In this document: positions 1-64,000 of the stretch, one piece after another
Layout of the letters: each line of letters begins with the position of its first letter
Position numbering within the stretch: position 1 is the stretch's first letter
NCBI RefSeq assembly: GCF_024345575.1
Contig: NZ_JAGQBJ010000001.1
Span: forward strand, 248,001 to 312,000
Direction: 5' to 3'
From: Cyanobium sp. Morenito 9A2
Lineage (GTDB): Bacteria; Cyanobacteriota; Cyanobacteriia; PCC-6307; Cyanobiaceae
DNA: 64,000 bases
Position numbers and translations under genes: made by a program
The notes under the pieces: generated by a model
Seen by the model: only the letters and a program-made list of their open reading frames with translations
What the model was told of the DNA's origin: nothing
Databases searched by the model: none

Positions 1-406
1 GCACCTGGGCCTGCTCGGGGTCGTCCACCCGGCTGATCGGCAACTGCCGCTCCCAGGTGCCCAGGGCGGCGTTGACGGCCCCCAGCCAGCGCCGTTGCCA
101 GACAAGCGCCGCTTCAGTGCCTTCGATGGGCTCCACCCAGACACACCAGTGGCTACGGCGGGCCCAGCCAGCAGGGGTCGGTCTGATCCTGTCTCGGTAG
201 TCGTCGGGGCTTGGGGGCGGGAGGTCTGTGGGCCGCCGGGGCACCTGGTCGCTGTCAAGCACCCGCACGGCGCCGGCGGCGGGGCATGGCTCGTGAGCGT
301 CGTTGGCCTCCGCGACACTGCCCCCAGGTCCGCCAGCCTGCCCACCCCCCTGGAGGAGCAGAACGAGCAGAGAGCCCAGCATCGGCAGCAGCAGAGCTGC
401 CAGCAC
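1..406 (-). CDS. Partial secreted protein, possible protease-like
   Basis: This is an open reverse-strand frame cut off by the window start, so the C-terminus is missing. From a GTG at 406 it encodes a hydrophobic stretch (about residues 1-19, rich in Leu/Val), a Gly-rich linker and then a soluble region with several Trp residues (SHWCVWVEPI, WQRRWLGAV, LGTWERQLPI). It lies just downstream of the DUF2214 gene on the same strand. The Trp-rich region reminds me of predicted secreted Zn-dependent protease-like proteins of Synechococcus, but no HExxH motif is visible in the part present, so the function is a guess. There is no ATG, and a start further upstream is possible. Confidence 0.45.
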   Translation of the reverse strand, partial: MLAALLLPMLGSLLVLLLQGGGQAGGPGGSVAEANDAHEPCPAAGAVRVLDSDQVPRRPTDLPPPSPDDYRDRIRPTPAGWARRSHWCVWVEPIEGTEAALVWQRRWLGAVNAALGTWERQLPISRVDDPEQAQV

Positions 407-486
407 CCGGGGGGAGCGCCCACGCCCAGGCGGGCGGGACCCAGGGCTGGAGCGGGGGCCACCAGCGGCCTTCGGTTGCCGGGGTC

Positions 487-975
487 TCAGCCCCCCAGCC
501 CCACACCCCGGGCCATCAGGGTGGCCAGCAGGGGGATGGCGGCGAAGCCCGCCAGTTCGATGTTCAGGATCCAGGCGAGGCGGTTGGCGAGCGCTTCGCT
601 CACTTGGGGCAGTTCCCCCTTGCGCAGAGGAAGGGCCCAGAGGATGTAGGTGACCGTGGGATAGAGCGAGAGGGTGCCCACCGCCAGGTAGAGACCCACC
701 TTCCACCAGAACACGGGGTTGGTGGTGTAGAAGTCGCTCCCCTGGCCGAAATAGAGCACCCGCAGGATGCCGCTCACCAGCAGGGTGAGGGCGGCGATTC
801 CGTAGACCACATCGGTGATCACCATCAAGGTGGCTTCACTGCGGCTGGGGTTGGCCTTGATCAGGCGCCGCTCCAGCACCAGGGCGCCGAAGCTGAGCAT
901 CACGCTCAGATAGTGGGCATAGGCCACCCCGGCGCTGGTGAACACATCGCTGGGCAGAACGGCGAGGCCAGGCAT
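487..975 (-). CDS. DUF2214 family membrane protein
   Basis: A 162-residue protein with about four predicted membrane helices (residues about 15-35, 48-72, 85-108, 133-157), matching the usual size and pattern of DUF2214 proteins, which are common in cyanobacteria and proteobacteria and of unknown function. Conserved-looking features are an early AYAHYLSVM segment and FWWKVGLYL in the third helix. The ATG at 975 is the natural start. The next reverse-strand gene begins about 80 bases downstream, so the two may be cotranscribed. Confidence 0.75.
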   Translation of the reverse strand: MPGLAVLPSDVFTSAGVAYAHYLSVMLSFGALVLERRLIKANPSRSEATLMVITDVVYGIAALTLLVSGILRVLYFGQGSDFYTTNPVFWWKVGLYLAVGTLSLYPTVTYILWALPLRKGELPQVSEALANRLAWILNIELAGFAAIPLLATLMARGVGLGG

Positions 976-1691
976 CGGAGCGGAATTCTGAGCCCGCCGA
1001 CCGTAGCGAGGGTCCGGGCGAGGCGCGCGCTGCCCTTTAGTAGCCCGGTCCCCCGGGCGATGGGCCGCTCGAAGGCCCCTCGGCTGGTGATCTGCCCGGG
1101 ATCGGCTCCCAGCGGTAGCCCACCGGTCAGCAGGACCCCACCCCCGGCCGTCAGGGACTTGTTAGGGGGGCCTGCCCGGGCCCCGCGCCAGCGCTCACCG
1201 AGCGGGGGGCCTGGTGCTTCCCCTGGCCAGGCACGACCAGGGCATCAGGCTCGATCTGCTCGATCTGGCCGCAGCGCCGCCGTCTGCCGCGAAGGCCCAG
1301 ATGTTCTCCCTGCCTTGGCAGGAGCTGGAGGAACGGCCGGCCGGCGAGCAACGGCGAGTCGCTCTCGGGCTGCAGGCCCCGCTCCCCAGCGGCTTGGATC
1401 CATCCACAGGGCTTGTCCGGCTCGCGGGTGAGTCCGTGCCGCCTGCTCCGGGGCTTGCTGGTGCAGGACGGCCCCAGTGCCCGGGAGCGCCCGCTGGTGA
1501 CCTTGCCTTGCGGTCACGATGGGAACGGGTAGGGGCGAACGCTCGTGCCATTGGCCCAACGGCCGGGCTGCAGGGCGGTCTGGGGGGGGCTGACGGCGAT
1601 CACCAACGCTTGGGGCGGATGACCCTCACTCGACCAGAGCCCCAGGAGCGACTCACAATGGGGCTGTTCTTTCCTTGGGCGGGGCCGATCC
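976..1691. other. Gene-poor 0.7-kb interval
   Basis: No gene can be supported here. The overlapping open frames on both strands are what high G+C produces. The most protein-like stretch is a plus-strand frame at about 1214-1430 (segments such as RLDLLDLAAAPPS and FSLPWQELEERPAGE). It has reasonable codon use but no recognisable family, and it runs in frame into the region upstream of the YkvA gene. It may be a decayed gene fragment. Confidence 0.4.
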
Positions 1692-2060
1692 ATGCCATCA
1701 GCCAACGGCGCTGCGGATGCGGTGGATGCGGAGGTGCTGGAGAGCACCGTCGTCGACGAGGGGGCCCTGCGCGGACTGCTGCGTCGAGCTGGCCGATTGC
1801 TGGCGCGTCCGGCGATCGAGTGCCTGGAGTTGCTGCTCGATGGCGACACCCCTTACCAGGTGCGTTTCACGATGTTGGCGGCGCTCACCTACCTGCTCCT
1901 GCCCCTGGATCTGATCCCCGATTTCATCCCAGCGGCCGGCTTCAGCGACGATCTGGTGGCGCTCACGGCCCTGCTCGGTCTCTGCGGCCGGCACTTGACC
2001 CCGGAAATTCGGCTGCGGGCGCAGCGCAAACTGGACCGCTGGTTCCCCCCCAGCCGGTGA
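1692..2060 (+). CDS. YkvA family (DUF1232) protein
   Basis: A 122-residue protein containing the DUF1232/YkvA core at about residues 50-85: a hydrophobic segment followed by LLPLDLIPDFIPAAGFSDDL, the family hallmark (xPxDxIPDxIPxxGxxDD). Family members are small membrane-associated proteins of unknown function. The stop codon overlaps the start of the next gene in TGATG, suggesting translational coupling. The start ATG at 1692 is one of several possible, since the frame is open for a long way upstream. Confidence 0.82.
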   Translation: MPSANGAADAVDAEVLESTVVDEGALRGLLRRAGRLLARPAIECLELLLDGDTPYQVRFTMLAALTYLLLPLDLIPDFIPAAGFSDDLVALTALLGLCGRHLTPEIRLRAQRKLDRWFPPSR

Positions 2061-2374
2061 TGGCCACCCTCAGCAGCGAGCAGCTGGATGATCTGCAGAC
2101 CTTCCTGAAGGAATGGCTGCGTCACACCGGCCGCACCCAGGCCGACCTGCGCCGTGCCCTGCGGGCCAGTTCGATCCGTATGCCGGTGCTGCTGGGTGAA
2201 CTTGAGCGCACCTATGGCCGCGCCGGCCTCACCGGCCTGGCTGAGCGTCTCTGTGGCATTGAGGAACAGTGGCAGGGCGAGGAGGGTGCCGCAGAGGCGG
2301 GGACTGATTTTGATGATCCCCTCGGTCAGCTCGATCTCCTGTTGGAGGAGATCCGCGCCGACCTCAACCCTTGA
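2060..2374 (+). CDS. Conserved hypothetical acidic protein
   Basis: A 104-residue protein beginning at the ATG that overlaps the stop of the YkvA gene by one base. It is soluble and acidic towards the C-terminus (FDDPLGQLDLLLEEI). The first 65 residues look helical and slightly reminiscent of a helix-turn-helix (TQADLRRALRASSIRMPVLLGELER), where the TQADLRRAL segment resembles the first helices of XRE-type domains. No enzyme motif is present. The overlap indicates expression with the YkvA gene. Function unknown. Confidence 0.65.
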   Translation: MATLSSEQLDDLQTFLKEWLRHTGRTQADLRRALRASSIRMPVLLGELERTYGRAGLTGLAERLCGIEEQWQGEEGAAEAGTDFDDPLGQLDLLLEEIRADLNP

Positions 2375-2411
2375 GGGGCGCAGGCAGACTGGGAGGAGCC
2401 CACGACGCTGA

Positions 2412-2756
2412 ATGCCCATGTCCTCGCCCTTGCCACGGCTGTTCGGGAGATCAGGACTGTTCGGCCGATTTGCCCTGTTCGTGAGAGTCGCGCCGCTGGG
2501 GAGATTTCTGTTGACTGGGCCGATGCTCCTGGGCCTCGGGGCCAGCGCGCTCGTGCTGGCCGACACCGGGGCCCAGGCCCAAAGCCAGCAGTTTCTGCTC
2601 AGCCCTGGCAACCGCGGCAAGGTGGGCCCCAGCACCACGGTTACGCCCGAGAACTGCGTCACCGCCGCCGATGGCTCGGTGACCTGTGACACCAAGCTCG
2701 TGAACCCTCCTGGGGATACCCCCGCCAAGCCCCTGTTCAGCCCCTTCAGCCAGTGA
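2412..2756 (+). CDS. Secreted hypothetical protein
   Basis: A 114-residue protein with an N-terminal signal or anchor: an Arg-rich start, a hydrophobic stretch around residues 33-52 and a probable cleavage site near AQA-QSQQ. The N-terminus repeats a short F/L-G-R pattern (LFGRSGLFGRF and again PLGRF). The mature part has two Cys (ENCVTA and TCDTKL) eleven residues apart, which could form a disulfide, and is Pro/Thr-rich. Its stop overlaps the GTG start of the following PsiE-like gene. I do not recognise the family. Confidence 0.55.
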   Translation: MPMSSPLPRLFGRSGLFGRFALFVRVAPLGRFLLTGPMLLGLGASALVLADTGAQAQSQQFLLSPGNRGKVGPSTTVTPENCVTAADGSVTCDTKLVNPPGDTPAKPLFSPFSQ

Positions 2757-3277
2757 ATCGTCTCCTGAGAATGCTCTGGGACGATCAGGCCTTCCTGAGG
2801 GCGATTGACCGGGGGGAGAGGCTGCTGGCCAAGGGCCTGTCGCTGATTCTGGCGTTGGTGGTGGTGGTGGCCAGCTTCCAGTTGCTGCAACAGGTCTGGA
2901 GTGATTTCCTCAACAGCGAAACCACCTGGCTGGGTGATGAACTCACGCGGGTGCTGGGTGATGTGCTCAACGTGCTGATCGCCCTGGAGGTGCTGCAGAA
3001 CCTGACCGCCTACCTGCGCCGCAAGGTGGTCCAGATCGAGTTGGTGCTGGTCACTGCGCTCACCGCCGTGGCCCGGAAGGTGATCGTTCTTCCTCCAGGC
3101 GCCGAGGACAAGCCGTTGTTGCTGGCCGGCCTGGGCCTTGTCGTGCTGGCCCTGGCGGCGGCCTATTGGCTGGTGCGCCAGCCGACGGTCAGGTCGTCGT
3201 TTCCACAAAGAGGGCGAGCCAGAGGGTTCCTGGGGCGGGATCGGTCCCCTCGACCCGATGACGACGGTGGGGACTGA
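2753..3277 (+). CDS. PsiE-like membrane protein
   Basis: A 174-residue membrane protein starting at a GTG that overlaps the preceding stop. It has the arrangement of the PsiE (phosphate-starvation-inducible E) family: a first helix at about residues 28-48, a TTWLGDELTRVLGDVLNVLIALE segment leading into the second helix, charged LTAYLRRKVVQIELVLVTALTAVARKVIV, and a last helix around 120-140. In this family the function is unknown. The final 89 bases overlap the oppositely oriented Nif11-cupin gene, so the basic tail past residue 145 may not be conserved. Confidence 0.75.
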   Translation: MNRLLRMLWDDQAFLRAIDRGERLLAKGLSLILALVVVVASFQLLQQVWSDFLNSETTWLGDELTRVLGDVLNVLIALEVLQNLTAYLRRKVVQIELVLVTALTAVARKVIVLPPGAEDKPLLLAGLGLVVLALAAAYWLVRQPTVRSSFPQRGRARGFLGRDRSPRPDDDGGD

Positions 3278-3716
3278 TCAACAGGGTGTCCCCCACCGCC
3301 AGTTCCAGGGGCTGGGGGTCATCCTCGAACCGCAGCCTGGCGCTGCCCCGCAGCAGCAGCACCCATTCCGTCGCGCTCTGGTCATACCAGTGGCCTGCGG
3401 GGGTGGCTGCTGAGCAGGAATGGATTCGCTCCAGTCGCAAGCCGGATCTTTCCAGGAGAACCATGCTTTGCTCCTGGCCAGGCGGCGGACAGGGGCCGGC
3501 GAGCAGGTTGCTGGTCCGAGCCACCGCAGGGGTGTCGGTTTCGCCCCAGCGGCGGCCGATGCTGAATCCGCAGACGGCCGCCAGAGCCACCACCTGATCG
3601 TGGTCAGAGCAGTCCCGCAGGGCCTCCCGCAGGGCTGGATCCGCTTCGCTCAGGGCCACGAAGGCCTGAAGCTGGCGCACCTTGTCAAGAAAACGCTGCA
3701 GGTCGGCTTCGGCCAT
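3189..3716 (-). CDS. Nif11-domain / cupin fusion protein
   Basis: A 175-residue two-domain protein. Residues 1-60 match the Nif11 leader-like domain (ADLQRFLDKVRQLQAFVAL, then DHDQVVALAAVCGFSIG), normally found alone or as the leader of ribosomal peptide precursors. Residues 85-172 form a small cupin: the first motif contains HWYDQSATEWVLLLRGSA and the second GDTLLISPHRRHRVEG, giving candidate metal-binding His residues. The start ATG overlaps the stop of the GNAT acetyltransferase upstream (ATGA), so the two are probably translated together. The fusion is uncommon. It may act as a small-molecule sensor or modifying enzyme, but that is inference. Confidence 0.75.
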   Translation of the reverse strand: MAEADLQRFLDKVRQLQAFVALSEADPALREALRDCSDHDQVVALAAVCGFSIGRRWGETDTPAVARTSNLLAGPCPPPGQEQSMVLLERSGLRLERIHSCSAATPAGHWYDQSATEWVLLLRGSARLRFEDDPQPLELAVGDTLLISPHRRHRVEGTDPAPGTLWLALFVETTT

Positions 3717-4216
3717 CAGATCGGCTCAGGCAGGCGGGGCTCAAGGCCGACCAGGGCCTTGCTCATGCGAAATCGGCTGAACGGCACACCCGCGATCAGC
3801 AGCGCTTCGGGATGATCCACCTGCCAGCCCCGGCGCTCCAGCAGGGGGCGCGAGAGCTTGCTGGCTTCGGTGCTAAGGCGCATGACGCCCATTGTGTGGC
3901 TGTGCTGCTCCAGCGCCGCCAGAAGGGCCGAGGCGCGTCCCTGCCGGCTGGAGCGGCCGCGGCAATAGAGCAGCGAGAGACGATCGATCGGCTGCAGCAC
4001 GGCGAAGGCCTCGATCGTGGTGCCCCCCTGCGAGCAGCTGACCAGGCCGAAACCCGCCCTCAGCTCCGCCAGCAGGGCGGCGCTCGTGCCGAGGCCCGCC
4101 CAGACCTCCACCTGGCGCGGGCTGTAGACGGGCGGGCCCTGATCAATCACCGCCTGTCGGTAGACCTCGATCACCTGGGGGAGGTCATCGGGCTCAAGGG
4201 GGCGAAGCTGGGCCAT
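3716..4216 (-). CDS. GNAT family acetyltransferase-like
   Basis: A 166-residue protein. The open frame continues upstream to 4351, but the conserved domain begins at the ATG at 4216 (AQLRPLEPDDLPQVIEVYRQAV), a typical GNAT start. The acetyl-CoA-binding part is RGRSSRQGRASALLAALEQH, and the C-terminal strand is RRGWQVDHPEALLI with the W/Y-rich end of the fold. The motif A Gly pattern is degenerate (R-x-x-R-Q-G-R-A), so cofactor binding should be tested. It overlaps the Nif11-cupin gene by four bases (ATGA). Substrate unknown. Confidence 0.7.
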   Translation of the reverse strand: MAQLRPLEPDDLPQVIEVYRQAVIDQGPPVYSPRQVEVWAGLGTSAALLAELRAGFGLVSCSQGGTTIEAFAVLQPIDRLSLLYCRGRSSRQGRASALLAALEQHSHTMGVMRLSTEASKLSRPLLERRGWQVDHPEALLIAGVPFSRFRMSKALVGLEPRLPEPI

Positions 4217-4343
4217 AGGACTAAGTTGACTGGGAAGCTGCGAAGAATTGAAAAGAGTTTTGCCGCTTCCTTGATGGGGCAATCCCCCGGGCGGCTGCGC
4301 CTTTTTACGGTTTGAGCCTGTCCATGGAGCGGAGCTGAAGGCC

Positions 4344-4580
4344 ATGGCCACCCAAAAACCTCTAACGATCGGCGAACTGGAGGCGGGGTTTTCTGCCTAT
4401 TGCATGGCCCTGCGTCGGTTGGTGGGTGAAGAGCGGGGGCTGGAGAAGATTGAGCGCACATTGTGCTGGCACAACCTTCAGCGCCTTCATGATTCCCTCC
4501 CCCAGCGCTATAGATCGCCAACGGAGCTCTATCAGCGCTACGAGCGCACCCGCCGCGCCGGTGGTGATAAGCCCGAGTAA
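4344..4580 (+). CDS. DUF3136-like small protein
   Basis: A 78-residue soluble protein (LTIGELEAGFSAYCMALRR, then IERTLCWHNLQRLHDSLPQRY, then SPTELYQRYER). This matches the DUF3136 family as I remember it, which is restricted to marine and freshwater picocyanobacteria. It stands alone between the divergent GNAT gene and the decayed AbrB copy. The ATG at 4344 fits the family start. Function unknown. Confidence 0.7.
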   Translation: MATQKPLTIGELEAGFSAYCMALRRLVGEERGLEKIERTLCWHNLQRLHDSLPQRYRSPTELYQRYERTRRAGGDKPE

Positions 4581-4643
4581 TTGGTTGTGCTAAAAGAAAG
4601 CTTAAGGCCCGATGGTGCACTTTTGACCTTTGAAGTTTAACGC

Positions 4644-5066
4644 AACGTTGATGTCACACCGTCGAGTTGCGATCGGCTCTCCAAGGTCAAAGAACTTGGA
4701 GATGGGAGCAACTCCGATGGCGTGTGTACCGCTGGCTACGTCTCCACTGGTAAGGATGGCGGCGCGGCGCTGACTGTCACGGCCCTCCACGAAGCGCTGC
4801 TGGAGGCCAGGGGCGTTGAGCCCGACGTCAGCGGCAAGGTCGGCAGGGGAGGCCGCAGGCTCAGCTCCATCGCCACGGTGCAGGGAAAGGGCAGTCCGCT
4901 GATCGGCACGGCCTCCACCGCCCTGTGGGATCTCAGGCCCGGCGATGAAGTCGAGATCAAGATTGGCCGCCAGCAGACCCGCCTGATCCCCGCCGGCGCC
5001 AGCGAAGATGACAGGGATAGGCATCTGGTCGAGGCTTCTATGGGGAGGTCTTTGGTGCGATCTTGA
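4644..5066 (+). pseudogene. Decayed copy of AbrB-like (cyAbrB) gene
   Basis: The frame from 4644 to 5066 translates to a diverged copy of the protein at 10091-10462. Shared blocks include VKELGD, AGYVST-KDG, EALLEA-GV, KVGRGGRRLSS/KGGRKLSY, IATVQGKGS/VATVQGNGN and RPGDEVEIKIGR/KPGDDFEIKLGR. Similarity extends left past the first usable start (GTG at 4722) to a CDRLSK segment equivalent to SDLLAK, but the ATG/GTG of the parent is gone and a TAA lies just before it. The acidic tail of the parent is replaced by unrelated residues. It is probably a non-functional duplicate, although a shorter product from 4722 would keep most of the domain. Confidence 0.75.
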
Positions 5067-5245
5067 GCGCCTTGTTCGTGGAGCGCCCCACCGGGCAAGC
5101 CGTGTACGTGCCCCGTGCTGGGGTGTGGTCCAGGGCGCAGGCGGCCAGCGGCCAGGGTCGAATCCCTTTGACAGCGTTCCATCCGCGGGGACCGCTGCAG
5201 GGCTCCTTAGGTGATGAACTCCGTTGACCCGATCGCGTGACCATC

Positions 5246-8026
5246 TCATGGGAGGGTCACCACTGACCCGCCCAGGGGGGCGTCACTCAGATCGCCATAA
5301 TCCCCTGGTGTGCAGGTCAACAGGATCACCTGCACCCCCTGCTTCACCCCCACACCCAGCATTCGCTTGAGCATCGGTAGACGTTCAGGATCCGTGTTGG
5401 TGAAAGCATCGTCGAACACCAGGGGTAGGGCGCCGTCGTAGGCGGGCAGCAGCACTTCCGCCAATGCCAGCCGCAGGGCGCCGGCCAGTTGTTCGCGCAG
5501 GCCGCCACTCAGCCGCTCGAAGCTGAAACTTTCGCCCGCCTGGCGAAGCAGCAGTTCCTGGAAACCCTGCTGCGGATCGAAGCGCACCTGGGGGGCATCG
5601 CCGGGCTGGCCCAGGGCCTGTAGGTAGGGAGCCAGGGCGGCGGCCAGCGGCGCGCCGTAGCGGTGGGTGAGATCGTCCTGGGCCACCAGAAAAAGGCTCT
5701 GCAGCAACTGCAGGGCGCTGATGTGTCGCTCGACGGCGGCACGTTCGGCCTGGGCCGTCTCCCACTCGGCCTGGCGGTACTCCAGCTCGGCGATCGGATC
5801 GCTGGCGCTGTAGCTGCTGATGAGCTGTTCGCACTGCCCCTTGCGGGTGAGGAGGCCTTCTTTCTCCTGCTCCAGCCGGTTCCGCCCAGCGTTGATCCGG
5901 GCCTCCAGCTCTGAGAGGGGGGCGGTGGCCGCGCTCGGGGTCGGGGCCGCACCACGCTTCTGTCCAGGCCCCGAGCCTGGCGGGGCCGGCTGCCCCGGGC
6001 GCTCCAGATCCGCCAGCTCCCGCCCCAGCGCCCCCAGTGCCCGCTCCCCTGCGCCTACGGCCGCGGCCTGGGCCTGAAGGGCGGCGGAGAGCTGCTCCAG
6101 ATCACCGTGGCTGTTCAGCAATTCCTGTTGCCGCTGCTCCAGGGCCGCCAGGGAGCCTTGGAGCTGATCAATCCGTTGGCGCTGCTGCGCTTGCCGCCGC
6201 GTCAGCTCACGATCCTGCTCACGCGCGCTGTCCAAGCTGCGCTGGCTGGCCTCTTGGGATTCGTTGAGATGCTTGAGTTGGCGGCGTCCCTCGGCGAGGG
6301 CCCGCTCCAGTTGCTCCAGGTGACCCGGTTCTGGCTCACGGGTGAGCGGTTCGCCTTCAGGCACCGGGACGTTCACCGCTGCCTCCAGGCTCGCCTGCAG
6401 CTGCGCCCGGCGCGGGGCCAGCGCAGCGAGCCGTTCGGCCAGCCCGTTCCAGGGGATGCTGCTGGCGCTCTGGCGCAGGTTGGTCAGGTCCGTCTGCAAC
6501 TGGTGCCGCTGCCGCTCGATCGCTTCGGCGGCCTCGCTGCCGCTCACCTGCAACTGCTCCTGCAGCGCCGCCAGCGCCGCGCGCTCCTCCTGCCGCTGCC
6601 GCTGGGCCTGGGCCAAAGCATCTCCGCCACCGGGGCTGATCCGTAGCCGCACCCCGCCACCGATTCGGAGCTCCGTGGGCTCGAGCAGAATCTGCGCTGA
6701 TCCCGCCTCCAGGGGCCTTCCCCCCAGATCCACGGCGCTCTCGCCGCTGAGGAGTTCCACGCTGGTGGCCATCGCCTCGCAGCGGGCCTCCGTCTGCTGG
6801 GCGCGTTGTTCGGCCTCGCGCAACCGCTTGACCTGGGCCTGGTCGATCGCCGGCAGCACCGCCAGGGCCGCCTTGGCTCCCTCGGCCTGGACCTGCAGCT
6901 CCTCGAACTGGCGGTGGTGGAGCAACATCTGACGCTCGCTTGCCTCCAGTCGCATCAGTTCAAGGCGCCACTCCAGCCGTTCTTGTTGCGCCCGAAGGCT
7001 CTTGGCCTGGGCCGTCAGCCGCGCCTGGTGCTCTTGCCGCTCCTGCTGTTGGTGCTGCAGTTCCCCCAGGGCCCCGCTGGTTTGATCCAACTCCGCCTGG
7101 AGCTGCCGCTGCTCCTGGAGCTGGCTCAGGCGTTGGCTGCTGAGCGCCTGGACCTGCTGGAGGGTGGTGGTCAGCAGCTGCAACCGTTGGCGAGGGGGCT
7201 CCAGTTCCGCCTGCTGAAGGCGCCAGCTGTGGACGAGGGTCTGGCGCTGCTCGAGGGCCGGGCGCTCCTGGCGTTCGATCTGCTCAAGCCGTTGCTCCAG
7301 GCCCCGAAGTTGCTCCATCGAGGCCTCCAGTTCCTCGCAGCGGCCCTGGGCCAGGTGCCGGCGCCGCTGGGCTTCCTGCTCCCCCTGGCGCACCAGGGCC
7401 AGGGGGGATCCTGCTCGCACCCGGCCAGTGGCCGTGAAGGTGAGCGCAAGCTCTTCCTGGATCCGCCCCAGCACCTGACGGTCCAGGGCGGAATGCAGGG
7501 CCCCACTGTCGCCCCGAATCTGCAGTTGCTCCACCAGACGCCCCAGGTCGTAGCGCTCACCGCCTCCCGCCAGGGGATTGGCGCCCCCCTCCCCCTGGCG
7601 CACCCAGAGGTGCGCCCAGCGTTCAGGCAGTTGGGCAATCCGCCGCCCCTCCACGGGCTCTCCCACCCCCAGCAGCTGGGCCAGGGCCTCGTCGGCGGCG
7701 CTGCCGGAGAGGGCGAGGCCCCCGTCGTTGCTGAGCTGGCAGGTGCCGCTGGCCCCTGAAAAGCGTTTGCGCACCTGCCAGCGCTGGCCGGAGGCCTCGA
7801 AGCGGATCTCCACCTCCGGCTGTCCGCCGTGACGCCTGGCGCGCAGCTCCTCCACCCCGCGGCCCGTGGCGGTGGCCTTCAGGAACAGACCCTTGTGCAG
7901 GGCCTCCACCAGTGTGCTCTTGCCGACCTCATTGGGACCGCCGATCACCGTGAGGCCTGGAGCGAAGCTCAGCTCGAGGTCGCGGTGCACGCGCACCCGG
8001 CGCAGGTGGCAGGAAAGCAGTCGCAT
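5246..8026 (-). CDS. Rad50/SbcC/YhaN-like SMC-type ATPase
   Basis: A 926-residue coiled-coil ATPase. The N-terminus carries the Walker A motif GGPNEVGKST (residues 29-38). The middle 600 residues are Gln/Glu/Leu/Arg-rich coiled coil, and the C-terminus has an ABC-type signature LSGGLREQL followed by Walker B LPLVFDDAF and a NTDPERL D-loop. It lies four bases after the Mre11-like gene, as expected for a nuclease complex handling DNA ends. No CxxC zinc hook is visible in the coiled coil (only isolated Cys), so it resembles Bacillus YhaN more than canonical Rad50/SbcC. The partner is YhaO/SbcD-like. Confidence 0.85.
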   Translation of the reverse strand: MRLLSCHLRRVRVHRDLELSFAPGLTVIGGPNEVGKSTLVEALHKGLFLKATATGRGVEELRARRHGGQPEVEIRFEASGQRWQVRKRFSGASGTCQLSNDGGLALSGSAADEALAQLLGVGEPVEGRRIAQLPERWAHLWVRQGEGGANPLAGGGERYDLGRLVEQLQIRGDSGALHSALDRQVLGRIQEELALTFTATGRVRAGSPLALVRQGEQEAQRRRHLAQGRCEELEASMEQLRGLEQRLEQIERQERPALEQRQTLVHSWRLQQAELEPPRQRLQLLTTTLQQVQALSSQRLSQLQEQRQLQAELDQTSGALGELQHQQQERQEHQARLTAQAKSLRAQQERLEWRLELMRLEASERQMLLHHRQFEELQVQAEGAKAALAVLPAIDQAQVKRLREAEQRAQQTEARCEAMATSVELLSGESAVDLGGRPLEAGSAQILLEPTELRIGGGVRLRISPGGGDALAQAQRQRQEERAALAALQEQLQVSGSEAAEAIERQRHQLQTDLTNLRQSASSIPWNGLAERLAALAPRRAQLQASLEAAVNVPVPEGEPLTREPEPGHLEQLERALAEGRRQLKHLNESQEASQRSLDSAREQDRELTRRQAQQRQRIDQLQGSLAALEQRQQELLNSHGDLEQLSAALQAQAAAVGAGERALGALGRELADLERPGQPAPPGSGPGQKRGAAPTPSAATAPLSELEARINAGRNRLEQEKEGLLTRKGQCEQLISSYSASDPIAELEYRQAEWETAQAERAAVERHISALQLLQSLFLVAQDDLTHRYGAPLAAALAPYLQALGQPGDAPQVRFDPQQGFQELLLRQAGESFSFERLSGGLREQLAGALRLALAEVLLPAYDGALPLVFDDAFTNTDPERLPMLKRMLGVGVKQGVQVILLTCTPGDYGDLSDAPLGGSVVTLP

Positions 8027-8030
8027 CGGT

Positions 8031-9281
8031 TCAGCTGCCGCCGGCCTGCACCAGGCGGTGCAGCTCGCCGAGGGCCAGCCCCACCACCTCTGGCTCGAAG
8101 CGATCGGCCCCGCTCACGCCGGTTTCTACCTGGCCAGCCGGATCCCCTGCTGTCCCTGGCCCGGAAGCGGTCGGTCTGCCGCTGAGCCGCTGCTGCAGCG
8201 CGGCGGCCACCCGGGCAATCAGTGGGTCCCCTGGCCGCTGGGTCAGCGCCGCCAACTCCTGGTCCTCGGGCATGGTTTCGATGCGGCCCCGGCGCTTGAG
8301 GCGCAGCAGTTGAGCTTCCAACCGCTCCAACAGCAGGGCGTAGCGCCGCTGGCCCTGGAGGCTGAGTTGGCCTTCCACGTCCAGGAGCAGCAGTTCCTGG
8401 CCGACCCGATCCCCGAGCAGGCCAAGCAGGTGTTGCTCGAAGCGATCGAGATCCCCATCGCCGTCAAAGCGGAAGCGCAGCTGGTGCCAACCCAGTTGGC
8501 CGGTGGGCTGCACCGTCACGCTGGCGGCTCCCCCGCGCTCCACCGCCACTGCCAGCACCTGGCCGGAGCGGTAGTCACTGGCGCGGGGGAAGCGGTCCTG
8601 CTCAGGGCAACCGGCATACCAGACCTTCGGGGACACCTGCTTGAGGCCGTGCCAATCCCCCAGGGCGACGAAGTCGATCGCTGCGAGCAAGCTCTCATCC
8701 AGCCGCAGCAAATTGTTGGCGGTCAGTGGGTTTTCATCGTCGGCTTCCAGGTCGATGGCACCGAAGCTCGATGTGGACCCATGGGCCAGCACGATTCGCG
8801 GCAGCTCGGGCGGCAGGTGGTTCCAGTCCAGGTGATGCAACCAGGCACTGGGGTCTTCGCTGTGCTGGCGGCGCAGCAGGGGGCAGGGCAGCACCACCGC
8901 CTGCTCCAGCACGACGGGCGTTGGCTCCAGCAGCACCTGCACATTGGGAGCGCGCAGCTGCCGTTCGGCCTGGAAAAAGGCGGAGTGCCAGAGCGACCCA
9001 GGCGCGCCGTGGTCATGGTTGCCGGGGATTACCAGCACCGGCAGGCCGAGGCGGCCGAGGGCGAAGCAGACGGCAGTGACATCGCTGGCGCCCGGGGTGG
9101 GGGAATCGAACAGATCGCCCGCCACCAGCAGAAAGGCGGCTTCGCTGGAGCGGGCCAGGGGGCCCAGTCGCTCGATCACCTCCAGGCGCGCCTGGCGCAG
9201 TCGTGCACGCTTATCGGGATCGACCACCCGGGCATAAGGTTTGCCGATCTGCCAGTCGGCGCTGTGCAGAAACGACACCAT
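8031..9281 (-). CDS. Mre11/SbcD/YhaO-like DNA exonuclease
   Basis: A 416-residue metallophosphoesterase. The motifs run in order: SFLHSADWQIG (Asp/His), LLVAGDLFDSPTPGASD, VIPGNHDHG, IVLAHGS and ALGDWHGLKQV, which together form the two-metal site of Mre11-type nucleases. The open frame extends to 9470, but the conserved start is MVSFLHSADW at 9281, with an alternative at 9299. It is divergent from the cytochrome gene with almost no spacer, and it precedes the Rad50-like gene by four bases. Its role is inferred to be DNA double-strand-end processing. Confidence 0.85.
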   Translation of the reverse strand: MVSFLHSADWQIGKPYARVVDPDKRARLRQARLEVIERLGPLARSSEAAFLLVAGDLFDSPTPGASDVTAVCFALGRLGLPVLVIPGNHDHGAPGSLWHSAFFQAERQLRAPNVQVLLEPTPVVLEQAVVLPCPLLRRQHSEDPSAWLHHLDWNHLPPELPRIVLAHGSTSSFGAIDLEADDENPLTANNLLRLDESLLAAIDFVALGDWHGLKQVSPKVWYAGCPEQDRFPRASDYRSGQVLAVAVERGGAASVTVQPTGQLGWHQLRFRFDGDGDLDRFEQHLLGLLGDRVGQELLLLDVEGQLSLQGQRRYALLLERLEAQLLRLKRRGRIETMPEDQELAALTQRPGDPLIARVAAALQQRLSGRPTASGPGTAGDPAGQVETGVSGADRFEPEVVGLALGELHRLVQAGGS

Positions 9282-9297
9282 CGGCCTCGTGTGCTCC

Positions 9298-9702
9298 ATG
9301 GGCAGAGTCCCGCTCAGTGTGCCCCCTCCTGCGCAGCCTCCGGCGGCCCCGCGGCGCTGGGCCGTGGTCCTGTTGCTGGGCCTCGCCCTCCTGGTGATGC
9401 TGTGGCCGCGACCGGCCTGGGGCGTGGCCACGGATGACACCACCAGCCGCGGCGCCAGCTTGTTTGCCAATCACTGCGCCGCTTGCCATGTGAACGGCGG
9501 CAACATCATTCGCCGCTCTCGCACGCTCAAGCTCAAGGCACTGGAGGGTCGCGGCCTGGCCAGCCCCGAGGCGATTGCCGCCGTCGCCGCCAACGGCCTC
9601 GGCCAGATGGGAGGGTACGCCGAGGTCCTCGGCCCCGGCGGGCCCGAGGCGGTGGGGGCCTGGGTGTGGCAGCAGGCTCAGAACGCCTGGATCCAGGGAT
9701 AA
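9298..9702 (+). CDS. Cytochrome c6-like periplasmic/lumenal cytochrome
   Basis: A 134-residue protein with a basic/hydrophobic N-terminus (WAVVLLLGLALLVML) ending near AWG-VATDD, i.e. a signal peptide into lumen or periplasm. The mature 90-residue part has one haem c site, CAACH, close to its N-terminus, and a candidate axial Met in GLGQMGGY, as in the c6 family. C-terminal WVWQQAQNAW resembles the c6 tail. It is an electron carrier, but whether it serves photosystem I (petJ-like) or is a c6B/c6C variant cannot be told. The start at 9298 was chosen to fit the signal peptide. The 3' end overlaps the convergent YciI gene. Confidence 0.8.
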   Translation: MGRVPLSVPPPAQPPAAPRRWAVVLLLGLALLVMLWPRPAWGVATDDTTSRGASLFANHCAACHVNGGNIIRRSRTLKLKALEGRGLASPEAIAAVAANGLGQMGGYAEVLGPGGPEAVGAWVWQQAQNAWIQG

Positions 9703-9947
9703 ACCCTCAGCTCTGTCCAGATTCCGTTAAGCCAATAGACATCCTGGCGCAGCACGGTTTCCACTTCTTCCTGCGTGCCTGCTTCGTAGATCCCGAACAC
9801 ATGGGTGCTGCCTTCGGTGGGCCCGAGGGTGATCAGCAGGCCCTCCTCCTGCTGTTGACGCAGGCCGGCGAGATGTTCCTCGCGGAACGGAACGCGCCGC
9901 CGCAGAGCGTCGTCACAGTAGGTGCCCCAGAGCACGAATTTCGCCAT
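9678..9947 (-). CDS. YciI-like small protein
   Basis: An 89-residue protein of the YCII/YciI type, a ferredoxin-like fold: FVLWGTYCDDALRRRVPFREEHLAGL carries the typical His after the Arg-rich turn, and GSTHVFGIYEAGTQEEVETVLRQDVYWLNGIW gives the second strand-helix with the common D-P/D-x-Y region. Family members are small cytosolic proteins of largely unknown activity. The gene is convergent with, and overlaps by 25 bases, the cytochrome gene. Confidence 0.75.
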   Translation of the reverse strand: MAKFVLWGTYCDDALRRRVPFREEHLAGLRQQQEEGLLITLGPTEGSTHVFGIYEAGTQEEVETVLRQDVYWLNGIWTELRVYPWIQAF

Positions 9948-10090
9948 GGCCGCTTTGGAGAGATCCTTGTGACGTTAGTAGCGGCAGGGGAAGACAAGCA
10001 GATGTGGACCTGGCGTTGATGGGGCCCCGTCGGGGTTGACCAGAAGCGAAGGTTGTTCGCTATATTCTCGTTGTCTTTAGCGCTTAAACT

Positions 10091-10462
10091 GTGGCTCTCA
10101 TAGGTTCCGATCTCCTTGCCAAAGTCAAGGAGCTTGGTGATGTCAGCAAGTCCGAGCTGGTGCGAGCAGCGGGTTACGTTTCCACCAAGAAGGATGGATC
10201 CGAGCGCCTGAACTTCACTGCTTTTTACGAAGCCCTGCTGGAGGCCAAGGGTGTGAGCCTGGGCTCCGGCGGTGCGGCGGTTGGCAAAGGTGGTCGCAAG
10301 CTCAGCTATGTGGCCACGGTCCAGGGCAACGGCAATCTGCTGATCGGCAAGGCCTACACCGCCCTGCTGGATCTCAAGCCCGGAGACGATTTCGAGATCA
10401 AACTGGGCCGTAAGCAGATTCGTCTGGTCCCCGTCGGCAGCAGCGACGAAGAGGAAGAGTGA
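10091..10462 (+). CDS. AbrB-like transcriptional regulator (cyAbrB)
   Basis: A 123-residue cyanobacterial AbrB-type protein. The N-terminal half (LLAKVKELGDVSKSELVRAAGYVS) is the family-specific region, and the C-terminal half (KLSYVATVQGNGNLLIG, then LKPGDDFEIKLGRKQIRLVPV) is the AbrB/SpoVT swapped-hairpin DNA-binding fold, ending in an acidic tail. The start is a GTG at 10091. In cyanobacteria these proteins bind many promoters and link carbon/nitrogen status to gene expression. The upstream 60 bases are AT-rich (tatattctcg), fitting a promoter. A decayed copy lies at 4644-5066. Confidence 0.9.
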   Translation: MALIGSDLLAKVKELGDVSKSELVRAAGYVSTKKDGSERLNFTAFYEALLEAKGVSLGSGGAAVGKGGRKLSYVATVQGNGNLLIGKAYTALLDLKPGDDFEIKLGRKQIRLVPVGSSDEEEE

Positions 10463-10463
10463 C

Positions 10464-11477
10464 TCAGGCGCCCGGTGCCTGAGGTGGTTCCGCAAATCGC
10501 AGTTCAGCGCCGGCCATCCGCTCCAGCAGGTGCAAATTGACCCGTTCCTGGGCGTCCAGCGACGCCAGCGGGTCAGCACCTGGCAGGTAGTAGCAGATTT
10601 CAAACACAAGTCCCCGCTCGGTCAATTCGATGAGGTGGCTGCGATCAAATCGGCCCCCTTCCACTGATCGCACGGCCTCGCGCACCAGCCCTGCCACGCT
10701 CGCCGCATCCTCGGCCCGGGTGCTGCTGTGCAGGGTGAAGCGCTGCAGCACGCGACGCTCCTTAACGTCGGAGTAATTGCGCAGCGTTTTGCCCAGCAGG
10801 TCAGCGTTGTTGATCACCACCCGCTCGCCATCGAGGCTGCGCAGCTGGGTCGAGCGGAGCCCCACCCTTGATACGCGCCCCCAGACGTCATCGAAACGGA
10901 TCAGCTGACCGATTTCAAAGGGGCGGTCGAACAGGATCGTGAGGTAATTGATCACATCCTTGGCCGGTCCCTGTAAGGCAAAACCGATGCCCAGGCCCGC
11001 CCCCGCCAGCGCCCCGACCACGGCCGTGAGGCGCACCCCCTGGTTTTGCAGAAACACCAGCAGCCCCAGTACCCAGAGAATGAAGCGCAGCATGGGCGCC
11101 AGGGCCATCAAACCCTCCACGGCGGTGGCATCCCCCACCCGGGCGATGGCGACGGTGAGCAGTTTGAGCAGGATGCGGTTCAGGAGGCGCACCACCAGCA
11201 CCACCACCAGCAGCTGAACCAGGCCCTCCACGAGGCGGTCGGCCAGGCCGTCCAGGGGTAGGGCGCTCCAGGCCCAGAGCACCACCCCCAGCCCCGCCAG
11301 GCCCAGGGCGGTAGCTTCGAGGCGATCGAGGATGAAGCGCTCGGTGAGGGCCGAATCACGGCGGTCCACACCCTGGAGCAGGCGGAGAGCGATCAGATGG
11401 GCCAGTCCCAAGCCCGCCAGGCCTGCCGCCAACCGGGCGAGCCCTGTGAGCAGCGCACTGGCCATCGGCTCACCCAT
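10464..11477 (-). CDS. MscS-family mechanosensitive channel
   Basis: A 337-residue membrane protein with helices at about 10-30, 50-70, 80-110 and 130-150. The pore-lining helix has the Gly/Ala-rich pattern [25 protein letters not shown], followed by the beta domain ([20 protein letters not shown]) and a conserved [22 protein letters not shown]. This is characteristic of small-conductance channels that release solutes on hypo-osmotic shock. The start at 11477 overlaps the end of trpA by eight bases; an alternative ATG is at 11465. Confidence 0.87.
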
Positions 11478-12279
11478 CCAGGGCCGCCCGCAGGCGGGTG
11501 CAGAAGTTCACGGCCGCCAGCGGTGCGGATCCGCCCGTTGTCACCGCCTCTGCCATGGCCTTCACCAGGGCACTGCCGACGATCGCCCCGTCGGCCCCCC
11601 AGGCGCGCACCTGGCTGGCCTGGTCGGGGCCAGCAATGCCAAAGCCCACGGCCACGGGAGTGGGGCCCAGGGCCTTGAGCTGGCTCACCCGCTGCTCCAC
11701 CCCCACCTGCAGGCTGGAGCGCACGCCTGTCACGCCCGTCACCGAAACCAGATAAGTGAAGCCCCGGCTGGCTCTGGCGATGCGGGCCAGCCGCTCATCC
11801 GGGGTGGTGGGTGCCACCAGCAGCACCAGATCGAGGCCATGGGCGGCGGCGATCAGCGAGAGCTGGTCGGCCTCTTCCAAGGGGAGATCGGGCACCACCA
11901 GGCCCGCGGCTCCGGCGGCGGCCGCGGCGGCACAGAAGGATTCCATGCCCCTGTTGAGCAAAGGGTTGCTGTAGGTGAACAGCACCACGGGGATGGTCAA
12001 TTCCCCGCGCAGGCCGGAGAGCAGCTCCAGCACCGCCCCTGGGGTGGTGCCGGCGGCCAGGGCCCGAGCGGCGGCGGCCTGAATCACTGGACCATCGGCC
12101 AGCGGGTCGCTGTAGGGGATGCCCAACTCGATCACATCGGCGCCAGCCCCCTGGAGCCCCAGCAGGCTGGCGCGGGTGGTGGCCAGGTCAGGGTCGCCGG
12201 CCACCAGGAACGGCATCAGGGCGCAGCGACGTTGCTGCTGGAGCAGCTGGAACCTTTGCTGGAGGGGGGTGCCGCCCAT
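11470..12279 (-). CDS. trpA: Tryptophan synthase alpha chain
   Basis: A 269-residue enzyme that cleaves indole-3-glycerol phosphate to indole and glyceraldehyde-3-phosphate, passing indole to TrpB. The signature is present: [12 protein letters not shown], then [19 protein letters not shown] with the catalytic Glu and Asp, [15 protein letters not shown], and the phosphate-binding [13 protein letters not shown]. The frame is open upstream to 12399, but [15 protein letters not shown] at 12279 is the natural start. It overlaps the MscS gene, while trpB is not nearby, as is common in cyanobacteria. Confidence 0.95.
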
Positions 12280-12325
12280 GGGCCGCTGGCGTTCGGAGTT
12301 GCCAGTGAGCCTATGGGTTCGGGCC

Positions 12326-12661
12326 TCAAAGCTCGGTGTCAGCCTGGAGCTGGCCCACCTCCTTGAGGAGCTTTTCCTGCTCAGCGAGGGGCAGGGCATC
12401 GAACTTGCGCTGCAGCACGTCGTCGGTTTCGGCGTCGTAGGCCGCCCGGTAGCTGCGACGCTGCTGCATGTAAGTCATGTTCCCCGTCACAACCCGGAAC
12501 AGGTAACTCCCGGTCCAGCCCAGCACCAGCACGATCAGCACCGCCTCGGCGGCGATGCCGGCGGAGAAGCCCTCGAATCCAGCCGCCTGGAAGGCCAGGT
12601 AGCCCAGGCCCCCAAGGCCCAAGACCCCCAGACCCAGGAGGATGGCAGTGCCCCGCGTCAC
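12326..12661 (-). CDS. DUF3007 family membrane protein
   Basis: A 111-residue protein with two N-terminal membrane helices (about residues 6-27 and 35-57) and a charged C-terminal half ([26 protein letters not shown]). This is the cyanobacterial/chloroplast DUF3007 family, usually encoded next to ndhL, as here four bases downstream of it. A role near the NDH-1 complex is suggested by this linkage only. Confidence 0.85.
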
Positions 12662-12665
12662 GTCC

Positions 12666-12917
12666 TCAGACCTCGCCCTGGCCAGCCAGGCGCAGGTTGA
12701 GGAAGGGGGCGAACAGAATCAGCCCGGGGAAGAACAGAAACACCAGCCCGTAGACGGCCGTGCGCTCGACCTTGCCCATGGTGGTCCAGCGACGGTTCAT
12801 CCACCAGTAGAGAGCCAGGGGCACCACCACCAGGTAAAGCCCCCCGATGGCGCCATAAGCTCCAAGCACCAGAAGGGTTTCCACGGAAACCGAGCTCAAG
12901 ACACCAGGCAGGGCCAC
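12666..12917 (-). CDS. ndhL: NAD(P)H-quinone oxidoreductase subunit L
   Basis: An 83-residue membrane protein with two helices (residues about 12-38 and 50-72) and the family pattern [28 protein letters not shown]. NdhL is a cyanobacterial and plastid-specific subunit of the NDH-1 complex, which drives cyclic electron flow and CO2 uptake at the thylakoid membrane. Its neighbour DUF3007 follows immediately, the arrangement seen across picocyanobacteria. It is divergent from tRNA-Leu. Confidence 0.92.
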
Positions 12918-12960
12918 GAAATCAGATCGTTGTGTTGCAGAAATCTAGGATGCTTGCGTC

Positions 12961-13044
12961 GGGGGCATGGCGAAATTGGTAGACGCAGCGGACTTAAAAT
13001 CCGCAGACGGCAACGTTGTGGGGGTTCAAGTCCCCCTGCCCCCA
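12961..13044 (+). tRNA. tRNA-Leu (anticodon UAA)
   Basis: Complete class II tRNA of 84 bases without encoded CCA. The acceptor stem pairs GGGGGCA (12961-12967) with TGCCCCC (13037-13043), discriminator A at 13044. The anticodon stem GCGGA/TCCGC encloses the loop CTTAAAA with anticodon TAA at 12995-12997. The T arm is GGGGGTTCAAGTCCCCC. The long variable arm follows the anticodon stem. There is no group I intron in the anticodon loop, which many cyanobacterial tRNA-Leu(UAA) genes have. Confidence 0.95.
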
Positions 13045-13994
13045 TCCATCGCCCCCGCCACCCATCGGACGAAGCATGACTGGAACGGTGTTCCTTGCGG
13101 GCACGGTACTCCGATCCCAGCGCGGCGGCCTTTGACCACGGGAACCAGGCGCTCAAGGACCCGCGTCATCCCATGGGCTCGGCCCTCCTGACCCGCTCAC
13201 CCCAGAGCTCAAGCCACAGTTGGAGGGGGTGGCTCAAGACCCAGGCGCACCGAGGCCTCCCCGCTGCTCGAGCCGATTGAGCAAGGGTTCGACGACCTGG
13301 ACGATGCCTATCCCCGCACCGCTGTCCTCGACGTCCACCGTCGCTCCAACGCGTCGACCATCCTCGCCGCGCGGCTCGCCTGCCAGCTGGAGTGGGATGG
13401 CCCATCACCCCAGGCGGTGAGGCCTATGCGCCAGGCGGTGAGCCCATTGCGCAGGATTGGCCTCACCGCCCGGCCCATCACCATGACCCGTTGTCTGCAG
13501 GCAACGGTCGAAGGCAAGACCGATCCTGGCCCGTGGGACCAGTGCCTGGTGGCCACCTTGCCGAACGCTGGGGCGATCGCTTTGGTGACAACAGCCTGGC
13601 CGGCGAGGGGCAGGACGACTGACTTCGGGTCCGGGAGGCACCAGGTCAGCCCATGGTGGTGATCAAGCGGGCTCTGGCCCAGGGTCCCTGGCCCCGTTAG
13701 CCCCCCGATGCCGATGGCCGCTGGAGCCGTGGTCACCCTCGCCGCCCCTGGGGTTGGCACCTGTGAGTTGGAGGTTGAGAGGCCCTGGGCCTCGCGCCAT
13801 CCCTTCGGGCTGCCCGCAACGAACGGCCTCCTCCTCTGGGGGCTCCAAGGACGACCGGCGCTGGGCCCTTGAGGCTGGCTTGGTGTTCAGCATCACCCCA
13901 CAGGGTGATCGACGGAGGCCCTGCTTAGACGCGTCTTAATCCTCCAGACGCACAATGCGCTCGAGCTTCGGTTCACTGGAACGAAGAATCACCC
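13045..13994. other. Gene-poor 0.95-kb interval with coding-like remnants
   Basis: No intact gene is supported. Short protein-like islands occur in different plus frames: RYSDPSAAAFDHGNQALKD near 13095-13155 and LLEPIEQGFDDLDDAYPRT continuing into VLDVHRRSNASTILAARLA near 13264-13380. The second lies in a frame open from about 13192 to 13662 with no start codon before it. These look like pieces of one or two decayed genes I cannot name. Short repeats (13411-13470) lie within it, and the stretch 13670-13990 shows nothing recognisable. Confidence 0.45.
13411..13470. repeat. 21-bp tandem repeat plus 12-bp inverted repeat
   Basis: Two imperfect copies of a 21-base unit (starting CAGGCGGTGAG and ending ATGCGC or TTGCGC) sit head to tail at 13411-13431 and 13432-13452. 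Within the first copy GGCGGTGAGGCC (13413-13424) is the exact reverse complement of GGCCTCACCGCC at 13459-13470, so a hairpin with a 34-base loop could form. It lies in the gene-poor interval and corresponds to no known element I recognise. Confidence 0.6.
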
Positions 13995-14291
13995 ATGGCC
14001 CATTCAGCTGAGGAGCGCAGCATCGTGATGGAGGCCGTGCGCTGCGGGCTGCTTGATCCCAACGACACGCCGACCTATTTCCCGCCCCGCTACTGCACTC
14101 CCCTCAGCCTCCTGCTGGTGCCCTTCACCCTGGGTTTCTCACTGCTGTTCGTGCCCATCCTCTGGGTCGCCCAGCATGAGATCACAGGCCAACGCATGGC
14201 TCGGCTGAGAGAAAAGCTGCAACGGCAGCAGCAGGCCCTCGAACCGGCCGACGAGGATCAGCCCATGGCGATGGGCCGTGTCCCCAACTGA
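13995..14291 (+). CDS. Small hypothetical membrane protein
   Basis: A 98-residue protein with a short cytosolic N-terminus, one or two membrane helices at about residues 36-60 (LSLLLVPFTLGFSLLFVPILWVA written as one hydrophobic block) and a charged helical tail (RMARLREKLQRQQQALEP). The ATG at 13995 follows an A/G-rich stretch (aacgaagaatcacc). It is convergent with phoX. Codon use is like the neighbours and the composition is protein-like, but I recognise no family. Confidence 0.6.
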   Translation: MAHSAEERSIVMEAVRCGLLDPNDTPTYFPPRYCTPLSLLLVPFTLGFSLLFVPILWVAQHEITGQRMARLREKLQRQQQALEPADEDQPMAMGRVPN

Positions 14292-14327
14292 TCGGGGCCC
14301 TGGTTCCGGTCCCTTCCCTCCCATCCC

Positions 14328-16463
14328 TCACCCCAGCAAAGGGCCTCCCGCCAGTCGACGGATGGCCACGACCGCGGGGCGGGGGTGGGCCCCCGGTACA
14401 CCTGAGGGCCAATTGGAGCCCAGCGGTACCCAGCGCAGTTGTTCGAAGGGGACACGGTCTTTGTCCACGAGCTGGTGGGCTTGCGCTTCCTGGGCCCCTT
14501 CCCTGCGGGTGCCGTTGTCCTCTCCGGGATGCTGAACAGACAGGAACAGGGTGGTCTCGGCGTTGTCGAAACAGGGCCCGGTGAGTTCGCATTCCATGGG
14601 CCCGGTAGCGAAGCAGAGTGCTTGCCCAGCGGCAGGTCCCGAGCGGGGGAGCACCCAGCAGCTGTTGTTGCCGAACACATCCAGGGATTCCGATTTGGTG
14701 GAACGGTCGGTGAGCACCCAGATGTTGCCGGAGCGATCCACCGCAAGGTTGTCCGGGTTGCTGAAGCCCATGCCCCCCTGCCAGGGGGTACCGCCGGTGG
14801 CGACCATCCGCCAGCGGAAGCGGGCTCCTTTGCTGGCCCCCTCGTCGCTTAGGCGCATCACCCAGCCGAAGGGCCAGCTGACCTGATCCCCTGGGCCCCG
14901 AAAGATGGCGGGATCGGCGGTGCCGTCTTCACTGGATCCACCTGCTGTCAAGGCGATCACCAGATCGCCCGTGGTGGGATCCATCACGGTGGCTTCGGGC
15001 CGGGCTGTGGCCGTTGCCCCCACGGCATTGCCCGCCAGGTGGGCATCGATCAGGATCGCGCCCATTCGCTTCTCCTCGTTGCCGAGGTAGAGGTCCCCCA
15101 AGTGGCGGAACCATTGCCGGTAGGCGTTCACCGCCTCATCGCTGATCAGGGCTTCAGCGCCGGCTCGACTGCGATCGGAATGGGGAACCAGCGTGGGCTG
15201 TTCCAACTGGTGAGTGGTGAAGTGGCTGGGTCGCTGGGGATCGACGGGGGTGCCTGGCTCCAGAGGAATCCAGTGGCCCGTGCCATCGGCCTTGAAGCGG
15301 GCGGCCTCTAGGCGACCGGCTTCGAACAGCCTCGAATTGCCGTGATCGGTGGGATCGTCGATCAATTCTCTGCTCACGAAACGGTAGAGATGGCCCCCAT
15401 GGCGATCGTCTCCGGAGTAGACGATCAGTGGCTCACCACGGCGGGCCACTGTCGCCACCGCCTCATGGCGGAAGCGGCCCAGCCAGCTGTGTTTGATGGG
15501 CACCCCCTCCGGGTGCCGCGGGTCCAGTTCCACCATCCAGCCATATTTGTTCCCCGCGAGGGCGAAGGGATTGCCCAGGCCCTCCAACCGCTGGCCGTCG
15601 TAGGCGAAGGGCCGCTCGCCGGGGAAAGGAGACGAGCCATCGGCATGAACCGCCTCCACCACTTGGCTCTGGAAGTTCTCCTCCGCGCTGAGCACGGTTC
15701 CCCAGGGCGTCGTGCCGCCAGCACAGTTGGCGAAGGTGCCGATCACCCTGTCCCCGAGGCCATCGTCGAAGCCCAACCGCTGCCGGCTTCGGAACACCCC
15801 AGCCGCCGGTCCGCTCACCGCCAGACGACGCTCCGGATCATTCAGGCCGGCCAGGCCCGTGATGCGCCTGTCACAGCGTCCAGCACGGCGGCGCCAGGAC
15901 CCCGACGCGTCACGCTGAAGCTCCGCCACACCGATGCCGAGATCGGCCATCGCAGCGCTGGCCACCAGCCTGCAGAGGTCGCGCAGGGAAGCGTCAGGGG
16001 GAAGGGAGCTCACATCCACCTTGCCGCCACGCTCCTGGAGCTGTTCAGCCAGAGCCTTCAGAGGCAGTTCCGTCCCCACGACGACCTGGAATGCTTCCCC
16101 CCAGGTCCTGGCGCTGATGTACTCGAAGTTCATCGTCAGCAAGCCCCGCCCGTCGCCGAGGTCGGCAAAGGCGAGGTAGTCGTTGTTGAAGCCGATGCGG
16201 CCATCGTCCAGCGGATCCCCCCAGGCCGTGAGCACCTCGGCCCGGAAGCCCTCAGGCACCACGAGCCGGTCCTCCAGGTTCAGAAGCTGGTAGGCCCTGC
16301 GCTGCTGGGCGGCACTGAGGCCATCCTCAGGAGTGGGCAGGGGCGTGCCCACCGGTTGGAACGGAAGCCCTGAACGCGGCTTGGACGATCCCTTCGCAAG
16401 GCTGGGCACCGCCGCCATGGCACTGCCGACTCCGAGCAGGTTGAGCAGATCTCGACGGTTCAT
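14328..16463 (-). CDS. phoX: PhoX-type alkaline phosphatase
   Basis: A 711-residue secreted protein of the PhoX (DUF839) family: Ca/Fe-dependent phosphatases that release phosphate from organic esters outside the cell. The start at 16463 gives a Tat-type signal with NRRDLLNLLG and a following Ala-rich hydrophobic stretch; the frame upstream to 16535 is unlikely to be used. Conserved regions include NNDYLAFADLG, LTMNFEYISARTWGEAF, NCAGGTTPWGTVLSAEENF, HEAVATVARRGEPLIVYSGDDR, and near the C-terminus NPDNLAVDRSGNIWVLTD. Regulation by phosphate starvation is expected from the family, but I found no clear Pho box. A secreted protein gene lies directly upstream on the same strand. Confidence 0.87.
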   Translation of the reverse strand: MNRRDLLNLLGVGSAMAAVPSLAKGSSKPRSGLPFQPVGTPLPTPEDGLSAAQQRRAYQLLNLEDRLVVPEGFRAEVLTAWGDPLDDGRIGFNNDYLAFADLGDGRGLLTMNFEYISARTWGEAFQVVVGTELPLKALAEQLQERGGKVDVSSLPPDASLRDLCRLVASAAMADLGIGVAELQRDASGSWRRRAGRCDRRITGLAGLNDPERRLAVSGPAAGVFRSRQRLGFDDGLGDRVIGTFANCAGGTTPWGTVLSAEENFQSQVVEAVHADGSSPFPGERPFAYDGQRLEGLGNPFALAGNKYGWMVELDPRHPEGVPIKHSWLGRFRHEAVATVARRGEPLIVYSGDDRHGGHLYRFVSRELIDDPTDHGNSRLFEAGRLEAARFKADGTGHWIPLEPGTPVDPQRPSHFTTHQLEQPTLVPHSDRSRAGAEALISDEAVNAYRQWFRHLGDLYLGNEEKRMGAILIDAHLAGNAVGATATARPEATVMDPTTGDLVIALTAGGSSEDGTADPAIFRGPGDQVSWPFGWVMRLSDEGASKGARFRWRMVATGGTPWQGGMGFSNPDNLAVDRSGNIWVLTDRSTKSESLDVFGNNSCWVLPRSGPAAGQALCFATGPMECELTGPCFDNAETTLFLSVQHPGEDNGTRREGAQEAQAHQLVDKDRVPFEQLRWVPLGSNWPSGVPGAHPRPAVVAIRRLAGGPLLG

Positions 16464-16596
16464 CGCCCGCCATCGGGGGGTATCAACGGGGCCTGTGGGG
16501 CCTGGAATGGGCGCTTTGCCATGGTGCAACGACAACCCTCCTGAGGCCAGGATGGCGCTTCAACACCCTGGCGGGCGCCCCCAGACGGCCGACGAC

Positions 16597-17100
16597 CTAT
16601 CGGCAGCCTTGAACCGAAATCCTGTAGCTGAAGCCCAGGGCACCGGGGTCGCTGCTGGCGCCCACTTTGAAGTTCATCTGGCTGGCCTGCTTGCCGGGGA
16701 TGGCGGGGAACGGGCCGAACATCCGCCCGGTGCCGATCGGTGGGTTCATGGTCTCGTTGATCACCTGCAGGTTGGAGCCATCGCTGAACTTCATGAAGCC
16801 CTCCACCGGGTACTTGGCGCCGGCGTCGGAGGAGTTGGCCGTGAAGAAGAACTTGAAGCTGGTGTAGGGCTGGTTGACGATGAAGTCGGTGTTCCAGTTG
16901 GTTTTGCCGATCGCTTTTCCCCGGCCCACGGATTTGGCGATGATCGGGCTTGTGCCGTTGCCACCGATCGGCGCCAGGAAGGTGCACACAGGGGCCGCCT
17001 GGGCGCCGCTGAAGCCGCTCAGGGCCACCATGGCCGGCAGGCTCGACAGGGCCAAGCGCTGGAGCGAGCGGGCGCAGGACATCAGGGGGCGAATGGTCAT
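16597..17100 (-). CDS. Secreted hypothetical protein
   Basis: A 167-residue protein with a clear signal peptide (hydrophobic core LSSLPAMVALSGF, cleavage near AQA-AP). The mature 130 residues are beta-rich and start and end with a Cys (PVCTFLAPIGG and ISVQGCR), which may pair. Motifs such as VNQPYTSFKFFFTANSSD suggest an extracellular fold. It lies 133 bases upstream of phoX on the same strand, so it might share phosphate control, but this is inference. I do not recognise the family. Confidence 0.65.
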   Translation of the reverse strand: MTIRPLMSCARSLQRLALSSLPAMVALSGFSGAQAAPVCTFLAPIGGNGTSPIIAKSVGRGKAIGKTNWNTDFIVNQPYTSFKFFFTANSSDAGAKYPVEGFMKFSDGSNLQVINETMNPPIGTGRMFGPFPAIPGKQASQMNFKVGASSDPGALGFSYRISVQGCR

Positions 17101-17223
17101 GGCGTCAGGGGGGGGCCGGAAGAAGCTAGATCAACCGGTTCGAACGGTCTGGGTCGATCGACTGATATTCCTGCCGCCCTTGCCAGAGCTGCGGCTGAAG
17201 GGGCGTTGGCCGGAGGCGGCAGA

Positions 17224-17505
17224 TCAGTCATCGCTGGGAATCAGCACCGTGGTGTGCAGGCTGTCCAGCCCCAGATCCCCCGTGATCACCCACACCTGAA
17301 TCCCCGCCCCCACGGCATAGACGCTGCGCAGGCTGCCCTGCTGCAGATAGGCCGCCAAGGTGTTGGCCCTGGCGTCCCGCCCATCCACCAGTCCCCAGTC
17401 GCCGCGGCGGTGGCGCATGAGCAACCTGTCCAGGGTCTCCTGGCCGATCCATTCCATCACCTCAGCTCTGACGTGAATGGATCCGATGGCGAGACGGGCG
17501 GCCAT
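17224..17505 (-). CDS. Conserved hypothetical (plasmid-related type)
   Basis: A 93-residue protein of a widespread family often loosely annotated as plasmid-related or type I restriction subunit. The conserved course is a first strand (GSIHVRAEVMEWI), then RLLMRHRRGDWGLVDGRDARANTLAAYLQQG (the R-H-x-x-G-D-W-G core), then SVYAVGAGIQVWVITGDLGLDSLHTTVLIPSD. No catalytic residues of methylases are present. It is probably a small cytosolic protein. It stands alone upstream of the secreted protein gene on the same strand. Confidence 0.75.
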   Translation of the reverse strand: MAARLAIGSIHVRAEVMEWIGQETLDRLLMRHRRGDWGLVDGRDARANTLAAYLQQGSLRSVYAVGAGIQVWVITGDLGLDSLHTTVLIPSDD

Positions 17506-17543
17506 GGGTGGCTCAGCAGTGGGCCGTTCGGTGACGGGCCGGT

Positions 17544-19256
17544 TCAGAGGGCCTCGATTGGACGGTAGCGGGCCTCCCAGGTGGCGGCATCCAACCGCTC
17601 GATCGCCTCAGCGTGGCTGCGGGCCCGCCGGGCCAGCCCCTGATCGACCGCGGCAAAGGCCACGGCCTCAGCCACCGCCCTGGAGACCGTGCGCACAGCC
17701 GTCAGCGCCGGCATCAAGGGGGCCTCGGGGTCAAGGGCGGCCGGTATCGCCAGGGCCAGGGCCCTGAGAGCGGCATCGATCATGTCCTCACTCACCTGGC
17801 TCGCCCCCACCGCCGCGCTGGCCAGCCCCAATCCGGGAAAGAGAAAACAGTTGTTGCACTGTCCGATGCGCCGCTCGACCCCCGCCACGCTCACAGGCTC
17901 AAAGGGGCTGCCTGTGGCCACCAGCGCCCGGCCGCCGCTCCAAGCGAGCAGATCGGCGGGGTGGGCCTCGGCCAGGGCCGTGGGGTTGGAGAGCGGCAGG
18001 ATGATCGGTCGCTCGGCGCCGGCGGCCATCGCCTCGACCACGGCCCGATCGAAGGCGCCAGCCACGGTGGAGGTGCCGATCAACACGCTGGGTTTCACCT
18101 GTTCCACCACGGCTTGCAACGGGATGCGGCCCTCAGCATCCCGAGGGAAGGCCGCCAGCTCCTCCAGGGGGCGGGCGAAGGCCTGCAGGTTGGAGGCCAG
18201 CCCGTCGTGGTCGCTGCGCAGCAGCCCCTGGCGGTCGATCAACCAGATCCGCCGCCGGGCCTCCAGGGCGCTCAGGCCGCCCCGTTCCAGCAGCCGTGCC
18301 AATCGCTCGGCGATGCCGAAGCCAGCTGTGCCGGCCCCGAAGATCACGATCCGCTGCTCCGCCAGGGTCTGGCCCAGCCCCTGGGCCGCTGCCAGCACGG
18401 CGGCGCTGGCCACGCCGCTGGTGCCCTGGATGTCGTCGTTGAAGCTGGCGAGCCGGTGCCGGTAGGTCTCCAGGTTGTGCCGTGCGTTGGCGGTGCCGAA
18501 GTCTTCCCAGTGCAGGAAGGTGTGGGGTGCCAGCTGCTCCACGGCGGCCACGAAGGTGGCGATGAAGTCGTCGTAGGCCTCGCCGCGCAGGCGCGGCTGG
18601 CGCCAGCCGGGGTAGAGGGGATCGGCGAGCAGGTCGGCGCGGTCGGTGCCCACATCGAGCACCACCGGCAGGGCGCGTTCGGGATCGAGCCCGGCGCAGA
18701 GGGTGTAGACCGCGAGCTTGCCCTGGCAGATGTGGATGCCGCCGATGCCCTGGTCGCCGATGCCCAGGATGCCCTCGGAGTCGGTGACCAGCAGCAGGTC
18801 TGGCGGGTGGAGCCCGGTCTGGGCCATGCCCTGGGCCAGCAGTTCAGCCAGGCGATCCTGATCGGGGGCCGCCAGGTAGAGCCCCTGGGAGGGGGTGCGG
18901 TAGGTGGCGCTGAAGCGTTGGATCGCCGCACCCACCGTCGGTGTGTAGACGATCGGCAACACCGCCTCGATGTGCTCTTCGAGGAAGCGGTGGAACAGGA
19001 TGAGGTTGTTCTGGCGCAGGGCCGCCGCGAAGGCGAAGCGCTGGAGCGGATCGTCCAACTCCTGGAACTGGGCCCAGACCCGCTGCACCTGCTGCTCCAG
19101 GGTTTCCACCTGGTAGGGCAGCAGGGCTTCGAGGCCCAGGGCGAAGCGCTCGCCGCGACTGAAGGCGGTGCCCTTGTTGAGCCCTGGATGGGAGAGGAGT
19201 TCGGCGCCTCGCAGGTGCGTACCGATGGACCTGGGGTGCTGGGCCGTGGCGCTCAG
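17544..19256 (-). CDS. NAD-dependent malic enzyme
   Basis: A malate-decarboxylating enzyme of the long (E. coli MaeA-like) type giving pyruvate and CO2. Visible motifs are VLPIVYTPTVGAAIQRFS, LLVTDSEGILGIGDQG, LHWEDFGTANARHNLE, FNDDIQGTSGVASAAVLAA (metal and substrate site), the NAD fold IVIFGAGTAGFGIAE, RPIILPLSNPTALAEA and NNCFLFPGLGLA. The first ordinary start in frame is a GTG at 19109, yet the family-conserved N-terminus (GAELLSHPGLNKGTAFSRGE) lies upstream of it in the same open frame. The true start is therefore a non-standard codon (CTG at 19256 or ATC at 19226 are candidates), or the 5' end is damaged. The coordinate given uses the CTG. Confidence 0.75.
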   Translation of the reverse strand: MSATAQHPRSIGTHLRGAELLSHPGLNKGTAFSRGERFALGLEALLPYQVETLEQQVQRVWAQFQELDDPLQRFAFAAALRQNNLILFHRFLEEHIEAVLPIVYTPTVGAAIQRFSATYRTPSQGLYLAAPDQDRLAELLAQGMAQTGLHPPDLLLVTDSEGILGIGDQGIGGIHICQGKLAVYTLCAGLDPERALPVVLDVGTDRADLLADPLYPGWRQPRLRGEAYDDFIATFVAAVEQLAPHTFLHWEDFGTANARHNLETYRHRLASFNDDIQGTSGVASAAVLAAAQGLGQTLAEQRIVIFGAGTAGFGIAERLARLLERGGLSALEARRRIWLIDRQGLLRSDHDGLASNLQAFARPLEELAAFPRDAEGRIPLQAVVEQVKPSVLIGTSTVAGAFDRAVVEAMAAGAERPIILPLSNPTALAEAHPADLLAWSGGRALVATGSPFEPVSVAGVERRIGQCNNCFLFPGLGLASAAVGASQVSEDMIDAALRALALAIPAALDPEAPLMPALTAVRTVSRAVAEAVAFAAVDQGLARRARSHAEAIERLDAATWEARYRPIEAL

Positions 19257-19261
19257 ATGAC

Positions 19262-19510
19262 TCAGGCCCCAGGATGGCGCAGGGTGCGCCAGTCACCGCT
19301 GGCGGTGCTCACTTCCACGCCGATGCCGATGGAATCCGGGCTTCCCAACCCCTGCTCGCTCCACCACTGCACCGCTTCGCCCCAGGCCGCGTCGGGGGAG
19401 TCGTACAGGTCGTCGAGGACGGGGTGGGGGCATCCGTGCTGATCCACCAGGCGGTAGGCGCGGGTGCGGCTGGGGGCGAAAGGAGAGACAACCATCGTCT
19501 TGCTGCGCAT
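19262..19510 (-). CDS. Small conserved hypothetical protein
   Basis: An 82-residue protein starting at the ATG at 19510 (alternative 19495). The pattern AYRLVDQHGCPHPVLDDLYDS followed by AWGEAVQWWSEQG and IGIGVEVSTASGDWRTLRHP is a small cyanobacterial family seen beside many genes, with no assigned function. It ends just upstream of the malic enzyme coding region on the same strand, so the two could be cotranscribed. No membrane segment or signal is present. Confidence 0.65.
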   Translation of the reverse strand: MRSKTMVVSPFAPSRTRAYRLVDQHGCPHPVLDDLYDSPDAAWGEAVQWWSEQGLGSPDSIGIGVEVSTASGDWRTLRHPGA

Positions 19511-19560
19511 CGACACATCGACAGCATGGGGCCTGTGCCAGCTGCTGACTGTCACCGTTG

Positions 19561-20682
19561 TCACTTGTTGGTGTTCAGCTTCCACGGCAGGGTGTCCCCG
19601 GCGTGGAACGGCACCAGGGCCAGGGGCTCCCGCTGGCCCGGCGAACCACTCTCCCCCTCGAACTCCAGCAGCATCGGCACCACCTGCGCGTTCCGTTGCA
19701 GTTCGATCGTCCCCTCATTGAGCGGCAGACCGTAGAAGCGCGGGCCGAATTCCGAGGCGAAGGCTTCCAGACGACCCAGGACACCCTCCTGCTCGAACAC
19801 CTGGGCGTAGCTCTCGATCGCGACCGGCGCGTTGTAGATCCCGGCGCAGCCGCAGGCTGATTCCTTGGCGCCCCGGGGGTGGGGGGCGGAATCGGTGCCC
19901 AGGAAGAACTTGGGGTTGCCGGAGGTGGCGGCCTGGCGCAGGGCCAGCCGGTGCAGTTCCCGCTTGGCGACTGGCAGGCAGTAGAAATCCGGGCGCAGGC
20001 CGCGGTGGAACATCGCGTTGCGGTTGATCTGCAGGTGATGGGGGGTGATCGTGGCGGCCAACTGCGGGCCGGCGCCCACCACGAAATCCACCGCCTCGGT
20101 GGTGGTGATGTGCTCCAGCACCACCTTCAAAGCCGGGAATCGACCCAGCAGCGGCTCCAGATGCCGCTCGATGAACACCAGTTCGCGATCGAAGATGTCC
20201 ACCTCCGGATCGGTGACCTCCCCGTGGATCAGCAGGGGCATGCCGATGGCCTCCAGGCGCTCCAGCACCGCGGTGATCTGGGCCAGATCGCTCACGCCGG
20301 CGGCGGAATTGGTGGTGGCGTGGGCGGGGTAGAGCTTGCAGGCGGTGAACACCCCTTCGGAGAAGCCCCGTGCCAGTTCGTCGGGGTCGCTGGCCTCGGT
20401 GAGATAAGCGGTCATCAGTGGCTTGAAGCCGCTTCCCCGGGGGAGCGCCGCCAGGATCTGCTCCCGGTAAGCCGCCGCCGCCGCCACGGTGGTGATCGGT
20501 GGGCTGAGGTTGGGCATCACGATCGCCCGGGCGAAGACCCGGGCCGTTGCCCCCACGACCGCCTGCAGCAGAGCCCCCTCGCGCAGGTGCACGTGCCAGT
20601 CGTCGGGGCGCCGCAGCCGCAGCCGCGCGGGGGGAGCTCCACCGTCGCGGCCTTCCCCCGGGATGAGGCCTGCTGAACTCAT
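19561..20682 (-). CDS. pyrC: Dihydroorotase
   Basis: A 373-residue zinc enzyme of pyrimidine synthesis that cyclises carbamoyl-aspartate to dihydroorotate. The type II motifs are in order: DDWHVHLREGALL (two His ligands), AIVMPNLSPPI, FTACKLYPAHATTNS with the carboxylated Lys, LLIHGEVTD, VVLEHITTTEAV, ITPHHL and KFFLGTDSAPHPRGAKE (catalytic Asp). The ATG at 20682 overlaps the stop of the YqhA-like gene by four bases (ATGA), indicating coupling. The larger open frame to 21273 is a read-in through that gene. Confidence 0.95.
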   Translation of the reverse strand: MSSAGLIPGEGRDGGAPPARLRLRRPDDWHVHLREGALLQAVVGATARVFARAIVMPNLSPPITTVAAAAAYREQILAALPRGSGFKPLMTAYLTEASDPDELARGFSEGVFTACKLYPAHATTNSAAGVSDLAQITAVLERLEAIGMPLLIHGEVTDPEVDIFDRELVFIERHLEPLLGRFPALKVVLEHITTTEAVDFVVGAGPQLAATITPHHLQINRNAMFHRGLRPDFYCLPVAKRELHRLALRQAATSGNPKFFLGTDSAPHPRGAKESACGCAGIYNAPVAIESYAQVFEQEGVLGRLEAFASEFGPRFYGLPLNEGTIELQRNAQVVPMLLEFEGESGSPGQREPLALVPFHAGDTLPWKLNTNK

Positions 20683-21227
20683 TTCGGACCCCGGGATCCG
20701 GGCGGGCCGCCTGTGACCAGATAACCGCTCACCGCCAACAGCAGCACGCTGGCGCAGAAGTAGAGCAGGGAGCTGCCATCGACGATCGGAAAGCTCAGCA
20801 TCGCCTTGAAGGCGGCCACGATCAGGGCCACCACGATCACCTTCACCAGTTTTTCCTTCAGCCCGTCGAGGCTGCGGATGTCCAGCAGTCCGCCGCTGTT
20901 CTGGTCGGGGCCCCGGGCCGCCTCGATGTCGGAGATCAACAGCTCGTAAACCCCGTAGCCAAAAATCAGCAGGGCGATGCCGATCAGATAGAGATCGACC
21001 CCCGACACCAGTTCGGCCAGCAGCTTGGCTTCGCCCTTGGGCTCGAACTGGCCGCCGAAAATCTTGAACAGCGCCTTGAAAATCTCCCGGGTGCCCAGCA
21101 CGAAGGAAGCGGCCGTGCTCACCAGGCTCATCAGCACCGGCACGATCGCCATCAGGCGGATGCGCCAGAGCCAGCGCTCGAAACGTTGCTCCCAGCGTTT
21201 GCGGGGTGTGATCGGGGAGCGCGCCAT
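20679..21227 (-). CDS. UPF0114/YqhA family membrane protein
   Basis: A 182-residue membrane protein with four helices (about residues 25-45, 78-98, 120-142, 148-168). The N-terminal basic segment RFERWLWRIRLMAIVPVLMSLV and GVDLYLIGIALLIFGYGVYEL are typical of the UPF0114/YqhA family. Its function is unknown. Its stop overlaps the start of pyrC (ATGA). Confidence 0.8.
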   Translation of the reverse strand: MARSPITPRKRWEQRFERWLWRIRLMAIVPVLMSLVSTAASFVLGTREIFKALFKIFGGQFEPKGEAKLLAELVSGVDLYLIGIALLIFGYGVYELLISDIEAARGPDQNSGGLLDIRSLDGLKEKLVKVIVVALIVAAFKAMLSFPIVDGSSLLYFCASVLLLAVSGYLVTGGPPGSRGPK

Positions 21228-21277
21228 GGCGCGACCTTAGGGCTGGCCAGGGTGATCGGCCTGCTGGGCCCATCCCC

Positions 21278-22015
21278 TCAGCCCTCCCTCAACCCCTGGC
21301 CCGGCATCCGCAGGGGGCGGCGGTGGGGAAGGTTGCCGAACTCCTCCCGGGCGATGGCCAGCGGTTCCGCTTCGCCATGGCCTCCATCGTTGAGGCTCAC
21401 CTCGCCGACGATCCGCCCGTCAGGTCGTGGGTGTGCCTTGAGGTGGCGCAGCAACTGCTGGCGCAGGTCGCTCTCGCCCGCGCCGTGGCCCAGCCGCCGC
21501 ACGACGCTGGCGCCGGCGAACGCCGCGCTGATGCGCTCCAGGTCGTCGCGGTTGAGGGGCCCCCGCTGGCCGCAGCTGGCGCGGTCGCGGCGATCGGTGC
21601 TTCCCCTGGCCAGAGCCCCAGAGTCCATGGGGGCGCAGCACCGCCTGCGCCAACCCATCCCTCTTGAGCCGAAAGGCATCCGTGCGCTGGTGGCTCAGGT
21701 GCAACGCCAGGCGGTGGCCCCGGTCATCGCGTGGGGAATCCAGTTCGGTTGCGGAGTTCTCAGGGCTGACGCCCGCCTCCTGCGGGAAATGGCGCAAGCG
21801 CAGCAGCGCCTTGGCCTCGAGCGTCGTGTGGTGGTGCCCGCCGCTGTGGAGCCGGTTTGAGGTCCTGACTCCAGGTGGATCTGCAGGCGATCGCCCCGGC
21901 TTTCCACCTCGGCCCCGAGCCCATGGAGCAGCGTCTCGACCTCGGACATCCTGACCCCAAGGCTGAGGGGGTGGGCGAACAGGGCGCGCAAGGTTTTGCG
22001 TTGCTGCGCTTGCAT
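21278..22015 (-). pseudogene. Frameshifted conserved hypothetical gene
   Basis: Three successive reverse-strand frames carry consecutive parts of one protein. The first part starts at the ATG at 22015 (TLRALFAHPLSLGVRMSEVE, LLHGLGAEVESRGDRLQIHL). The second is read in another frame (AKALLRLRHFPQEAGVSPEN, then DRGHRLALHLSHQRTDAFRL, RPHGLWGSGQ). The third is in a further frame (NRDDLERISAAFAGASVV, HGAGESDLRQQLLRHLKAHP, FGNLPHRRPLRMPGQGL). Each block resembles the order of a roughly 240-residue bacterial hypothetical protein I recall from cyanobacteria and proteobacteria. At least two indels separate them, so the gene is inactive unless these are sequence errors. Confidence 0.75.
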
Positions 22016-22318
22016 CGCTGAACGACCACAGGACCCTGCAATGGATGGACGTCGGTCCCCCTCGGAAGGCTTTGGCCTCCAGCCGTTGAGCGCGCTCCTG
22101 CCGCAACGGGGCGGTGGCTGAACGGCAGGGGTGGATCGCCGCGCCTGGGCGGTGGTGTGCGGACGGAGCAGCCGTGGATCAGGTGGAGGATCTGACGGCC
22201 AGCGAGGTGCGCCATCGCCTGCGGGAGCCTTGAAGGCCGCGGCTGGCGCCTCGCCGCCCCAGCCGCGGCCGCGGCGGCCCGGGCCGATCGCCAGAATCGA
22301 GGCATCACCGGCCCTGGC
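22016..22318. other. Non-coding spacer before GAP family gene
   Basis: About 300 bases separate the start of the decayed gene from the GAP-family gene. No protein-like frame, RNA gene or obvious palindrome was found. It presumably holds the divergent promoters. Confidence 0.4.
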
Positions 22319-23020
22319 ATGCATCCCTTCCACTGGTTCACCCAGACCACCATGCTGGGCCTGGGCGTGGCCTTCTCGCCGATCAACATCGCCCTGGTGG
22401 CGCTCCTTTTGCTGGGCCAGAAACCCCTGTTGCGCTGCGGCAGCTACCTCACCGGTTGGGCCCTGGCCAACGGTGGTGCTCTCTGGGCCTTCGTGGTCTT
22501 CGGCCAACGCTTCACCCACCTGATGCACCAGGGCGGCCGCGGTCAGGTGCTGGTGGATCTGATCGGTGCTGGCGCCCTGCTGGGACTGGGTCTGTTCCAG
22601 CTCACCCCAGCGGTCAGCATCGGTGAGGAGGGTTGGGCGATGCAGTTGATGCAGCGCCTGCCCGAGCTGGATCTGGCGCCCCTGATGGGCCTCGGCATGG
22701 GCTGCGCCCTGATCAGCCCGGAGAACTTCGTGTTCTATGTGAAGGAGGCGGGCCTGGTGATCACCAACCGGCCGGGGATGCGCACCGATCTGGAGATCGG
22801 TTCGGTGTTCGTGCTGATGGCCACGTCACTGCTGTTGCTGCCGCCCCTGCTCTGGATCCTCAGCGGTGGTCGGCTCGAGGCACCGCTCACCCGTGTCAAG
22901 GACTGGCTGGTGCACCGGGCCGAACCGATGGTGGGCGTGCTGGCGCTGTTGCTGGCGGCCTACCTGGGCTGGCAGGGCGTCGAAGGTTTGCTTCAGATCA
23001 CCTCCTCGGCCCTGGCCTGA
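22319..23020 (+). CDS. GAP family (sulfolipid-addressing-type) membrane protein
   Basis: A 233-residue protein with six predicted helices (about residues 12-34, 42-62, 78-100, 118-135, 160-182, 203-225). The start (MHPFHWFTQTTMLGLGVAFSP) and the INIALVALLLLGQKPLLRCG segment fit the GAP/SfLAP family, distantly related to LysE-type exporters. The transported substrate is unknown. It sits upstream of the amino-acid ABC operon on the same strand with 66 bases between, so it may or may not belong to that transcript. Confidence 0.7.
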   Translation: MHPFHWFTQTTMLGLGVAFSPINIALVALLLLGQKPLLRCGSYLTGWALANGGALWAFVVFGQRFTHLMHQGGRGQVLVDLIGAGALLGLGLFQLTPAVSIGEEGWAMQLMQRLPELDLAPLMGLGMGCALISPENFVFYVKEAGLVITNRPGMRTDLEIGSVFVLMATSLLLLPPLLWILSGGRLEAPLTRVKDWLVHRAEPMVGVLALLLAAYLGWQGVEGLLQITSSALA

Positions 23021-23086
23021 GGTGGGCCCTGTCGGCATGGTTACGGGACCAATGCGCTGCCGCTGGCAAACTGCCGGCACGTTTCC

Positions 23087-24163
23087 ATGGTCCTGATGGC
23101 TCCCCTGAATCGTCTTCTGCTTGCAGCCCCTCTGCTTCTGGCCCTGGTGCTCGGGGGGTGCGCCAGCGAGGACGGGGGCAATGGGGTTCAGAGCGAGAAG
23201 CTCAACACGATTCGCAGCCGTGGCAAGCTCCTCTGTGGGGTCGATGGCAAGTTGCCGGGCTTCAGCTTCGTGGAATCCGATGGTCGCTACAGCGGCCTTG
23301 ATGTGGACATCTGCAAGGCGGTGGCCGCCGCCGTGGTCGATGACCCGGGCAAGATCGAATACCGCAACCTCAACTCCAGCGAGCGCTTCGCGGCCCTGGC
23401 CAGCGGTGAAATCGATCTGCTCTCGCGCAACACCACTGAGACCCTCAGTCGGGATTCGGCCGGCGGCAATGGCCTGAGCTTTGCGCCCACCACGTTTTTT
23501 GACGGCCAGGGGGTGATGGTGCCGGTGGCCAGCGGGGTCAAGTCTCTCAAGGATCTGGCCGGAAAGCCGATCTGCGTGGAGAGCGGCACCACCACCGAGC
23601 TCAACCTCGCCGACCGCATGCGTGAGATCAAGGCGGCCTACACGCCGCTCAAGTTCCAGACCGGCGACCAGACCTACACCGCTTATCTGGGGGGGCGCTG
23701 CGTGGCGGTCACCAGCGATCGCTCCCAGCTTGCGGCCAAGCGCACCAGCTTCCCGGACCCCAAAGCCCATGAGTTGCTGCCGGAGGTGCTCAGCAAGGAA
23801 CCCCTCACCCCGGCCACGGTGAACGCTGATCCCGCCTGGGCCGATGCCGTGCGCTGGACCATTTTCAGCCTCTTCCAGGCCGAGGAACTGGGAATCACCA
23901 AAGCCAACATCGCCGCCAAGCTGGCCGAGGCCAAAGCCAAACCCAACCTCGCCGACCTGCGCCGCTTCCTCGGGGTGGAGGGCGACTTTGGCAAGCAGCT
24001 GGGCCTGCCCCCTGATTTCGTCGTCAAGGCGGTGAGCGCCGTGGGGAACTACGGCGAGATCTTTGAACGCAACGTGGGGGCGACCTCCAAGCTCAAGCTT
24101 GAACGTGGGCTGAACCGCCAGTGGAGCGAAGGTGGTCTGATCTACTCGCCCCCCTTCCGTTGA
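23087..24163 (+). CDS. Amino-acid ABC transporter, binding lipoprotein
   Basis: A 358-residue periplasmic substrate-binding lipoprotein. The lipobox is LVLGGC near residue 25, after a short signal; an alternative ATG lies at 23096. The SBP3 fold is visible: LLCGVDGKLPGFSFVESDG, YSGLDVDICKAVAAAV, ALASGEIDLLSRNTTET, GKPICVESGTTTELNL, YLGGRCVAVTSDRSQLAA. It is close to the NatF/AapJ type that imports polar and acidic amino acids in cyanobacteria. Its stop overlaps the start of the next gene (TTGA). Confidence 0.88.
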   Translation: MVLMAPLNRLLLAAPLLLALVLGGCASEDGGNGVQSEKLNTIRSRGKLLCGVDGKLPGFSFVESDGRYSGLDVDICKAVAAAVVDDPGKIEYRNLNSSERFAALASGEIDLLSRNTTETLSRDSAGGNGLSFAPTTFFDGQGVMVPVASGVKSLKDLAGKPICVESGTTTELNLADRMREIKAAYTPLKFQTGDQTYTAYLGGRCVAVTSDRSQLAAKRTSFPDPKAHELLPEVLSKEPLTPATVNADPAWADAVRWTIFSLFQAEELGITKANIAAKLAEAKAKPNLADLRRFLGVEGDFGKQLGLPPDFVVKAVSAVGNYGEIFERNVGATSKLKLERGLNRQWSEGGLIYSPPFR

Positions 24164-25164
24164 GCCATTCCCTGGAGCCCGCGGCGGCCCCACGGCCCCC
24201 TTGGTGGCGGGACCGGCGGGTGATGCCCTGGCTGGTTCAGGCCTTCGTGGGTCTGGTGATCCTCGTGGTGATCGCCTTTTTGCTCGGAAATCTGGTGCGC
24301 AACCTCACCGCCGCCGGGCTGTTGCTCAGCTGGCGCTGGCTGGGCCAGCCGGCCGGCTTCGACCTCTCCGAGTCGGTGCTGCCGTTCAACGCCGAGATGC
24401 CCTACTGGCGTGGGCTGCTGGCCGGCCTGGTGAACACCCTGCGGGCGGTGGGGTTCGGGCTGGTGGGCGCCACCCTGCTGGGCACGTTGCTGGGCATGGC
24501 CTCGTTCAGCAGCAATGGCCTGCTGCGGCGCCTGGCGGCGGTGTATGTGGAGGTGATTCGCAACATCCCGCTGCTGCTGCAGCTGGTGTTCTGGTACTTC
24601 GTGGTGTTCCTCTCGTTGCCCAACGGCACCGAGGCCCTGCAGTTCCCCGGGGTGGTGCTGGCGAAATCAGGGTTCTACGGCGCCGGGTTCGAGGCCGGTT
24701 GGCACTGGCAGGGGCCTCACCTGGTGAACGGAGTCTGGCAAGCCCCCCTGCGGCTCTCGGTGGAGTTCACCGCCCTGCTCACCGGCCTGGTCGCCTACAC
24801 CGGTGCTTTCATCGCCGAGGTGGTGCGCGGCGGCATCGCCGCGGTGCCCAAGGGCCAGTGGGAGGCGGCCGCCTCCCTCGGGCTGCACTGGGCCACCACC
24901 CTGCGCCGGGTTGTGCTGCCCCAGGCCCTGCGAGTGATCATCCCGGGCCTCAACAGCCAATACATTTCCCTGGCCAAAAACTCTTCCCTGGCGGTGGCCG
25001 TGGGTTACACCGACCTCTATTCCGTGGCCGAAACCACCTTGAACCAGACCGGTCGTGCGGTTGAGGTGATCGTGCTGCTGCTGGGCGCTTACCTGGTGCT
25101 GGATCTGCTGATCTCCGCGCTGATGAACGGCCTCAATGGCCTGGTCCAGATCCGGGAACGCTGA
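24160..25164 (+). CDS. Amino-acid ABC transporter permease 1 (AapQ/NatG-like)
   Basis: A 334-residue inner-membrane permease starting at a TTG (24160) that overlaps the stop of the binding protein by four bases; an earlier GTG at 24121 in the same frame is possible but would overlap more. It has several transmembrane helices and the HisM-type coupling loop GAFIAEVVRGGIAAVPKGQWEAA and LPQALRVIIPGLNSQYISLAKNSS, which binds the ATPase. It pairs with the next permease to form the channel. The operon order (binding protein, two permeases, ATPase) is that of the AapJQMP/Nat system. Confidence 0.88.
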   Translation: MSHSLEPAAAPRPPWWRDRRVMPWLVQAFVGLVILVVIAFLLGNLVRNLTAAGLLLSWRWLGQPAGFDLSESVLPFNAEMPYWRGLLAGLVNTLRAVGFGLVGATLLGTLLGMASFSSNGLLRRLAAVYVEVIRNIPLLLQLVFWYFVVFLSLPNGTEALQFPGVVLAKSGFYGAGFEAGWHWQGPHLVNGVWQAPLRLSVEFTALLTGLVAYTGAFIAEVVRGGIAAVPKGQWEAAASLGLHWATTLRRVVLPQALRVIIPGLNSQYISLAKNSSLAVAVGYTDLYSVAETTLNQTGRAVEVIVLLLGAYLVLDLLISALMNGLNGLVQIRER

Positions 25165-26357
25165 TGACGCTCTCCCTGCCCCAACGCCTGAAGCGCGAGT
25201 TGGCCGCCACCCCCCTTGATGGGGCGGTGAGCGCCGTGCTGATCGTGGCGATCACGGCCGCGGCCATCGGCTTCCTGGGCTGGGCCTTCGGCCGGGCCCA
25301 GTGGCTGGTGATCCAGGCCAACGGCACCCTGCTGGCGGTGGGCCGTTACCCGGTCGAGCAGCAATGGCGCCTGTGGCTGCTGGTGGGCCTGCTGGCGGCC
25401 GCCACCGGTCTGGGCTGGGGGCTGCTGCGCGGTCGCCGCTGGCCGTTCAACGATCGCCTTGCCAGCGTCCTGCTGGTGGCCCTGGGCCTCTGGGCCCCGG
25501 CCGCCCTGGGGCTCAGCCTGCCCTTGCAGGTGCGCTGGTGGGCGATCACCGCCCTGCTGCTGGGCCTGCGCTGGGCCTTCGGCCGCTGGGGTGCCGCCGG
25601 GCTCGCTCGGTTGCACCCCAGGGTCAGGCGCCTGCTGCCCCTGGGCTTTCCCCTGCTCTATCTGATCGGCCTCTGGCTGATCGCCGGCGGCCTGGGGCTG
25701 GGCAGCGTGGCCCCCTCCGAGTGGGGCGGCCTGCTGCTGACCCTGTTGATGGCGAGCCTGGCGATGCTGCTGAGCTTCCCCCTGGGGGTGCTGCTGGCCC
25801 TGGGGCGGCGCAGTGAACTGCCTTTGCTGCGGTGGGGTTCGGTGCTCTACATCGAGTTCATCCGCGGCGCGCCGCTGATCACCCTGTTGTTCCTGGGTCA
25901 GAACATCCTGGGCTTTCTCCTGCCGGGGGGCCTCGCCCCCGATCGGGTCTGGCGGGCGGCTGCGGTGCTCACCTTGTTCTGTGCCGCCTACCTGGCCGAG
26001 GCGGTGCGCTCCGGCCTGGCGGCGGTGCCCCGCGGCCAGGTGGAGGCGGCCCGATCCCTGGGGCTCTCCGTGCCCCAGACCCTCGGCGCTGTGGTGCTGC
26101 CCCAGGCCCTGCGCACCGCCCTGCCCACCATGGTGGGGCAGTTCATCTCCCTGCTGCAGGACACCACCTTGCTCTCACTGATCGGTCTGCTCGATCTGCT
26201 CGGGATGGCTCGCTCGGTGATGGCCAACCCGGCCTACCTGGGCAAGAACGCCGAGGTTTACCTCACCCTGGCGGTGTTGTTCTGGTGCTGCTGCGCCGCC
26301 TTGGGCCTGGGCAGCCGTGCCCTGGAACGCCGCCTCGACACCACCCGCCCTGCCTGA
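25164..26357 (+). CDS. Amino-acid ABC transporter permease 2 (AapM/NatH-like)
   Basis: A 397-residue permease overlapping the previous gene by one base (TGATGA region). It has several transmembrane helices, a long N-terminal membrane part as in AapM, and the coupling loop AAYLAEAVRSGLAAVPRGQVEAA followed by LPQALRTALPTMVGQFISLLQDTTL. With the upstream permease it forms the heterodimeric pore. Three bases after its stop the ATPase gene begins. Confidence 0.88.
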   Translation: MTLSLPQRLKRELAATPLDGAVSAVLIVAITAAAIGFLGWAFGRAQWLVIQANGTLLAVGRYPVEQQWRLWLLVGLLAAATGLGWGLLRGRRWPFNDRLASVLLVALGLWAPAALGLSLPLQVRWWAITALLLGLRWAFGRWGAAGLARLHPRVRRLLPLGFPLLYLIGLWLIAGGLGLGSVAPSEWGGLLLTLLMASLAMLLSFPLGVLLALGRRSELPLLRWGSVLYIEFIRGAPLITLLFLGQNILGFLLPGGLAPDRVWRAAAVLTLFCAAYLAEAVRSGLAAVPRGQVEAARSLGLSVPQTLGAVVLPQALRTALPTMVGQFISLLQDTTLLSLIGLLDLLGMARSVMANPAYLGKNAEVYLTLAVLFWCCCAALGLGSRALERRLDTTRPA

Positions 26358-26360
26358 GCC

Positions 26361-27110
26361 ATGAACCAGCCCTCCGCCGAATGCATGATCGAGGCCCGTG
26401 GGGTCCAGAAGTGGTACCCGAACGGGTTCCATGCCCTGCGCGGCGTGGATCTCACCGTGCATCGGGGCGAAGTGGTGGTGGTGATGGGACCTTCTGGTTC
26501 GGGCAAGAGCACCTTCATCCGCACCTTCAACGCCCTGGAGGATTTCCAGCAGGGCAGCATCACCGTCGATGGCCGGGCGCTCTCCAACGACCTGCGCGAC
26601 ATCGACGCGATCCGCCGCGAGGTGGGGATGGTGTTCCAGCAGTTCAATCTTTTTCCGCACCTGAGCGTGCTTGAGAACCTCACCCTGGCGCCGATCCAGG
26701 TGCGCAAGCGCCCGAAGGCGGAAGTGGAGGAGCAGGCCTACGCCCTGCTGGAGCGGGTCGGCATCCGCGAGCAGGCCGATAAGTACCCCGGCCAACTCTC
26801 CGGCGGCCAGCAGCAGCGGGTGGCGATCGCCCGCTCCCTGTGCATGGAGCCGCGCATCCTGTTGTTCGATGAACCCACCAGCTCGCTCGATCCTGAGATG
26901 GTGCGCGAGGTGCTGGAGGTGATGCGCAATCTGGCCGCCGACGGCATGACCATGGTGGTGGTCACCCACGAGGTGGGTTTTGCCCGCGAGGTGGCCCACC
27001 GGGTGGTGCTGATGGCCGAAGGCCAGGTGGTGGAGGAGGCCGATCCCGCCACCTTCTTCACCAACCCCAGCCACGAGCGCAGCCGCCAGTTCCTCGCCCA
27101 GATCCTCTAG
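26361..27110 (+). CDS. Amino-acid ABC transporter ATPase (AapP/BgtA-like)
   Basis: A 249-residue cytosolic ATPase. It shows Walker [10 protein letters not shown] (about residues 45-53), Q-loop VFQQFNLFPHLSVLENL, signature LSGGQQQRVAIARSL, Walker B ILLFDEPTSSLDPEM and switch His in VVVTHEVGFA, all as in polar amino-acid importers. It powers the two permeases encoded upstream. It is the last gene of the operon and overlaps the convergent chromate transporter gene by four bases. Confidence 0.93.
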   Translation: MNQPSAECMIEARGVQKWYPNGFHALRGVDLTVHRGEVVVVMGPSGSGKSTFIRTFNALEDFQQGSITVDGRALSNDLRDIDAIRREVGMVFQQFNLFPHLSVLENLTLAPIQVRKRPKAEVEEQAYALLERVGIREQADKYPGQLSGGQQQRVAIARSLCMEPRILLFDEPTSSLDPEMVREVLEVMRNLAADGMTMVVVTHEVGFAREVAHRVVLMAEGQVVEEADPATFFTNPSHERSRQFLAQIL

Positions 27111-28474
27111 GGCAGCGATTCCAGCAGCAGCTTGAGCAAACCGATCAGGGCGGCCGCGCCGATCACCTTCAGCACCGACCAGCGCCAGGCCAGCAACGCC
27201 CAACCGGCCGCCAGCATCAGCACCAGCGCGGGAACGTCGAAGCGGCCGCCGCCGCCCTCGGGCCAGAGCACGTGGCCGGCGAAGAACACCGCCAGGTTGA
27301 CGATCACCCCCACCACGGCGGCGGTGATCGCCGTCAGTACACCACCGAGGCGCAGGTCCTCGCGGCTGGCCTCCACCAGCGGCCCGCCCGCGAGGATGAA
27401 CACGAACGAAGGCAGGAAGGTGAACCAGGTGACGGTGAGCGCCGCCGCCACCGCCGAGCTCCACACCTGGGTTTCACCGAACAGCGGCGTGTTCCAGCCC
27501 CCCATGAAGCCCACGAAGCTGACCACCATGATCAGCGGCCCGGGGGTGGTCTCCCCCAGGGCCAGGCCGTCGATCATCTGGCTGGCGGAGAGCCAGTGGA
27601 ACTGGTTGACCGCCGCCTCGCTCACGTAGGGGAGCACCGCATAGGCGCCGCCGAAGCTGACCAGGGCCACCTGGGTGAAGAAGCGCGCCATGGCCACCAG
27701 GCCTCCATTCCAGCCGTTGATCGCCGTGAGCCAGGCCAGGGGCAGACCCAGGGCCAGAGCCGCCGCCAGCAGGGTGAGCGCCAACCGCCGCTGGCTGAAA
27801 CGGGCGTGCTCCGGTGTGGGCGAGTCATCGCCATGGAGAATCTCCAGGTTCGATTCCGGGACCGCCCCGCCGCTGGCTGCGCCATGGCGCCCCCCACCCC
27901 GGAACAGCTCGGGGCGGAGCCGGCCACCGATCCAGCCGATCAGGGCGGCGCCGGCGATCAGGGCCGGAAACGGCAGCTTCAGCAGCGTGAGGGCGATGAA
28001 GGCCGCCACGGCGATCGCCCCGAGCACGGCGTTGTGGAGGGTGCGCTGGCCCACCCGCCAGGCCGCCTGCAGCACGATCGCCGTGACCGTGGGCTTGAGC
28101 GCCCAGAACACCGCCGCCAGCGCCGGCAGCTGACCCCAGACCACGTAGACCGTGGAGAGGGCGATCAGCAGCAGCAGCGAGGGCAGGATGAACAGGCTCC
28201 CCGCCACCAGGCCTCCGGCCACCCCGTGGTTGAGCCAGCCGATGTAGGTGGCCAGCTGCTGGGCCTCCGGCCCGGGGAGCACCATCGCGTAATTGAGCGC
28301 ATGCAGAAAACGGCGCTCCGAGAGCCAGCGCCGGCGGTCCACCAGTTCGCTGTGCATCAGGGCCACCTGGCCGGCGGGACCGCCGAAGCTGATCAGACCG
28401 AGCTGCAGCCAGAAGCGTGCGGCCTCGCCAGGGGAAACGCTGCGGCTCAAGGGAAGGGAAGGCGTTCGGCCCAC
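27107..28474 (-). CDS. chrA: Chromate transporter, two-domain
   Basis: A 455-residue protein with two related CHR domains. The N-terminal one contains FWLQLGLISFGGPAGQVAL and LNYAMVLPGPEAQQLATYIG, and the C-terminal one FTQVALVSFGGAYAVLPYV and GLALGETTPGPLIMVVSFVGF. About ten membrane helices. ChrA proteins export chromate (or handle sulfate-like anions). A sulfur-metabolism region follows, which fits competition between chromate and sulfate, but the real substrate is unknown. It is divergent from the serine acetyltransferase gene. Confidence 0.9.
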   Translation of the reverse strand: MGRTPSLPLSRSVSPGEAARFWLQLGLISFGGPAGQVALMHSELVDRRRWLSERRFLHALNYAMVLPGPEAQQLATYIGWLNHGVAGGLVAGSLFILPSLLLLIALSTVYVVWGQLPALAAVFWALKPTVTAIVLQAAWRVGQRTLHNAVLGAIAVAAFIALTLLKLPFPALIAGAALIGWIGGRLRPELFRGGGRHGAASGGAVPESNLEILHGDDSPTPEHARFSQRRLALTLLAAALALGLPLAWLTAINGWNGGLVAMARFFTQVALVSFGGAYAVLPYVSEAAVNQFHWLSASQMIDGLALGETTPGPLIMVVSFVGFMGGWNTPLFGETQVWSSAVAAALTVTWFTFLPSFVFILAGGPLVEASREDLRLGGVLTAITAAVVGVIVNLAVFFAGHVLWPEGGGGRFDVPALVLMLAAGWALLAWRWSVLKVIGAAALIGLLKLLLESLP

Positions 28475-28608
28475 CTAACTGCAGGGTCAGCGGCGGTCCG
28501 TGTTGCCTGGACTACGTCCGCCCCCGCCCTGGCCGGTTCTTCCCCCCGCAGGCCATGGCAGGATCGCGACAGCCTCGGCCAGCCCATCGACGGGGTTCAT
28601 TTCGCGCC

Positions 28609-29598
28609 ATGGTGCCCCAGGAGCTTCCTTTCCCCATACGGATCGTCGAGCAGCCCGAGGGCTCCAGGGCCGGGGCCGGTGGCAGCCCCTGCACCTGGGA
28701 CCTGGGCGGCATCGTCGAGGCGCTCTCCCAGCCCACCAGCCACACCGGCCTCGACTGGGCCCGCCACCATCCCTTCCCGCTGCCCTCGCCGGAGTTGCTC
28801 CAGCGGGTGTTCACGGGCCTGCGCTCGGTGCTCTTCCCCCACCATTTCGGTGACCCCGACCGCTCCGGCGCGGGCCTCACCTATTTCATCGGCCACACCC
28901 TTGATCAGACGCTCCAGTTGCTCGCCGAGCAGGTCAAACGGGAGCTCTGGCTCAGCGGCAGTGCGCTCCACCTTGATCTCAATGCGCTTCAGCTCCAGGC
29001 CATCGAGCTGACCGGACAGTTCGCCGCGCAGCTCCCGGGCATCCGCCGCCTGCTGGAGGGGGATCTGCTGGCGGCTCACCTGGGGGATCCCGCCGCCAAG
29101 AACCTCGACGAGGTGTTGTTCTGCTACCCGGGCATCCGGGCGATCACCACCCATCGCATCGCCCACGAGCTCTACCGGCTCGGACTGCCCCTGATCGCGC
29201 GGATCATCTCCGAGCTGGGCCACTCCGAAACGGGCGTCGACATTCACCCCGGGGCCTCCATCGGCGCCGAGTTCTTCATCGACCACGGCACCGGCGTGGT
29301 GATCGGCGAGACCTGCATCATCGGCGAGAGGGTGCGGCTCTACCAGGCGGTCACCCTCGGGGCCCGCAGTTTCCCCCGCGACGAGAGCGGCGCCCTGATC
29401 AAGGGTCAGCCCCGCCATCCGATCGTCGAGGACGACGTGGTGATCTATGCCGGCGCCACGGTGCTCGGGCGGATCACCATCGGCGCGCATTCCACCATCG
29501 GCGGCAACGTCTGGGTCACCCAGAGCGTTCCGGCGGGAAGTTTCGTGAGCCAGGCCAAGGCCCGCCAGGACACCTTCGATGGCGGTGCGGGGATTTGA
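28609..29598 (+). CDS. Serine O-acetyltransferase (EpsC/CysE-type)
   Basis: A 329-residue enzyme making O-acetylserine for cysteine synthesis. The N-terminal helical region ends with LDEVLFCYPGIRAITTHRIAHELYRLG, then the hexapeptide-repeat domain: ETGVDIHPGASIGAEFFIDHG, TGVVIGETCIIGERVRLYQ, HPIVEDDVVIYAGATVLGRI and HSTIGGNVWVTQSVPAGS. The longer length and the FFIDHGTGVVIGET loop suggest the EpsC type common in cyanobacteria. The ATG at 28609 was chosen over the upstream 28417 because similarity begins near it. It opens the sulfur region. Confidence 0.88.
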   Translation: MVPQELPFPIRIVEQPEGSRAGAGGSPCTWDLGGIVEALSQPTSHTGLDWARHHPFPLPSPELLQRVFTGLRSVLFPHHFGDPDRSGAGLTYFIGHTLDQTLQLLAEQVKRELWLSGSALHLDLNALQLQAIELTGQFAAQLPGIRRLLEGDLLAAHLGDPAAKNLDEVLFCYPGIRAITTHRIAHELYRLGLPLIARIISELGHSETGVDIHPGASIGAEFFIDHGTGVVIGETCIIGERVRLYQAVTLGARSFPRDESGALIKGQPRHPIVEDDVVIYAGATVLGRITIGAHSTIGGNVWVTQSVPAGSFVSQAKARQDTFDGGAGI

Positions 29599-29614
29599 GC
29601 GGCAGGCCCAGGCG

Positions 29615-29833
29615 ATGACGGTCTCCCTCCAGCGCAGACGGAGGCGCCTGCGCACGGTCGCGGTACCGGTCCCCAACAACTTCGGCCCCACGGTGCTGAT
29701 CGCCGTTGGCTGTCTGTTGGCGCCAATCGGTGTCGGTCTGCCCCTGGTGCTGATCGGCCTGGCCCGGCTCAAGACCGCCGACGGTGTGCCGGTGCACCCG
29801 GCCTTGGCCGCGTTCAGAGGCTCATCCCGCTGA
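29615..29833 (+). CDS. Small hypothetical membrane protein
   Basis: A 72-residue protein beginning at the ATG 29615, with an Arg-rich N-terminus (SLQRRRRRLRTV) and one long or two short hydrophobic segments (TVLIAVGCLLAPIGVGLPLVLIGLARL in three blocks). It starts 17 bases after the acetyltransferase stop and overlaps the convergent rhodanese gene by 12 bases. Coding is plausible but not proven, and no family is recognised. Confidence 0.5.
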   Translation: MTVSLQRRRRRLRTVAVPVPNNFGPTVLIAVGCLLAPIGVGLPLVLIGLARLKTADGVPVHPALAAFRGSSR

Positions 29834-30310
29834 CGTCGTTGGAGATTGGAGGGAGGCGTGGCGGACCGCTTGGCGAGGGCTCACGCCCGCAGCCGATGGT
29901 CCGTGACAGCCCGCCGGTGCCCTTGGCCAGCCAGGAACCCAGGGGACGTGCGCAGGGCGGTCCGGCAGGGGATGGGAGCCTGAACCCTCCACTGGGAGCC
30001 CCTGCTGATACCACGCCTCGAAGCCGCCGCCCAGGTGTTCGATCCGTCGGGGATACCCCTGCTGGTGAAGGGCGTCGATCGCGCGGCCGCTGTCCTGGTC
30101 GGAGGCAGCGATCAGCACCAGATCGCCCTCGGGCGGTTCACCGCTCACCAGGTTGGCCAGGGGGATGTTGTGGCTGCCGGGGATGTGGGCGCTGCGAAAG
30201 GTCCGGCGCGGCCGGATGTCGACCACCAGGCGAGCGGCATGGGGGCCAGCGCCGGCCTGGAGTTGCATCAGCTCCTGGGGGCTGAGATGGATCGGGGGAC
30301 GGGCGGTCAT
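29822..30310 (-). CDS. Rhodanese-like protein lacking the catalytic Cys
   Basis: A 162-residue protein whose first 110 residues are a rhodanese domain: the start HLSPQELMQL, VVDIRPRRTFRSAHIPGSHNIPL and YPRRIEHLGGGFEAWYQQGLP are typical. The active-site loop, normally Cys-x-x-x-x-Arg/Ser, reads AASDQDSGRA, so the sulfur-accepting Cys is replaced by Ala or Ser. It can only be a non-catalytic binding or regulatory domain. The C-terminal 50 residues are Pro/Ala/Gly-rich and poorly conserved. It sits in the sulfur region and is convergent with the small membrane protein gene. Confidence 0.72.
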   Translation of the reverse strand: MTARPPIHLSPQELMQLQAGAGPHAARLVVDIRPRRTFRSAHIPGSHNIPLANLVSGEPPEGDLVLIAASDQDSGRAIDALHQQGYPRRIEHLGGGFEAWYQQGLPVEGSGSHPLPDRPAHVPWVPGWPRAPAGCHGPSAAGVSPRQAVRHASLQSPTTSAG

Positions 30311-30607
30311 GGCGCTGGGCGGTAGGGCCTTGGGGAGAGGCTGGTGGGATCCTTGGCCGTCGGACTGTCAAAGAACGGTAGTCCGAGCAACAAACCGTAG
30401 AAAATAGGGGCTTCGGCTTTGTCGAGGCCCCTGTGATCCACTCCCATGCCTGCTGGACCGGCGTTGCTTGCGAGCCCCTCAGGCCTGCCCACTGATCCTC
30501 CGCTGTCCGTCCAGGGCCCGTGGTGTTTGATCTTGCTCGGGGCTGTGGCAGGGGCCACGTCAATGCCACGCTTCAGCCATAGGGTTTGTGGGTCATGAAG
30601 CCCCACT

Positions 30608-31018
30608 GTGCTTTCCTCCTTCGATTCCTCTGGCCACGACGAGCGGGTTCTGCCCGATCTGGAGCCCACCCAGGCAGTTGAGGCGCTGCTGGATCAACGG
30701 GCGCTGGATCGGCTCCGCCGCCGTCAGCTCATGCCCCTCGAGGCCCGCCTCCTGATCTGGGAAGGGACCACGCTCCTGGATGCCCGCACGGCTCAGGAGT
30801 TCTCTGCTGCCCACATCACCGGTGCTGAGGTGCTTCCCATCGACCAGGGGGATCGAGATCTAAGCCAATGGCTGCCCGATCGTTCAGCGCCGATCCTTTG
30901 CTACAGCAATGGACAGACCCGTTCGCAATCCCTGGTCGAGCGCCTCAGCCAACTGGGCTAGTCCTACGTCTACGGCATCGCCGGCGGTCTCGATCAGTTC
31001 CTGACCGCTGCCCGATGA
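30608..31018 (+). pseudogene. Rhodanese domain gene interrupted by TAG
   Basis: A rhodanese-like frame starting at 30608, with LLDARTAQEFSAAHITGAEVLPI and the active-site-like ILCYSNGQTRSQSLVERLSQLG, stops at a TAG (30959-30961) directly after LSQLG. In the same frame the next 18 codons read SYVYGIAGGLDQFLTAAR and then TGA at 31016, which is precisely the normal end of a rhodanese domain (loop, then GGLDxF). A single base change would restore it. As it stands the protein is 117 residues and lacks the last strand. The tail overlaps the convergent amidotransferase gene. Confidence 0.78.
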
Positions 31019-31785
31019 TGGCGGATCACTTCTCCTGCATTCAGCAGCAAGGCCTCTCCCGGCTCGAGGGCGCGCCATAGCTCATTGGTGGTGAGCGGAG
31101 CGGTGCTCACGATTGTGACGACATCATCAGGAGTGGTCAGCTTGGAGAAATCCACCGTCAGGTCGTCATCGGCCAGGGTGGCGGTGGTGAAGGGGGCCCG
31201 GCGGGTGAGCGTGTGCAACTTCGTGCTGGCATAGGCGAACAGCCAGGCGCCGTTGCTGATCAGACAGTTGAAGATGCCCTTCCCCGCCAGATCGTTGGAG
31301 CAGCGCACCAGTTGGTCGGACAGAGCCTCTTCGTCGTAGGGGCTGAGTCCGGCGGCGCTGAGCGATTCCAGAATCCAGCAGAAGGCCGCTTCACTGTCGG
31401 TGCTGCCCTCGGGCCGATAGGTGGGGCCCGTGGGGAGTTCCCCGGGGATGTCGCCGTTGTGGGCGAAGACCCAATCCTGGCCGCCCCAGCGGCGGTGGAA
31501 GGGGTGGCAGTTCTCCAGGGCCACCTCCCCCATGGTGGCCTTGCGGATGTGGGCGATCGAACAGTGGGCCTTGAGATCGAGGTCAGCCACCCGGGCGGCC
31601 AGGGGGCAGAAGGCCGCCGGTTCCTTCTCGCGGTAGATCGTGACGCCGCCGCCCTGGGGGGCGAAGCTGGCCAGCCCCCAGCCATCGCCGTGGTCGCCCG
31701 TGGCGCCACCACGGCGGGCCAGACCCCGGAAGGAGAAGGTCATGTCGGTGGGGGTGTTGGCGCTGAGGGCCAGCAGTTCACACAT
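30994..31785 (-). CDS. Class II glutamine amidotransferase (YafJ/EgtC-type)
   Basis: A 263-residue protein with Cys2 as the nucleophile (MCELLALS), followed by the N-terminal nucleophile glutaminase pattern HGDGWGLASFAPQ, CSIAHIRKATMGEVALENCHPF, WVFAHNGDI and STDSEAAFCWIL. This matches the stand-alone class II amidotransferases of the YafJ/EgtC type, which hydrolyse gamma-glutamyl amides. Whether it makes ergothioneine cannot be told, since no other egt genes are nearby. It ends at 30994, overlapping the damaged rhodanese gene. Confidence 0.85.
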   Translation of the reverse strand: MCELLALSANTPTDMTFSFRGLARRGGATGDHGDGWGLASFAPQGGGVTIYREKEPAAFCPLAARVADLDLKAHCSIAHIRKATMGEVALENCHPFHRRWGGQDWVFAHNGDIPGELPTGPTYRPEGSTDSEAAFCWILESLSAAGLSPYDEEALSDQLVRCSNDLAGKGIFNCLISNGAWLFAYASTKLHTLTRRAPFTTATLADDDLTVDFSKLTTPDDVVTIVSTAPLTTNELWRALEPGEALLLNAGEVIRHHRAAVRN

Positions 31786-31809
31786 GCCCGGCAGGGGCTG
31801 AGCCCCCCA

Positions 31810-32856
31810 TCATCGGCGGGCCCTGTCGAACAGTTGGTCCCAGAGACCACCAGCACTGAAGAAGGAGGCCTCCACCCTGGACCAGCCCCCAAAGGCCTCC
31901 ACCGTGAACAGCGAGCCGACGGGGGCGAAGCGTCCCTTGACCTTGGACCACACCCCGGGGTTCACCGGGCGGAAGCCCTCCTCGGCAAAGATCGTCTGCG
32001 CCGGCGCCGACATCAAGTAACGGGCCAGGGCCTCAGCCTCCCTGCGGGTGCCCCTGCGGTCGACGTTCCTGTCGACGACCGCGACCGGGCCATCGATCCG
32101 GATGTTTGGATCGGGGACCAGGTAGGGGGCCTTCAGATCGCCTGTTCTGGTGGCAAGGATCGCCTCGTTCTCGTAGTTGAGCAGCACATCACCCTGGTTG
32201 CGCTTGAGAAACACATCGGAGGCCTCCCGGGCATCCTTGGGCAGGTTTTTGACGTTGCCGTAGACCGCGCTGACAAAGGCTTTCGCCTGGGCGTCACTGC
32301 CACCGGTCTGGGTGATCGAGCCCCACAGCCCCAGGAAGTTCCAGCGGGCCCCGCCGGAGGTCCTGGGGTTGGCGCTCACCACCTCCACATCCTTGCGGTT
32401 GAGATCCTGCCAGGTCTTGATTCCCTTGGGATTGCCCGGGCGGGTGAGCAGGGCGACCGTGGAGTGGGTGATGACGGAGTCGTTCGGCAGTTCCTTCTCC
32501 CAACCCGGTTCGATCAGACCGGCCTGCTGAAGCTTGTTGACGTCGGCGCCTAGCGCGAGGCCGGCCACATCGGCCTCAAGTCCATCGATGATGGCGCGCG
32601 TCTGGCTTCCGGACCCGCCGTAGCTCGTCCGGATTTCCAGGTCTTCCCCAGTTCGTGCCTTCCAGTCGGCACGGAAGGCGGGAAGGATGCGGTCGTAGGC
32701 CGCCTTGGTGACGGCGTAGCTCACCAGCAACAACTGTTTGGGCTGACCACTGCCGTTGGAGGTCCCGGCCGGGCCCCCGCAGGCCGAGAGGAGCAGAGCG
32801 AGGGCCAGCCCGGCCCCCAGCCGATGGATTCGAGGCGGCAAGGGGCAGGCGGGCAT
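31810..32856 (-). CDS. Sulfate-binding lipoprotein (copy 1)
   Basis: A 348-residue sulfate/thiosulfate-binding protein. It has a lipobox (LLLSAC) near residue 25, then LLLVSYAVTKAAYDRILPAF, SYGGSGSQTRAIIDGLEADVAGLALG (sulfate-pocket loop), ANPRTSGGARWNFLGLWGSI and FLKRNQGDVLLNYENEA. It is paralogous to the next gene (32930-33985), with the same order of motifs but a lipoprotein signal instead of a free one. It delivers sulfate to CysT/CysW/CysA, which are encoded downstream on the other strand. Confidence 0.88.
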   Translation of the reverse strand: MPACPLPPRIHRLGAGLALALLLSACGGPAGTSNGSGQPKQLLLVSYAVTKAAYDRILPAFRADWKARTGEDLEIRTSYGGSGSQTRAIIDGLEADVAGLALGADVNKLQQAGLIEPGWEKELPNDSVITHSTVALLTRPGNPKGIKTWQDLNRKDVEVVSANPRTSGGARWNFLGLWGSITQTGGSDAQAKAFVSAVYGNVKNLPKDAREASDVFLKRNQGDVLLNYENEAILATRTGDLKAPYLVPDPNIRIDGPVAVVDRNVDRRGTRREAEALARYLMSAPAQTIFAEEGFRPVNPGVWSKVKGRFAPVGSLFTVEAFGGWSRVEASFFSAGGLWDQLFDRARR

Positions 32857-32929
32857 GGAAACGGCGGAAAGGCGATCAAAAACCAGGCCTTACCTTAGGA
32901 GACCAGCTTGCGCGGGTCCGACCCTGGCC

Positions 32930-33985
32930 TCAGCGGCTCCTGGCGAAGATTGAATCCCAGAGGCCCCCTTTGCCGAAGATCTTGGAATTGATCGACTTCC
33001 AGCCACCGAATGAGCCGGCGGTGTAGGTCTGAACCGGCTGGAACTTGCCTTTGGCCGCAGCTTTGCCCTCAGCCGTCACCGGACGGAAACCGTTATCGGT
33101 GAAAGCCTTCTGGGCCGCCGGGGTGTAAAGGAACCGGGTGAAGGCCTCGGCGATCCTGCGCGTCCCCTTCTTGTCGACGTTCCTGTCGACCACGGCGATC
33201 GGACCCTCGATCAGGATGTTGGGGCTGGGGATCTTGTAGGGAACGGTCCACTCGCCGGTCTTTCTGGCGAGGATCGCCTCGTTTTCGTAATTCAGCAGCA
33301 CATCGCCCTTCCGGCGTTTCACGAAGGTGTCGGTGGCCTCACGGGCATCCTTGGGCAGCACGTCCACGTTCCTGTACACCGTGGTCACGAAGTTGCGGGC
33401 CTGGGTTTCCGTTCCACCCGTTTGAGTGACCGAGCCCCACAGGCCGAGGAAGTTCCAGCGGGCGCCGCCGGAGGTCTTGGGGTTGGCGGTCACCACGTCG
33501 ACGTTCTTGTTGTCGAGGTCCTTCCAGCTGTTGATCTTCTTGGGGTTGCCCGCACGGGTGAAGAAGACCACCAGCGAGTTGGTGATGATCGAATTGTTGG
33601 GGTTCTCCTTCTCCCAGCCTGGTTTGATCAGGCCGGCCTCTTCGATCTTGAGGATGTCACCGGAGAGGGCGAGGCCCACCACATCGGCCTCCAGGCCATC
33701 GACCACCGCCCGGGTCTGGGAGCCGGAGCCGCCGTAGCTGGTTTTGACGGTCACGGCCTGGCCGGTCCTTTTCCGGTAGTCGGCTTCGAAGAGGGGAATG
33801 ATCCTGTCGTAGGCGGCCTTGGTGACGGCGTAGCTGACCAGCAGGATTTCTTTCTTTTGCTGGGCCTGGGCGGGCGCGCCCAACAGGGGGATCGAGGCGC
33901 TGACGGCCAGGGGCAGTCCGGCGATCACGGCCATGCCCAGGCCCAGGGCAGCGCGCCGCCCGGCCTTGGAAGTCGATTGAACCAC
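32930..33985 (-). CDS. sbpA: Sulfate-binding protein (copy 2)
   Basis: A 351-residue periplasmic sulfate-binding protein with a cleavable signal (hydrophobic LGLGMAVIAGLPLAVSA, cut near AQA-QQKK). The motifs are those of SbpA/CysP: EILLVSYAVTKAAYDRIIPL, SYGGSGSQTRAVVDGLEADVVG, TANPKTSGGARWNFLGLWGS, FVKRRKGDVLLNYENEA. The start is a GTG at 33985. It is the likely main binding protein for the CysTWA system and lies divergent from the Rrf2 regulator. Confidence 0.9.
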   Translation of the reverse strand: MVQSTSKAGRRAALGLGMAVIAGLPLAVSASIPLLGAPAQAQQKKEILLVSYAVTKAAYDRIIPLFEADYRKRTGQAVTVKTSYGGSGSQTRAVVDGLEADVVGLALSGDILKIEEAGLIKPGWEKENPNNSIITNSLVVFFTRAGNPKKINSWKDLDNKNVDVVTANPKTSGGARWNFLGLWGSVTQTGGTETQARNFVTTVYRNVDVLPKDAREATDTFVKRRKGDVLLNYENEAILARKTGEWTVPYKIPSPNILIEGPIAVVDRNVDKKGTRRIAEAFTRFLYTPAAQKAFTDNGFRPVTAEGKAAAKGKFQPVQTYTAGSFGGWKSINSKIFGKGGLWDSIFARSR

Positions 33986-34133
33986 TGTAACCCGATGTAC
34001 TACATGGAAAACCTAGGGATCGCCAGGCCCGGAGCGTGTCATTCCGGCTACATCCGGCGGGCTGCGAGGTGATTCGGTTCCGCGCCTGGGCTGCTGCGAT
34101 GATCCATCCAGCGCGAAGCGGAGCATCCAGGCC

Positions 34134-34565
34134 TTGGCATTCAGCGCAAAGACCGAGTACGGACTCGTGGCCCTGATTGAGCTGGCGAGCATCCATGCCA
34201 GCGGTGGCGTGCTCCAGGTGGCCGAGATCGCCGCCCGCCAGAACATCCCTGACCGCTACCTGGAGCAGATGCTCACCAGCCTTCGTCGGGGCGGGATTCT
34301 GCGCAGCATCCGCGGCCCCAAGGGGGGCTACCAACTCCTTCGTCCGCCGGCGGAGGTTCGGGTGGCGGAGGTCGTGCACTGCCTGGAGGGGGAAAGCTCC
34401 GGCCGTGAGACCGCCGGTCGCCAGACCCCCGAATTCGATGTGCTGGGCAGCCTGGCGACGCGGCTGGAGCAGAGCCGCCTGGCGCTGCTGGAGGGCACCA
34501 ACCTGCAGCAGTTGCTGGATCAGCGCGATGGCCTGCTCCAGGCCCAGGCGATGTATTTCATCTGA
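34134..34565 (+). CDS. Rrf2-family transcriptional regulator
   Basis: A 143-residue Rrf2/IscR/CymR-type protein starting at a TTG (34134). It has AKTEYGLVALIELASIH, then the winged helix VAEIAARQNIPDRYLEQMLTSLR and ILRSIRGPKGGYQLLRPP (the RGxxGGY wing). No Cys cluster for an Fe-S site is present, so it resembles CymR-like sulfur regulators rather than IscR. Its position, divergent from the sulfate-binding protein and near CysR, supports control of sulfur uptake, but the operator was not identified. Confidence 0.85.
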   Translation: MAFSAKTEYGLVALIELASIHASGGVLQVAEIAARQNIPDRYLEQMLTSLRRGGILRSIRGPKGGYQLLRPPAEVRVAEVVHCLEGESSGRETAGRQTPEFDVLGSLATRLEQSRLALLEGTNLQQLLDQRDGLLQAQAMYFI

Positions 34566-34577
34566 AGCGACGGGCTT

Positions 34578-34615
34578 CCCATCAGTTGAGGTCTAAAGAC
34601 CACTTGGCCGATGGG
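34578..34615. promoter_or_regulatory. Nested inverted repeat after Rrf2 gene
   Basis: An inner palindrome GGTCT-AA-AGACC (34590-34601) sits inside an outer pair CCCATC (34578-34583) and GATGGG (34610-34615). It lies 13 bases after the Rrf2 stop and 125 bases before the CysR start. No T-tract follows it. It may be an operator or a weak terminator; only the symmetry is directly seen. Confidence 0.45.
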
Positions 34616-34740
34616 TTATTGGTGTTATGATTGGGCAATCTCGCCCGAGGCGTCCATGCGTTGTTGTTGTCGAATGCGTCCAGCCAGTACGGATCTGGCC
34701 CCCTTCGACGTCCCTATGAACCCTCGGAACCTTCCCTTCG

Positions 34741-35313
34741 ATGACCGCTTCTCTAATCCCGCCACAGCTCCGCCTCACCCTGCTACCGAATGACGTTCTG
34801 CCCGAAGGATTGAGCTGGAAGATCCTGGACGGCTACATCCGCACCGCCACCTGGGACGAGGAAGGAGAAACCATCACCCTCGGCGTCTGGGGTCCCGGTG
34901 ATTGGGTCACCGCCACCTACTCCGCCCTGCGGCCGCTTGAAATCCAGTGCCTCACCACCGTGGTGGTCGAGCAGTTCCACCCCTCGGCCGGTGATGTCGA
35001 TGCGTTCCTGCGCCGCCAGATCCAGAATCTGGAAGAGATTTTCCAGATCAACCGGATTCGCTCTGCCGATAGCCGCCTGCTCGGACTGCTCAGGTGGATC
35101 GGCAGGCGTTTTGGCCAGGTGAGCAGCCGCGGCTACCGGCTTTCACTCAAGGACATGAATCTCACCCACAAGGCCCTCGCTGATCTCTGCGGCCTCACCC
35201 GGGTGACGGTGACCAAGATGCTGAACCGCTACAAGGTGGATGGGCTACTGCAGCAGGTGAGCAAGGAGGACCTGTTCATCCCTTCCAGCGCCTTGCCACC
35301 CGTTCGGAGTTGA
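34741..35313 (+). CDS. Crp/Fnr-type regulator, CysR-like
   Basis: A 190-residue Crp-type protein without the N-terminal extension of Crp. The truncated beta-roll (ILDGYIRTATWDEEGETITLG, VWGPGDWVTATYSALRPLEI) is followed by the dimer helix RRQIQNLEEIFQINRIRSAD and a winged helix-turn-helix with KDMNLTHKALADLCGLTRVTVTKML as recognition helix. In cyanobacteria CysR, a protein of this shape, lies in the sulfate-transport cluster and activates it under sulfur limitation, which fits the position here. The start ATG is at 34741. Confidence 0.85.
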   Translation: MTASLIPPQLRLTLLPNDVLPEGLSWKILDGYIRTATWDEEGETITLGVWGPGDWVTATYSALRPLEIQCLTTVVVEQFHPSAGDVDAFLRRQIQNLEEIFQINRIRSADSRLLGLLRWIGRRFGQVSSRGYRLSLKDMNLTHKALADLCGLTRVTVTKMLNRYKVDGLLQQVSKEDLFIPSSALPPVRS

Positions 35314-35534
35314 TGCTCATGGCTCACCGCGTGATCCCTGAGCGCTACACCTTGGTGCTCAAGAATGGCCAGCTGCGGCGACACCAGGATTCGGCCACTC
35401 TGGCCCAATTCCGCTCGGATGTGCGCCTGGCTTCTTTCTGGGTCGAATCTGCCCAGCGATTGATCATCAAGAGCAGCGGATGTGATGAATCCTCGCTTGA
35501 AGCCTCTTCAGGCAAGCCCTGTCCGATGGGTTGA
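35313..35534 (+). CDS. Small hypothetical protein
   Basis: A 73-residue protein starting at the ATG that overlaps the CysR-like stop (TTGATG; alternatives at 35310 or 35319). It is soluble and mixed charge (RVIPERYTLVLKNGQLRRH, then FRSDVRLASFWVESAQRLIIKSSG). It has no family I recognise. The overlap suggests it is co-expressed with the regulator. Confidence 0.5.
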   Translation: MLMAHRVIPERYTLVLKNGQLRRHQDSATLAQFRSDVRLASFWVESAQRLIIKSSGCDESSLEASSGKPCPMG

Positions 35535-35806
35535 GGGTGCTCCAGGGTGGGTGGACTTCTTCGGATCATCATCTTTTCACTGACCATGGCGCCGGCGCGA
35601 TGGACCCACGGGCACGTGGGTCATGTCGTACCTGGGGCAGGGATTGTGGCTGGAGAGGAAGCTGGCCCATTTGCCATGGTTGGCCGCAGCGGTCGCAAGA
35701 AGGCTGATCAAAGCTTCTGATCAGCGCCATGAAAAAGGCAGCTTCAAACACACCCGATTCAGCGCCCGTCAACTTAACATCGTATTACCGCTCGCCATAG
35801 CGTTCT

Positions 35807-36835
35807 ATGTCTCGAATCGCCCCACGCGCCAACCCCCCTCTGCTCATCAGCGCAGCCGTTGGAGCCCTGGGCGTCACGGCCCTGGCCCTGCAGCTGTCAC
35901 CTTCCTCGTTCGCCAAAGTGGCCCCCGTTGCCAGCTCAGTTGTCCCTGGGGTGGCCACGCTCCCGTCCGGCTCAACCACCTTTCAGGTGCTGAGCCCTGA
36001 TCAGGCCGTCGCCGGTTTGAAATCCGGAGGATGGAAGGTGCTCGACGTACGCCCGGTGCCACCCCTCGATTACATCGGTGGCCACATTCCCGGTGCGGTG
36101 CATCTCTCCGAGCAGGCATTTCGCGGCCCCAACGGCCGTCTTCCCTTCCAGATCTGGGGCCCCACTGAACTGTCCGGATTGATCAGCCGCGCTGGCATCA
36201 GCAACAAAGACTCGGTGCTGATCTACTCCGATGGCACCAATGTGCTCGGCAGCGCCCTGGTGGCCTACATCCTCGAGAAGAGTGGTGTGCCCAGGGTGGC
36301 GATCATCGACGGAGGCCTGGGCGGCTTCAGGGCCACAGGTGCTCCCATCACCAAGGCGTTCCCCACCTTCAAGGCGGGGACGTTCAAGCCCACGGCCGTC
36401 CAGGGGCTGAACATCTCCCTCAAGGAGCTGGTTCCCTTGATTGGCAACAGGGATGTGGTGATCATCGATCCGCGGCCCAAGGCCCAGTTCGAGGGCACCG
36501 ACCAGACCTTCATTCGCAACGGCCACATCCCCGGGGCCAGGAACATCCCCTGGCAGTTGCTCACGGAGGCGAACAACCCCGATGAGGCCAAAAAGAACGC
36601 CCACAAGCTCAAGTCGATCGAGGAGTTGCGGGCGCTCTTCGTGAGTCGGGGCATCACCCCTGACAAGACCGTGATCGTCTCCTGCAGCACCGGACGAGAG
36701 GCCAGTCTTCAGTACCTCACCCTCAAGCACCTGCTCAAGTACCCCAACGTGCGCATCTACGAAGGCTCATGGACGGATTACAGCGCTTCGCCCCACCCGG
36801 TGAGGACCGGGCCAGAGCAAGCGACCTCCATCTGA
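35807..36835 (+). CDS. Thiosulfate/mercaptopyruvate sulfurtransferase
   Basis: A 342-residue protein with an N-terminal signal or anchor (ISAAVGALGVTALAL) and two rhodanese domains. The first (about 60-185) has VLDVRPVPPLDYIGGHIPGA but a Ser/Tyr loop (IYSDGTN) instead of the active Cys, as expected for the inactive domain. The second (about 205-330) has IIDPRPKAQFEG and the active-site loop VIVSCSTGREASLQY with the catalytic Cys. It transfers sulfane sulfur from thiosulfate or mercaptopyruvate to an acceptor, here probably in the periplasm. It lies just before the broken YeeE/YedE permease. Confidence 0.88.
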   Translation: MSRIAPRANPPLLISAAVGALGVTALALQLSPSSFAKVAPVASSVVPGVATLPSGSTTFQVLSPDQAVAGLKSGGWKVLDVRPVPPLDYIGGHIPGAVHLSEQAFRGPNGRLPFQIWGPTELSGLISRAGISNKDSVLIYSDGTNVLGSALVAYILEKSGVPRVAIIDGGLGGFRATGAPITKAFPTFKAGTFKPTAVQGLNISLKELVPLIGNRDVVIIDPRPKAQFEGTDQTFIRNGHIPGARNIPWQLLTEANNPDEAKKNAHKLKSIEELRALFVSRGITPDKTVIVSCSTGREASLQYLTLKHLLKYPNVRIYEGSWTDYSASPHPVRTGPEQATSI

Positions 36836-36840
36836 CGGCC

Positions 36841-36996
36841 ATGGTTTCCCCTATGGGTTCCTCCCCTCGCTTTCCCGGGCTGAACGCAGCTGCGCAGGGA
36901 GTCCTGGCGGCCCTGTGCGCGCTCGCACCCGTCCAGGCCTTCGCCTGTGACACGGGCAGCGACAGTGCCCCAGTGGCGAAGACCAAGAAGCGTTGA
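36841..36996 (+). CDS. Small secreted peptide, hypothetical
   Basis: A 51-residue frame starting at the ATG 36841, six bases after the sulfurtransferase stop, with a hydrophobic signal-like stretch (AAAQGVLAALCALAPVQAF) followed by ACDTGSDSAPVAKTKKR. Such short cationic peptides next to rhodanese genes occur in related genomes, but nothing proves that it is translated. Its stop overlaps the start of the YeeE/YedE remnant frame. Confidence 0.4.
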   Translation: MVSPMGSSPRFPGLNAAAQGVLAALCALAPVQAFACDTGSDSAPVAKTKKR

Positions 36997-37934
36997 TCCG
37001 GATTCTTGGTCGGGTCGCCCCCTGGGTCCTGGTGCGCAGCCGCTTCGGCTTCCGCTCCGGCTACCGCCGTTTGATCGCCGCGGGTGACCCCGTGGGGATT
37101 TACCCCCACTTGCCGCTGGCAGCGTTGCTGGTGCTGGCGACGGCGCTGGCATTTGGCCCTGCCTTCGGCTTCGAGCCCCAGCTGCTGCGCGTCCCCCTGA
37201 CGCTTCCCTTCCTCGGGGGGCGTTTCTGTTTGGGGTGGGCATGGTCCTGGCCCGGGGCTGTGGTACCGGCACCCTGGCCGCCACTTCCAACGGAGGTTAG
37301 GGGTGGTCCTGGCCTCACTGGGTCCGGTGGTCGGGGCGCTTCTGGGCAGCTTGCAGCGGCCGCTGCTGACCACCCAGCCCTACCTGGCCTCGCCAGTGCT
37401 CCTGGATCATCTCCCCCTGGCGGCGGCGGTGATGGTGCAGCTGGTTGTTGTTGTGGAGCTGGCCTGGGGCCTGCAGCGCTGGAGCGGAACGTGCCTGTGG
37501 TCGACGCAGCCCGCCTATGGCGGCGCGGCCTTGTTGGCGCTGGCGACCACCGGGGCCAAGGCCGCTTCACTGTTGGGTTGGAATCCGGTGAGCTCCCGAC
37601 TCTGGTCCGCCCCAGCCCGTTCGGCGCTGCTTCAGGGTGAGCGGCCCTGGTGGCTGCTGGAGCCGGTGCTGCTGGATCTGGCTGTGGTGGCGGGGGAGCT
37701 GTCCGCGGAGATCGCCATGGGCACGGTCAGTTGGCGGGGCCGTGGGCCGATCGGGGTTGCCGAGCTGGCGCGCCGTGGCGCTGGCGGTGTGCTGATGGGC
37801 TACGGGGGGCTGCTGGCCTCCGGTTGCAATGTCAATGGCTTCTTCGGTGGTGTGATGAGCTTCAGCCTGCACGGCTGGATCTGGCTGGGCGCAGCCCTGC
37901 TGGGGTCGCTACGGCGTTGCGCTGGAGCACCGGC

Positions 37935-37947
<13 letters not shown>
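36993..37947 (+). pseudogene. YeeE/YedE family permease, frameshifted
   Basis: Three frames in succession carry the parts of a YeeE/YedE (TsuA-type thiosulfate importer) protein. The N-terminal frame has FGFRSGYRRLIAAGD and a first hydrophobic helix (LPLAALLVLATALAFG). A second frame gives FLFGVGMVLARGCGTGTLAAT, the family motif with its conserved Cys, and ends at a TAG. A third, from 37303, gives the remaining helices including LMGYGGLLASGCNVNGFFGGVM, the second conserved Cys. The first break lies in a run of six G (about 37215). In context it would have imported thiosulfate for the neighbouring sulfurtransferase. Confidence 0.8.
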
Positions 37948-38948
<1,001 letters not shown>

Positions 38949-39010
38949 GGCGAAAAGACCAATGGGGCATTCTGCCCACCCGGCCAGGCCCCTGGATCGG
39001 CAATAAGTAC

Positions 39011-39028
39011 GTTTCTACGCCGTAAAAC
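39011..39028. promoter_or_regulatory. Imperfect palindrome in cysA-cysT promoter region
   Basis: GTTTCTACG-CCGTAAAAC pairs at eight of nine positions and sits between the divergent cysA (start 38948) and cysT (start 39088). It is a candidate operator for the CysR-like or Rrf2 regulator. A related sequence (TTCTA followed by TAAAACC) occurs just upstream of the ArsR gene near 42800. No binding site is proven. Confidence 0.4.
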
Positions 39029-39087
39029 CGTCGAATGAGATGGTGGCCGGTGTTACGGTCCCCGCATCTCGCGTCGCGCCCCAAGGG

Positions 39088-39948
39088 ATGGCACCGTCCA
39101 CCGCCCACCGCCGCTTGCTGCCAACCATCAAGCTGCCCAGCTGGCCCTGGCGCATCACCTGGCTGTATCTGGGGCTGGTGTTGTTCCTGCCGATCGGCGG
39201 ACTGTTGCTTAAGGCCTCCGGGATCGGCGCCGCCGATTTCTGGGCGGCCGCCACCGCTCCTGAGGCCGTGGCCACCTACAAGATCAGCTTCGGCCTGGCC
39301 CTGGTGGCCAGCTTGATCAACGGGGTCTTCGGTCTGATCATCGCCTGGGCCCTGGTGCGCAGCAGTTTCCCCGGCAAGCGGCTGTTGGATGCCCTGATCG
39401 ATCTGCCCTTCGCCCTGCCCACGGCCGTGGCCGGCCTGGCCTTGACAGCGGTTTACAGCACCAACGGTTGGCTGGGGGCGCCGTTGCTGCAGCTCTTCGG
39501 TCTGGAGGTGTCGTTCACCTGGGTGGGCGTGGGGGTGGCGATGGTGTTCATCTCCCTGCCTTTCGTGGTGCGCACGGTCGAACCGGTGCTGCGGGCCTTG
39601 GAAAGGGAGCAGGAGGAGGCCGCCTGGAGCCTCGGAGCCACCCCCACCCAGACGGTGTTCCGCGTCGTGCTGCCCCAGTTGCTGCCGGCCATCCTGGCCG
39701 GTGTCGCCCAGGGCTACAGCCGGGCTGTGGGGGAGTACGGCTCCGTGGTGATGATCTCCAGCAACGTGCCGTTCAAGGATCTGATCACGCCCACCTTGAT
39801 CGTGCAGAAGTTGGAGGAGTACGACATTCCTTCGGCCACGGTGATCGGCACGGTGATGCTGATTTTCTCCCTGTTGAGTCTGCTGGTCATCAACTTGATC
39901 CAGATCTGGGGCCAGCGCTATTCCGGAGAGTTGAAGTCGGCTGCCTGA
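39088..39948 (+). CDS. cysT: Sulfate ABC transporter permease CysT
   Basis: A 286-residue permease with six helices. Characteristic segments are DALIDLPFALPTAVAGLALTA and, for ATPase coupling, EEAAWSLGATPTQTVFRVVLPQLLPAI, then GYSRAVGEYGSVVMISSN. The ATG 39088 (preceded by AAGGGA) is preferred over the GTG at 39040. It forms the membrane pore with CysW, which follows 50 bases downstream. Confidence 0.92.
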   Translation: MAPSTAHRRLLPTIKLPSWPWRITWLYLGLVLFLPIGGLLLKASGIGAADFWAAATAPEAVATYKISFGLALVASLINGVFGLIIAWALVRSSFPGKRLLDALIDLPFALPTAVAGLALTAVYSTNGWLGAPLLQLFGLEVSFTWVGVGVAMVFISLPFVVRTVEPVLRALEREQEEAAWSLGATPTQTVFRVVLPQLLPAILAGVAQGYSRAVGEYGSVVMISSNVPFKDLITPTLIVQKLEEYDIPSATVIGTVMLIFSLLSLLVINLIQIWGQRYSGELKSAA

Positions 39949-39998
39949 GCGCCAGCCCGACTCCTGCGGATCTTTGTCCCCCTTGTTCTCCCTTGACC

Positions 39999-40901
39999 AT
40001 GAGCGTCTCCCAGGATCTCCGCCTCCAACCCCCGCCAGCTCCCGCCCCAAGCCCGGTCCACCGCGCCCCGGAGCGACCGCCATGGTCAGCGCTGCTGATT
40101 CCGTTGATCGCCTGCCTCTACGTCGGGGTGGTGATTCTGTTGCCGGCGTTGAATGTGGTGGTCGGTGCTTTCGCGAAGGGGCTGGGCACCTTCCTGGAGG
40201 TTTTCAGCGACGCCGATCTGCTCAGCGCCCTGCGCCTCACGCTGTTGGTGGCCTTGGTCGCCGTGCCCGCCAACGCCATTTTCGGGCTGGCGGCGGCCAC
40301 GGCGATCGCCCGCCGCCATTTCCGGGGCAAGGCGCTGCTGCTCACGATCATCGATCTGCCGTTCTCGATCTCGCCGGTGGTGGTGGGTCTGATGCTGGTG
40401 CTTCTCTACAGCCCCACCCATGGCCTGTTCGGGGGGCTGGTGGAGGCGAGCGGCTTCAAGATCCTGTTCTCGTGGCCCAGCATCGTCATGGCGACGATCA
40501 TCGTCAGCTTCCCGTTCATGGCCCGGGAGGTGATCCCCACCCTTGAGGAGGAGGGCTGGGATCAGGAGGAGGCGGCCCGCACCCTCGGCGCCAACGACTG
40601 GCAGGTGTTCTGGAAGGTCACCCTGCCCTCGGTGCGCTGGGCGGCGCTCTATGGCCTGATTCTCACGGCCGCCCGCTGCCTCGGGGAGTTCGGTGCGGTC
40701 GCGGTGGTGAGTGGCAACATCGCCGGCTTGACCCAGACGCTGCCCCTGTTTGTGGAAGACGCTTACAAGCAGTATCACACCGAACTGGCCTACGGGGCGG
40801 CCCTGATCCTGGCCGGTGTGGCCATTGTTTCGCTGCTCCTTAAGTTGCTGCTGGAGCGCCTGCTGGAGCAGGACAAGCAGGCGCTGCGGGCTGAGCGTTG
40901 A
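39999..40901 (+). CDS. cysW: Sulfate ABC transporter permease CysW
   Basis: A 300-residue permease with six helices, homologous to CysT. Signature parts are TIIDLPFSISPVVVGLMLVLL and the coupling loop EEAARTLGANDWQVFWKVTLP followed by LTAARCLGEFGAVAVVSGNIAG. The frame is open upstream to 39468, but the ATG at 39999 fits the family start and lies after the CysT stop. The N-terminal 25 residues are Pro-rich. Confidence 0.92.
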   Translation: MSVSQDLRLQPPPAPAPSPVHRAPERPPWSALLIPLIACLYVGVVILLPALNVVVGAFAKGLGTFLEVFSDADLLSALRLTLLVALVAVPANAIFGLAAATAIARRHFRGKALLLTIIDLPFSISPVVVGLMLVLLYSPTHGLFGGLVEASGFKILFSWPSIVMATIIVSFPFMAREVIPTLEEEGWDQEEAARTLGANDWQVFWKVTLPSVRWAALYGLILTAARCLGEFGAVAVVSGNIAGLTQTLPLFVEDAYKQYHTELAYGAALILAGVAIVSLLLKLLLERLLEQDKQALRAER

Positions 40902-40966
40902 GACATGTCATGCCGGACGTCGTACTGGGGGGACTGTGGTCCCGCTCCCGTCGCCGGGGCACCGGG

Positions 40967-41092
40967 ATGAACTGCCCCTGGCTGGTGGTCGTGGCCGGCG
41001 TGGCCTTGGGCCCCGCCGTGGGCTTCTCCCCCTGGCTGTTTCTGGCGGTTGGCGTTGGCTGCCTGCTGAGCGGTTTCAGCGAACGGGCCTGA
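40967..41092 (+). CDS. Very small hypothetical membrane protein
   Basis: A 41-residue frame beginning at the ATG 40967 after an AGG-containing stretch (gggatg), almost entirely hydrophobic (CPWLVVVAGVALGPAVG, then SPWLFLAVGVGCLLSG), forming one or two membrane helices. It follows cysW by 66 bases. It is too short for firm support. Confidence 0.35.
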   Translation: MNCPWLVVVAGVALGPAVGFSPWLFLAVGVGCLLSGFSERA

Positions 41093-41126
41093 GGGGCCGC
41101 CGCCGAGGCCTGCCCGGCGGGGCGGC

Positions 41127-41516
41127 TCAGGCCGCCGCCTCGATGATCGCGATCGTGGTGGCTTCCACCTGCCGCGCCACCTCGGCCAGCTCGGGATCAC
41201 TGGAGAGGGTGCTGAGCATCACAGCGGGGCTGACCATGGCGATCCGGGTGCGGCCGTCCTGGCGGCTCACGCTGATGCGGCAGGGGAGAGCCGTGGCCAG
41301 ATTGATGTCGGCCCGCAACACCTTGGCGGCCTGATGGGGGTTGCAGACCTCGAACACCCGGCACTGCTCGGGGAAGTCAAGGCCCTTGGAGCGCAGCGTC
41401 GCCCCCAGGTCGTGCACCGCGAGCAGCCCGAAGCCGTGGGCGGGGATGGCCGCCTCCAGGGCCGCGCAGGCCGCCTCGAAGGATTTGTCTGTGTCCCGCT
41501 GGAAAAAGGGATTCAT
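41127..41516 (-). CDS. DUF302 family protein
   Basis: A 129-residue soluble protein of the DUF302 type: KSFEAACAALEAAIPAHGFGLLAVHDLGATLRSKG, then CRVFEVCNPHQAAKVLRADINLATALPCRISV and a C-terminal helix. The Cys in FEVCNP and the P-C pair at ALPCRIS are typical of the family, which often lies beside rhodanese and TauE/SafE genes in sulfide-stress loci. That is the arrangement here, on the same strand. Confidence 0.82.
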   Translation of the reverse strand: MNPFFQRDTDKSFEAACAALEAAIPAHGFGLLAVHDLGATLRSKGLDFPEQCRVFEVCNPHQAAKVLRADINLATALPCRISVSRQDGRTRIAMVSPAVMLSTLSSDPELAEVARQVEATTIAIIEAAA

Positions 41517-41639
41517 GGGGGGAGATCAACGCAGCGGGTGCGGAACGCGGCTGGAGGCGGTGGCGGTAGGCATGGGCCGCAGGCTGGCGACCCTGTGTTG
41601 CCGTTGCCAGGCCTCGCCGCCGGTGAGCAGGGCCGCTGC

Positions 41640-42106
41640 TGACGGTTGGGGAGGTGCGGTGCCAGCCGTTGGCCGATCACCACCCCGGTGAACCGGCCCA
41701 GCAGCAGGGGCTGCAGCAGGGGCAGGTTGGCGGCGGGCCAGGGGCCCCAGCGCGGCCATGGCCACGACGCTGTTGAGGGCGATCAGCACCAGGGCGGGCA
41801 CGATCGCAAAACCGCCGCCTTCCCCGGCGATGCCCGTGAGCAGACCGATCAACACGCCCTGACTGGCCAGAGCCAGCGGAGAACCCGCCGGGCTCGGCTC
41901 CGTCGCCCCAGCGGTGGCCGTGGGCCGGGTGAGCAAGCAGGCGGCCAGCAGCGCCGCGGCGGCGAAACCCCCAGCTGCGCCGGTTAGCTCATCAGACGGG
42001 CCTTGACGAAGCTGCCGCCGATCGAGCCGCCGGCGCCGAGCACGGCGAGCAGGAAACCGATCAGGGCCCCGCCGGCGGCCAGGAGCAGCAGCACCGGGGT
42101 GATCAC
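41640..42106 (-). pseudogene. TauE/SafE sulfite-exporter gene remnant
   Basis: A GTG at 42106 overlaps the stop of the rhodanese gene and opens a 40-residue frame, LLLLAAGGALIGFLLAVLGAGGS..., that is the N-terminus of a TauE/SafE permease but ends at TAA (41984-41986). Further parts follow in other frames: GFAAAALLAACLL, QGVLIGLLTGIAGEGGGFAI and VPALVLIALNSVVAMAALG, then LLLGRFTGVVIGQRLAPHLP. The order matches a TauE/SafE protein, but large internal pieces are gone. It lies between DUF302 and the rhodanese gene, where a complete permease would be expected. Confidence 0.78.
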
Positions 42107-42627
42107 ATGGACACCCTGTTCCAGGGCATGGCGGCCAGCAGCCGGGCCATCCCGCAGAAGCCGCTGACGCCGGCGAACACGAGGCCCGCCCCCACGAAGC
42201 CACTCAGCCAGATCCAGCCCGGGGCGATGGTCTGGCTGAGGATCACTCCGAGCAGCACCAAGGAGCCAGCGGCGATCTGCACCTGGCGCATCAGGGGCAG
42301 GGGGGCGCCTTTGAGCTTGCGCAGCGGCAGGCCGGCCTGCTGCCAGGCGGGCACGCCACCGAGCAGGTCGGCCACCGGGTGGGGATGACCCTGGCGGAGA
42401 AGCTGGCTCAGGCCTTTGGCGCTGCGGTTGCCGCTCTGGCAGACCAGCACCAGGGGGCCGTGGGGCAGATCGGCCTGGGGGAGGCGCGCGAGCGGGATGT
42501 TGAGGCTGCCGCTGATGTGGCCGGAGGCGTACTCCATCGGTTCGCGCACATCAACCACCGTCACCTCGCCTGCGGCGAGCTGATCAGCCAGGTCGTGGGC
42601 GCTGAGGCGGGTGGGGGTGGTGGTCAT
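42103..42627 (-). CDS. Rhodanese-DUF2892 membrane protein
   Basis: A 174-residue protein. Residues 1-105 are a rhodanese domain with the full active site (VVDVREPMEYASGHISGSLNIPLAR and LVLVCQSGNRSAKGLSQLL, catalytic Cys in VCQSGNRS). Residues 115-165 form a DUF2892-like pair of membrane helices (AGSLVLLGVILSQTIAPGW, GFVGAGLVFAGVSGFCG). Such proteins carry sulfane sulfur at the membrane in sulfide-detoxifying operons. It is divergent from the ArsR-type regulator, which probably represses it. Confidence 0.85.
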   Translation of the reverse strand: MTTTPTRLSAHDLADQLAAGEVTVVDVREPMEYASGHISGSLNIPLARLPQADLPHGPLVLVCQSGNRSAKGLSQLLRQGHPHPVADLLGGVPAWQQAGLPLRKLKGAPLPLMRQVQIAAGSLVLLGVILSQTIAPGWIWLSGFVGAGLVFAGVSGFCGMARLLAAMPWNRVSM

Positions 42628-42727
42628 GGCAGGCGGTGGGCGCGGTGGTGGTGGGGAGGTCTTGCCCTTGAGTCGTTCGGTGAATGGGATATCAGCGCGA
42701 GACGGCGACCCTGGGCAGCTGGTATGA

Positions 42728-42753
42728 CGTTAACCGCATAAAGGCTATTAACG
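42728..42753. promoter_or_regulatory. Inverted repeat upstream of ArsR/rhodanese
   Basis: CGTTAA (42728-42733) and TTAACG (42748-42753) are exact reverse complements 14 bases apart, in the intergenic region between the divergent rhodanese (start 42627) and ArsR-type (start 42813) genes. It is a plausible ArsR operator, overlapping an AT-rich promoter stretch. Only the symmetry is seen. Confidence 0.45.
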
Positions 42754-42812
42754 CAAGTTGTTACCGATCGCATGGGGAAGGCATAATGCTTCTAGCGTCA
42801 TAAAACCTTCCA

Positions 42813-43160
42813 ATGCGCCGATCCGCCGCGGGCGCCCCACCCAGCCCCCAGCTCCTGGAGGAACTCAGCCAGTTCTTCCGGCTGCTGGGCGAGCCGGCCC
42901 GGCTGCAGCTGCTCTGCCAGCTCAAGCACCAGGGGCCCATGGATGTGGCCTCCCTGATCGAGGCCACGGGGTTCAGCCAGTCCCACATCAGCCGTCAGCT
43001 GGGGCAGTTGCAGCGCGCCGGCCTGGTGCGTTCGGTGCGCGAGGGCACACGGCTCACCTATGGGGTCGCCGACCCGCTGGTGCATGAGCTCTGCAACCTG
43101 GTGCAGGGGCATCTCAAGCAAAAGCTGGAGCAGCAGCTGCGGCTGCTCCAGGCGAGCTGA
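42813..43160 (+). CDS. ArsR/SmtB-family regulator (BigR/SqrR-like)
   Basis: A 115-residue winged-helix repressor: LLGEPARLQLLCQLKHQGPMDVASLIEATGFSQSHISRQLGQLQRAGLVRSVREGTRLTYG in three blocks, the standard ArsR helix-turn-helix and wing. It has a Cys in LQLLCQL at the position of the first sulfide-sensing Cys of BigR/SqrR, and a second Cys in HELCNLVQ. The divergent rhodanese-DUF2892 gene and the TauE/SafE remnant suggest it senses reactive sulfur species. No metal-binding His cluster is seen. Confidence 0.78.
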   Translation: MRRSAAGAPPSPQLLEELSQFFRLLGEPARLQLLCQLKHQGPMDVASLIEATGFSQSHISRQLGQLQRAGLVRSVREGTRLTYGVADPLVHELCNLVQGHLKQKLEQQLRLLQAS

Positions 43161-43196
43161 CGCGCTCACTCCTCTGGTTGCGCCAGGATTCGGGCC

Positions 43197-43634
43197 ATGG
43201 CTGACCAACCTGCGCTCACCCTGCTGTTCGACGGGGCCTGTCCCCTCTGCCGCCGGGAGGTGGACAGCCTGCGCTCCCGCGACCTAGGCCGGGGGCTGAT
43301 TCGTTTCGTCGACATCGATGCCGCCGACTACGACCCCTCGGCCCATGGCGGCATCAGCTACGGCGAAGCGATGGGCAGCATGCGCGGGCTCGCCGCCGAC
43401 GGCCGCGTGATCAAGGATGTGGCCGTCTTCCGGGAGGCCTACCGGCTGGTGGGCCTGGGCTGGCTCTACGCTCCCACCGCCTGGCCGCTGATCGCACCCG
43501 TGGTGGACGCGCTCTATGCCCTCTGGGCCCGCTGGCGGCTGCGGCTCACCGGCCGGGGCGAGCTGCAGGGCCTCTGTGATCGGCGAGCGGGGCGCTGCGG
43601 AGCAGGGGGATCAAGCGAGGTGGCCGCCGGGTAG
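43197..43634 (+). CDS. DCC-family thiol-disulfide oxidoreductase (DUF393)
   Basis: A 145-residue protein with the DCC signature LLFDGACPLCRREVDSLRSRD, a putative redox CxxC with the conserved Asp, then FVDIDAADYDP, GSMRGLAADGRVIKDVAVFREAYRLVGLGWLYAPT and PVVDALYALWARWR. The family is thought to use a thioredoxin-like redox pair. The gene begins 37 bases after the ArsR gene on the same strand. Confidence 0.85.
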   Translation: MADQPALTLLFDGACPLCRREVDSLRSRDLGRGLIRFVDIDAADYDPSAHGGISYGEAMGSMRGLAADGRVIKDVAVFREAYRLVGLGWLYAPTAWPLIAPVVDALYALWARWRLRLTGRGELQGLCDRRAGRCGAGGSSEVAAG

Positions 43635-43709
43635 GTGGTGTTGCTGTTAAGCAACTCAAAGCCCCCTTGGGATGTCATCAGGCAACATCCCTGCCAACGT
43701 CCGCTGCCC

Positions 43710-44051
43710 ATGGCCAAGGCCAGCCCCATCGTTCGGCATCCCGCCGCGGCCCTGGAGCAGAGCCTGGAACGCCTGGGCCGGAACATCCGCACGGCCCGGC
43801 TGCGGCGCGGCTGGCGCCTGGAGGATGTGGCGGAGCGCCTGGGGGTGACGCGCTACACGGTGGCTGATGTGGAGAAAGGCAAGCCCGGCACCTCCGTGGC
43901 GGCCTATCTGGGGGCGCTCTGGGCCCTGGGGTTGCTCGATCAGCTGGCGGAGGTGGCCGATCCGGACCTTGATGAGGAAGGCAAAGCTCTGGAGGGGGCC
44001 CGCAGCCCGAAGCAGGCCCCGCGCCGCCGCCGTCTTGACGACAACTTCTGA
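43710..44051 (+). CDS. XRE-family regulator
   Basis: A 113-residue protein with an XRE helix-turn-helix at residues 20-75 (LGRNIRTARLRRGWRLEDVAERLGVTRYTVADVEKGKPGTSVAAYLGALWALG in blocks), resembling the antitoxin half of HipBA-type systems. The C-terminus is acidic, then basic (APRRRRLDDNF). The start ATG 43710 fits the domain. No HipA gene follows; the next genes are the MntA-HepT pair, on the same strand. Confidence 0.78.
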   Translation: MAKASPIVRHPAAALEQSLERLGRNIRTARLRRGWRLEDVAERLGVTRYTVADVEKGKPGTSVAAYLGALWALGLLDQLAEVADPDLDEEGKALEGARSPKQAPRRRRLDDNF

Positions 44052-44137
44052 CCAGGGCGGCTGAGCAGGAGTGCTTCGTCTCCGTGGTGCTGCCTGACCA
44101 CAGGCAACCACCTGAAGTCCTCGGCCAGAATGCGCGC

Positions 44138-44452
44138 ATGGATGCATCACGTTTCCCAGTTCCCTCGCTTTCACAGCGGCTGCAGGCCGCCCGCAAGGAG
44201 GTGTTGGCGGTGGCTGAACGCCATGGAGCTCACAATCTGAGGATTTTTGGCTCGGTGGCTCGTGGGGTCGACCGACCAGATAGCGACCTTGATTTGTTGG
44301 TGGACCTTGACCGAGGCCATTCCCTGCTGGAGGTGATCGCCTTGCAGCAGGAGCTGCAATCCCTGCTGCAGTGCCGTGTTGATCTTGCCGAACCCGATCA
44401 GCTGCATCCAACGATCCGCCGCCAGGTGATCGCGGAAGCCAGGCCATTGTGA
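44138..44452 (+). CDS. mntA: MntA-type nucleotidyltransferase (antitoxin)
   Basis: A 104-residue minimal nucleotidyltransferase with the GS...DxD signature LRIFGSVARGVDRPDSDLDLLVDL (motif residues about 36-55) and a short C-terminal helical tail. MntA proteins AMPylate the HepT RNase partner to neutralise it. The start ATG at 44138 gives the typical length, and the stop overlaps the GTG of the HepT gene. The conserved residues appear intact. Confidence 0.86.
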   Translation: MDASRFPVPSLSQRLQAARKEVLAVAERHGAHNLRIFGSVARGVDRPDSDLDLLVDLDRGHSLLEVIALQQELQSLLQCRVDLAEPDQLHPTIRRQVIAEARPL

Positions 44453-44700
44453 GCAATGACCTGCTTTATCTCGAAAGCATTGCTGAAGCATTGGAAAGAA
44501 TCCGTTGCTACACGCAGGATGGCTCCGCCAGCTTTCGTCAGTCAACACTCCACCAGGACGGTGTGATCCGCAACCTGATCGTTCTCATTCACGACGACCT
44601 GCGCGTGAATCTTGAGCAGGTATGGGAAACCGTGGATCGCGACCTGCCGCCCCTGAGACTTTCCATCCGTTCGATCATCGCCCGCGAATCTGCCGGCTGA
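44449..44700 (+). CDS. HepT-type toxin, internally shortened
   Basis: An 83-residue HEPN-domain protein starting at a GTG that overlaps the MntA stop. The first part (LLYLESIAEALERIRCY, FRQSTLHQDGVIRNL) and the last part (VRNLIVLIHDDLRVNLEQ in two pieces, then VWETVDRDLPPL) are typical HepT, but the central roughly 30 residues that normally separate them are missing. The RNase motif reads R-N-L-I-V-L-I-H-D-D instead of R-x4-6-H-x-Y. The protein is probably inactive. Confidence 0.78.
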   Translation: MSNDLLYLESIAEALERIRCYTQDGSASFRQSTLHQDGVIRNLIVLIHDDLRVNLEQVWETVDRDLPPLRLSIRSIIARESAG

Positions 44701-44975
44701 ACCGGCTAGAGATCAGCGCCCATCCCCCCAAAACCGCCCCACCCCAGCCAGACTCACCCCAGCGCCGCCCCAGCTGATCCCTCAATGCCCGATCAGGCCC
44801 AGCCGAGTGATGTCCTCGAAGGCCTCCAAACGCTCGTCGACCACGCCCCGCTGATCGTCGCCAGGCGCCTCTGTGCTGTGGGGGACGCCGAGCCGAACTG
44901 CAGCCAGGCGGGCCAACGGCGCCGCCTCGATCGCGCAGCCAAGAGCTTCGCGCCCTCCTTGCTTTGAACAACGCC

Positions 44976-47900
44976 ATGGCATCGGAGAAGGCAGCTGTTG
45001 ATCAACCCCAGACTCTGCCGTTTCCTGGCATCAGCGAGGAAGCGATTGAACGCGGCTTGATTGAAAAACTGCAAAGCCTGAAATACGACTATCGCCCTGA
45101 TATCAAGACCCGCTCTAGCCTCGAAGCGAACTTTCGCGAGCGATTCGAGGCACTCAATCGCATTCAGCTCACCGATGGCGAGTTCGCCCGGCTGTTGGAT
45201 GAGATCATCACGCCCGATGTCTTCATCGCCTCCAGGATCCTGCGCAGCATCAATGCCTTCACGCGCGACGACGGCACGCCGTTGAACTACACATTGGTGA
45301 ACATCAAGGATTGGTGCAAGAACCACTTCGAGGTGATTCGCCAGCTCCGCATCAATACAAAGGACAGCCACCACCGCTACGACGTCATCCTTCTGATCAA
45401 CGGCGTGCCGGTGGTTCAGATTGAGTTGAAGACCCTCGGCGTGAATCCGCGGCGGGCCATGGAGCAGATCGTTGAGTACAAAAACGATTCCGGCAACGGT
45501 TACACCAAGACGCTGCTGTGCTTCATGCAGCTCTTCATCGTGAGTAACCGCGATCGCACCTATTACTTCTCCAACAACAATAGGCCTCACTTCGTCTTCA
45601 ATGCCGACGAGCGCTTCCTGCCCGTCTATGAATTCGCCGGCGAAGACAACCAGAAGATCACCCACCTCGATGATTTCTCCGAGCATTTCCTCAAGAAGTG
45701 CGACCTTGGCCGCACCATCAGCCGCTACATGGTGCTGCTCGCCGGCGAGCAGAAGCTGATGATCATGCGGCCCTATCAGGTGTATGCCGTGCAGCACCTG
45801 GTGAGCTGCATCGACGACGACAACGGCAACGGCTTCATCTGGCACACCACCGGCAGCGGCAAGACGCTCACCTCCTTCAAGGCCTCCACCCTGCTCAAGG
45901 AAAACGAGCACATCCACAAATGTGTCTTCGTGGTGGATCGAAAAGACCTCGACCGCCAGACCCGCGAGGAGTTCAACCGCTTCCAGGACGGTTGCGTGGA
46001 AGAAAACACCAACACCGCCGCCCTGGTGCGCCGTCTGCGATCCAACGACTTTGCCGACAAGGTGATCGTCACCACGATCCAGAAGCTCGGCCTGGCGCTG
46101 GATGACAACAGCAAGCGCAACAAGCAGCGCAGCAGCAACGGCCAGCCCACCTACACAGAGCAGCTCGCCGGCCTGAAGGACAAACGCCTCGTCTTCATCT
46201 TCGACGAATGCCACCGCTCGCAGTTCGGCGACAACCACCGCGCGATCAAAGCCTTCTTCCCCAGGGCCCAGCTCTTCGGTTTCACCGGCACGCCGATCTT
46301 TGAGGCCAATGCCTCCTTGCAGAAGATCGAGAACACCCAGGCCTCGATGCGCACCACGGCAGACCTCTTCGAGAAGCAACTCCACGCTTACACCATCACC
46401 CATGCCATCGAGGATGGGAATGTTCTGCGCTTCCACATTGATTACTTCAAGCCCAAACTTGGGGCCGAAGGCACCCCGCCCCGGCCAGGAGAAGCGCTAT
46501 CGAAACGGGCCGTCATTGAGGCCATCCTGGCCAAGCACGATGCCGCCACCGCCGGTCGCCGCTTCAATGCGATCCTCGCCACCGCCTCGATCAATGACGC
46601 CATCGAGTACCACGGCCTGTTCCAGACCATGCAGGCGGAGAAGGCGCGCAGCGATCCCGGCTTCAAACCGCTGACCATCGCCTGTGTGTTCTCCCCGCCA
46701 GCCGAGGGCGATCCTGATGTGAAGCAGATCCAGGAAGACCTGCCCCAGGAGCAGGCCGACAACGCGGTGGACCCCGAGGGCAAGAAGGCGGCGCTCAAGG
46801 CCATCCTCACGGACTACAACGCCCGCTATGGCACGAATCATCGCCTCAGCGAGTTTGATCTCTATTACCAGGATGTGCAGAAGCGCATCAAAGACCAGCA
46901 GTGGCCGAATGCCGACTATCCCCCAGCGCAGAAGATCGATATCACGATCGTGGTGGACATGCTGCTCACGGGCTTTGATTCCAAGTTTCTGAACACGCTC
47001 TACGTGGACAAGAACCTCAAGCACCACGGCTTGATCCAGGCCTTCTCGCGCACCAACCGCGTGCTCAATGGCAGCAAGCCCTACGGCCACATCCTCGACT
47101 TCCGCCAGCAGCAGGACGCCGTGGATGCCGCCATCGCCCTGTTCTCCGGCGAAGCATCCAGCGAGCAGGCCCGCGACATCTGGCTGGTGGAGAAGGCGCC
47201 CGTGGTGATCCAGAAACTGGAAGCGGCCGTGCAGAAGCTCCATGGCTTCATGGCCTCCCAGGGCCTGGCCTGCACCCCCTCGGCCGTGGCCAATTTGAAG
47301 GGCGCTGCCGCCAAGGCGGCCTTCATCACGCACTTCAAGGAGGTGCAGCGGCTGAAAACCCAGCTCGACCAATACACCGACCTAACCGAAGAAAGCAAAG
47401 CCACCATCGAGCAGGTGCTGCCCAAGTCCAACCTGCTGGGCTTCAAGGGCCAGTACCTGGAAACCGCCAAACAGCTCAAGGAGGTTCAGGGCAAGGGCGA
47501 TGACGACGGCGCCAGCACCAACCCCGTCGACCAGCTCGACTTCGAGTTCGTGCTCTTTGCCTCCACCGTGATTGATTACGACTACATCATGGGCCTGATC
47601 GCCCGCTTCTCGGCCAGGGAACCGGGCAAGTCGAAGATGAGCCGCGAGGAACTCATCGGCCTGATCAGCGCCGATGCCAATTTCATGAACGAGCGTGATG
47701 CCATCGCCGAGTTCATCGGCACACTCAAGGCCGGCGAGGGTCTCAGCGAGCAAGCCATCCGCGACGGCTACAGCCGCTTCAGGGCGGAACAATCAGCCGC
47801 TGAACTCGCCGCCATCGCCAGCCGGCACCGTCTCGACACGGCTGCCCTAAAAGCGTTCGTGGACGCCATCCTCGAGCGCATGATCTTCGATGGCGAACAG

Positions 47901-48044
47901 CTCAGCGACCTCCTGGCCCCGCTCCACCTCGGCTGGAAAGCCCGCAGCCAGGCCGAACTCGCGCTCATGGACGAGTTGGTTCCCCTCCTCAGCCAACGCG
48001 CCGGTGGGCGCACCATCTCAGGGCTCAGTGCGTATGAGCAGTAA
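44976..48044 (+). CDS. hsdR: Type I restriction enzyme R subunit
   Basis: A 1022-residue DNA translocase-nuclease. Endonuclease motif: YDVILLINGVPVVQIELKT (about residues 137-155). Helicase: HTTGSGKT Walker A near residue 290, VFVVDRKDLDRQT, IFDECHRSQFG near 410 and FGFTGTPI. C-terminal: ITIVVDMLLTGFDSKFLNTLYVDK and IQAFSRTNRV. It cuts DNA away from its recognition site when the bound MS complex finds an unmethylated one. The ATG 44976 is used, with a TTG at 44964 possible. It overlaps hsdS by 11 bases. Confidence 0.93.
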   Translation: MASEKAAVDQPQTLPFPGISEEAIERGLIEKLQSLKYDYRPDIKTRSSLEANFRERFEALNRIQLTDGEFARLLDEIITPDVFIASRILRSINAFTRDDGTPLNYTLVNIKDWCKNHFEVIRQLRINTKDSHHRYDVILLINGVPVVQIELKTLGVNPRRAMEQIVEYKNDSGNGYTKTLLCFMQLFIVSNRDRTYYFSNNNRPHFVFNADERFLPVYEFAGEDNQKITHLDDFSEHFLKKCDLGRTISRYMVLLAGEQKLMIMRPYQVYAVQHLVSCIDDDNGNGFIWHTTGSGKTLTSFKASTLLKENEHIHKCVFVVDRKDLDRQTREEFNRFQDGCVEENTNTAALVRRLRSNDFADKVIVTTIQKLGLALDDNSKRNKQRSSNGQPTYTEQLAGLKDKRLVFIFDECHRSQFGDNHRAIKAFFPRAQLFGFTGTPIFEANASLQKIENTQASMRTTADLFEKQLHAYTITHAIEDGNVLRFHIDYFKPKLGAEGTPPRPGEALSKRAVIEAILAKHDAATAGRRFNAILATASINDAIEYHGLFQTMQAEKARSDPGFKPLTIACVFSPPAEGDPDVKQIQEDLPQEQADNAVDPEGKKAALKAILTDYNARYGTNHRLSEFDLYYQDVQKRIKDQQWPNADYPPAQKIDITIVVDMLLTGFDSKFLNTLYVDKNLKHHGLIQAFSRTNRVLNGSKPYGHILDFRQQQDAVDAAIALFSGEASSEQARDIWLVEKAPVVIQKLEAAVQKLHGFMASQGLACTPSAVANLKGAAAKAAFITHFKEVQRLKTQLDQYTDLTEESKATIEQVLPKSNLLGFKGQYLETAKQLKEVQGKGDDDGASTNPVDQLDFEFVLFASTVIDYDYIMGLIARFSAREPGKSKMSREELIGLISADANFMNERDAIAEFIGTLKAGEGLSEQAIRDGYSRFRAEQSAAELAAIASRHRLDTAALKAFVDAILERMIFDGEQLSDLLAPLHLGWKARSQAELALMDELVPLLSQRAGGRTISGLSAYEQ

Positions 48045-49236
48045 GACGATGACAACTGGCAGGAAGGAAGAGGTACCAGCCAGGCTGGTGCCGAGGCTGC
48101 GGTTTCCGGAGTTTCGGAAAGCAGCGGAATGGGCCGTTAAGCCCTTCGATGATCTCTTCATCGTTGGAAACGGCAGGGACTACAAGCATTTGGAGGCAGG
48201 CGATGTTCCAGTTTATGGTTCCGGCGGCTACATGCTCTCGGTAAACGATCATCTCTGCGATGGCGAAAGCGTTTGTATTGGCAGAAAGGGAACAATCGAC
48301 AAACCTATGTTTCTGACCGGACGCTTTTGGGCGGTGGACACTCTATTTTATACCCATTCGTTCAAAGAATGCCTGCCTAGGTTCATCTTCGCAATTTTTC
48401 AGCAAATCGATTGGTTGAAGCACAATGAGGCTGGTGGAGTGCCAAGCCTCTCAAAGACCAATATCCAGAAGATTCCAACAGCGGTACCTAGCCTCCCTGA
48501 ACAACAAAAAATCGCCGAGTGCTTGAGTTCGGTGGACGAGCTGATGGCCGCCCAAGCCCGGAAAGTGGACGCGCTCAAGACCCATAAAAAGGGGCTGATG
48601 CAGCAGCTTTTCCCCCGCGAAGGCGAAACCCAACCCCGTCTTCGCTTCCCCGAGTTCCGAAATGCTGGGGAGTGGGAGCCGCTTACTCTTGGGTCTGTTT
48701 GCAGTTCATTTAGTGGAGGAACACCAAGCACTACCAAGCCTGAATACTATGAAGGGGACATCCCTTTCATAAGGTCAGCAGAGATTGCGAGAGATAGAAC
48801 TGAGCTTTTCTTGACTCGCGAGGGCCTTGCGAATTCAGCATCGAAGATTGTTGCCAAGGGAGATGTCTTAGTCGCGCTGTATGGTGCCAACAGCGGTGAT
48901 GTCGCAATCGCCAAAATTAGTGGTGCGATAAATCAGGCAATCTTGTGCCTGAAGTCTAAAGTGAGTAACGCCTTCATTTACCAGTTCTTGAGCTTCAAGA
49001 AGGACTGGGTTGTGGCGACCTATCTCCAGGGTGGGCAGGGGAACTTGTCGGGGGAGATCGTCAAGTCCATCTCCGTGTGTTTCCCCTTACCCGCGGAACA
49101 ACAACGCATCGCATCCTGTCTGAGCAGCCTCGACGAGCTGATCATCGCCGAAACCCATAAGCTCGAAGCGCTCAAGACCCACAAGCAAGGGCTGATGCAA
49201 CAGCTGTTCCCATCCCCGGCGGAGGCGGATGCATGA
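48034..49236 (+). CDS. hsdS: Type I restriction specificity subunit
   Basis: A 400-residue DNA-recognition subunit made of two target-recognition domains (about residues 20-160 and 205-360), separated and ended by matching conserved helices: ECLSSVDELMAAQARKVDALKTHKKGLMQQLFP in blocks near residue 180 and a near copy (ALKTHKQGLMQQLFP) near 380. The start ATG overlaps hsdR. The second recognition domain (48680-49080) is visibly poorer in G+C than the neighbours, a sign of exchange. Confidence 0.92.
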   Translation: MSSKTMTTGRKEEVPARLVPRLRFPEFRKAAEWAVKPFDDLFIVGNGRDYKHLEAGDVPVYGSGGYMLSVNDHLCDGESVCIGRKGTIDKPMFLTGRFWAVDTLFYTHSFKECLPRFIFAIFQQIDWLKHNEAGGVPSLSKTNIQKIPTAVPSLPEQQKIAECLSSVDELMAAQARKVDALKTHKKGLMQQLFPREGETQPRLRFPEFRNAGEWEPLTLGSVCSSFSGGTPSTTKPEYYEGDIPFIRSAEIARDRTELFLTREGLANSASKIVAKGDVLVALYGANSGDVAIAKISGAINQAILCLKSKVSNAFIYQFLSFKKDWVVATYLQGGQGNLSGEIVKSISVCFPLPAEQQRIASCLSSLDELIIAETHKLEALKTHKQGLMQQLFPSPAEADA

Positions 49237-49390
49237 GCTGTCAGAGTTCATCGGAAATGGTCAGGGATCCCTTGAACACTCAAGCGCGATCGGGCCATGA
49301 GGCCACCGTCAAGCCATCCTTGACAGTTGATGTTGAACCAGGCTGCGGGCCAACGACCGAGAGATCCTCGGTCGTTCAGAACGATCAAGC

Positions 49391-49450
49391 ATGAGCGAAC
49401 TGACCCGCTTCCACACAGACATCAAGGCCGGCCCTGAGGCAGCAGGATGA
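49391..49450 (+). CDS. 19-residue mini ORF preceding zeta gene
   Basis: MSELTRFHTDIKAGPEAAG, ending in TGA at 49448-49450, where the ATG of the zeta gene overlaps it (ATGA). It has no family and may be a leader peptide or the N-terminal stub of a longer gene. The overlap suggests translational coupling to the toxin. Confidence 0.3.
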   Translation: MSELTRFHTDIKAGPEAAG

Positions 49451-49965
49451 CGAAAAAGATCATCATCATCGCCGGGCCAAACGAGGCGGGTAAAACGACC
49501 TTTGCCCGTTCGTTTCTGCCACAGGAGGCGCAATGTCCGCGCTTCATCAACGCGGACTTGATTGCGGCGGGGCTCTCGCCCTTTGCGCCGGAAGCAGCCG
49601 CGCTCAAAGCCGGGCGCTTGATGCTGGCAGAGATCGACGCGTGCGTTCGCAAAGGGGAGAGCTTCGCCTTTGAGACGACACTGGCCGGGCTGGCCTACGT
49701 GGGCCGTCTTCATCAATGGCGAGAGGCTGGCTACCACGTCAGTCTCTTCTTTTTGCACCTGCCCGATGCAGAGATGGCCATTGCGCGTGTGGCAGAGCGC
49801 GTACGACAAGGCGGGCACCACATTGAAGAGGCGGTGATTCGCCGCCGGTTTGAGGCAGGCCGGCGTAACCTCGAGGAAGTCTACAAGCCCGTTGTGGACA
49901 CCTGGGCAGAGTATGAGAACGTTGGCGAAGAGCCGACCCTTTTGCAATGGGGAGAAAACCAATGA
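49447..49965 (+). CDS. Zeta-toxin-family ATP-binding protein
   Basis: A 172-residue protein with the P-loop IAGPNEAGKTT (residues 10-18), then CPRFINADLIAAGLSPF (the substrate-binding loop) and SFAFETTLAGLAY, the arrangement of zeta-type toxins that phosphorylate UDP-GlcNAc and block the cell wall. Its C-terminus is RRRFEAGRRNLEEVYKPVVDTWAEYEN. It lies between hsdS and hsdM and overlaps the small following gene by four bases. Confidence 0.85.
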   Translation: MTKKIIIIAGPNEAGKTTFARSFLPQEAQCPRFINADLIAAGLSPFAPEAAALKAGRLMLAEIDACVRKGESFAFETTLAGLAYVGRLHQWREAGYHVSLFFLHLPDAEMAIARVAERVRQGGHHIEEAVIRRRFEAGRRNLEEVYKPVVDTWAEYENVGEEPTLLQWGENQ

Positions 49966-50165
49966 GCGCCAACGACATTTCCAATGCCAAAGACCCTGAC
50001 CTGCGGGCCTCCTTAGGTGCCCTGCGGCGGGCGGCCCAACAGGCACGTATGACAGCCATCCAGACTCAGACGAACCTCGTGATCGTCAAGGATGGGCGTA
50101 TGCAGCGCATTTCGGCAGATGAACTTCGCCAACAGGCAAAAGCCGAGCAGACCCCGCAGGCATGA
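49962..50165 (+). CDS. Small antitoxin-like protein
   Basis: A 67-residue protein (DPDLRASLGALRRAAQQARMTAIQTQTNLVIVKDGRMQRISADELRQQ in blocks) with a helical N-terminus and a short beta hairpin. Proteins like this follow zeta-family toxins in many genomes, so it is likely the antitoxin, but this family has no detailed study I can name. The start overlaps the zeta stop, and its stop overlaps the hsdM start (ATGA): three coupled genes. Confidence 0.72.
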   Translation: MSANDISNAKDPDLRASLGALRRAAQQARMTAIQTQTNLVIVKDGRMQRISADELRQQAKAEQTPQA

Positions 50166-51775
50166 CCACCACCAACCAAAAGCAACTCGGCAGCACGCTT
50201 TGGGCGATCGCCGACCAATTGCGCGGGGCGATGAACGCGGACGACTTCCGCGATTACATGCTCTCCTTCCTCTTCCTGCGCTACCTGTCCGACAACTACG
50301 AGCTGGCAGCGAAAAGGGAGCTGGGCAGCGATTACCCAGAGCTGGAACATGACAGCTATCTGGTGCCACTGAAGATTTGGTATGAACTCAACCCTGAGGA
50401 TGTTGATGCTTTCGAAAAGCAGATGCGCCGGAAAATTCACTATGTGATTCAGCCAACCTACCTATGGAACAGCATTGCCCATCTGGCGCGCACCCAGAAT
50501 GGTGAACTCCTGAACACGCTTCAGGCTGGCTTTCACTACATCGAAAACGAATCCTTTAAGAGCACGTTTCAGGGGCTGTTCGCGGAGATCAACCTGGCTT
50601 CCGACAAGCTGGGGCGCACCTACGCGGATCGCAACGCCAAGCTCTGCACCATCATCACCAAGATTGCCGATGGGCTGTCGGAGTTTTCGACGGACATCGA
50701 TTCACTTGGGGATGCTTATGAGTATTTGATCGGGCAGTTTGCCGCTGGTTCGGGCAAGAAGGCGGGAGAGTTCTACACCCCGCAGCAGATATCCGACATC
50801 CTCTCCGGCATCGTCACCCTCGACAGCCAGGAACCCAAAAGCGGAACGAAGCAGCGACTGGAGAGCGTGCTGGACTTCGCCTGTGGCTCCGGCTCTTTGC
50901 TTCTCAACATCCGTACGCGGGTGAAAAAAGCGGGTGGCACCATCGGCAAGATCTTTGGCTAGGAAAACAACATCACCACCTACAACCTCGCCCGCATGAA
51001 CATGCTGCTGCATGGGGTGAAAGACACGGAATTTGAGATCTTCCACGGCGACACCCTGCTGAACGAATGGGACATGCTGCGCGAGCAGAACCCGGCCAAA
51101 AAGCCAAGCTTTGATGCCATTGTTGCCAACCCGCCCTTCAGCTACCGCTGGGAACCCACCGACGCCCTGGCCGATGATGTGCGCTTCAAAAGCCACGGCA
51201 TGGCCCCGAAATCCGCCGCAGACTTTGCTTTTCTGCTCCACGGCTTTCACTTCCTGAAAGACGAAGGCGTGATGGCCATCATCCTGCCCCATGGAGTGCT
51301 GTTCCGTGGCGGAGCCGAAGAACGCATCCGCACCAAGCTGCTCAAAGACGGCCACATCGACACCGTGATTGGCCTCCCCGCCAATCTCTTCTACTCCACC
51401 GGCATCCCGGTCTGCATTCTCGTGCTCAAGAAGTGCAAGAAGCCCGATGACGTGCTCTTCATCAATGCCGCCGAGCACTTTGTCAAAGGGAAGCGCCAGA
51501 ACCAATTAACTCAGGAGCACATCAACAAGATCCTCCACACCTATCAGCAGCGGGAGGCAGAACCTCGTTACTCCCGCCGCGTGGAGATGGCGGAGATTGA
51601 AAAGAACGACTTTAATCTGAACATCTCCCGCTACATCAGCACGGCCGTCGCCGAGGAGGAGATCGACTTGCTGGCCGTTCATTCCCAGCTGGCCTCCCTG
51701 GAGCAATCGATCCGTGATGCCCGGGACAAACACAATGGGTTCCTGGAGGAATTGGGGCTTCCCCCTTTGCTGTGA
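50162..51775 (+). pseudogene. hsdM: Type I methylase gene, interrupted by TAG
   Basis: One frame of 1614 bases encodes a full HsdM but contains TAG at 50960-50962 (codon 267). Before it lies the N-terminal helical domain and DNA methylase motif I (VLDFACGSGSLLLNI). After it, in the same frame, come ENNITTYNLARMNMLLHGVKD, the catalytic NPPF motif at about codon 323 (IVANPPFSYRW) and the C-terminus. The usual sequence there is GQEKNITTYNL, so CAG (Gln) to TAG is the likely change. The truncated product lacks the catalytic motif. Restriction may be inactive or depend on suppression. Confidence 0.88.
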
Positions 51776-51799
51776 CGGCCAGGCTGAGCCATCCAGACA

Positions 51800-51988
51800 C
51801 CATGACCCTGCCTGCCCCGGCGTTTACATCGGCGAAGCCGAACCCCTTGGGAGCCGCCTGGAGCAGCACCAGGCCAAGGAGTTCTGGACCACGCCTAGGC
51901 CTTCACCTCTCAGGATGGCTACCTCAACAAGGCCCCTGCCCACCCTGCTTGCTCTACGCACCTGGGTGTGAGCCACCTGTGGCACTAA
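51800..51988 (+). pseudogene. GIY-YIG nuclease remnant
   Basis: Just after hsdM the sequence encodes, in two frames, parts of a GIY-YIG nuclease: GVYIGEAEPLGSRLEQHQAKEFWT in one (51819-51893) and AFTSQDGYLNKAP in another (51900-51940), stopping at TAA (51986-51988). The typical order is GVYILIGEAE...R, then FWxxAVAFTSKDGxLNKAH. A frameshift separates them, and both ends are missing. Confidence 0.72.
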
Positions 51989-52010
51989 CAGATGCAACCG
52001 CCCCAGCCCC

Positions 52011-52382
52011 TTGGCCACCCGCGCCGTCTACTCCTTCACCGGCTTTCCCAGCGCTTCGGTGCGCCATCTCTACCTCCACCACGACGGCTACCCCACCGGC
52101 GCCGCCTGGCGGTTCGCCACGGCCCGGCGCCTCAGCCCTGAGGCCGCCTGCTTCCTGGCCTCGTTTCTGGCCACCCAGCCCCAGGCGGAACCTCTGAGCG
52201 CCCCCGGGCAGGCCGCCGATGCCGAGTACCGCTACCGGGTGCAGTTCCTCCCCGGCACCGATCTCCAGCTCGAGGTGCAGTGCTGGCGTCGGCTGCCGGG
52301 CGGCACCATCTGGCAGCCCCGTTGCGGGCCGATGACCCTGGAGCTGTTCATCCGGCGCTTCCTGCCTGGGGAACCCCCGTGA
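52011..52382 (+). CDS. Conserved hypothetical protein
   Basis: A 123-residue soluble protein starting at a TTG (52011): TRAVYSFTGFPSASVRHLYLHHDGYPTGAAWRF, later DAEYRYRVQFLPGTDLQLEVQCWRRLPGG and PMTLELFIRRFLP. The HHDGYPTGAA segment is conserved in picocyanobacterial homologues that I remember, with no function assigned. It follows the nuclease remnant and precedes psbA on the opposite strand. Confidence 0.65.
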   Translation: MATRAVYSFTGFPSASVRHLYLHHDGYPTGAAWRFATARRLSPEAACFLASFLATQPQAEPLSAPGQAADAEYRYRVQFLPGTDLQLEVQCWRRLPGGTIWQPRCGPMTLELFIRRFLPGEPP

Positions 52383-52513
52383 TCCCGCCCGTCGATCTCA
52401 GCGCGCTTCCGCGGTTGTGGGCTCCACCGGCGAGACGGCCAGCGCGGCGAGGGCCATCGGTCGGCGGCTCCGGGCGAAAGGGTGGAAACGGACGGACAGG
52501 TGGATGAGGAAGA

Positions 52514-52537
52514 CGGGCCCGGAAGGATCCGGGCCCG
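52514..52537. terminator. Perfect GC-rich hairpin downstream of psbA
   Basis: CGGGCCCGGA (52514-52523), loop AGGA, TCCGGGCCCG (52528-52537): a perfect 10-base-pair stem, 46 bases past the psbA stop. No run of T follows on either strand, so termination may be weak or the stem may stabilise the mRNA end. It could serve both convergent genes. Confidence 0.55.
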
Positions 52538-52582
52538 GCAGGAATTCAAAGAGCGGATGGCTGGGCGGGAGTCAAAGTCCGA

Positions 52583-53659
52583 CTAACCGATCGCTGGCGC
52601 GCTGAGCGCCACGGGGGGCGCGGCAGACGCAGCCAGATCCATAGGGAAGTTATGAACGTTGCGCTCATGCATCGTCTCGATCCCCAAGCCGCCGCGGTTG
52701 AGGATGTCAGCCCAGGTGTTGATCACGCGGCCCCGCTGATCGAGAACGGAGTGGTTGAAGTTGAGGCCGTTGAGGTTGAAGGAGAAGCTCACCACCGCCA
52801 GGGCGGCGAACCAGATGCCCACCACCGGCCAGGCGGCCAGGAGGAAGTGGAGTGAGCGGCTGTTGTTGAAGGAGGCGTACTGCACGATCAGGCGGTCGAA
52901 GTAGCCGTGGGCGGCCACGATGTTGTAGGTCTCCTCTTCCTGGCCGAACTTGTAGCCGTTGTTGAGGGATTCGGTTTCGGTGCTCTCCCGCACCAGCGAA
53001 CTGGTGACGAGCGAGCCATGCATGGCGGCGAACAGGGCGCCACCGAAGACACCCGTCACACCGAGCATGTGGAACGGGTGCATCAGCACGTTGTGTTCCG
53101 CCTGCAGCACCAGCATGAAGTTGAAGGTGCCGGAGATGCCCAGGGGCATGCCGTCGGAGAAGGAGCCCTGGCCGATCGTGTAGATCAGCAGCACGGCGGT
53201 GGCGGCGGCCAAGGGCGCGGAGTAGGCGAGGGCGATCCAGGGGCGCATCCCGAGGTGGTAGCTGAGTTCCCACTCCCGGCCCATCCAGCAGAAGATGCCG
53301 ATCAGGACGTGGAAGATGATCAGCTGATACGGGCCGCCGTTGGAGAGCCATTCATCGCGGCTGCTGGCGGCCAGACCGGATAGACGCGCAGACCGACGGC
53401 GTTGCTGGAGGGCACCACGGCCGCTGTGATGAGGTTGTTGCCGTAGAGCAGACCGCCGGAGACGGGTACGCGGATGCCGTCGATGTCGACGGGGCGCGCC
53501 GATGAAGGCGATCACGAAGGCGATCGTTGCCGTCAGCAGGGTGGGGATCATCAGCACGCCGAACCAACCCACGTAGAGGCGGTTGTCGGTGCTGGTGACC
53601 CAGTCCTTGAAGGCGGTCCAGGGGTTGGCCCTTGGGGGGCGCAGGGACGTTGTCGTCAA
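52583..53659 (-). pseudogene. psbA: psbA, low-oxygen D1' type, frameshifted
   Basis: A D1 protein gene of about 359 codons from a TTG at 53659 ([19 protein letters not shown]). Between about 53491 and 53374 the reading frame is displaced. The D1 sequence ([36 protein letters not shown]) lies in another frame and is replaced by an Arg-rich run, so a 2-base loss (or 1-base gain) near 53491-53494 and a 1-base loss near 53374 compensate each other. The Mn-cluster ligands that can be checked are present (D170, E189, H332, E333, H337, D342, A344), as are Y161, H190 and H198. Residues 80, 158 and 286 are Ala, Leu and Ala, the positions diagnostic of the low-oxygen form. As sequenced, the 40-residue garbled section would destroy function. 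Confidence 0.85.
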
Positions 53660-53780
53660 CGCTCGGGCACGGAGAACCGGCGTCGCCGGGCTGAACCGGT
53701 TGGGACGACCAACCGCTTCGGCCACCGCCGTCCTTTCTAACAACACTACTGTAAAAATGTCATAAAAATTTAAGAGTGAT
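53660..53780. promoter_or_regulatory. AT-rich shared promoter region (psbA / secreted protein)
   Basis: Divergent spacer between psbA (start 53659, reverse) and the secreted protein gene (start 53781). The end near 53738-53780 is AT-rich (a run with ATTTTTATGACATTTTT on the reverse strand), in contrast to the GC-rich remainder, and should contain both promoters. I see no convincing regulator site. Confidence 0.45.
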
Positions 53781-54284
53781 ATGGGTGTGTCTGCTCGTCG
53801 GCGTCGCCCGAGGCTCGGCGCCCTGCTCTCGGGCGTGTTGCTGGCCCTGGTCGTCCTGCTGCAGGCGGCGCCGGCTTGGGCCGCCGTTCCCCAGCGCTGG
53901 ACCATCGCTGATTCCCATGGCGATCGCTGGCAGCTGCTGCTGGTTGAGCCGTTCGATCCCGCCGCTGCCGGCGATGGGCGCCTGCGGCTCAATGGCCTCA
54001 GCCCCGGTGCCCAGACCGATCACGCCGCCGCGCTTCAGCTCAGCGATGCAATGGGCGGGCAGTGGCCCCTGGGTAACCGCAGCGCTGAACGCGTGCCGAG
54101 CGGGGCCCCAGTGCTCCCGCCTGGATCGGCCCAGTTCGATCTGGGGCGACCGGAGCCCGGCCCCAGCGCGTTTCTCCCCCTCCAGCTGCGGCTGACCATG
54201 GCCGATGGCAGCATTCGCCGGCTGCCCATGGCTCCCGGTTGTGTGCGGGCCCTCAGCGACCTCTGGGCTGGTGCGTCCCCCTGA
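53781..54284 (+). CDS. Secreted DUF3122-like protein
   Basis: A 167-residue protein with a signal peptide ([20 protein letters not shown]) and a beta-rich mature part ([39 protein letters not shown], then [13 protein letters not shown]). It is probably the DUF3122 family of cyanobacterial extracellular proteins, which I can match only in general pattern. It is divergent from psbA and ends just before the convergent cysA copy 2. Confidence 0.6.
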
Positions 54285-54292
54285 GCCCTTGA

Positions 54293-55270
54293 TCAGAACC
54301 GTCGCCCCTGCTTCGGGCGCACGTGCAGCCGATCGCCGGGTTGGAGCCGGTTGTGGTCAACGCTGTCGCGGGAGAGCTGGGCGACGATCTTCTCGCCGTT
54401 GTCCAGCTGCAGCTCGGCGAAGAGATCACGGCCCAGGTGGGTCACCCGGTTCAGCTGGGCCGGCAGGCTGCCGATTTCGGGCCCCTCCAGCAGCATCAGA
54501 TCGTGGGGCCGCACGAAAATGTCGGCCTTGGCCCCCTGGCTGCTGGGGTCTGGAAGCCGGTTCACCTGGCCCACGAAATTGAGCACGAACGGTGTGGCCG
54601 GGTGGTCGTAGATCTCCGCGGCGGTGCCGATCTGCTCGATGTGGCCCCTGTTGATCACCACGATCTTGTCGGCCACCTCAAAGGCCTCCTCCTGGTCGTG
54701 GGTGACGAACATGGTGGTGACCTTGGTCTCCTCCTGCAGGGTGCGCAGCCACACCCGCAGCTCCTTGCGCACCTTGGCATCGAGGGCGCTGAACGGTTCA
54801 TCCAGCAGCATCAACTTCGGCTTCACCGCCAGGGCCCGGGCCAGGGAGACCCTCTGGCGTTGGCCGCCGGAGAGCTGGGAGGGGTAGCGGTTGCCGTAGC
54901 CCTGCAGCTGCACCAGGTTGAGCAGTTCTTCGACCCGCCAGCGGATCTTGTCTTTGCTCCAGCGGCGCAGCTCCAGGCCGAAGGCGATGTTCTCGCGCAC
55001 GCTGCGGTGCTTGAAGAGGGCGAAGTGCTGAAACACGAAGCCGACGTTACGCTCCTGCACCGAGCGGGCGGTGGCCTCTTCGCCATTGATCCAGACCCGG
55101 CCGGCATCGGGGGCGTCGAGGCCGGCGATGATCCGCAGCAGTGTGCTCTTGCCGCAGCCCGACGGGCCGAGCAGGGCAACCAGGGAGCCGGTGCCGACGT
55201 CCAGGCTGAGGTCGTCGACGGCCGTCAGGCCGCCGAAGGCCTTGGTGACGTGGCTGACGCGGATGCCCAT
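54293..55270 (-). CDS. cysA: Sulfate ABC transporter ATPase (copy 2)
   Basis: A 325-residue ATPase: Walker [12 protein letters not shown], signature [15 protein letters not shown], Walker [13 protein letters not shown], His switch [13 protein letters not shown], and the regulatory tail [19 protein letters not shown]. It is clearly paralogous to the copy at 37935-38948. It has no permease or binding-protein genes of its own beside it, so it may share the CysTW pore or serve another transporter. Confidence 0.9.
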
Positions 55271-55340
55271 GGACGACCGGGATCGGATGGACCAAGCGCA
55301 GCCGCTCTAAAGAGCGATAACAACGGTGGCATACCGATGT

Positions 55341-55667
55341 TTACTCGCTTTGGGGGCGCTCCAGCAGGCTGTTCTTGCTCGACTTGAGTGATTTCCAGAT
55401 CGCCTTTATCTCCGCATAGGCCTCCTCCTGGCTCACTTTGCCGTTGCCCTGAAGGCCCACGATCAAGCCCACCCGTTCGGCGAACTGCTCCAGGTTCTGG
55501 TGGAAGGCCAGGCGTTCCGGGCTCCAGTCGGCGCCTCGGTAGCCACTGTGGCCCTCCAGTGGGGAGCGGGTACCGGCATTGCTGAGCGGATCTCGCACGT
55601 TGGGGTCGCCGTCAGAGGGACTCAAGCGTTCATCCACGTCGAACGGGTTACGGAGGCGATCAACCAA
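55341..55667 (-). CDS. DUF7219 family small protein
   Basis: A 108-residue soluble protein with a variable N-terminus and a conserved C-terminal half: WSPERLAFHQNLEQFAERVGLIVGLQGNGKVSQEEAYAEIKAIWKSLKSSKNSLL in blocks, a small helical domain found across cyanobacteria. Function unknown. It is not clearly part of an operon with cysA copy 2 (70 bases from it). Confidence 0.75.
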   Translation of the reverse strand: MVDRLRNPFDVDERLSPSDGDPNVRDPLSNAGTRSPLEGHSGYRGADWSPERLAFHQNLEQFAERVGLIVGLQGNGKVSQEEAYAEIKAIWKSLKSSKNSLLERPQSE

Positions 55668-55745
55668 TCTGGCGTGCGGCCCCGGGCCTGGGAGTGCGGT
55701 GGATCACACGAAGGGCCGACCTAGCCTGGGGCAATCACTGGGTGG

Positions 55746-56900
55746 GTGACGATGCTGGAGTCCCATGGCATCCGCCCAACTCCCGGGGCCCTGGAAACCC
55801 GGCGGCTGGAGGCCCGCCCCGGCGCCGTGCCAGCCGCCCTCGCCCAGGACGGCGACCAGGCGCCCACCCAGTTCTCGGTGATCGTCTTCACCGAGCGCGG
55901 CGCCCAGGGGCTGGTGCTGCGCAGCGTCGCTGAACTGGAGCCGCTGGTGGCCTCGGGCTGCCCCCTGTGGCTGCGGATCCAGGGTCTGGCGGGAGCTGGC
56001 CGGATCGCCGAAGCCCTGCGGGTGCTCGATGTGCCCTGCGCGTTTCACAGGCCGCTCCTGGAGCAACCCCAGCGCACCCGGGTGGATGCCTTCGGCGATG
56101 GGCTGGTGGTGGTGCTGCACCGCATGACCTTTGCGCCTGAAAGCTTCACGGTGGTGAGCGAGCAACTGGGCCTGTTGCTGCTCGATCGCCTGTTGGTGTC
56201 GGTGGAGGAGCTGCCCAGCGACGACCCCTTCCCGGTGATCAGTCACTGGCTCGTGAACCATGCGCCGCCCGGCTCGGTCAACCTCGACGACCTGCTCCAT
56301 TTCCTCATCGATGAACTGCTGGATGGTCTGCCCCCTTTGCTGGAGCAGTTCGCCAATCGCCTCGACGATCTGGAGGAGCGGGCCCTGCGGATGCCCACCC
56401 CTGGGGTGATCAACCGGGCCTATGAGGTGCGCGCCAACCTCCGCGTGATCCGGCGTCAGATCTGGCCGCTGCGCACGGAGATTCAATCCTTGCTGCGCCA
56501 GAACCACCGGGTGCTGAAGGAGGAGGCCCTGCAGGGCTTCACCGACATGGGCCAGCAGGTGGAGACGCTGTTCGGTGGCTGTGAGTTGCTGCGCTATCAC
56601 TGCGATGCGGTGACCGATGCCTACATGGCCAGTACCAGCAACAGAATGAATCAGGTGATGAAGACCCTGGCGATCATCACCAGCATTTTTGCGCCGCTCA
56701 CCTTGATCGCCGGCATTTACGGCATGAACTTCCAGAACATGCCTGAACTCAACTGGAAATACGGCTACCACGTCAGCCTGCTGGCGATGGCCGCCGTGGC
56801 CGGCCTCCAGGCCTATGTCCTCTGGCGGCGCGGCTGGTTTCAGAACTGGACGGCCCAGACCTCGTCCCGGTCGCTGCTGGGGTCCAGGAGGCGTCGATGA
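55746..56900 (+). CDS. corA: CorA-family magnesium/cobalt transporter
   Basis: A 384-residue channel subunit. The long N-terminal cytosolic domain is followed by a charged helix region (FANRLDDLEERALRMPTPGVINRAYEVRANLRVIRRQIWPLR in blocks) and two C-terminal membrane helices (TLAIITSIFAPLTLIAGI and ALLAMAAVAG-type). The pore signature YGMNFQNMPEL (GMN loop) lies between them. It probably carries Mg2+. The start is GTG at 55746 or ATG at 55752, and the stop overlaps the next gene (ATGA). Confidence 0.9.
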   Translation: MTMLESHGIRPTPGALETRRLEARPGAVPAALAQDGDQAPTQFSVIVFTERGAQGLVLRSVAELEPLVASGCPLWLRIQGLAGAGRIAEALRVLDVPCAFHRPLLEQPQRTRVDAFGDGLVVVLHRMTFAPESFTVVSEQLGLLLLDRLLVSVEELPSDDPFPVISHWLVNHAPPGSVNLDDLLHFLIDELLDGLPPLLEQFANRLDDLEERALRMPTPGVINRAYEVRANLRVIRRQIWPLRTEIQSLLRQNHRVLKEEALQGFTDMGQQVETLFGGCELLRYHCDAVTDAYMASTSNRMNQVMKTLAIITSIFAPLTLIAGIYGMNFQNMPELNWKYGYHVSLLAMAAVAGLQAYVLWRRGWFQNWTAQTSSRSLLGSRRRR

Positions 56901-57817
56901 GCAGATCTTCCTCCCCGGAGCTCGCCAGCAGTGGCCGTCAGCGGAGCGCCGGCAGCTATGCCGCCGGGCGTTTGGCCCTCGCCCTCCAGCGCATCGTCGC
57001 CCTGCATCCCGATGTGCTCGCCGATCAGGACCCCGAACCCCTGCATCAGTTGCGGGTGGCGATGCGCCGACTGCGCACGGTCCTGATGCAGTTCGAGCGG
57101 GCCTTGGTGTTGCCGGAGGCCGTCAGTGATGAGCGGATCGCCCGGGTGGCCCGGCGGCTCGGGGTGGCCAGGGATCTCGATGTGCTGCGCGATCAACTCG
57201 ACAACGTCTACCTCCCCCAGCTGAGCGCGTCGGAGCGGGAGCTGCTCAAGCCGATCCGCAAACGCCTGCGCCGCGACCGCCGGCTCGCCTTCGATGACAT
57301 GGAGTACCAGCTCAAGCGGGGCCGTTACCTGGCGCTCCTGGCGGCGCTTCAGGGCTGGTTGCGCCAGCCGCGGCTCACCCCCCTGGGCCAGGAGCCGGTG
57401 CATGACTGGCTGGTGGAGTGGTCTGGGCCCTGCCTGAGCGGTTTGATGACCCATCCAGGCTGGTGGGCCGCCGATCTCCACCAGGACGCCACGGTGCTCC
57501 ACGACCTGCGCAAGCGGGTCAAGGGCGCCCGCTATGGCCTGGACAATCTGGCGCCGCTGCTGGCAGGGGCCCCCACCGGCTGGGTCGAGCGCCTCAAGTC
57601 CGTGCAGAGCTGCCTGGGGGATCTGCAGGACGTGCAGGTGCTGCGCGCGGCCCTGGCCCAGCAGCTTGATCACCCCCTGGCGGAGCTGGTGCCGGGCCTG
57701 GCCAACGAGCTGCAGCGGCGCGAGGGACTCAGCTGGGGGCGGTGGCGGCTTCTGGCCCAGGAGGCCCTCGATCCTTCCGAGCGCGGGAACCTGAATCGAA
57801 TCTTGAGCCGGGGTTAA
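56897..57817 (+). CDS. CHAD domain protein
   Basis: A 306-residue protein with two CHAD repeats: PEPLHQLRVAMRRLRTVLMQF (His/Arg helix), VARRLGVARDLDVLRDQLD, and again ATVLHDLRKRVKGARYGLDNL with LKSVQSCLGDLQDVQVLR. CHAD domains are helical bundles, rich in basic side chains, that bind polyphosphate granules. It overlaps corA (ATGA) and ends close to pstS, which makes a polyphosphate link appealing but unproven. Confidence 0.88.
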   Translation: MSRSSSPELASSGRQRSAGSYAAGRLALALQRIVALHPDVLADQDPEPLHQLRVAMRRLRTVLMQFERALVLPEAVSDERIARVARRLGVARDLDVLRDQLDNVYLPQLSASERELLKPIRKRLRRDRRLAFDDMEYQLKRGRYLALLAALQGWLRQPRLTPLGQEPVHDWLVEWSGPCLSGLMTHPGWWAADLHQDATVLHDLRKRVKGARYGLDNLAPLLAGAPTGWVERLKSVQSCLGDLQDVQVLRAALAQQLDHPLAELVPGLANELQRREGLSWGRWRLLAQEALDPSERGNLNRILSRG

Positions 57818-57831
57818 CCGGGCCATAACGA
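57813..57831 (+). promoter_or_regulatory. Possible Pho box upstream of pstS
   Basis: GTTAACCG followed after three bases by CATAACGA resembles two degenerate half sites of the cyanobacterial Pho box, in which octamers related to CTTAACCT repeat every 11 bases. It lies about 40 bases before the pstS start, overlapping the CHAD stop codon. The match is partial. Confidence 0.4.
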
Positions 57832-57871
57832 TGCCGGGGGGGGTGAGCGTCTAAACCTTGCAAGCTCCCCC

Positions 57872-58864
57872 ATGGCCGCTCTGATGACCTTCGCCAAGAA
57901 GGCCCTGACCCTCACCACCCTCGCCGCCCTCGGTTTCGGGGCCTCCGCCTCAGCGGGCCCCAACCTCAACGGCGCTGGCGCCTCGTTCCCCGCGCCCTTG
58001 TATCAGCGTTGGTTCGCCGATCTGGCCAAAGCCAAGGACATTCAGGTGAATTATCAGTCGGTGGGCTCCGGCGCTGGCGTGCGTCAGTTCATCGCCGGCA
58101 CCGTCGATTTCGGCGCCACCGATGAACCGATCAAGGCCTCCGATGCCGCCAAGGTGAAGCGTGGTGTGGTGCAGTTCCCCGCCACCGGCGGCACGATCGC
58201 CATCGCCTACAACAAGCCGGGCTGCAGCTTGAAGCTCACCCAGAAGCAGGTCGCAGACATCTTCCTGGGCACCATCAGAGATTGGAAGGAGCTGAAGTGC
58301 GCCCCCGGCAAGATCTCGGTGGCCCACCGCTCTGATGGCTCGGGTACCACCTTCTCCTTCACCAACTCCCTCTCCGCCTTCTCCCCCGCTTGGAAGAGCA
58401 AGGTGGGCGAAGGCAAGAGCGTGAACTGGCCCGTGGGTGTGGGTGGAAAGGGCAACGAGGGCGTGGCCGGTCTGCTCACCAACACACCTGGATCGATCGG
58501 CTACATCAGCCGTGCCTTCGTCAAGGGCTCTCTCCAGTCGGCCGCTGTGCAGAACAAGGCCGGCAACTTCGTCAAGCCCGACCTCAAAGGTGGCACCGCC
58601 GCCCTGAACAGCATCAAGCTGGACGCTGACCTCGCCGGTGAAGATCCCAACCCCGCCGGTGCCCAGGCCTACCCGATCACCACGCTGACCTGGATCCTGG
58701 CTTACAAAACCGGCAACGGCAGCAAGGCCGGCGCCATCCGTGACGCTTTCCTCTACATCCTCAGCCCCAAGCCCCAGGGTCTGGCGGACGATCTGGGTTA
58801 TGTGCCCCTGCGCGAAGGCATCCTCAAGTCGGCCAAGGCGGCTGTCGCCAAAATCGGCTCCTGA
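57872..58864 (+). CDS. pstS: Phosphate-binding protein PstS
   Basis: A 330-residue periplasmic protein with a signal peptide (ALTLTTLAALGFGASASAG) and the PstS-type fold: LNGAGASFPAPLYQRWF, YQSVGSGAGVRQFIAGTVDFGATD, RVVQFPATGGTIAIAYN-like region, VAHRSDGSGTTFSFTNSL and ITTLTWILAYKT. It is the high-affinity phosphate binder; the pstCAB genes are not adjacent. It may be phosphate-controlled (see the possible Pho box). A strong terminator follows. Confidence 0.92.
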   Translation: MAALMTFAKKALTLTTLAALGFGASASAGPNLNGAGASFPAPLYQRWFADLAKAKDIQVNYQSVGSGAGVRQFIAGTVDFGATDEPIKASDAAKVKRGVVQFPATGGTIAIAYNKPGCSLKLTQKQVADIFLGTIRDWKELKCAPGKISVAHRSDGSGTTFSFTNSLSAFSPAWKSKVGEGKSVNWPVGVGGKGNEGVAGLLTNTPGSIGYISRAFVKGSLQSAAVQNKAGNFVKPDLKGGTAALNSIKLDADLAGEDPNPAGAQAYPITTLTWILAYKTGNGSKAGAIRDAFLYILSPKPQGLADDLGYVPLREGILKSAKAAVAKIGS

Positions 58865-58906
58865 GGATTTCCCTCCGCCAGAACGGCTTCGATCTGCCTT
58901 CCATCG

Positions 58907-58928
58907 AAGGGCCTTAGGGCCCTTTTTT
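58907..58928 (+). terminator. Rho-independent terminator of pstS
   Basis: AAGGGCC (58907-58913), loop TTAG, GGCCCTT (58918-58924) followed by a run of T (58923-58928): a 7-base-pair stem with U tail, 45 bases after the pstS stop. Confidence 0.85.
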
Positions 58929-59043
58929 CATGGGAGCGTTCCGGTAACCATGGCTGGGGGCCATGGCCCGGCAGGTCCACCGATGGGTTCGACCTTATCC
59001 AGAATTTAACCGGCTGCCTATCAAAGCTTTGCCCGCTTTCGGT

Positions 59044-59057
59044 GTAGTCCTCCATAC
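59044..59057 (+). promoter_or_regulatory. GTA-N8-TAC motif upstream of Crp-type gene
   Basis: GTA, eight bases, TAC at 59044-59057, the NtcA consensus core, 31 bases before the regulator start. About six such matches are expected by chance in this window at this G+C content, so it is weak. Confidence 0.3.
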
Positions 59058-59087
59058 GCTTGGCGGGTCATTTTGGGGTGAGCCCCG

Positions 59088-59738
59088 ATGGTTGCGACGC
59101 CACAGCGCGATTCAGGCCGCACCGATGGCCTGCGCGAGGTTTTCGAATCCAGTTATCAGAAGCGCAACCTCGTCCATCTCACCACCGGCAGCTCCGTGCC
59201 GCTGCTCAAGAACACCATCTGGTTGGTGGTGCGCGGCATGGTGAAGCTCGGGGCCGTCTCGATCCACGGCGATGAACTGCTGCTGGGTCTGGCGGGTCCA
59301 AACGAACCTTTTGGCGATCCGCTCACCAATGTGGAGGCCTACGAGGCGATCACCCTCTGTGACACTGATCTGCTCTGCCTGAGCGGCGTCGAGATCGAGC
59401 AGAGCCCCCATCTGGCCATGGCCCTGATGCAGGCGATCTCCGGCCGCTACCGCCAGGCCGAAGCCCTGCTGGCGCTGCTGGGGCTGCGCCGGGTGGAGGA
59501 GCGGGTGCGTGGGTTCCTGGAATTGCTGGCCCAGGAGTATGGCCAACCCTGCGAGACCGGCCTGCGGCTCAATCTGCGGCTCACCCACCAGGAGCTGGCC
59601 AGTGCCCTCAGCACCACCCGGGTGACGGTGACGCGGGTGATCGGTCTGCTGCGGGATGAGGGTTGGCTCAGCATCGACGCCCAGCGCCACCTGGTGATCA
59701 CCCATCTGCCGCGGGCGACATCGACGCTACGCTACTGA
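59088..59738 (+). CDS. Crp/Fnr-family transcriptional regulator
   Basis: A 216-residue Crp-type regulator. The cyclic-nucleotide-type beta roll (VRGMVKLGAVSIHGDELLLGLAGPNEPFGDPL) is followed by a long helix and a winged helix with LTHQELASALSTTRVTVTRVIGLLRDEGWL as recognition helix, close to the NtcA and PtrA class. It has no visible Fe-S Cys cluster, so it is not Fnr-like. It starts at 59088 and ends 24 bases before feoA on the same strand; it may control feoAB or pstS. A PtrA-like role in phosphate response is possible. Confidence 0.85.
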   Translation: MVATPQRDSGRTDGLREVFESSYQKRNLVHLTTGSSVPLLKNTIWLVVRGMVKLGAVSIHGDELLLGLAGPNEPFGDPLTNVEAYEAITLCDTDLLCLSGVEIEQSPHLAMALMQAISGRYRQAEALLALLGLRRVEERVRGFLELLAQEYGQPCETGLRLNLRLTHQELASALSTTRVTVTRVIGLLRDEGWLSIDAQRHLVITHLPRATSTLRY

Positions 59739-59762
59739 GATTCAGTTGCAATAAGCCCGCCC

Positions 59763-60026
59763 ATGGGCCTTCCTCCGCTCGGCCCTGTCCCGACCCTGGC
59801 TGAGCTGGCGGTGGGGCGTCCCGGCACGATTCTTTCGGTGGCGGCGGCGGCGGGCTTGACGCAGCGGCTCAGCGCCCTGGGACTCAGCCCCGGACGCAAC
59901 GTTCAGGTGCTGCGCCGGGCCTGGTGGTCGGGGCCGCTGCACGTGCGCGTCGGCATGACCGAGCTGATGCTGCGGCGCAGCGATGCGGCTCGCATCGCGA
60001 TCGAACCCTGCGAGAGTGGGGTGTGA
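59763..60026 (+). CDS. feoA: Ferrous iron transport protein FeoA
   Basis: An 87-residue SH3-like protein. The FeoA signature is present: LTQRLSALGLSPGRNVQVLRR (turn and Gly) and LHVRVGMTELMLRRSDAARIAIEP. FeoA binds FeoB and aids Fe2+ uptake. The stop overlaps the FeoB start (GTGA). The preceding Crp-type gene is only 24 bases away. Confidence 0.9.
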   Translation: MGLPPLGPVPTLAELAVGRPGTILSVAAAAGLTQRLSALGLSPGRNVQVLRRAWWSGPLHVRVGMTELMLRRSDAARIAIEPCESGV

Positions 60027-61912
60027 GAAGGCGCACCGTGAGTCCCGCCACCGCATCCGATCCGGCGAGCGAATCCGCCCCTGCGCGGCTGGAAACGGAG
60101 GGTCGTCCGGCGGATGGACGGCAGCGTGTCGCCCTGTTGGGGATGCCGAACACGGGCAAATCCACCTTCTTCACGCGGCTGACCGGAGCCCATGCGCAGA
60201 TCGGCAATTGGCCGGGGCTCACGGTCGATCTGATGCAGGCCCAGCTGGAGCTGGGGGGGCAGCCTGCCCTGGTGGTGGATTTACCGGGCCTCTACGACCT
60301 GCGCGGCTACTCCGAAGACGAACTGTTGGTGCGCGGCTTCCTGGAGAGCACCCGCCTCGATCTGGTGCTGGTGATCCTCAATGCCAGCCAGATCGATCGC
60401 CAGCTGCAGCTGGTGCTCCAGGCCCGCAGCCTGGGCCTGCCGGTGCTGGTGCTGCTGAACATGGCTGACGAGGCCCGTCGCTTCGGGCTGACGATCGACC
60501 ACGGCGCCCTCTCCAGGGAACTGGGCCTGCCGGTGCTGCCGATCAGCGCCAAGTACGGCACCGGCTGCGCGGAGGCCAGGGCCGCGATCGAGGCGCGGCT
60601 CTCCTGCGACACCCCCCCGGGGCGCTGTCTGGATCCGGCCCGTTTCCTGCTCGATGATCTGGCCCTCGATGCCGCCCTGGCGCCGTTGCTGGCGGCCGCT
60701 GTGCGGCTGCCCGAGCGCCTCAAGGACCGCACCACCCGCCGGCTGGATGCCGTGTTGCTGCAGCCGCTGCTGGGGTTGCCGCTGTTCTTCCTGGCCATGT
60801 TCCTGATGTTCCAGGGCATCTACGCCCTGGGGGTGCCCCTGCAGCTGGGGCTGGCCCACGGGCTTGAACGGGTTGGCACTGAGCTGATTCGGCCCCTGCT
60901 GGCGGGTTTGCCCCCCTTCCTGGGCGGCTTCCTGATGGATGGCCTGTACCAGGGCATCGGCACGGTGGCGGCGTTCCTGCCGGTGATCTTCCTGTTCTTT
61001 CTGGCCATGGGCCTGGTGGAGGACAGCGGCTACCTCTCGCGGGCGGCCTTCCTGATGGATGGCTTGATGGAGCGCTTGGGGCTGGATGGACGCTCCTTCG
61101 TGCTCTCGCTGATGGGCTTCGGCTGCAATGTGCCGGCCCTGCTGGGCACCCGGGTGATGCGCTCCAGCGGCCTGCGTCTGCTCTCGATGCTCGTGATTCC
61201 GTTCTCCCTGTGCTCGGCGCGGCTGAACGTGTTTCTGTTCATGAGTGCGGCTTTGTTCGCCCCCCGCCAGGGGGCCACGGTGATCTTCAGCCTTTATTTA
61301 TTGAGCTTCGTGGCAATGATCGTCACGGCGGCGTTGTTCAAAGGTTCGTTCAGCAGTGATGAACCACTGGTTCTTGAGTTGCCGCCCTATCGCTTTCCCA
61401 CCTTCCGCCAGATGTTGAATCGGGCCTGGTGCGAAGTACGCCATTTCTGGTTCTGGTCGCGGCGGTTCATCATCCTCGGGGTGGTGGCGATCTGGCTGAT
61501 GAACAACCTGCCCATGGGGGTGGCCCCCGCCAGTGCCGGCACCCTCTCAGGGATGCTCGGGCAGGCGCTGCAACCACTCCTGGCGCCGATCGGGATCAAC
61601 CCCAAACTCACCGTGGCACTGCTCTTCGGCTTCATCGCCAAGGAGATTGTGTTGGGGGGCCTGGCGGTGATCTACACCCAGGCCGATCCGTTGCGCCTGG
61701 GCCAGGCCCTCGCCCAGGACCTCGATTGGGCCCAGGCCTACAGCTTCATGATCTTCACCCTGCTCTATACCCCGTGCCTCTCGACGGTGGCGGTGATGCG
61801 CAGTGAATCAAAGAACGGGCGCTTCACCGCCTTTGCGGTGCTCTGGTCCTTGCTGCTGGCCTGGGTCAGCAGCTTTGTGTTCTATCAGGCGGTGCTGTGG
61901 TTCCGGGGCTGA
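60023..61912 (+). CDS. feoB: Ferrous iron transporter FeoB
   Basis: A 629-residue GTP-dependent Fe2+ importer. The cytosolic G domain has G1 GMPNTGKST (about residues 40-48), DLPGLYDLRG (G3) and LLNMADEARR (G4-like NxxD). The membrane part has many helices, with GLVEDSGYLSRAAFLMDGLM, MGFGCNVPALLGTRVM (conserved Cys-Pro) and the second half with FLFMSAALFAP, then LLFGFIAKEIVLGGL. The start GTG (60023) overlaps feoA. Import of ferrous iron is typical of low-oxygen conditions. Confidence 0.93.
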   Translation: MRRRTVSPATASDPASESAPARLETEGRPADGRQRVALLGMPNTGKSTFFTRLTGAHAQIGNWPGLTVDLMQAQLELGGQPALVVDLPGLYDLRGYSEDELLVRGFLESTRLDLVLVILNASQIDRQLQLVLQARSLGLPVLVLLNMADEARRFGLTIDHGALSRELGLPVLPISAKYGTGCAEARAAIEARLSCDTPPGRCLDPARFLLDDLALDAALAPLLAAAVRLPERLKDRTTRRLDAVLLQPLLGLPLFFLAMFLMFQGIYALGVPLQLGLAHGLERVGTELIRPLLAGLPPFLGGFLMDGLYQGIGTVAAFLPVIFLFFLAMGLVEDSGYLSRAAFLMDGLMERLGLDGRSFVLSLMGFGCNVPALLGTRVMRSSGLRLLSMLVIPFSLCSARLNVFLFMSAALFAPRQGATVIFSLYLLSFVAMIVTAALFKGSFSSDEPLVLELPPYRFPTFRQMLNRAWCEVRHFWFWSRRFIILGVVAIWLMNNLPMGVAPASAGTLSGMLGQALQPLLAPIGINPKLTVALLFGFIAKEIVLGGLAVIYTQADPLRLGQALAQDLDWAQAYSFMIFTLLYTPCLSTVAVMRSESKNGRFTAFAVLWSLLLAWVSSFVFYQAVLWFRG

Positions 61913-61921
61913 CCGATCACG

Positions 61922-62587
61922 ATGCGCTTTGAGCTTGAAGCCCTGCTGAGCCCCGAGACGGCGGCCAGTCTTCGCCTCAGCTTGCTGGCCGAGCACGAGG
62001 CCTGGCGGGCCGGGAGCGCCACCGCCGGCTGGCATGCCCGCCAGGTGAAGCGCAACCGGCAGCTCGATCGCAGCAGTGCCTTGCAACGGTCATTGGCGGA
62101 CCAGGTCAGCGCCGCCCTGCTGGCCGATCCGTTGCTGCAGTCGGCGGCCCTGCCGGTGCGGGTCCATGGGCTCCTGTTCAGCCGCAGCGGCCCCGGTGAC
62201 GGCTATGGCCGCCACGTCGACAACGCCTTCATGGACGGAGGCCGCTCCGACCTCTCCTTCACGGTGTTTCTCTCGCCGCCCGACCACTACGAGGGCGGTG
62301 CGCTGGTGCTGGAGCAGCCCCACGGCGAGGAGGCGTTTCGTTTGCCGGCGGGCCAGGCTTTGGTCTATCCGAGCACGATGCTGCATCGGGTGGAGCCGGT
62401 GAGCGCCGGTGAGCGGCTGGTGGCGGTGGGCTGGGTCCAGAGCCGGGTGCGCAGCGCTGAGCAACGGGAACTGCTGTTCGAGCTGGACACCGCCCGCCGG
62501 ACCCTATTCGCCCAAGGGGGGAAGGGCGAAGTGTTCGATCTGCTGTGCCGGAGCTACAGCAACCTGCTGCGGATGTGGGGAGAGTGA
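61922..62587 (+). CDS. PiuC/PKHD-type Fe(II) hydroxylase
   Basis: A 221-residue Fe2+- and 2-oxoglutarate-dependent dioxygenase of the PiuC/YbiX type. The iron site is GRHVDNAFM (HxD) and MLHRVEPV (distal His), and the 2-oxoglutarate-binding Arg lies in SAGERLVAVGW. Such proteins lie near iron-uptake genes. Here it follows feoB by nine bases on the same strand, consistent with co-regulation. Its substrate is unknown. Confidence 0.88.
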   Translation: MRFELEALLSPETAASLRLSLLAEHEAWRAGSATAGWHARQVKRNRQLDRSSALQRSLADQVSAALLADPLLQSAALPVRVHGLLFSRSGPGDGYGRHVDNAFMDGGRSDLSFTVFLSPPDHYEGGALVLEQPHGEEAFRLPAGQALVYPSTMLHRVEPVSAGERLVAVGWVQSRVRSAEQRELLFELDTARRTLFAQGGKGEVFDLLCRSYSNLLRMWGE

Positions 62588-62622
62588 GATGGTTGAGGGG
62601 CAGGGGCGCGTCCTGGGGCCGC

Positions 62623-63348
62623 TCAGCCGTAGCGCCGCTGCTCCATGGGCAAATCAAGGCAGTAACCGACGCCGTACATCGTCTTGAGGAAGCTCGGCCG
62701 GTGGGGGTTGGGTTCGAGCTTGCCGCGCAGGTGGCGGATCTGGACGCGTAGGCACTCGATCCCGTTCACATCGGCCTCGTAGCCCCAGACCTCGGAGAGG
62801 ACCTCCTCCGGGGAGACCGCCTGGCCGTGGCGCTGCAGCAGGCAGTGGAGCACCTCCAGCTCCAGGCGGGTGAGGCGGATCGCCTGCTCGAACCAGATCG
62901 CCTCCAGGCGCTCGGGCACCAGGGTGAGCGGGCCATAGGTGAGCACCTCCCCGCGCAGGGAGGTGAGCGCCTCCCCCTGGCTGCGCCTGAGCAGGGCGCG
63001 CAGGCGGGCAATCAGCTCCTCGCTGTCGTGGGGCTTGATCACATAGTCATCGGCGCCGGCATTGAAGCCGCTCACCTTGTCGCTGATGGCCCGCAGGGAG
63101 GTGAGGATCACCAGGGGCACAGCGGTGGTGCGGGGATCCCGTTTCAGGCGCATGCAAAGGGTGAGGCCATCCACCTTGGGCAGTAGCAGATCCAGCAGGA
63201 TCAGGTCAGGAACCAGTTGATGCGCCAAGGCCTGGCCCTGGATGCCATCGAGGGCGAACCGCGTGTCGAATCCAACCCCATTGAGCTCTGCGACCAGTCG
63301 TTCGCAGAAGTCAAGATCGTCGTCGATCAGGAGAAGCGTGGGTTTCAT
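62623..63348 (-). CDS. OmpR-family response regulator
   Basis: A 241-residue two-component regulator. Receiver: LLIDDDLDF, phospho-acceptor Asp53 (LILLDLLLPKVDG), VILTSLRA and the conserved Lys in VIKPHDSEEL. DNA-binding winged helix (LTRLELEVLHCLLQRHGQAVSPEEVLSEVWGY and RVQIRHLRGKLEPNP, GVGYCL). The start ATG at 63348 fits. The cognate kinase is not in the window. It ends 35 bases from the convergent PiuC-like gene, and its role is unknown. Confidence 0.88.
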   Translation of the reverse strand: MKPTLLLIDDDLDFCERLVAELNGVGFDTRFALDGIQGQALAHQLVPDLILLDLLLPKVDGLTLCMRLKRDPRTTAVPLVILTSLRAISDKVSGFNAGADDYVIKPHDSEELIARLRALLRRSQGEALTSLRGEVLTYGPLTLVPERLEAIWFEQAIRLTRLELEVLHCLLQRHGQAVSPEEVLSEVWGYEADVNGIECLRVQIRHLRGKLEPNPHRPSFLKTMYGVGYCLDLPMEQRRYG

Positions 63349-63547
63349 TGCAGTCAGGGGATGGGGCGATGGTGGCCCGCTCCCGTCGTCAATGGGTCGC
63401 GTCATGGGTGGTCTAACCCTCAACGCCCTGGTAGAGCTTGTTTGGGCTTTTAACTTTCGATTGCTTTAATCATTGACCCCATTCATGATGTTGAAATCGG
63501 GATAAACGGCCGCGAAGGCCTCATCAACGTCTGGGGTGGCGGGCCCA

Positions 63548-64000
63548 TCAACGTTCCCGGCGTTTCCCCCACCAGCGGCCCAGTTGGCCAGGCCAGTGCT
63601 GGGGCCGATCCCGCGCTTGGAGATGCAGGCTGAGCATGGAGCCCAGCAGAGCGGGGCCCCCGCGCCTCAGCGAGCCGGCCAGGTGCCCGAGCAGGCTGAG
63701 GCTGATCAGCAGCCAGGCGCACAGGTGCAGGCTGTAGACGCTGTGGTGGAGATCACCGTTGCGCAGCCAGTCCTCCTGCATGAGCTTGCCGCTGCCGATG
63801 GCCAGGGCCAGGGCCGCCAGGGGCAGGACGTTGCTGATCCGGCTCAGCTGGCGCCGCCCCAGGGTGAAGGCGTAGAGGCCGAGGAGCAGGGCCAGGGGCA
63901 ACAGGATCACCCCGGCGGTGCCATGCAGGTCGATCCACTCGCCGGGGAACTGCCCGTTCAGGCGGCCCCAGCGGCCGTCATAGCGGCTGTAGACCAGCAG
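63548..64000 (-). CDS. Partial membrane protein, cytochrome b/b6-like
   Basis: The 5' part lies beyond the window end; the open frame runs through position 64000. Visible residues: LLVYSRYDGRWGRLNGQF, EWIDLHGTAGVILLPLALLLGLYAF and later GSGKLMQEDWLRNGDLHHSVYSLHLCAW with a further helix. The spaced His residues (DLHGT, LHHSVYSLH) at helix ends are typical of haem-binding b-type cytochrome domains. The C-terminus at 63548 is basic. Its function is an electron-transfer guess. Confidence 0.65.
   Translation of the reverse strand: MLVYSRYDGRWGRLNGQFPGEWIDLHGTAGVILLPLALLLGLYAFTLGRRQLSRISNVLPLAALALAIGSGKLMQEDWLRNGDLHHSVYSLHLCAWLLISLSLLGHLAGSLRRGGPALLGSMLSLHLQARDRPQHWPGQLGRWWGKRRER

Follow-up and report, generated by a model that had tools for sequence, protein, structure and literature searches.

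Probable recent pseudogenization, at an ancestral locus in Cyanobium, of the gene for low-oxygen D1'

The psbA gene at 52583..53659 (minus strand) of the window, as I will call the whole 64,000-nucleotide stretch of the Cyanobium sp. Morenito 9A2 genome considered here, is very probably a gene for the low-oxygen form of D1 (D1') that has recently turned into a pseudogene at its ancestral locus, as judged from assembled sequence. The type of gene, D1', is a known one, and the window holds a dead copy of it. As read, this copy cannot make D1'.

The copy comprises 358 codons and a stop, if a displaced stretch in its midst is included, and it begins with TTG in place of ATG. The start is ATG in 47 of 48 intact D1' copies and ACG in the remaining one. 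The reading frame is broken twice, both times on the minus strand. The first break lies within a run of C's (53490..53497), at about codon 56/57, where the window copy has two bases fewer than its relatives, and the second (53366..53376) lies at about codons 97–100 (E98), where it has one base fewer. By sequence comparison with the copy in genome G231, the two bases are missing at about 53493 and the single base at about 53369; comparison with a reference, L066, the intact copy of Aphanothece cf. minutissima CCALA 015, gives identical net offsets. The sequence-only reading had put about 40 residues out of frame, and alignment to relatives makes them 43, lying between the two losses at 53366..53497 (minus strand, ends approximate). 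As displaced, these 43 residues include 14 arginines, neither aspartate nor glutamate, and no stops; it is the true frame there that provides D61, codon 65, and A80. Since the net loss amounts to three bases, the psbA reading finishes in the correct frame. The window copy has no intact reading frame that gives a D1 protein, and the protein read through both breaks (52583–53752) scores 574.1 bits against the NCBIfam psbA profile and so falls short of the 596.05 cut-off; P0001, from an intact relative, reaches 721.3 bits.

On the evidence of a protein tree and of three residues, Ala80, Leu158 and Ala286, the window copy belongs to D1' (Group 3). The earlier reading had recognized D1' by the same residues, taking Ala80 from the displaced frame, and all three are present on alignment. 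The corresponding positions are A/L/A in all 48 of the intact D1' sequences and G/F/T in all six of the standard D1 sequences, so that the window copy agrees with the former and differs from each of the latter: G80, F158 and T286 of standard (Group 4) D1 are absent from it. The ligands of the Mn cluster that were checked had also been called intact, and D170, E189, H332, E333, D342 and A344 are indeed all kept, as is H337. The string NFNHSVLD, which the sequence-only reading likened to D1' proteins, recurs in the D1' of 'Arthrospira' PCC 9108 (L076).

PMC4773611 defines Group 3 as D1' of low oxygen, in which the ligand set is complete, and PMC5061849 assigns the Group 3 genes to this low-oxygen role. 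PMC12107152 gives L158 and A286 for PsbA2 of T. elongatus, and it gives A286 also for PsbA1 of T. vulcanus, because of which residue 286 alone is not diagnostic. Among the open-access papers searched, none was found that names all three residues (80, 158 and 286); residue 80 rests on the alignment made here.

Of the family's open D1' copies, 19 went into the protein tree. These intact copies and the window copy join, with support of 98 and away from standard D1, the proteins of Synechocystis salina (L106), Pseudanabaena (L124) and 'Arthrospira' PCC 9108, all of them typed as D1' by their residues. The possibility that the D1' residues arose by convergence within the family's standard D1 was rejected on the strength of this joining. 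Nearest to the window copy in the protein tree (support 97) are the copies of G122 and G098, and its own terminal branch is long (0.237); a nucleotide tree places it, with weaker support (75), beside G122, G142 and G098. The ORFs that follow D1' in Synechocystis salina resemble, by eye, the neighbours of psbA1 described in PMC5295598. Set against Group 3 genes (Synechocystis psbA1, T. elongatus psbA2), the window copy is alike in clade, in the three residues and in the checked Mn ligands, but unlike in being twice broken in frame, in its TTG start and in nine changes of invariant residues.

The surroundings of the gene indicate that its locus is the ancestral locus of D1', since a flank and a divergent neighbour are common to relatives. 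The flank (51960–52560) was searched for in eight genomes. The stretch at 51969..52385 (plus strand), which contains an ORF at 52011–52382 with no Pfam match, lies about 2–3.5 kb from D1' in six (G006, G231, G024, G127, G104 and G306) of the other seven genomes searched that carry D1', and in the last-named three, G127, G104 and G306, the D1' copies beside it are broken ones. In G051 the flank is on a different contig from D1', and G001, the other genome of the genus, has only a 57-base match. The neighbour, at 53781..54284 (plus strand) and divergent from D1', is a DUF3122 gene (PF11320, 28.3 bits, cut-off 25). A DUF3122-like divergent ORF is upstream of D1' in 17 of the 22 relatives that were read, the likeness being one seen by eye. 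Given these similar ORFs, the DUF3122 gene may itself belong to the low-oxygen response. Also near D1' are hsdM (type I methylase, 50162–51775), split by an in-frame TAG at 50960–50962 and matching N6_Mtase in both halves, and, near the hsd genes, a small zeta-toxin-like ATPase gene (PF06414, 49447–49965).

At least one intact standard psbA is present in this genome (L001). Its other psbA matches are standard by residues (C20, C21 and C12) or, by eye, D2 (C22), and its contig-end pieces of psbA are of standard type, save for 47-base pieces, C3 and C6, that could not be typed. Apart from these untypable two, no second D1' was found among the psbA matches of the genome. The psbA matches of G001 are only at the level of standard D1, by level of match rather than by residues.

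In order to describe change in the copy beyond its frame, an invariant column was defined as one unchanged across the 48 intact D1' and the six standard D1 sequences, intact copies being scored by leaving each out in turn. Nine of 204 scorable invariant columns are altered in the window copy (E65V, I89V, H92R, L102R, Y107S, R136H, V145L, G256D and L341M), as compared to 0 to 2 in 47 of the 48 intact copies; the exception, G288, has 7. Codon 65, V in the window copy, is E in all 48 intact D1' and in all six standard D1 sequences, and E65 is a proton-exit residue. Neither this change nor the TTG start figured in the sequence-only reading. Two of the broken copies discussed below, G127:C26 and G226, have no changed invariant columns.

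The ratio of nonsynonymous to synonymous change (N:S) is likewise altered. Changes unique to the window copy come to about 13.8 nonsynonymous and 21.8 synonymous codons, against 123 and 928 in the pooled intact copies (means over up to five outgroups; Fisher p ~4e-5, with rows that are not independent). The resulting ratio, 0.63, exceeds that of intact relatives about fivefold, with a neutral expectation of 2.4–3.1. In 28 fixed three-sequence comparisons, the window copy has 11–20 unique nonsynonymous codons and its sister 2–8. A higher ratio than that of the window copy is seen in two open copies, G288 and G378b, the latter with only about one nonsynonymous and one synonymous change. The broken copies G339b (0.18) and G226 (0.11), on the other hand, have ratios like those of intact ones, so that not all broken copies can be told by this ratio. 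Three rows were dropped from the D1' set for the nucleotide tree and for the counts of invariant columns, three-sequence comparisons, N:S and residues: L180, which runs off a contig end, L178, a fragment of standard type, and L201, a short projection. L076 was excluded from the counts of invariant columns and N:S. Because a ratio of 0.63 is far below the neutral one, most of the branch would have evolved under selection. If the branch mixes a constrained and a neutral phase, roughly one fifth of its synonymous change would by my estimate belong to the neutral phase, and it is on this account that the death of the gene appears recent.

A survey of the family, with 300 or 400 genomes per search, suggests that D1' has been broken several times and that the loss in the window is not unique. 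Among the matches listed, from which copies truncated at both ends or matched too weakly for the lists could escape, 58 D1' copies were examined: 49 are open, 8 are broken and one, G235, is interrupted where its contig ends. Their status was taken from open frames; apparent breaks in the variable ends of many open copies are alignment noise. The eight broken copies among the matches listed show six different sets of lesions. Besides the window copy (minus strand), with its losses of two bases and one base, they are G127:C26 and G306, in which 23 bp are inserted at codon 48/49; G104, with the same insertion at the same place and a 121-base deletion; G120, which has a 4-bp insertion and ceases to match beyond codon 256; G226, with a 4-bp insertion; the second copy of G051, with a deletion and a stop; and the second copy of G339, with two stops. 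G127 also carries an open D1' copy. All of these are of the same gene type as the window copy, and G127:C26, G306 and G104 are also at the same locus, but they differ from it in their lesions (23-bp or 4-bp insertions, truncation, stops, a large deletion). A further broken fragment, L178 (G162:C15), is of standard-type psbA. Two open D1' copies are without the Mn ligand H332, which is Q in G288 (L051) and Y in G092 (L063), and the former has seven further changed invariant residues besides H332Q.

The 23-bp insertion (L182/L129 for G127:C26, L183 for G306 and L175 for G104) is found in 3 of the 400 genomes of a one-per-species set, once in each, when up to 2 mismatches are allowed. So sparse an occurrence led me to reject the notion of a mobile element. 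In the gene tree the three carriers do not come out as sisters. The D1' of G104 is mosaic: over the first 143 bases it is nearest to G249/G189, over the last 217 to G349/G271/G212. The bases adjoining the insertion agree at 95.7–97.1% among carriers and at 92.8–95.7% with most others in the group, which is thin evidence. The simplest reading is that the insertion had a single origin and was spread by recombination. Behind it lies what may by eye be a restart site, a purine-rich stretch with an overlapping GTG, but a split working gene was rejected: decay is simpler, because the carriers show A286S, S101N and G201C, or the 121-base deletion. It might be supposed that D1' is lost repeatedly because it is a cost, not merely because it is dispensable, its broken alleles spreading across species by recombination with the rest of the low-oxygen regulon kept, but I consider this rather unlikely. 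In the open-access literature, none of the titles and beginnings of abstracts listed mentions D1' pseudogenes from these cyanobacteria.

The sequence-only reading had left two choices: that the gene had died or that an artefact hides a working one. Death is the choice now favoured, by the nine substitutions and the raised N:S ratio, and it is improbable that both indels are errors of sequencing or assembly concealing a functional low-oxygen D1', although an error at one indel or at both is conceivable. There are reasons to entertain such errors. Runs of C's are a usual site of sequencing error, and the first break sits in one; the two breaks compensate, with no stop between them; a second gene in the window (27272–29595) also shifts frame relative to G001, where it is one frame of 773 codons, and its division here between two frames may be a real break or an error; and four of the nine altered columns (89, 92, 102 and 107) cluster together with E98 in codons 89–107, where local error would cluster too. 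However, if the indels alone were wrong, the rest of the gene should look like that of a working gene, and it does not. The changes in invariant residues and the shift in N:S are substitutions, which cannot come from indel errors, and the start codon is altered as well. Furthermore, 37 of the 40 ORFs of G001 that match the window (mechanical ORFs no shorter than 120 codons, at 60% identity, with overlapping ones removed) align over at least 85% in one frame. The window is therefore not generally frame-damaged, and an assembly riddled with frame errors was rejected on the same count.

That the cell restores the frame, by programmed frameshifting or through a split product, and thereby obtains a protein that works, is hardly conceivable: two shifts would be required, E65V and H92R fall within the true-frame stretch, and 49 of the 58 D1' copies examined among the matches listed have one plain open frame, although the compensation of the breaks, which keeps a single frame, is what one would look for in such a case. 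A dead copy might also be retained as a donor in gene conversion of live psbA copies, and broken D1' alleles do seem to recombine across species, to go by the failure of the 23-bp carriers to group as sisters and by the mosaic in G104; even so, I regard a role as donor as very improbable.

A pseudogene of D1' at its ancestral locus, to return to the favoured reading, may still carry a trace of its former regulation. A possible remnant of the palindrome AACGNTANCGTT lies at 53742..53753 (minus strand), 82 bases before the TTG and in the same alignment column as in intact D1' genes; its 3 mismatches are by themselves at the level of chance, which 399 of 2000 random segments reach as their best match. 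With at most 2 mismatches, the palindrome is upstream of 43 of 48 intact D1' copies, none of six standard psbA genes and 28 of 2000 segments, each 160 bases long, drawn at random from the window, the motif having been derived from the same D1' genes on which it was scored. The 48 copies scanned include L201 and exclude L052, which has a truncated upstream region.

The palindrome is common to the promoters of D1' and of heme oxygenase-hemN (L248:1501-1517, that is G000:C1:353770-353786, and L257), and it is a candidate low-oxygen operator. In this genome a perfect palindrome core precedes a heme oxygenase gene (PF01126, 83.2 bits) and a hemN-like gene (TIGR00538, 228.7 bits, under the cut-off of 324.95; partly read and cut by the end of the locus). 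A search for heme oxygenase in 27 genomes found it in 25 at 61% identity or more, with matches of only 26–28% in G001 and G120; it is present also in the broken-D1' genomes G104, G306 and G127. The palindrome is within 200 bases in 13 of the 25 with at most one mismatch and in 23 with at most two, some of these probably by chance, and in random 200-base segments of heme oxygenase loci, true sites included, the counts are 71 and 198 of 3000. The ChlR regulon of Synechocystis 6803 consists of chlAII, ho2, hemN and psbA1 (PMC4500134). Like it, D1' and heme oxygenase-hemN in this family have a common upstream palindrome, which is thus a candidate operator of ChlR type, fitting the published low-oxygen regulon. 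Unlike it, the palindrome was derived from the present alignment, and its regulator may be a different one. The low-oxygen regulon seems to persist in this genome although its photosystem II member has died, because the heme oxygenase-hemN operon is still there with apparently the same operator.

The history of the gene would have begun with a functional low-oxygen D1' gene at the ancestral locus. In intact relatives, D1' presumably behaves as does psbA1 of Synechocystis, which is not expressed in air but is switched on when oxygen is low, its product then replacing D1 in photosystem II. The cell may have been released from the need for D1' at low oxygen, after which one disabling change would have come first, with further missense and frame damage to follow. 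Standard D1 would now serve photosystem II, and the heme oxygenase-hemN operon would have been kept, with the photosystem II branch of the low-oxygen response lost.

D1' occurs in distant cyanobacteria, and its purpose is unsettled. The family amounts to a set of natural knock-outs, in which most of the D1' copies examined are open, several have died recently and two are deprived of H332, while heme oxygenase-hemN persists in some of these genomes. Strains with and without D1' could be compared at low oxygen, and the palindrome common to both is a testable candidate for the operator of the low-oxygen regulon of picocyanobacteria.
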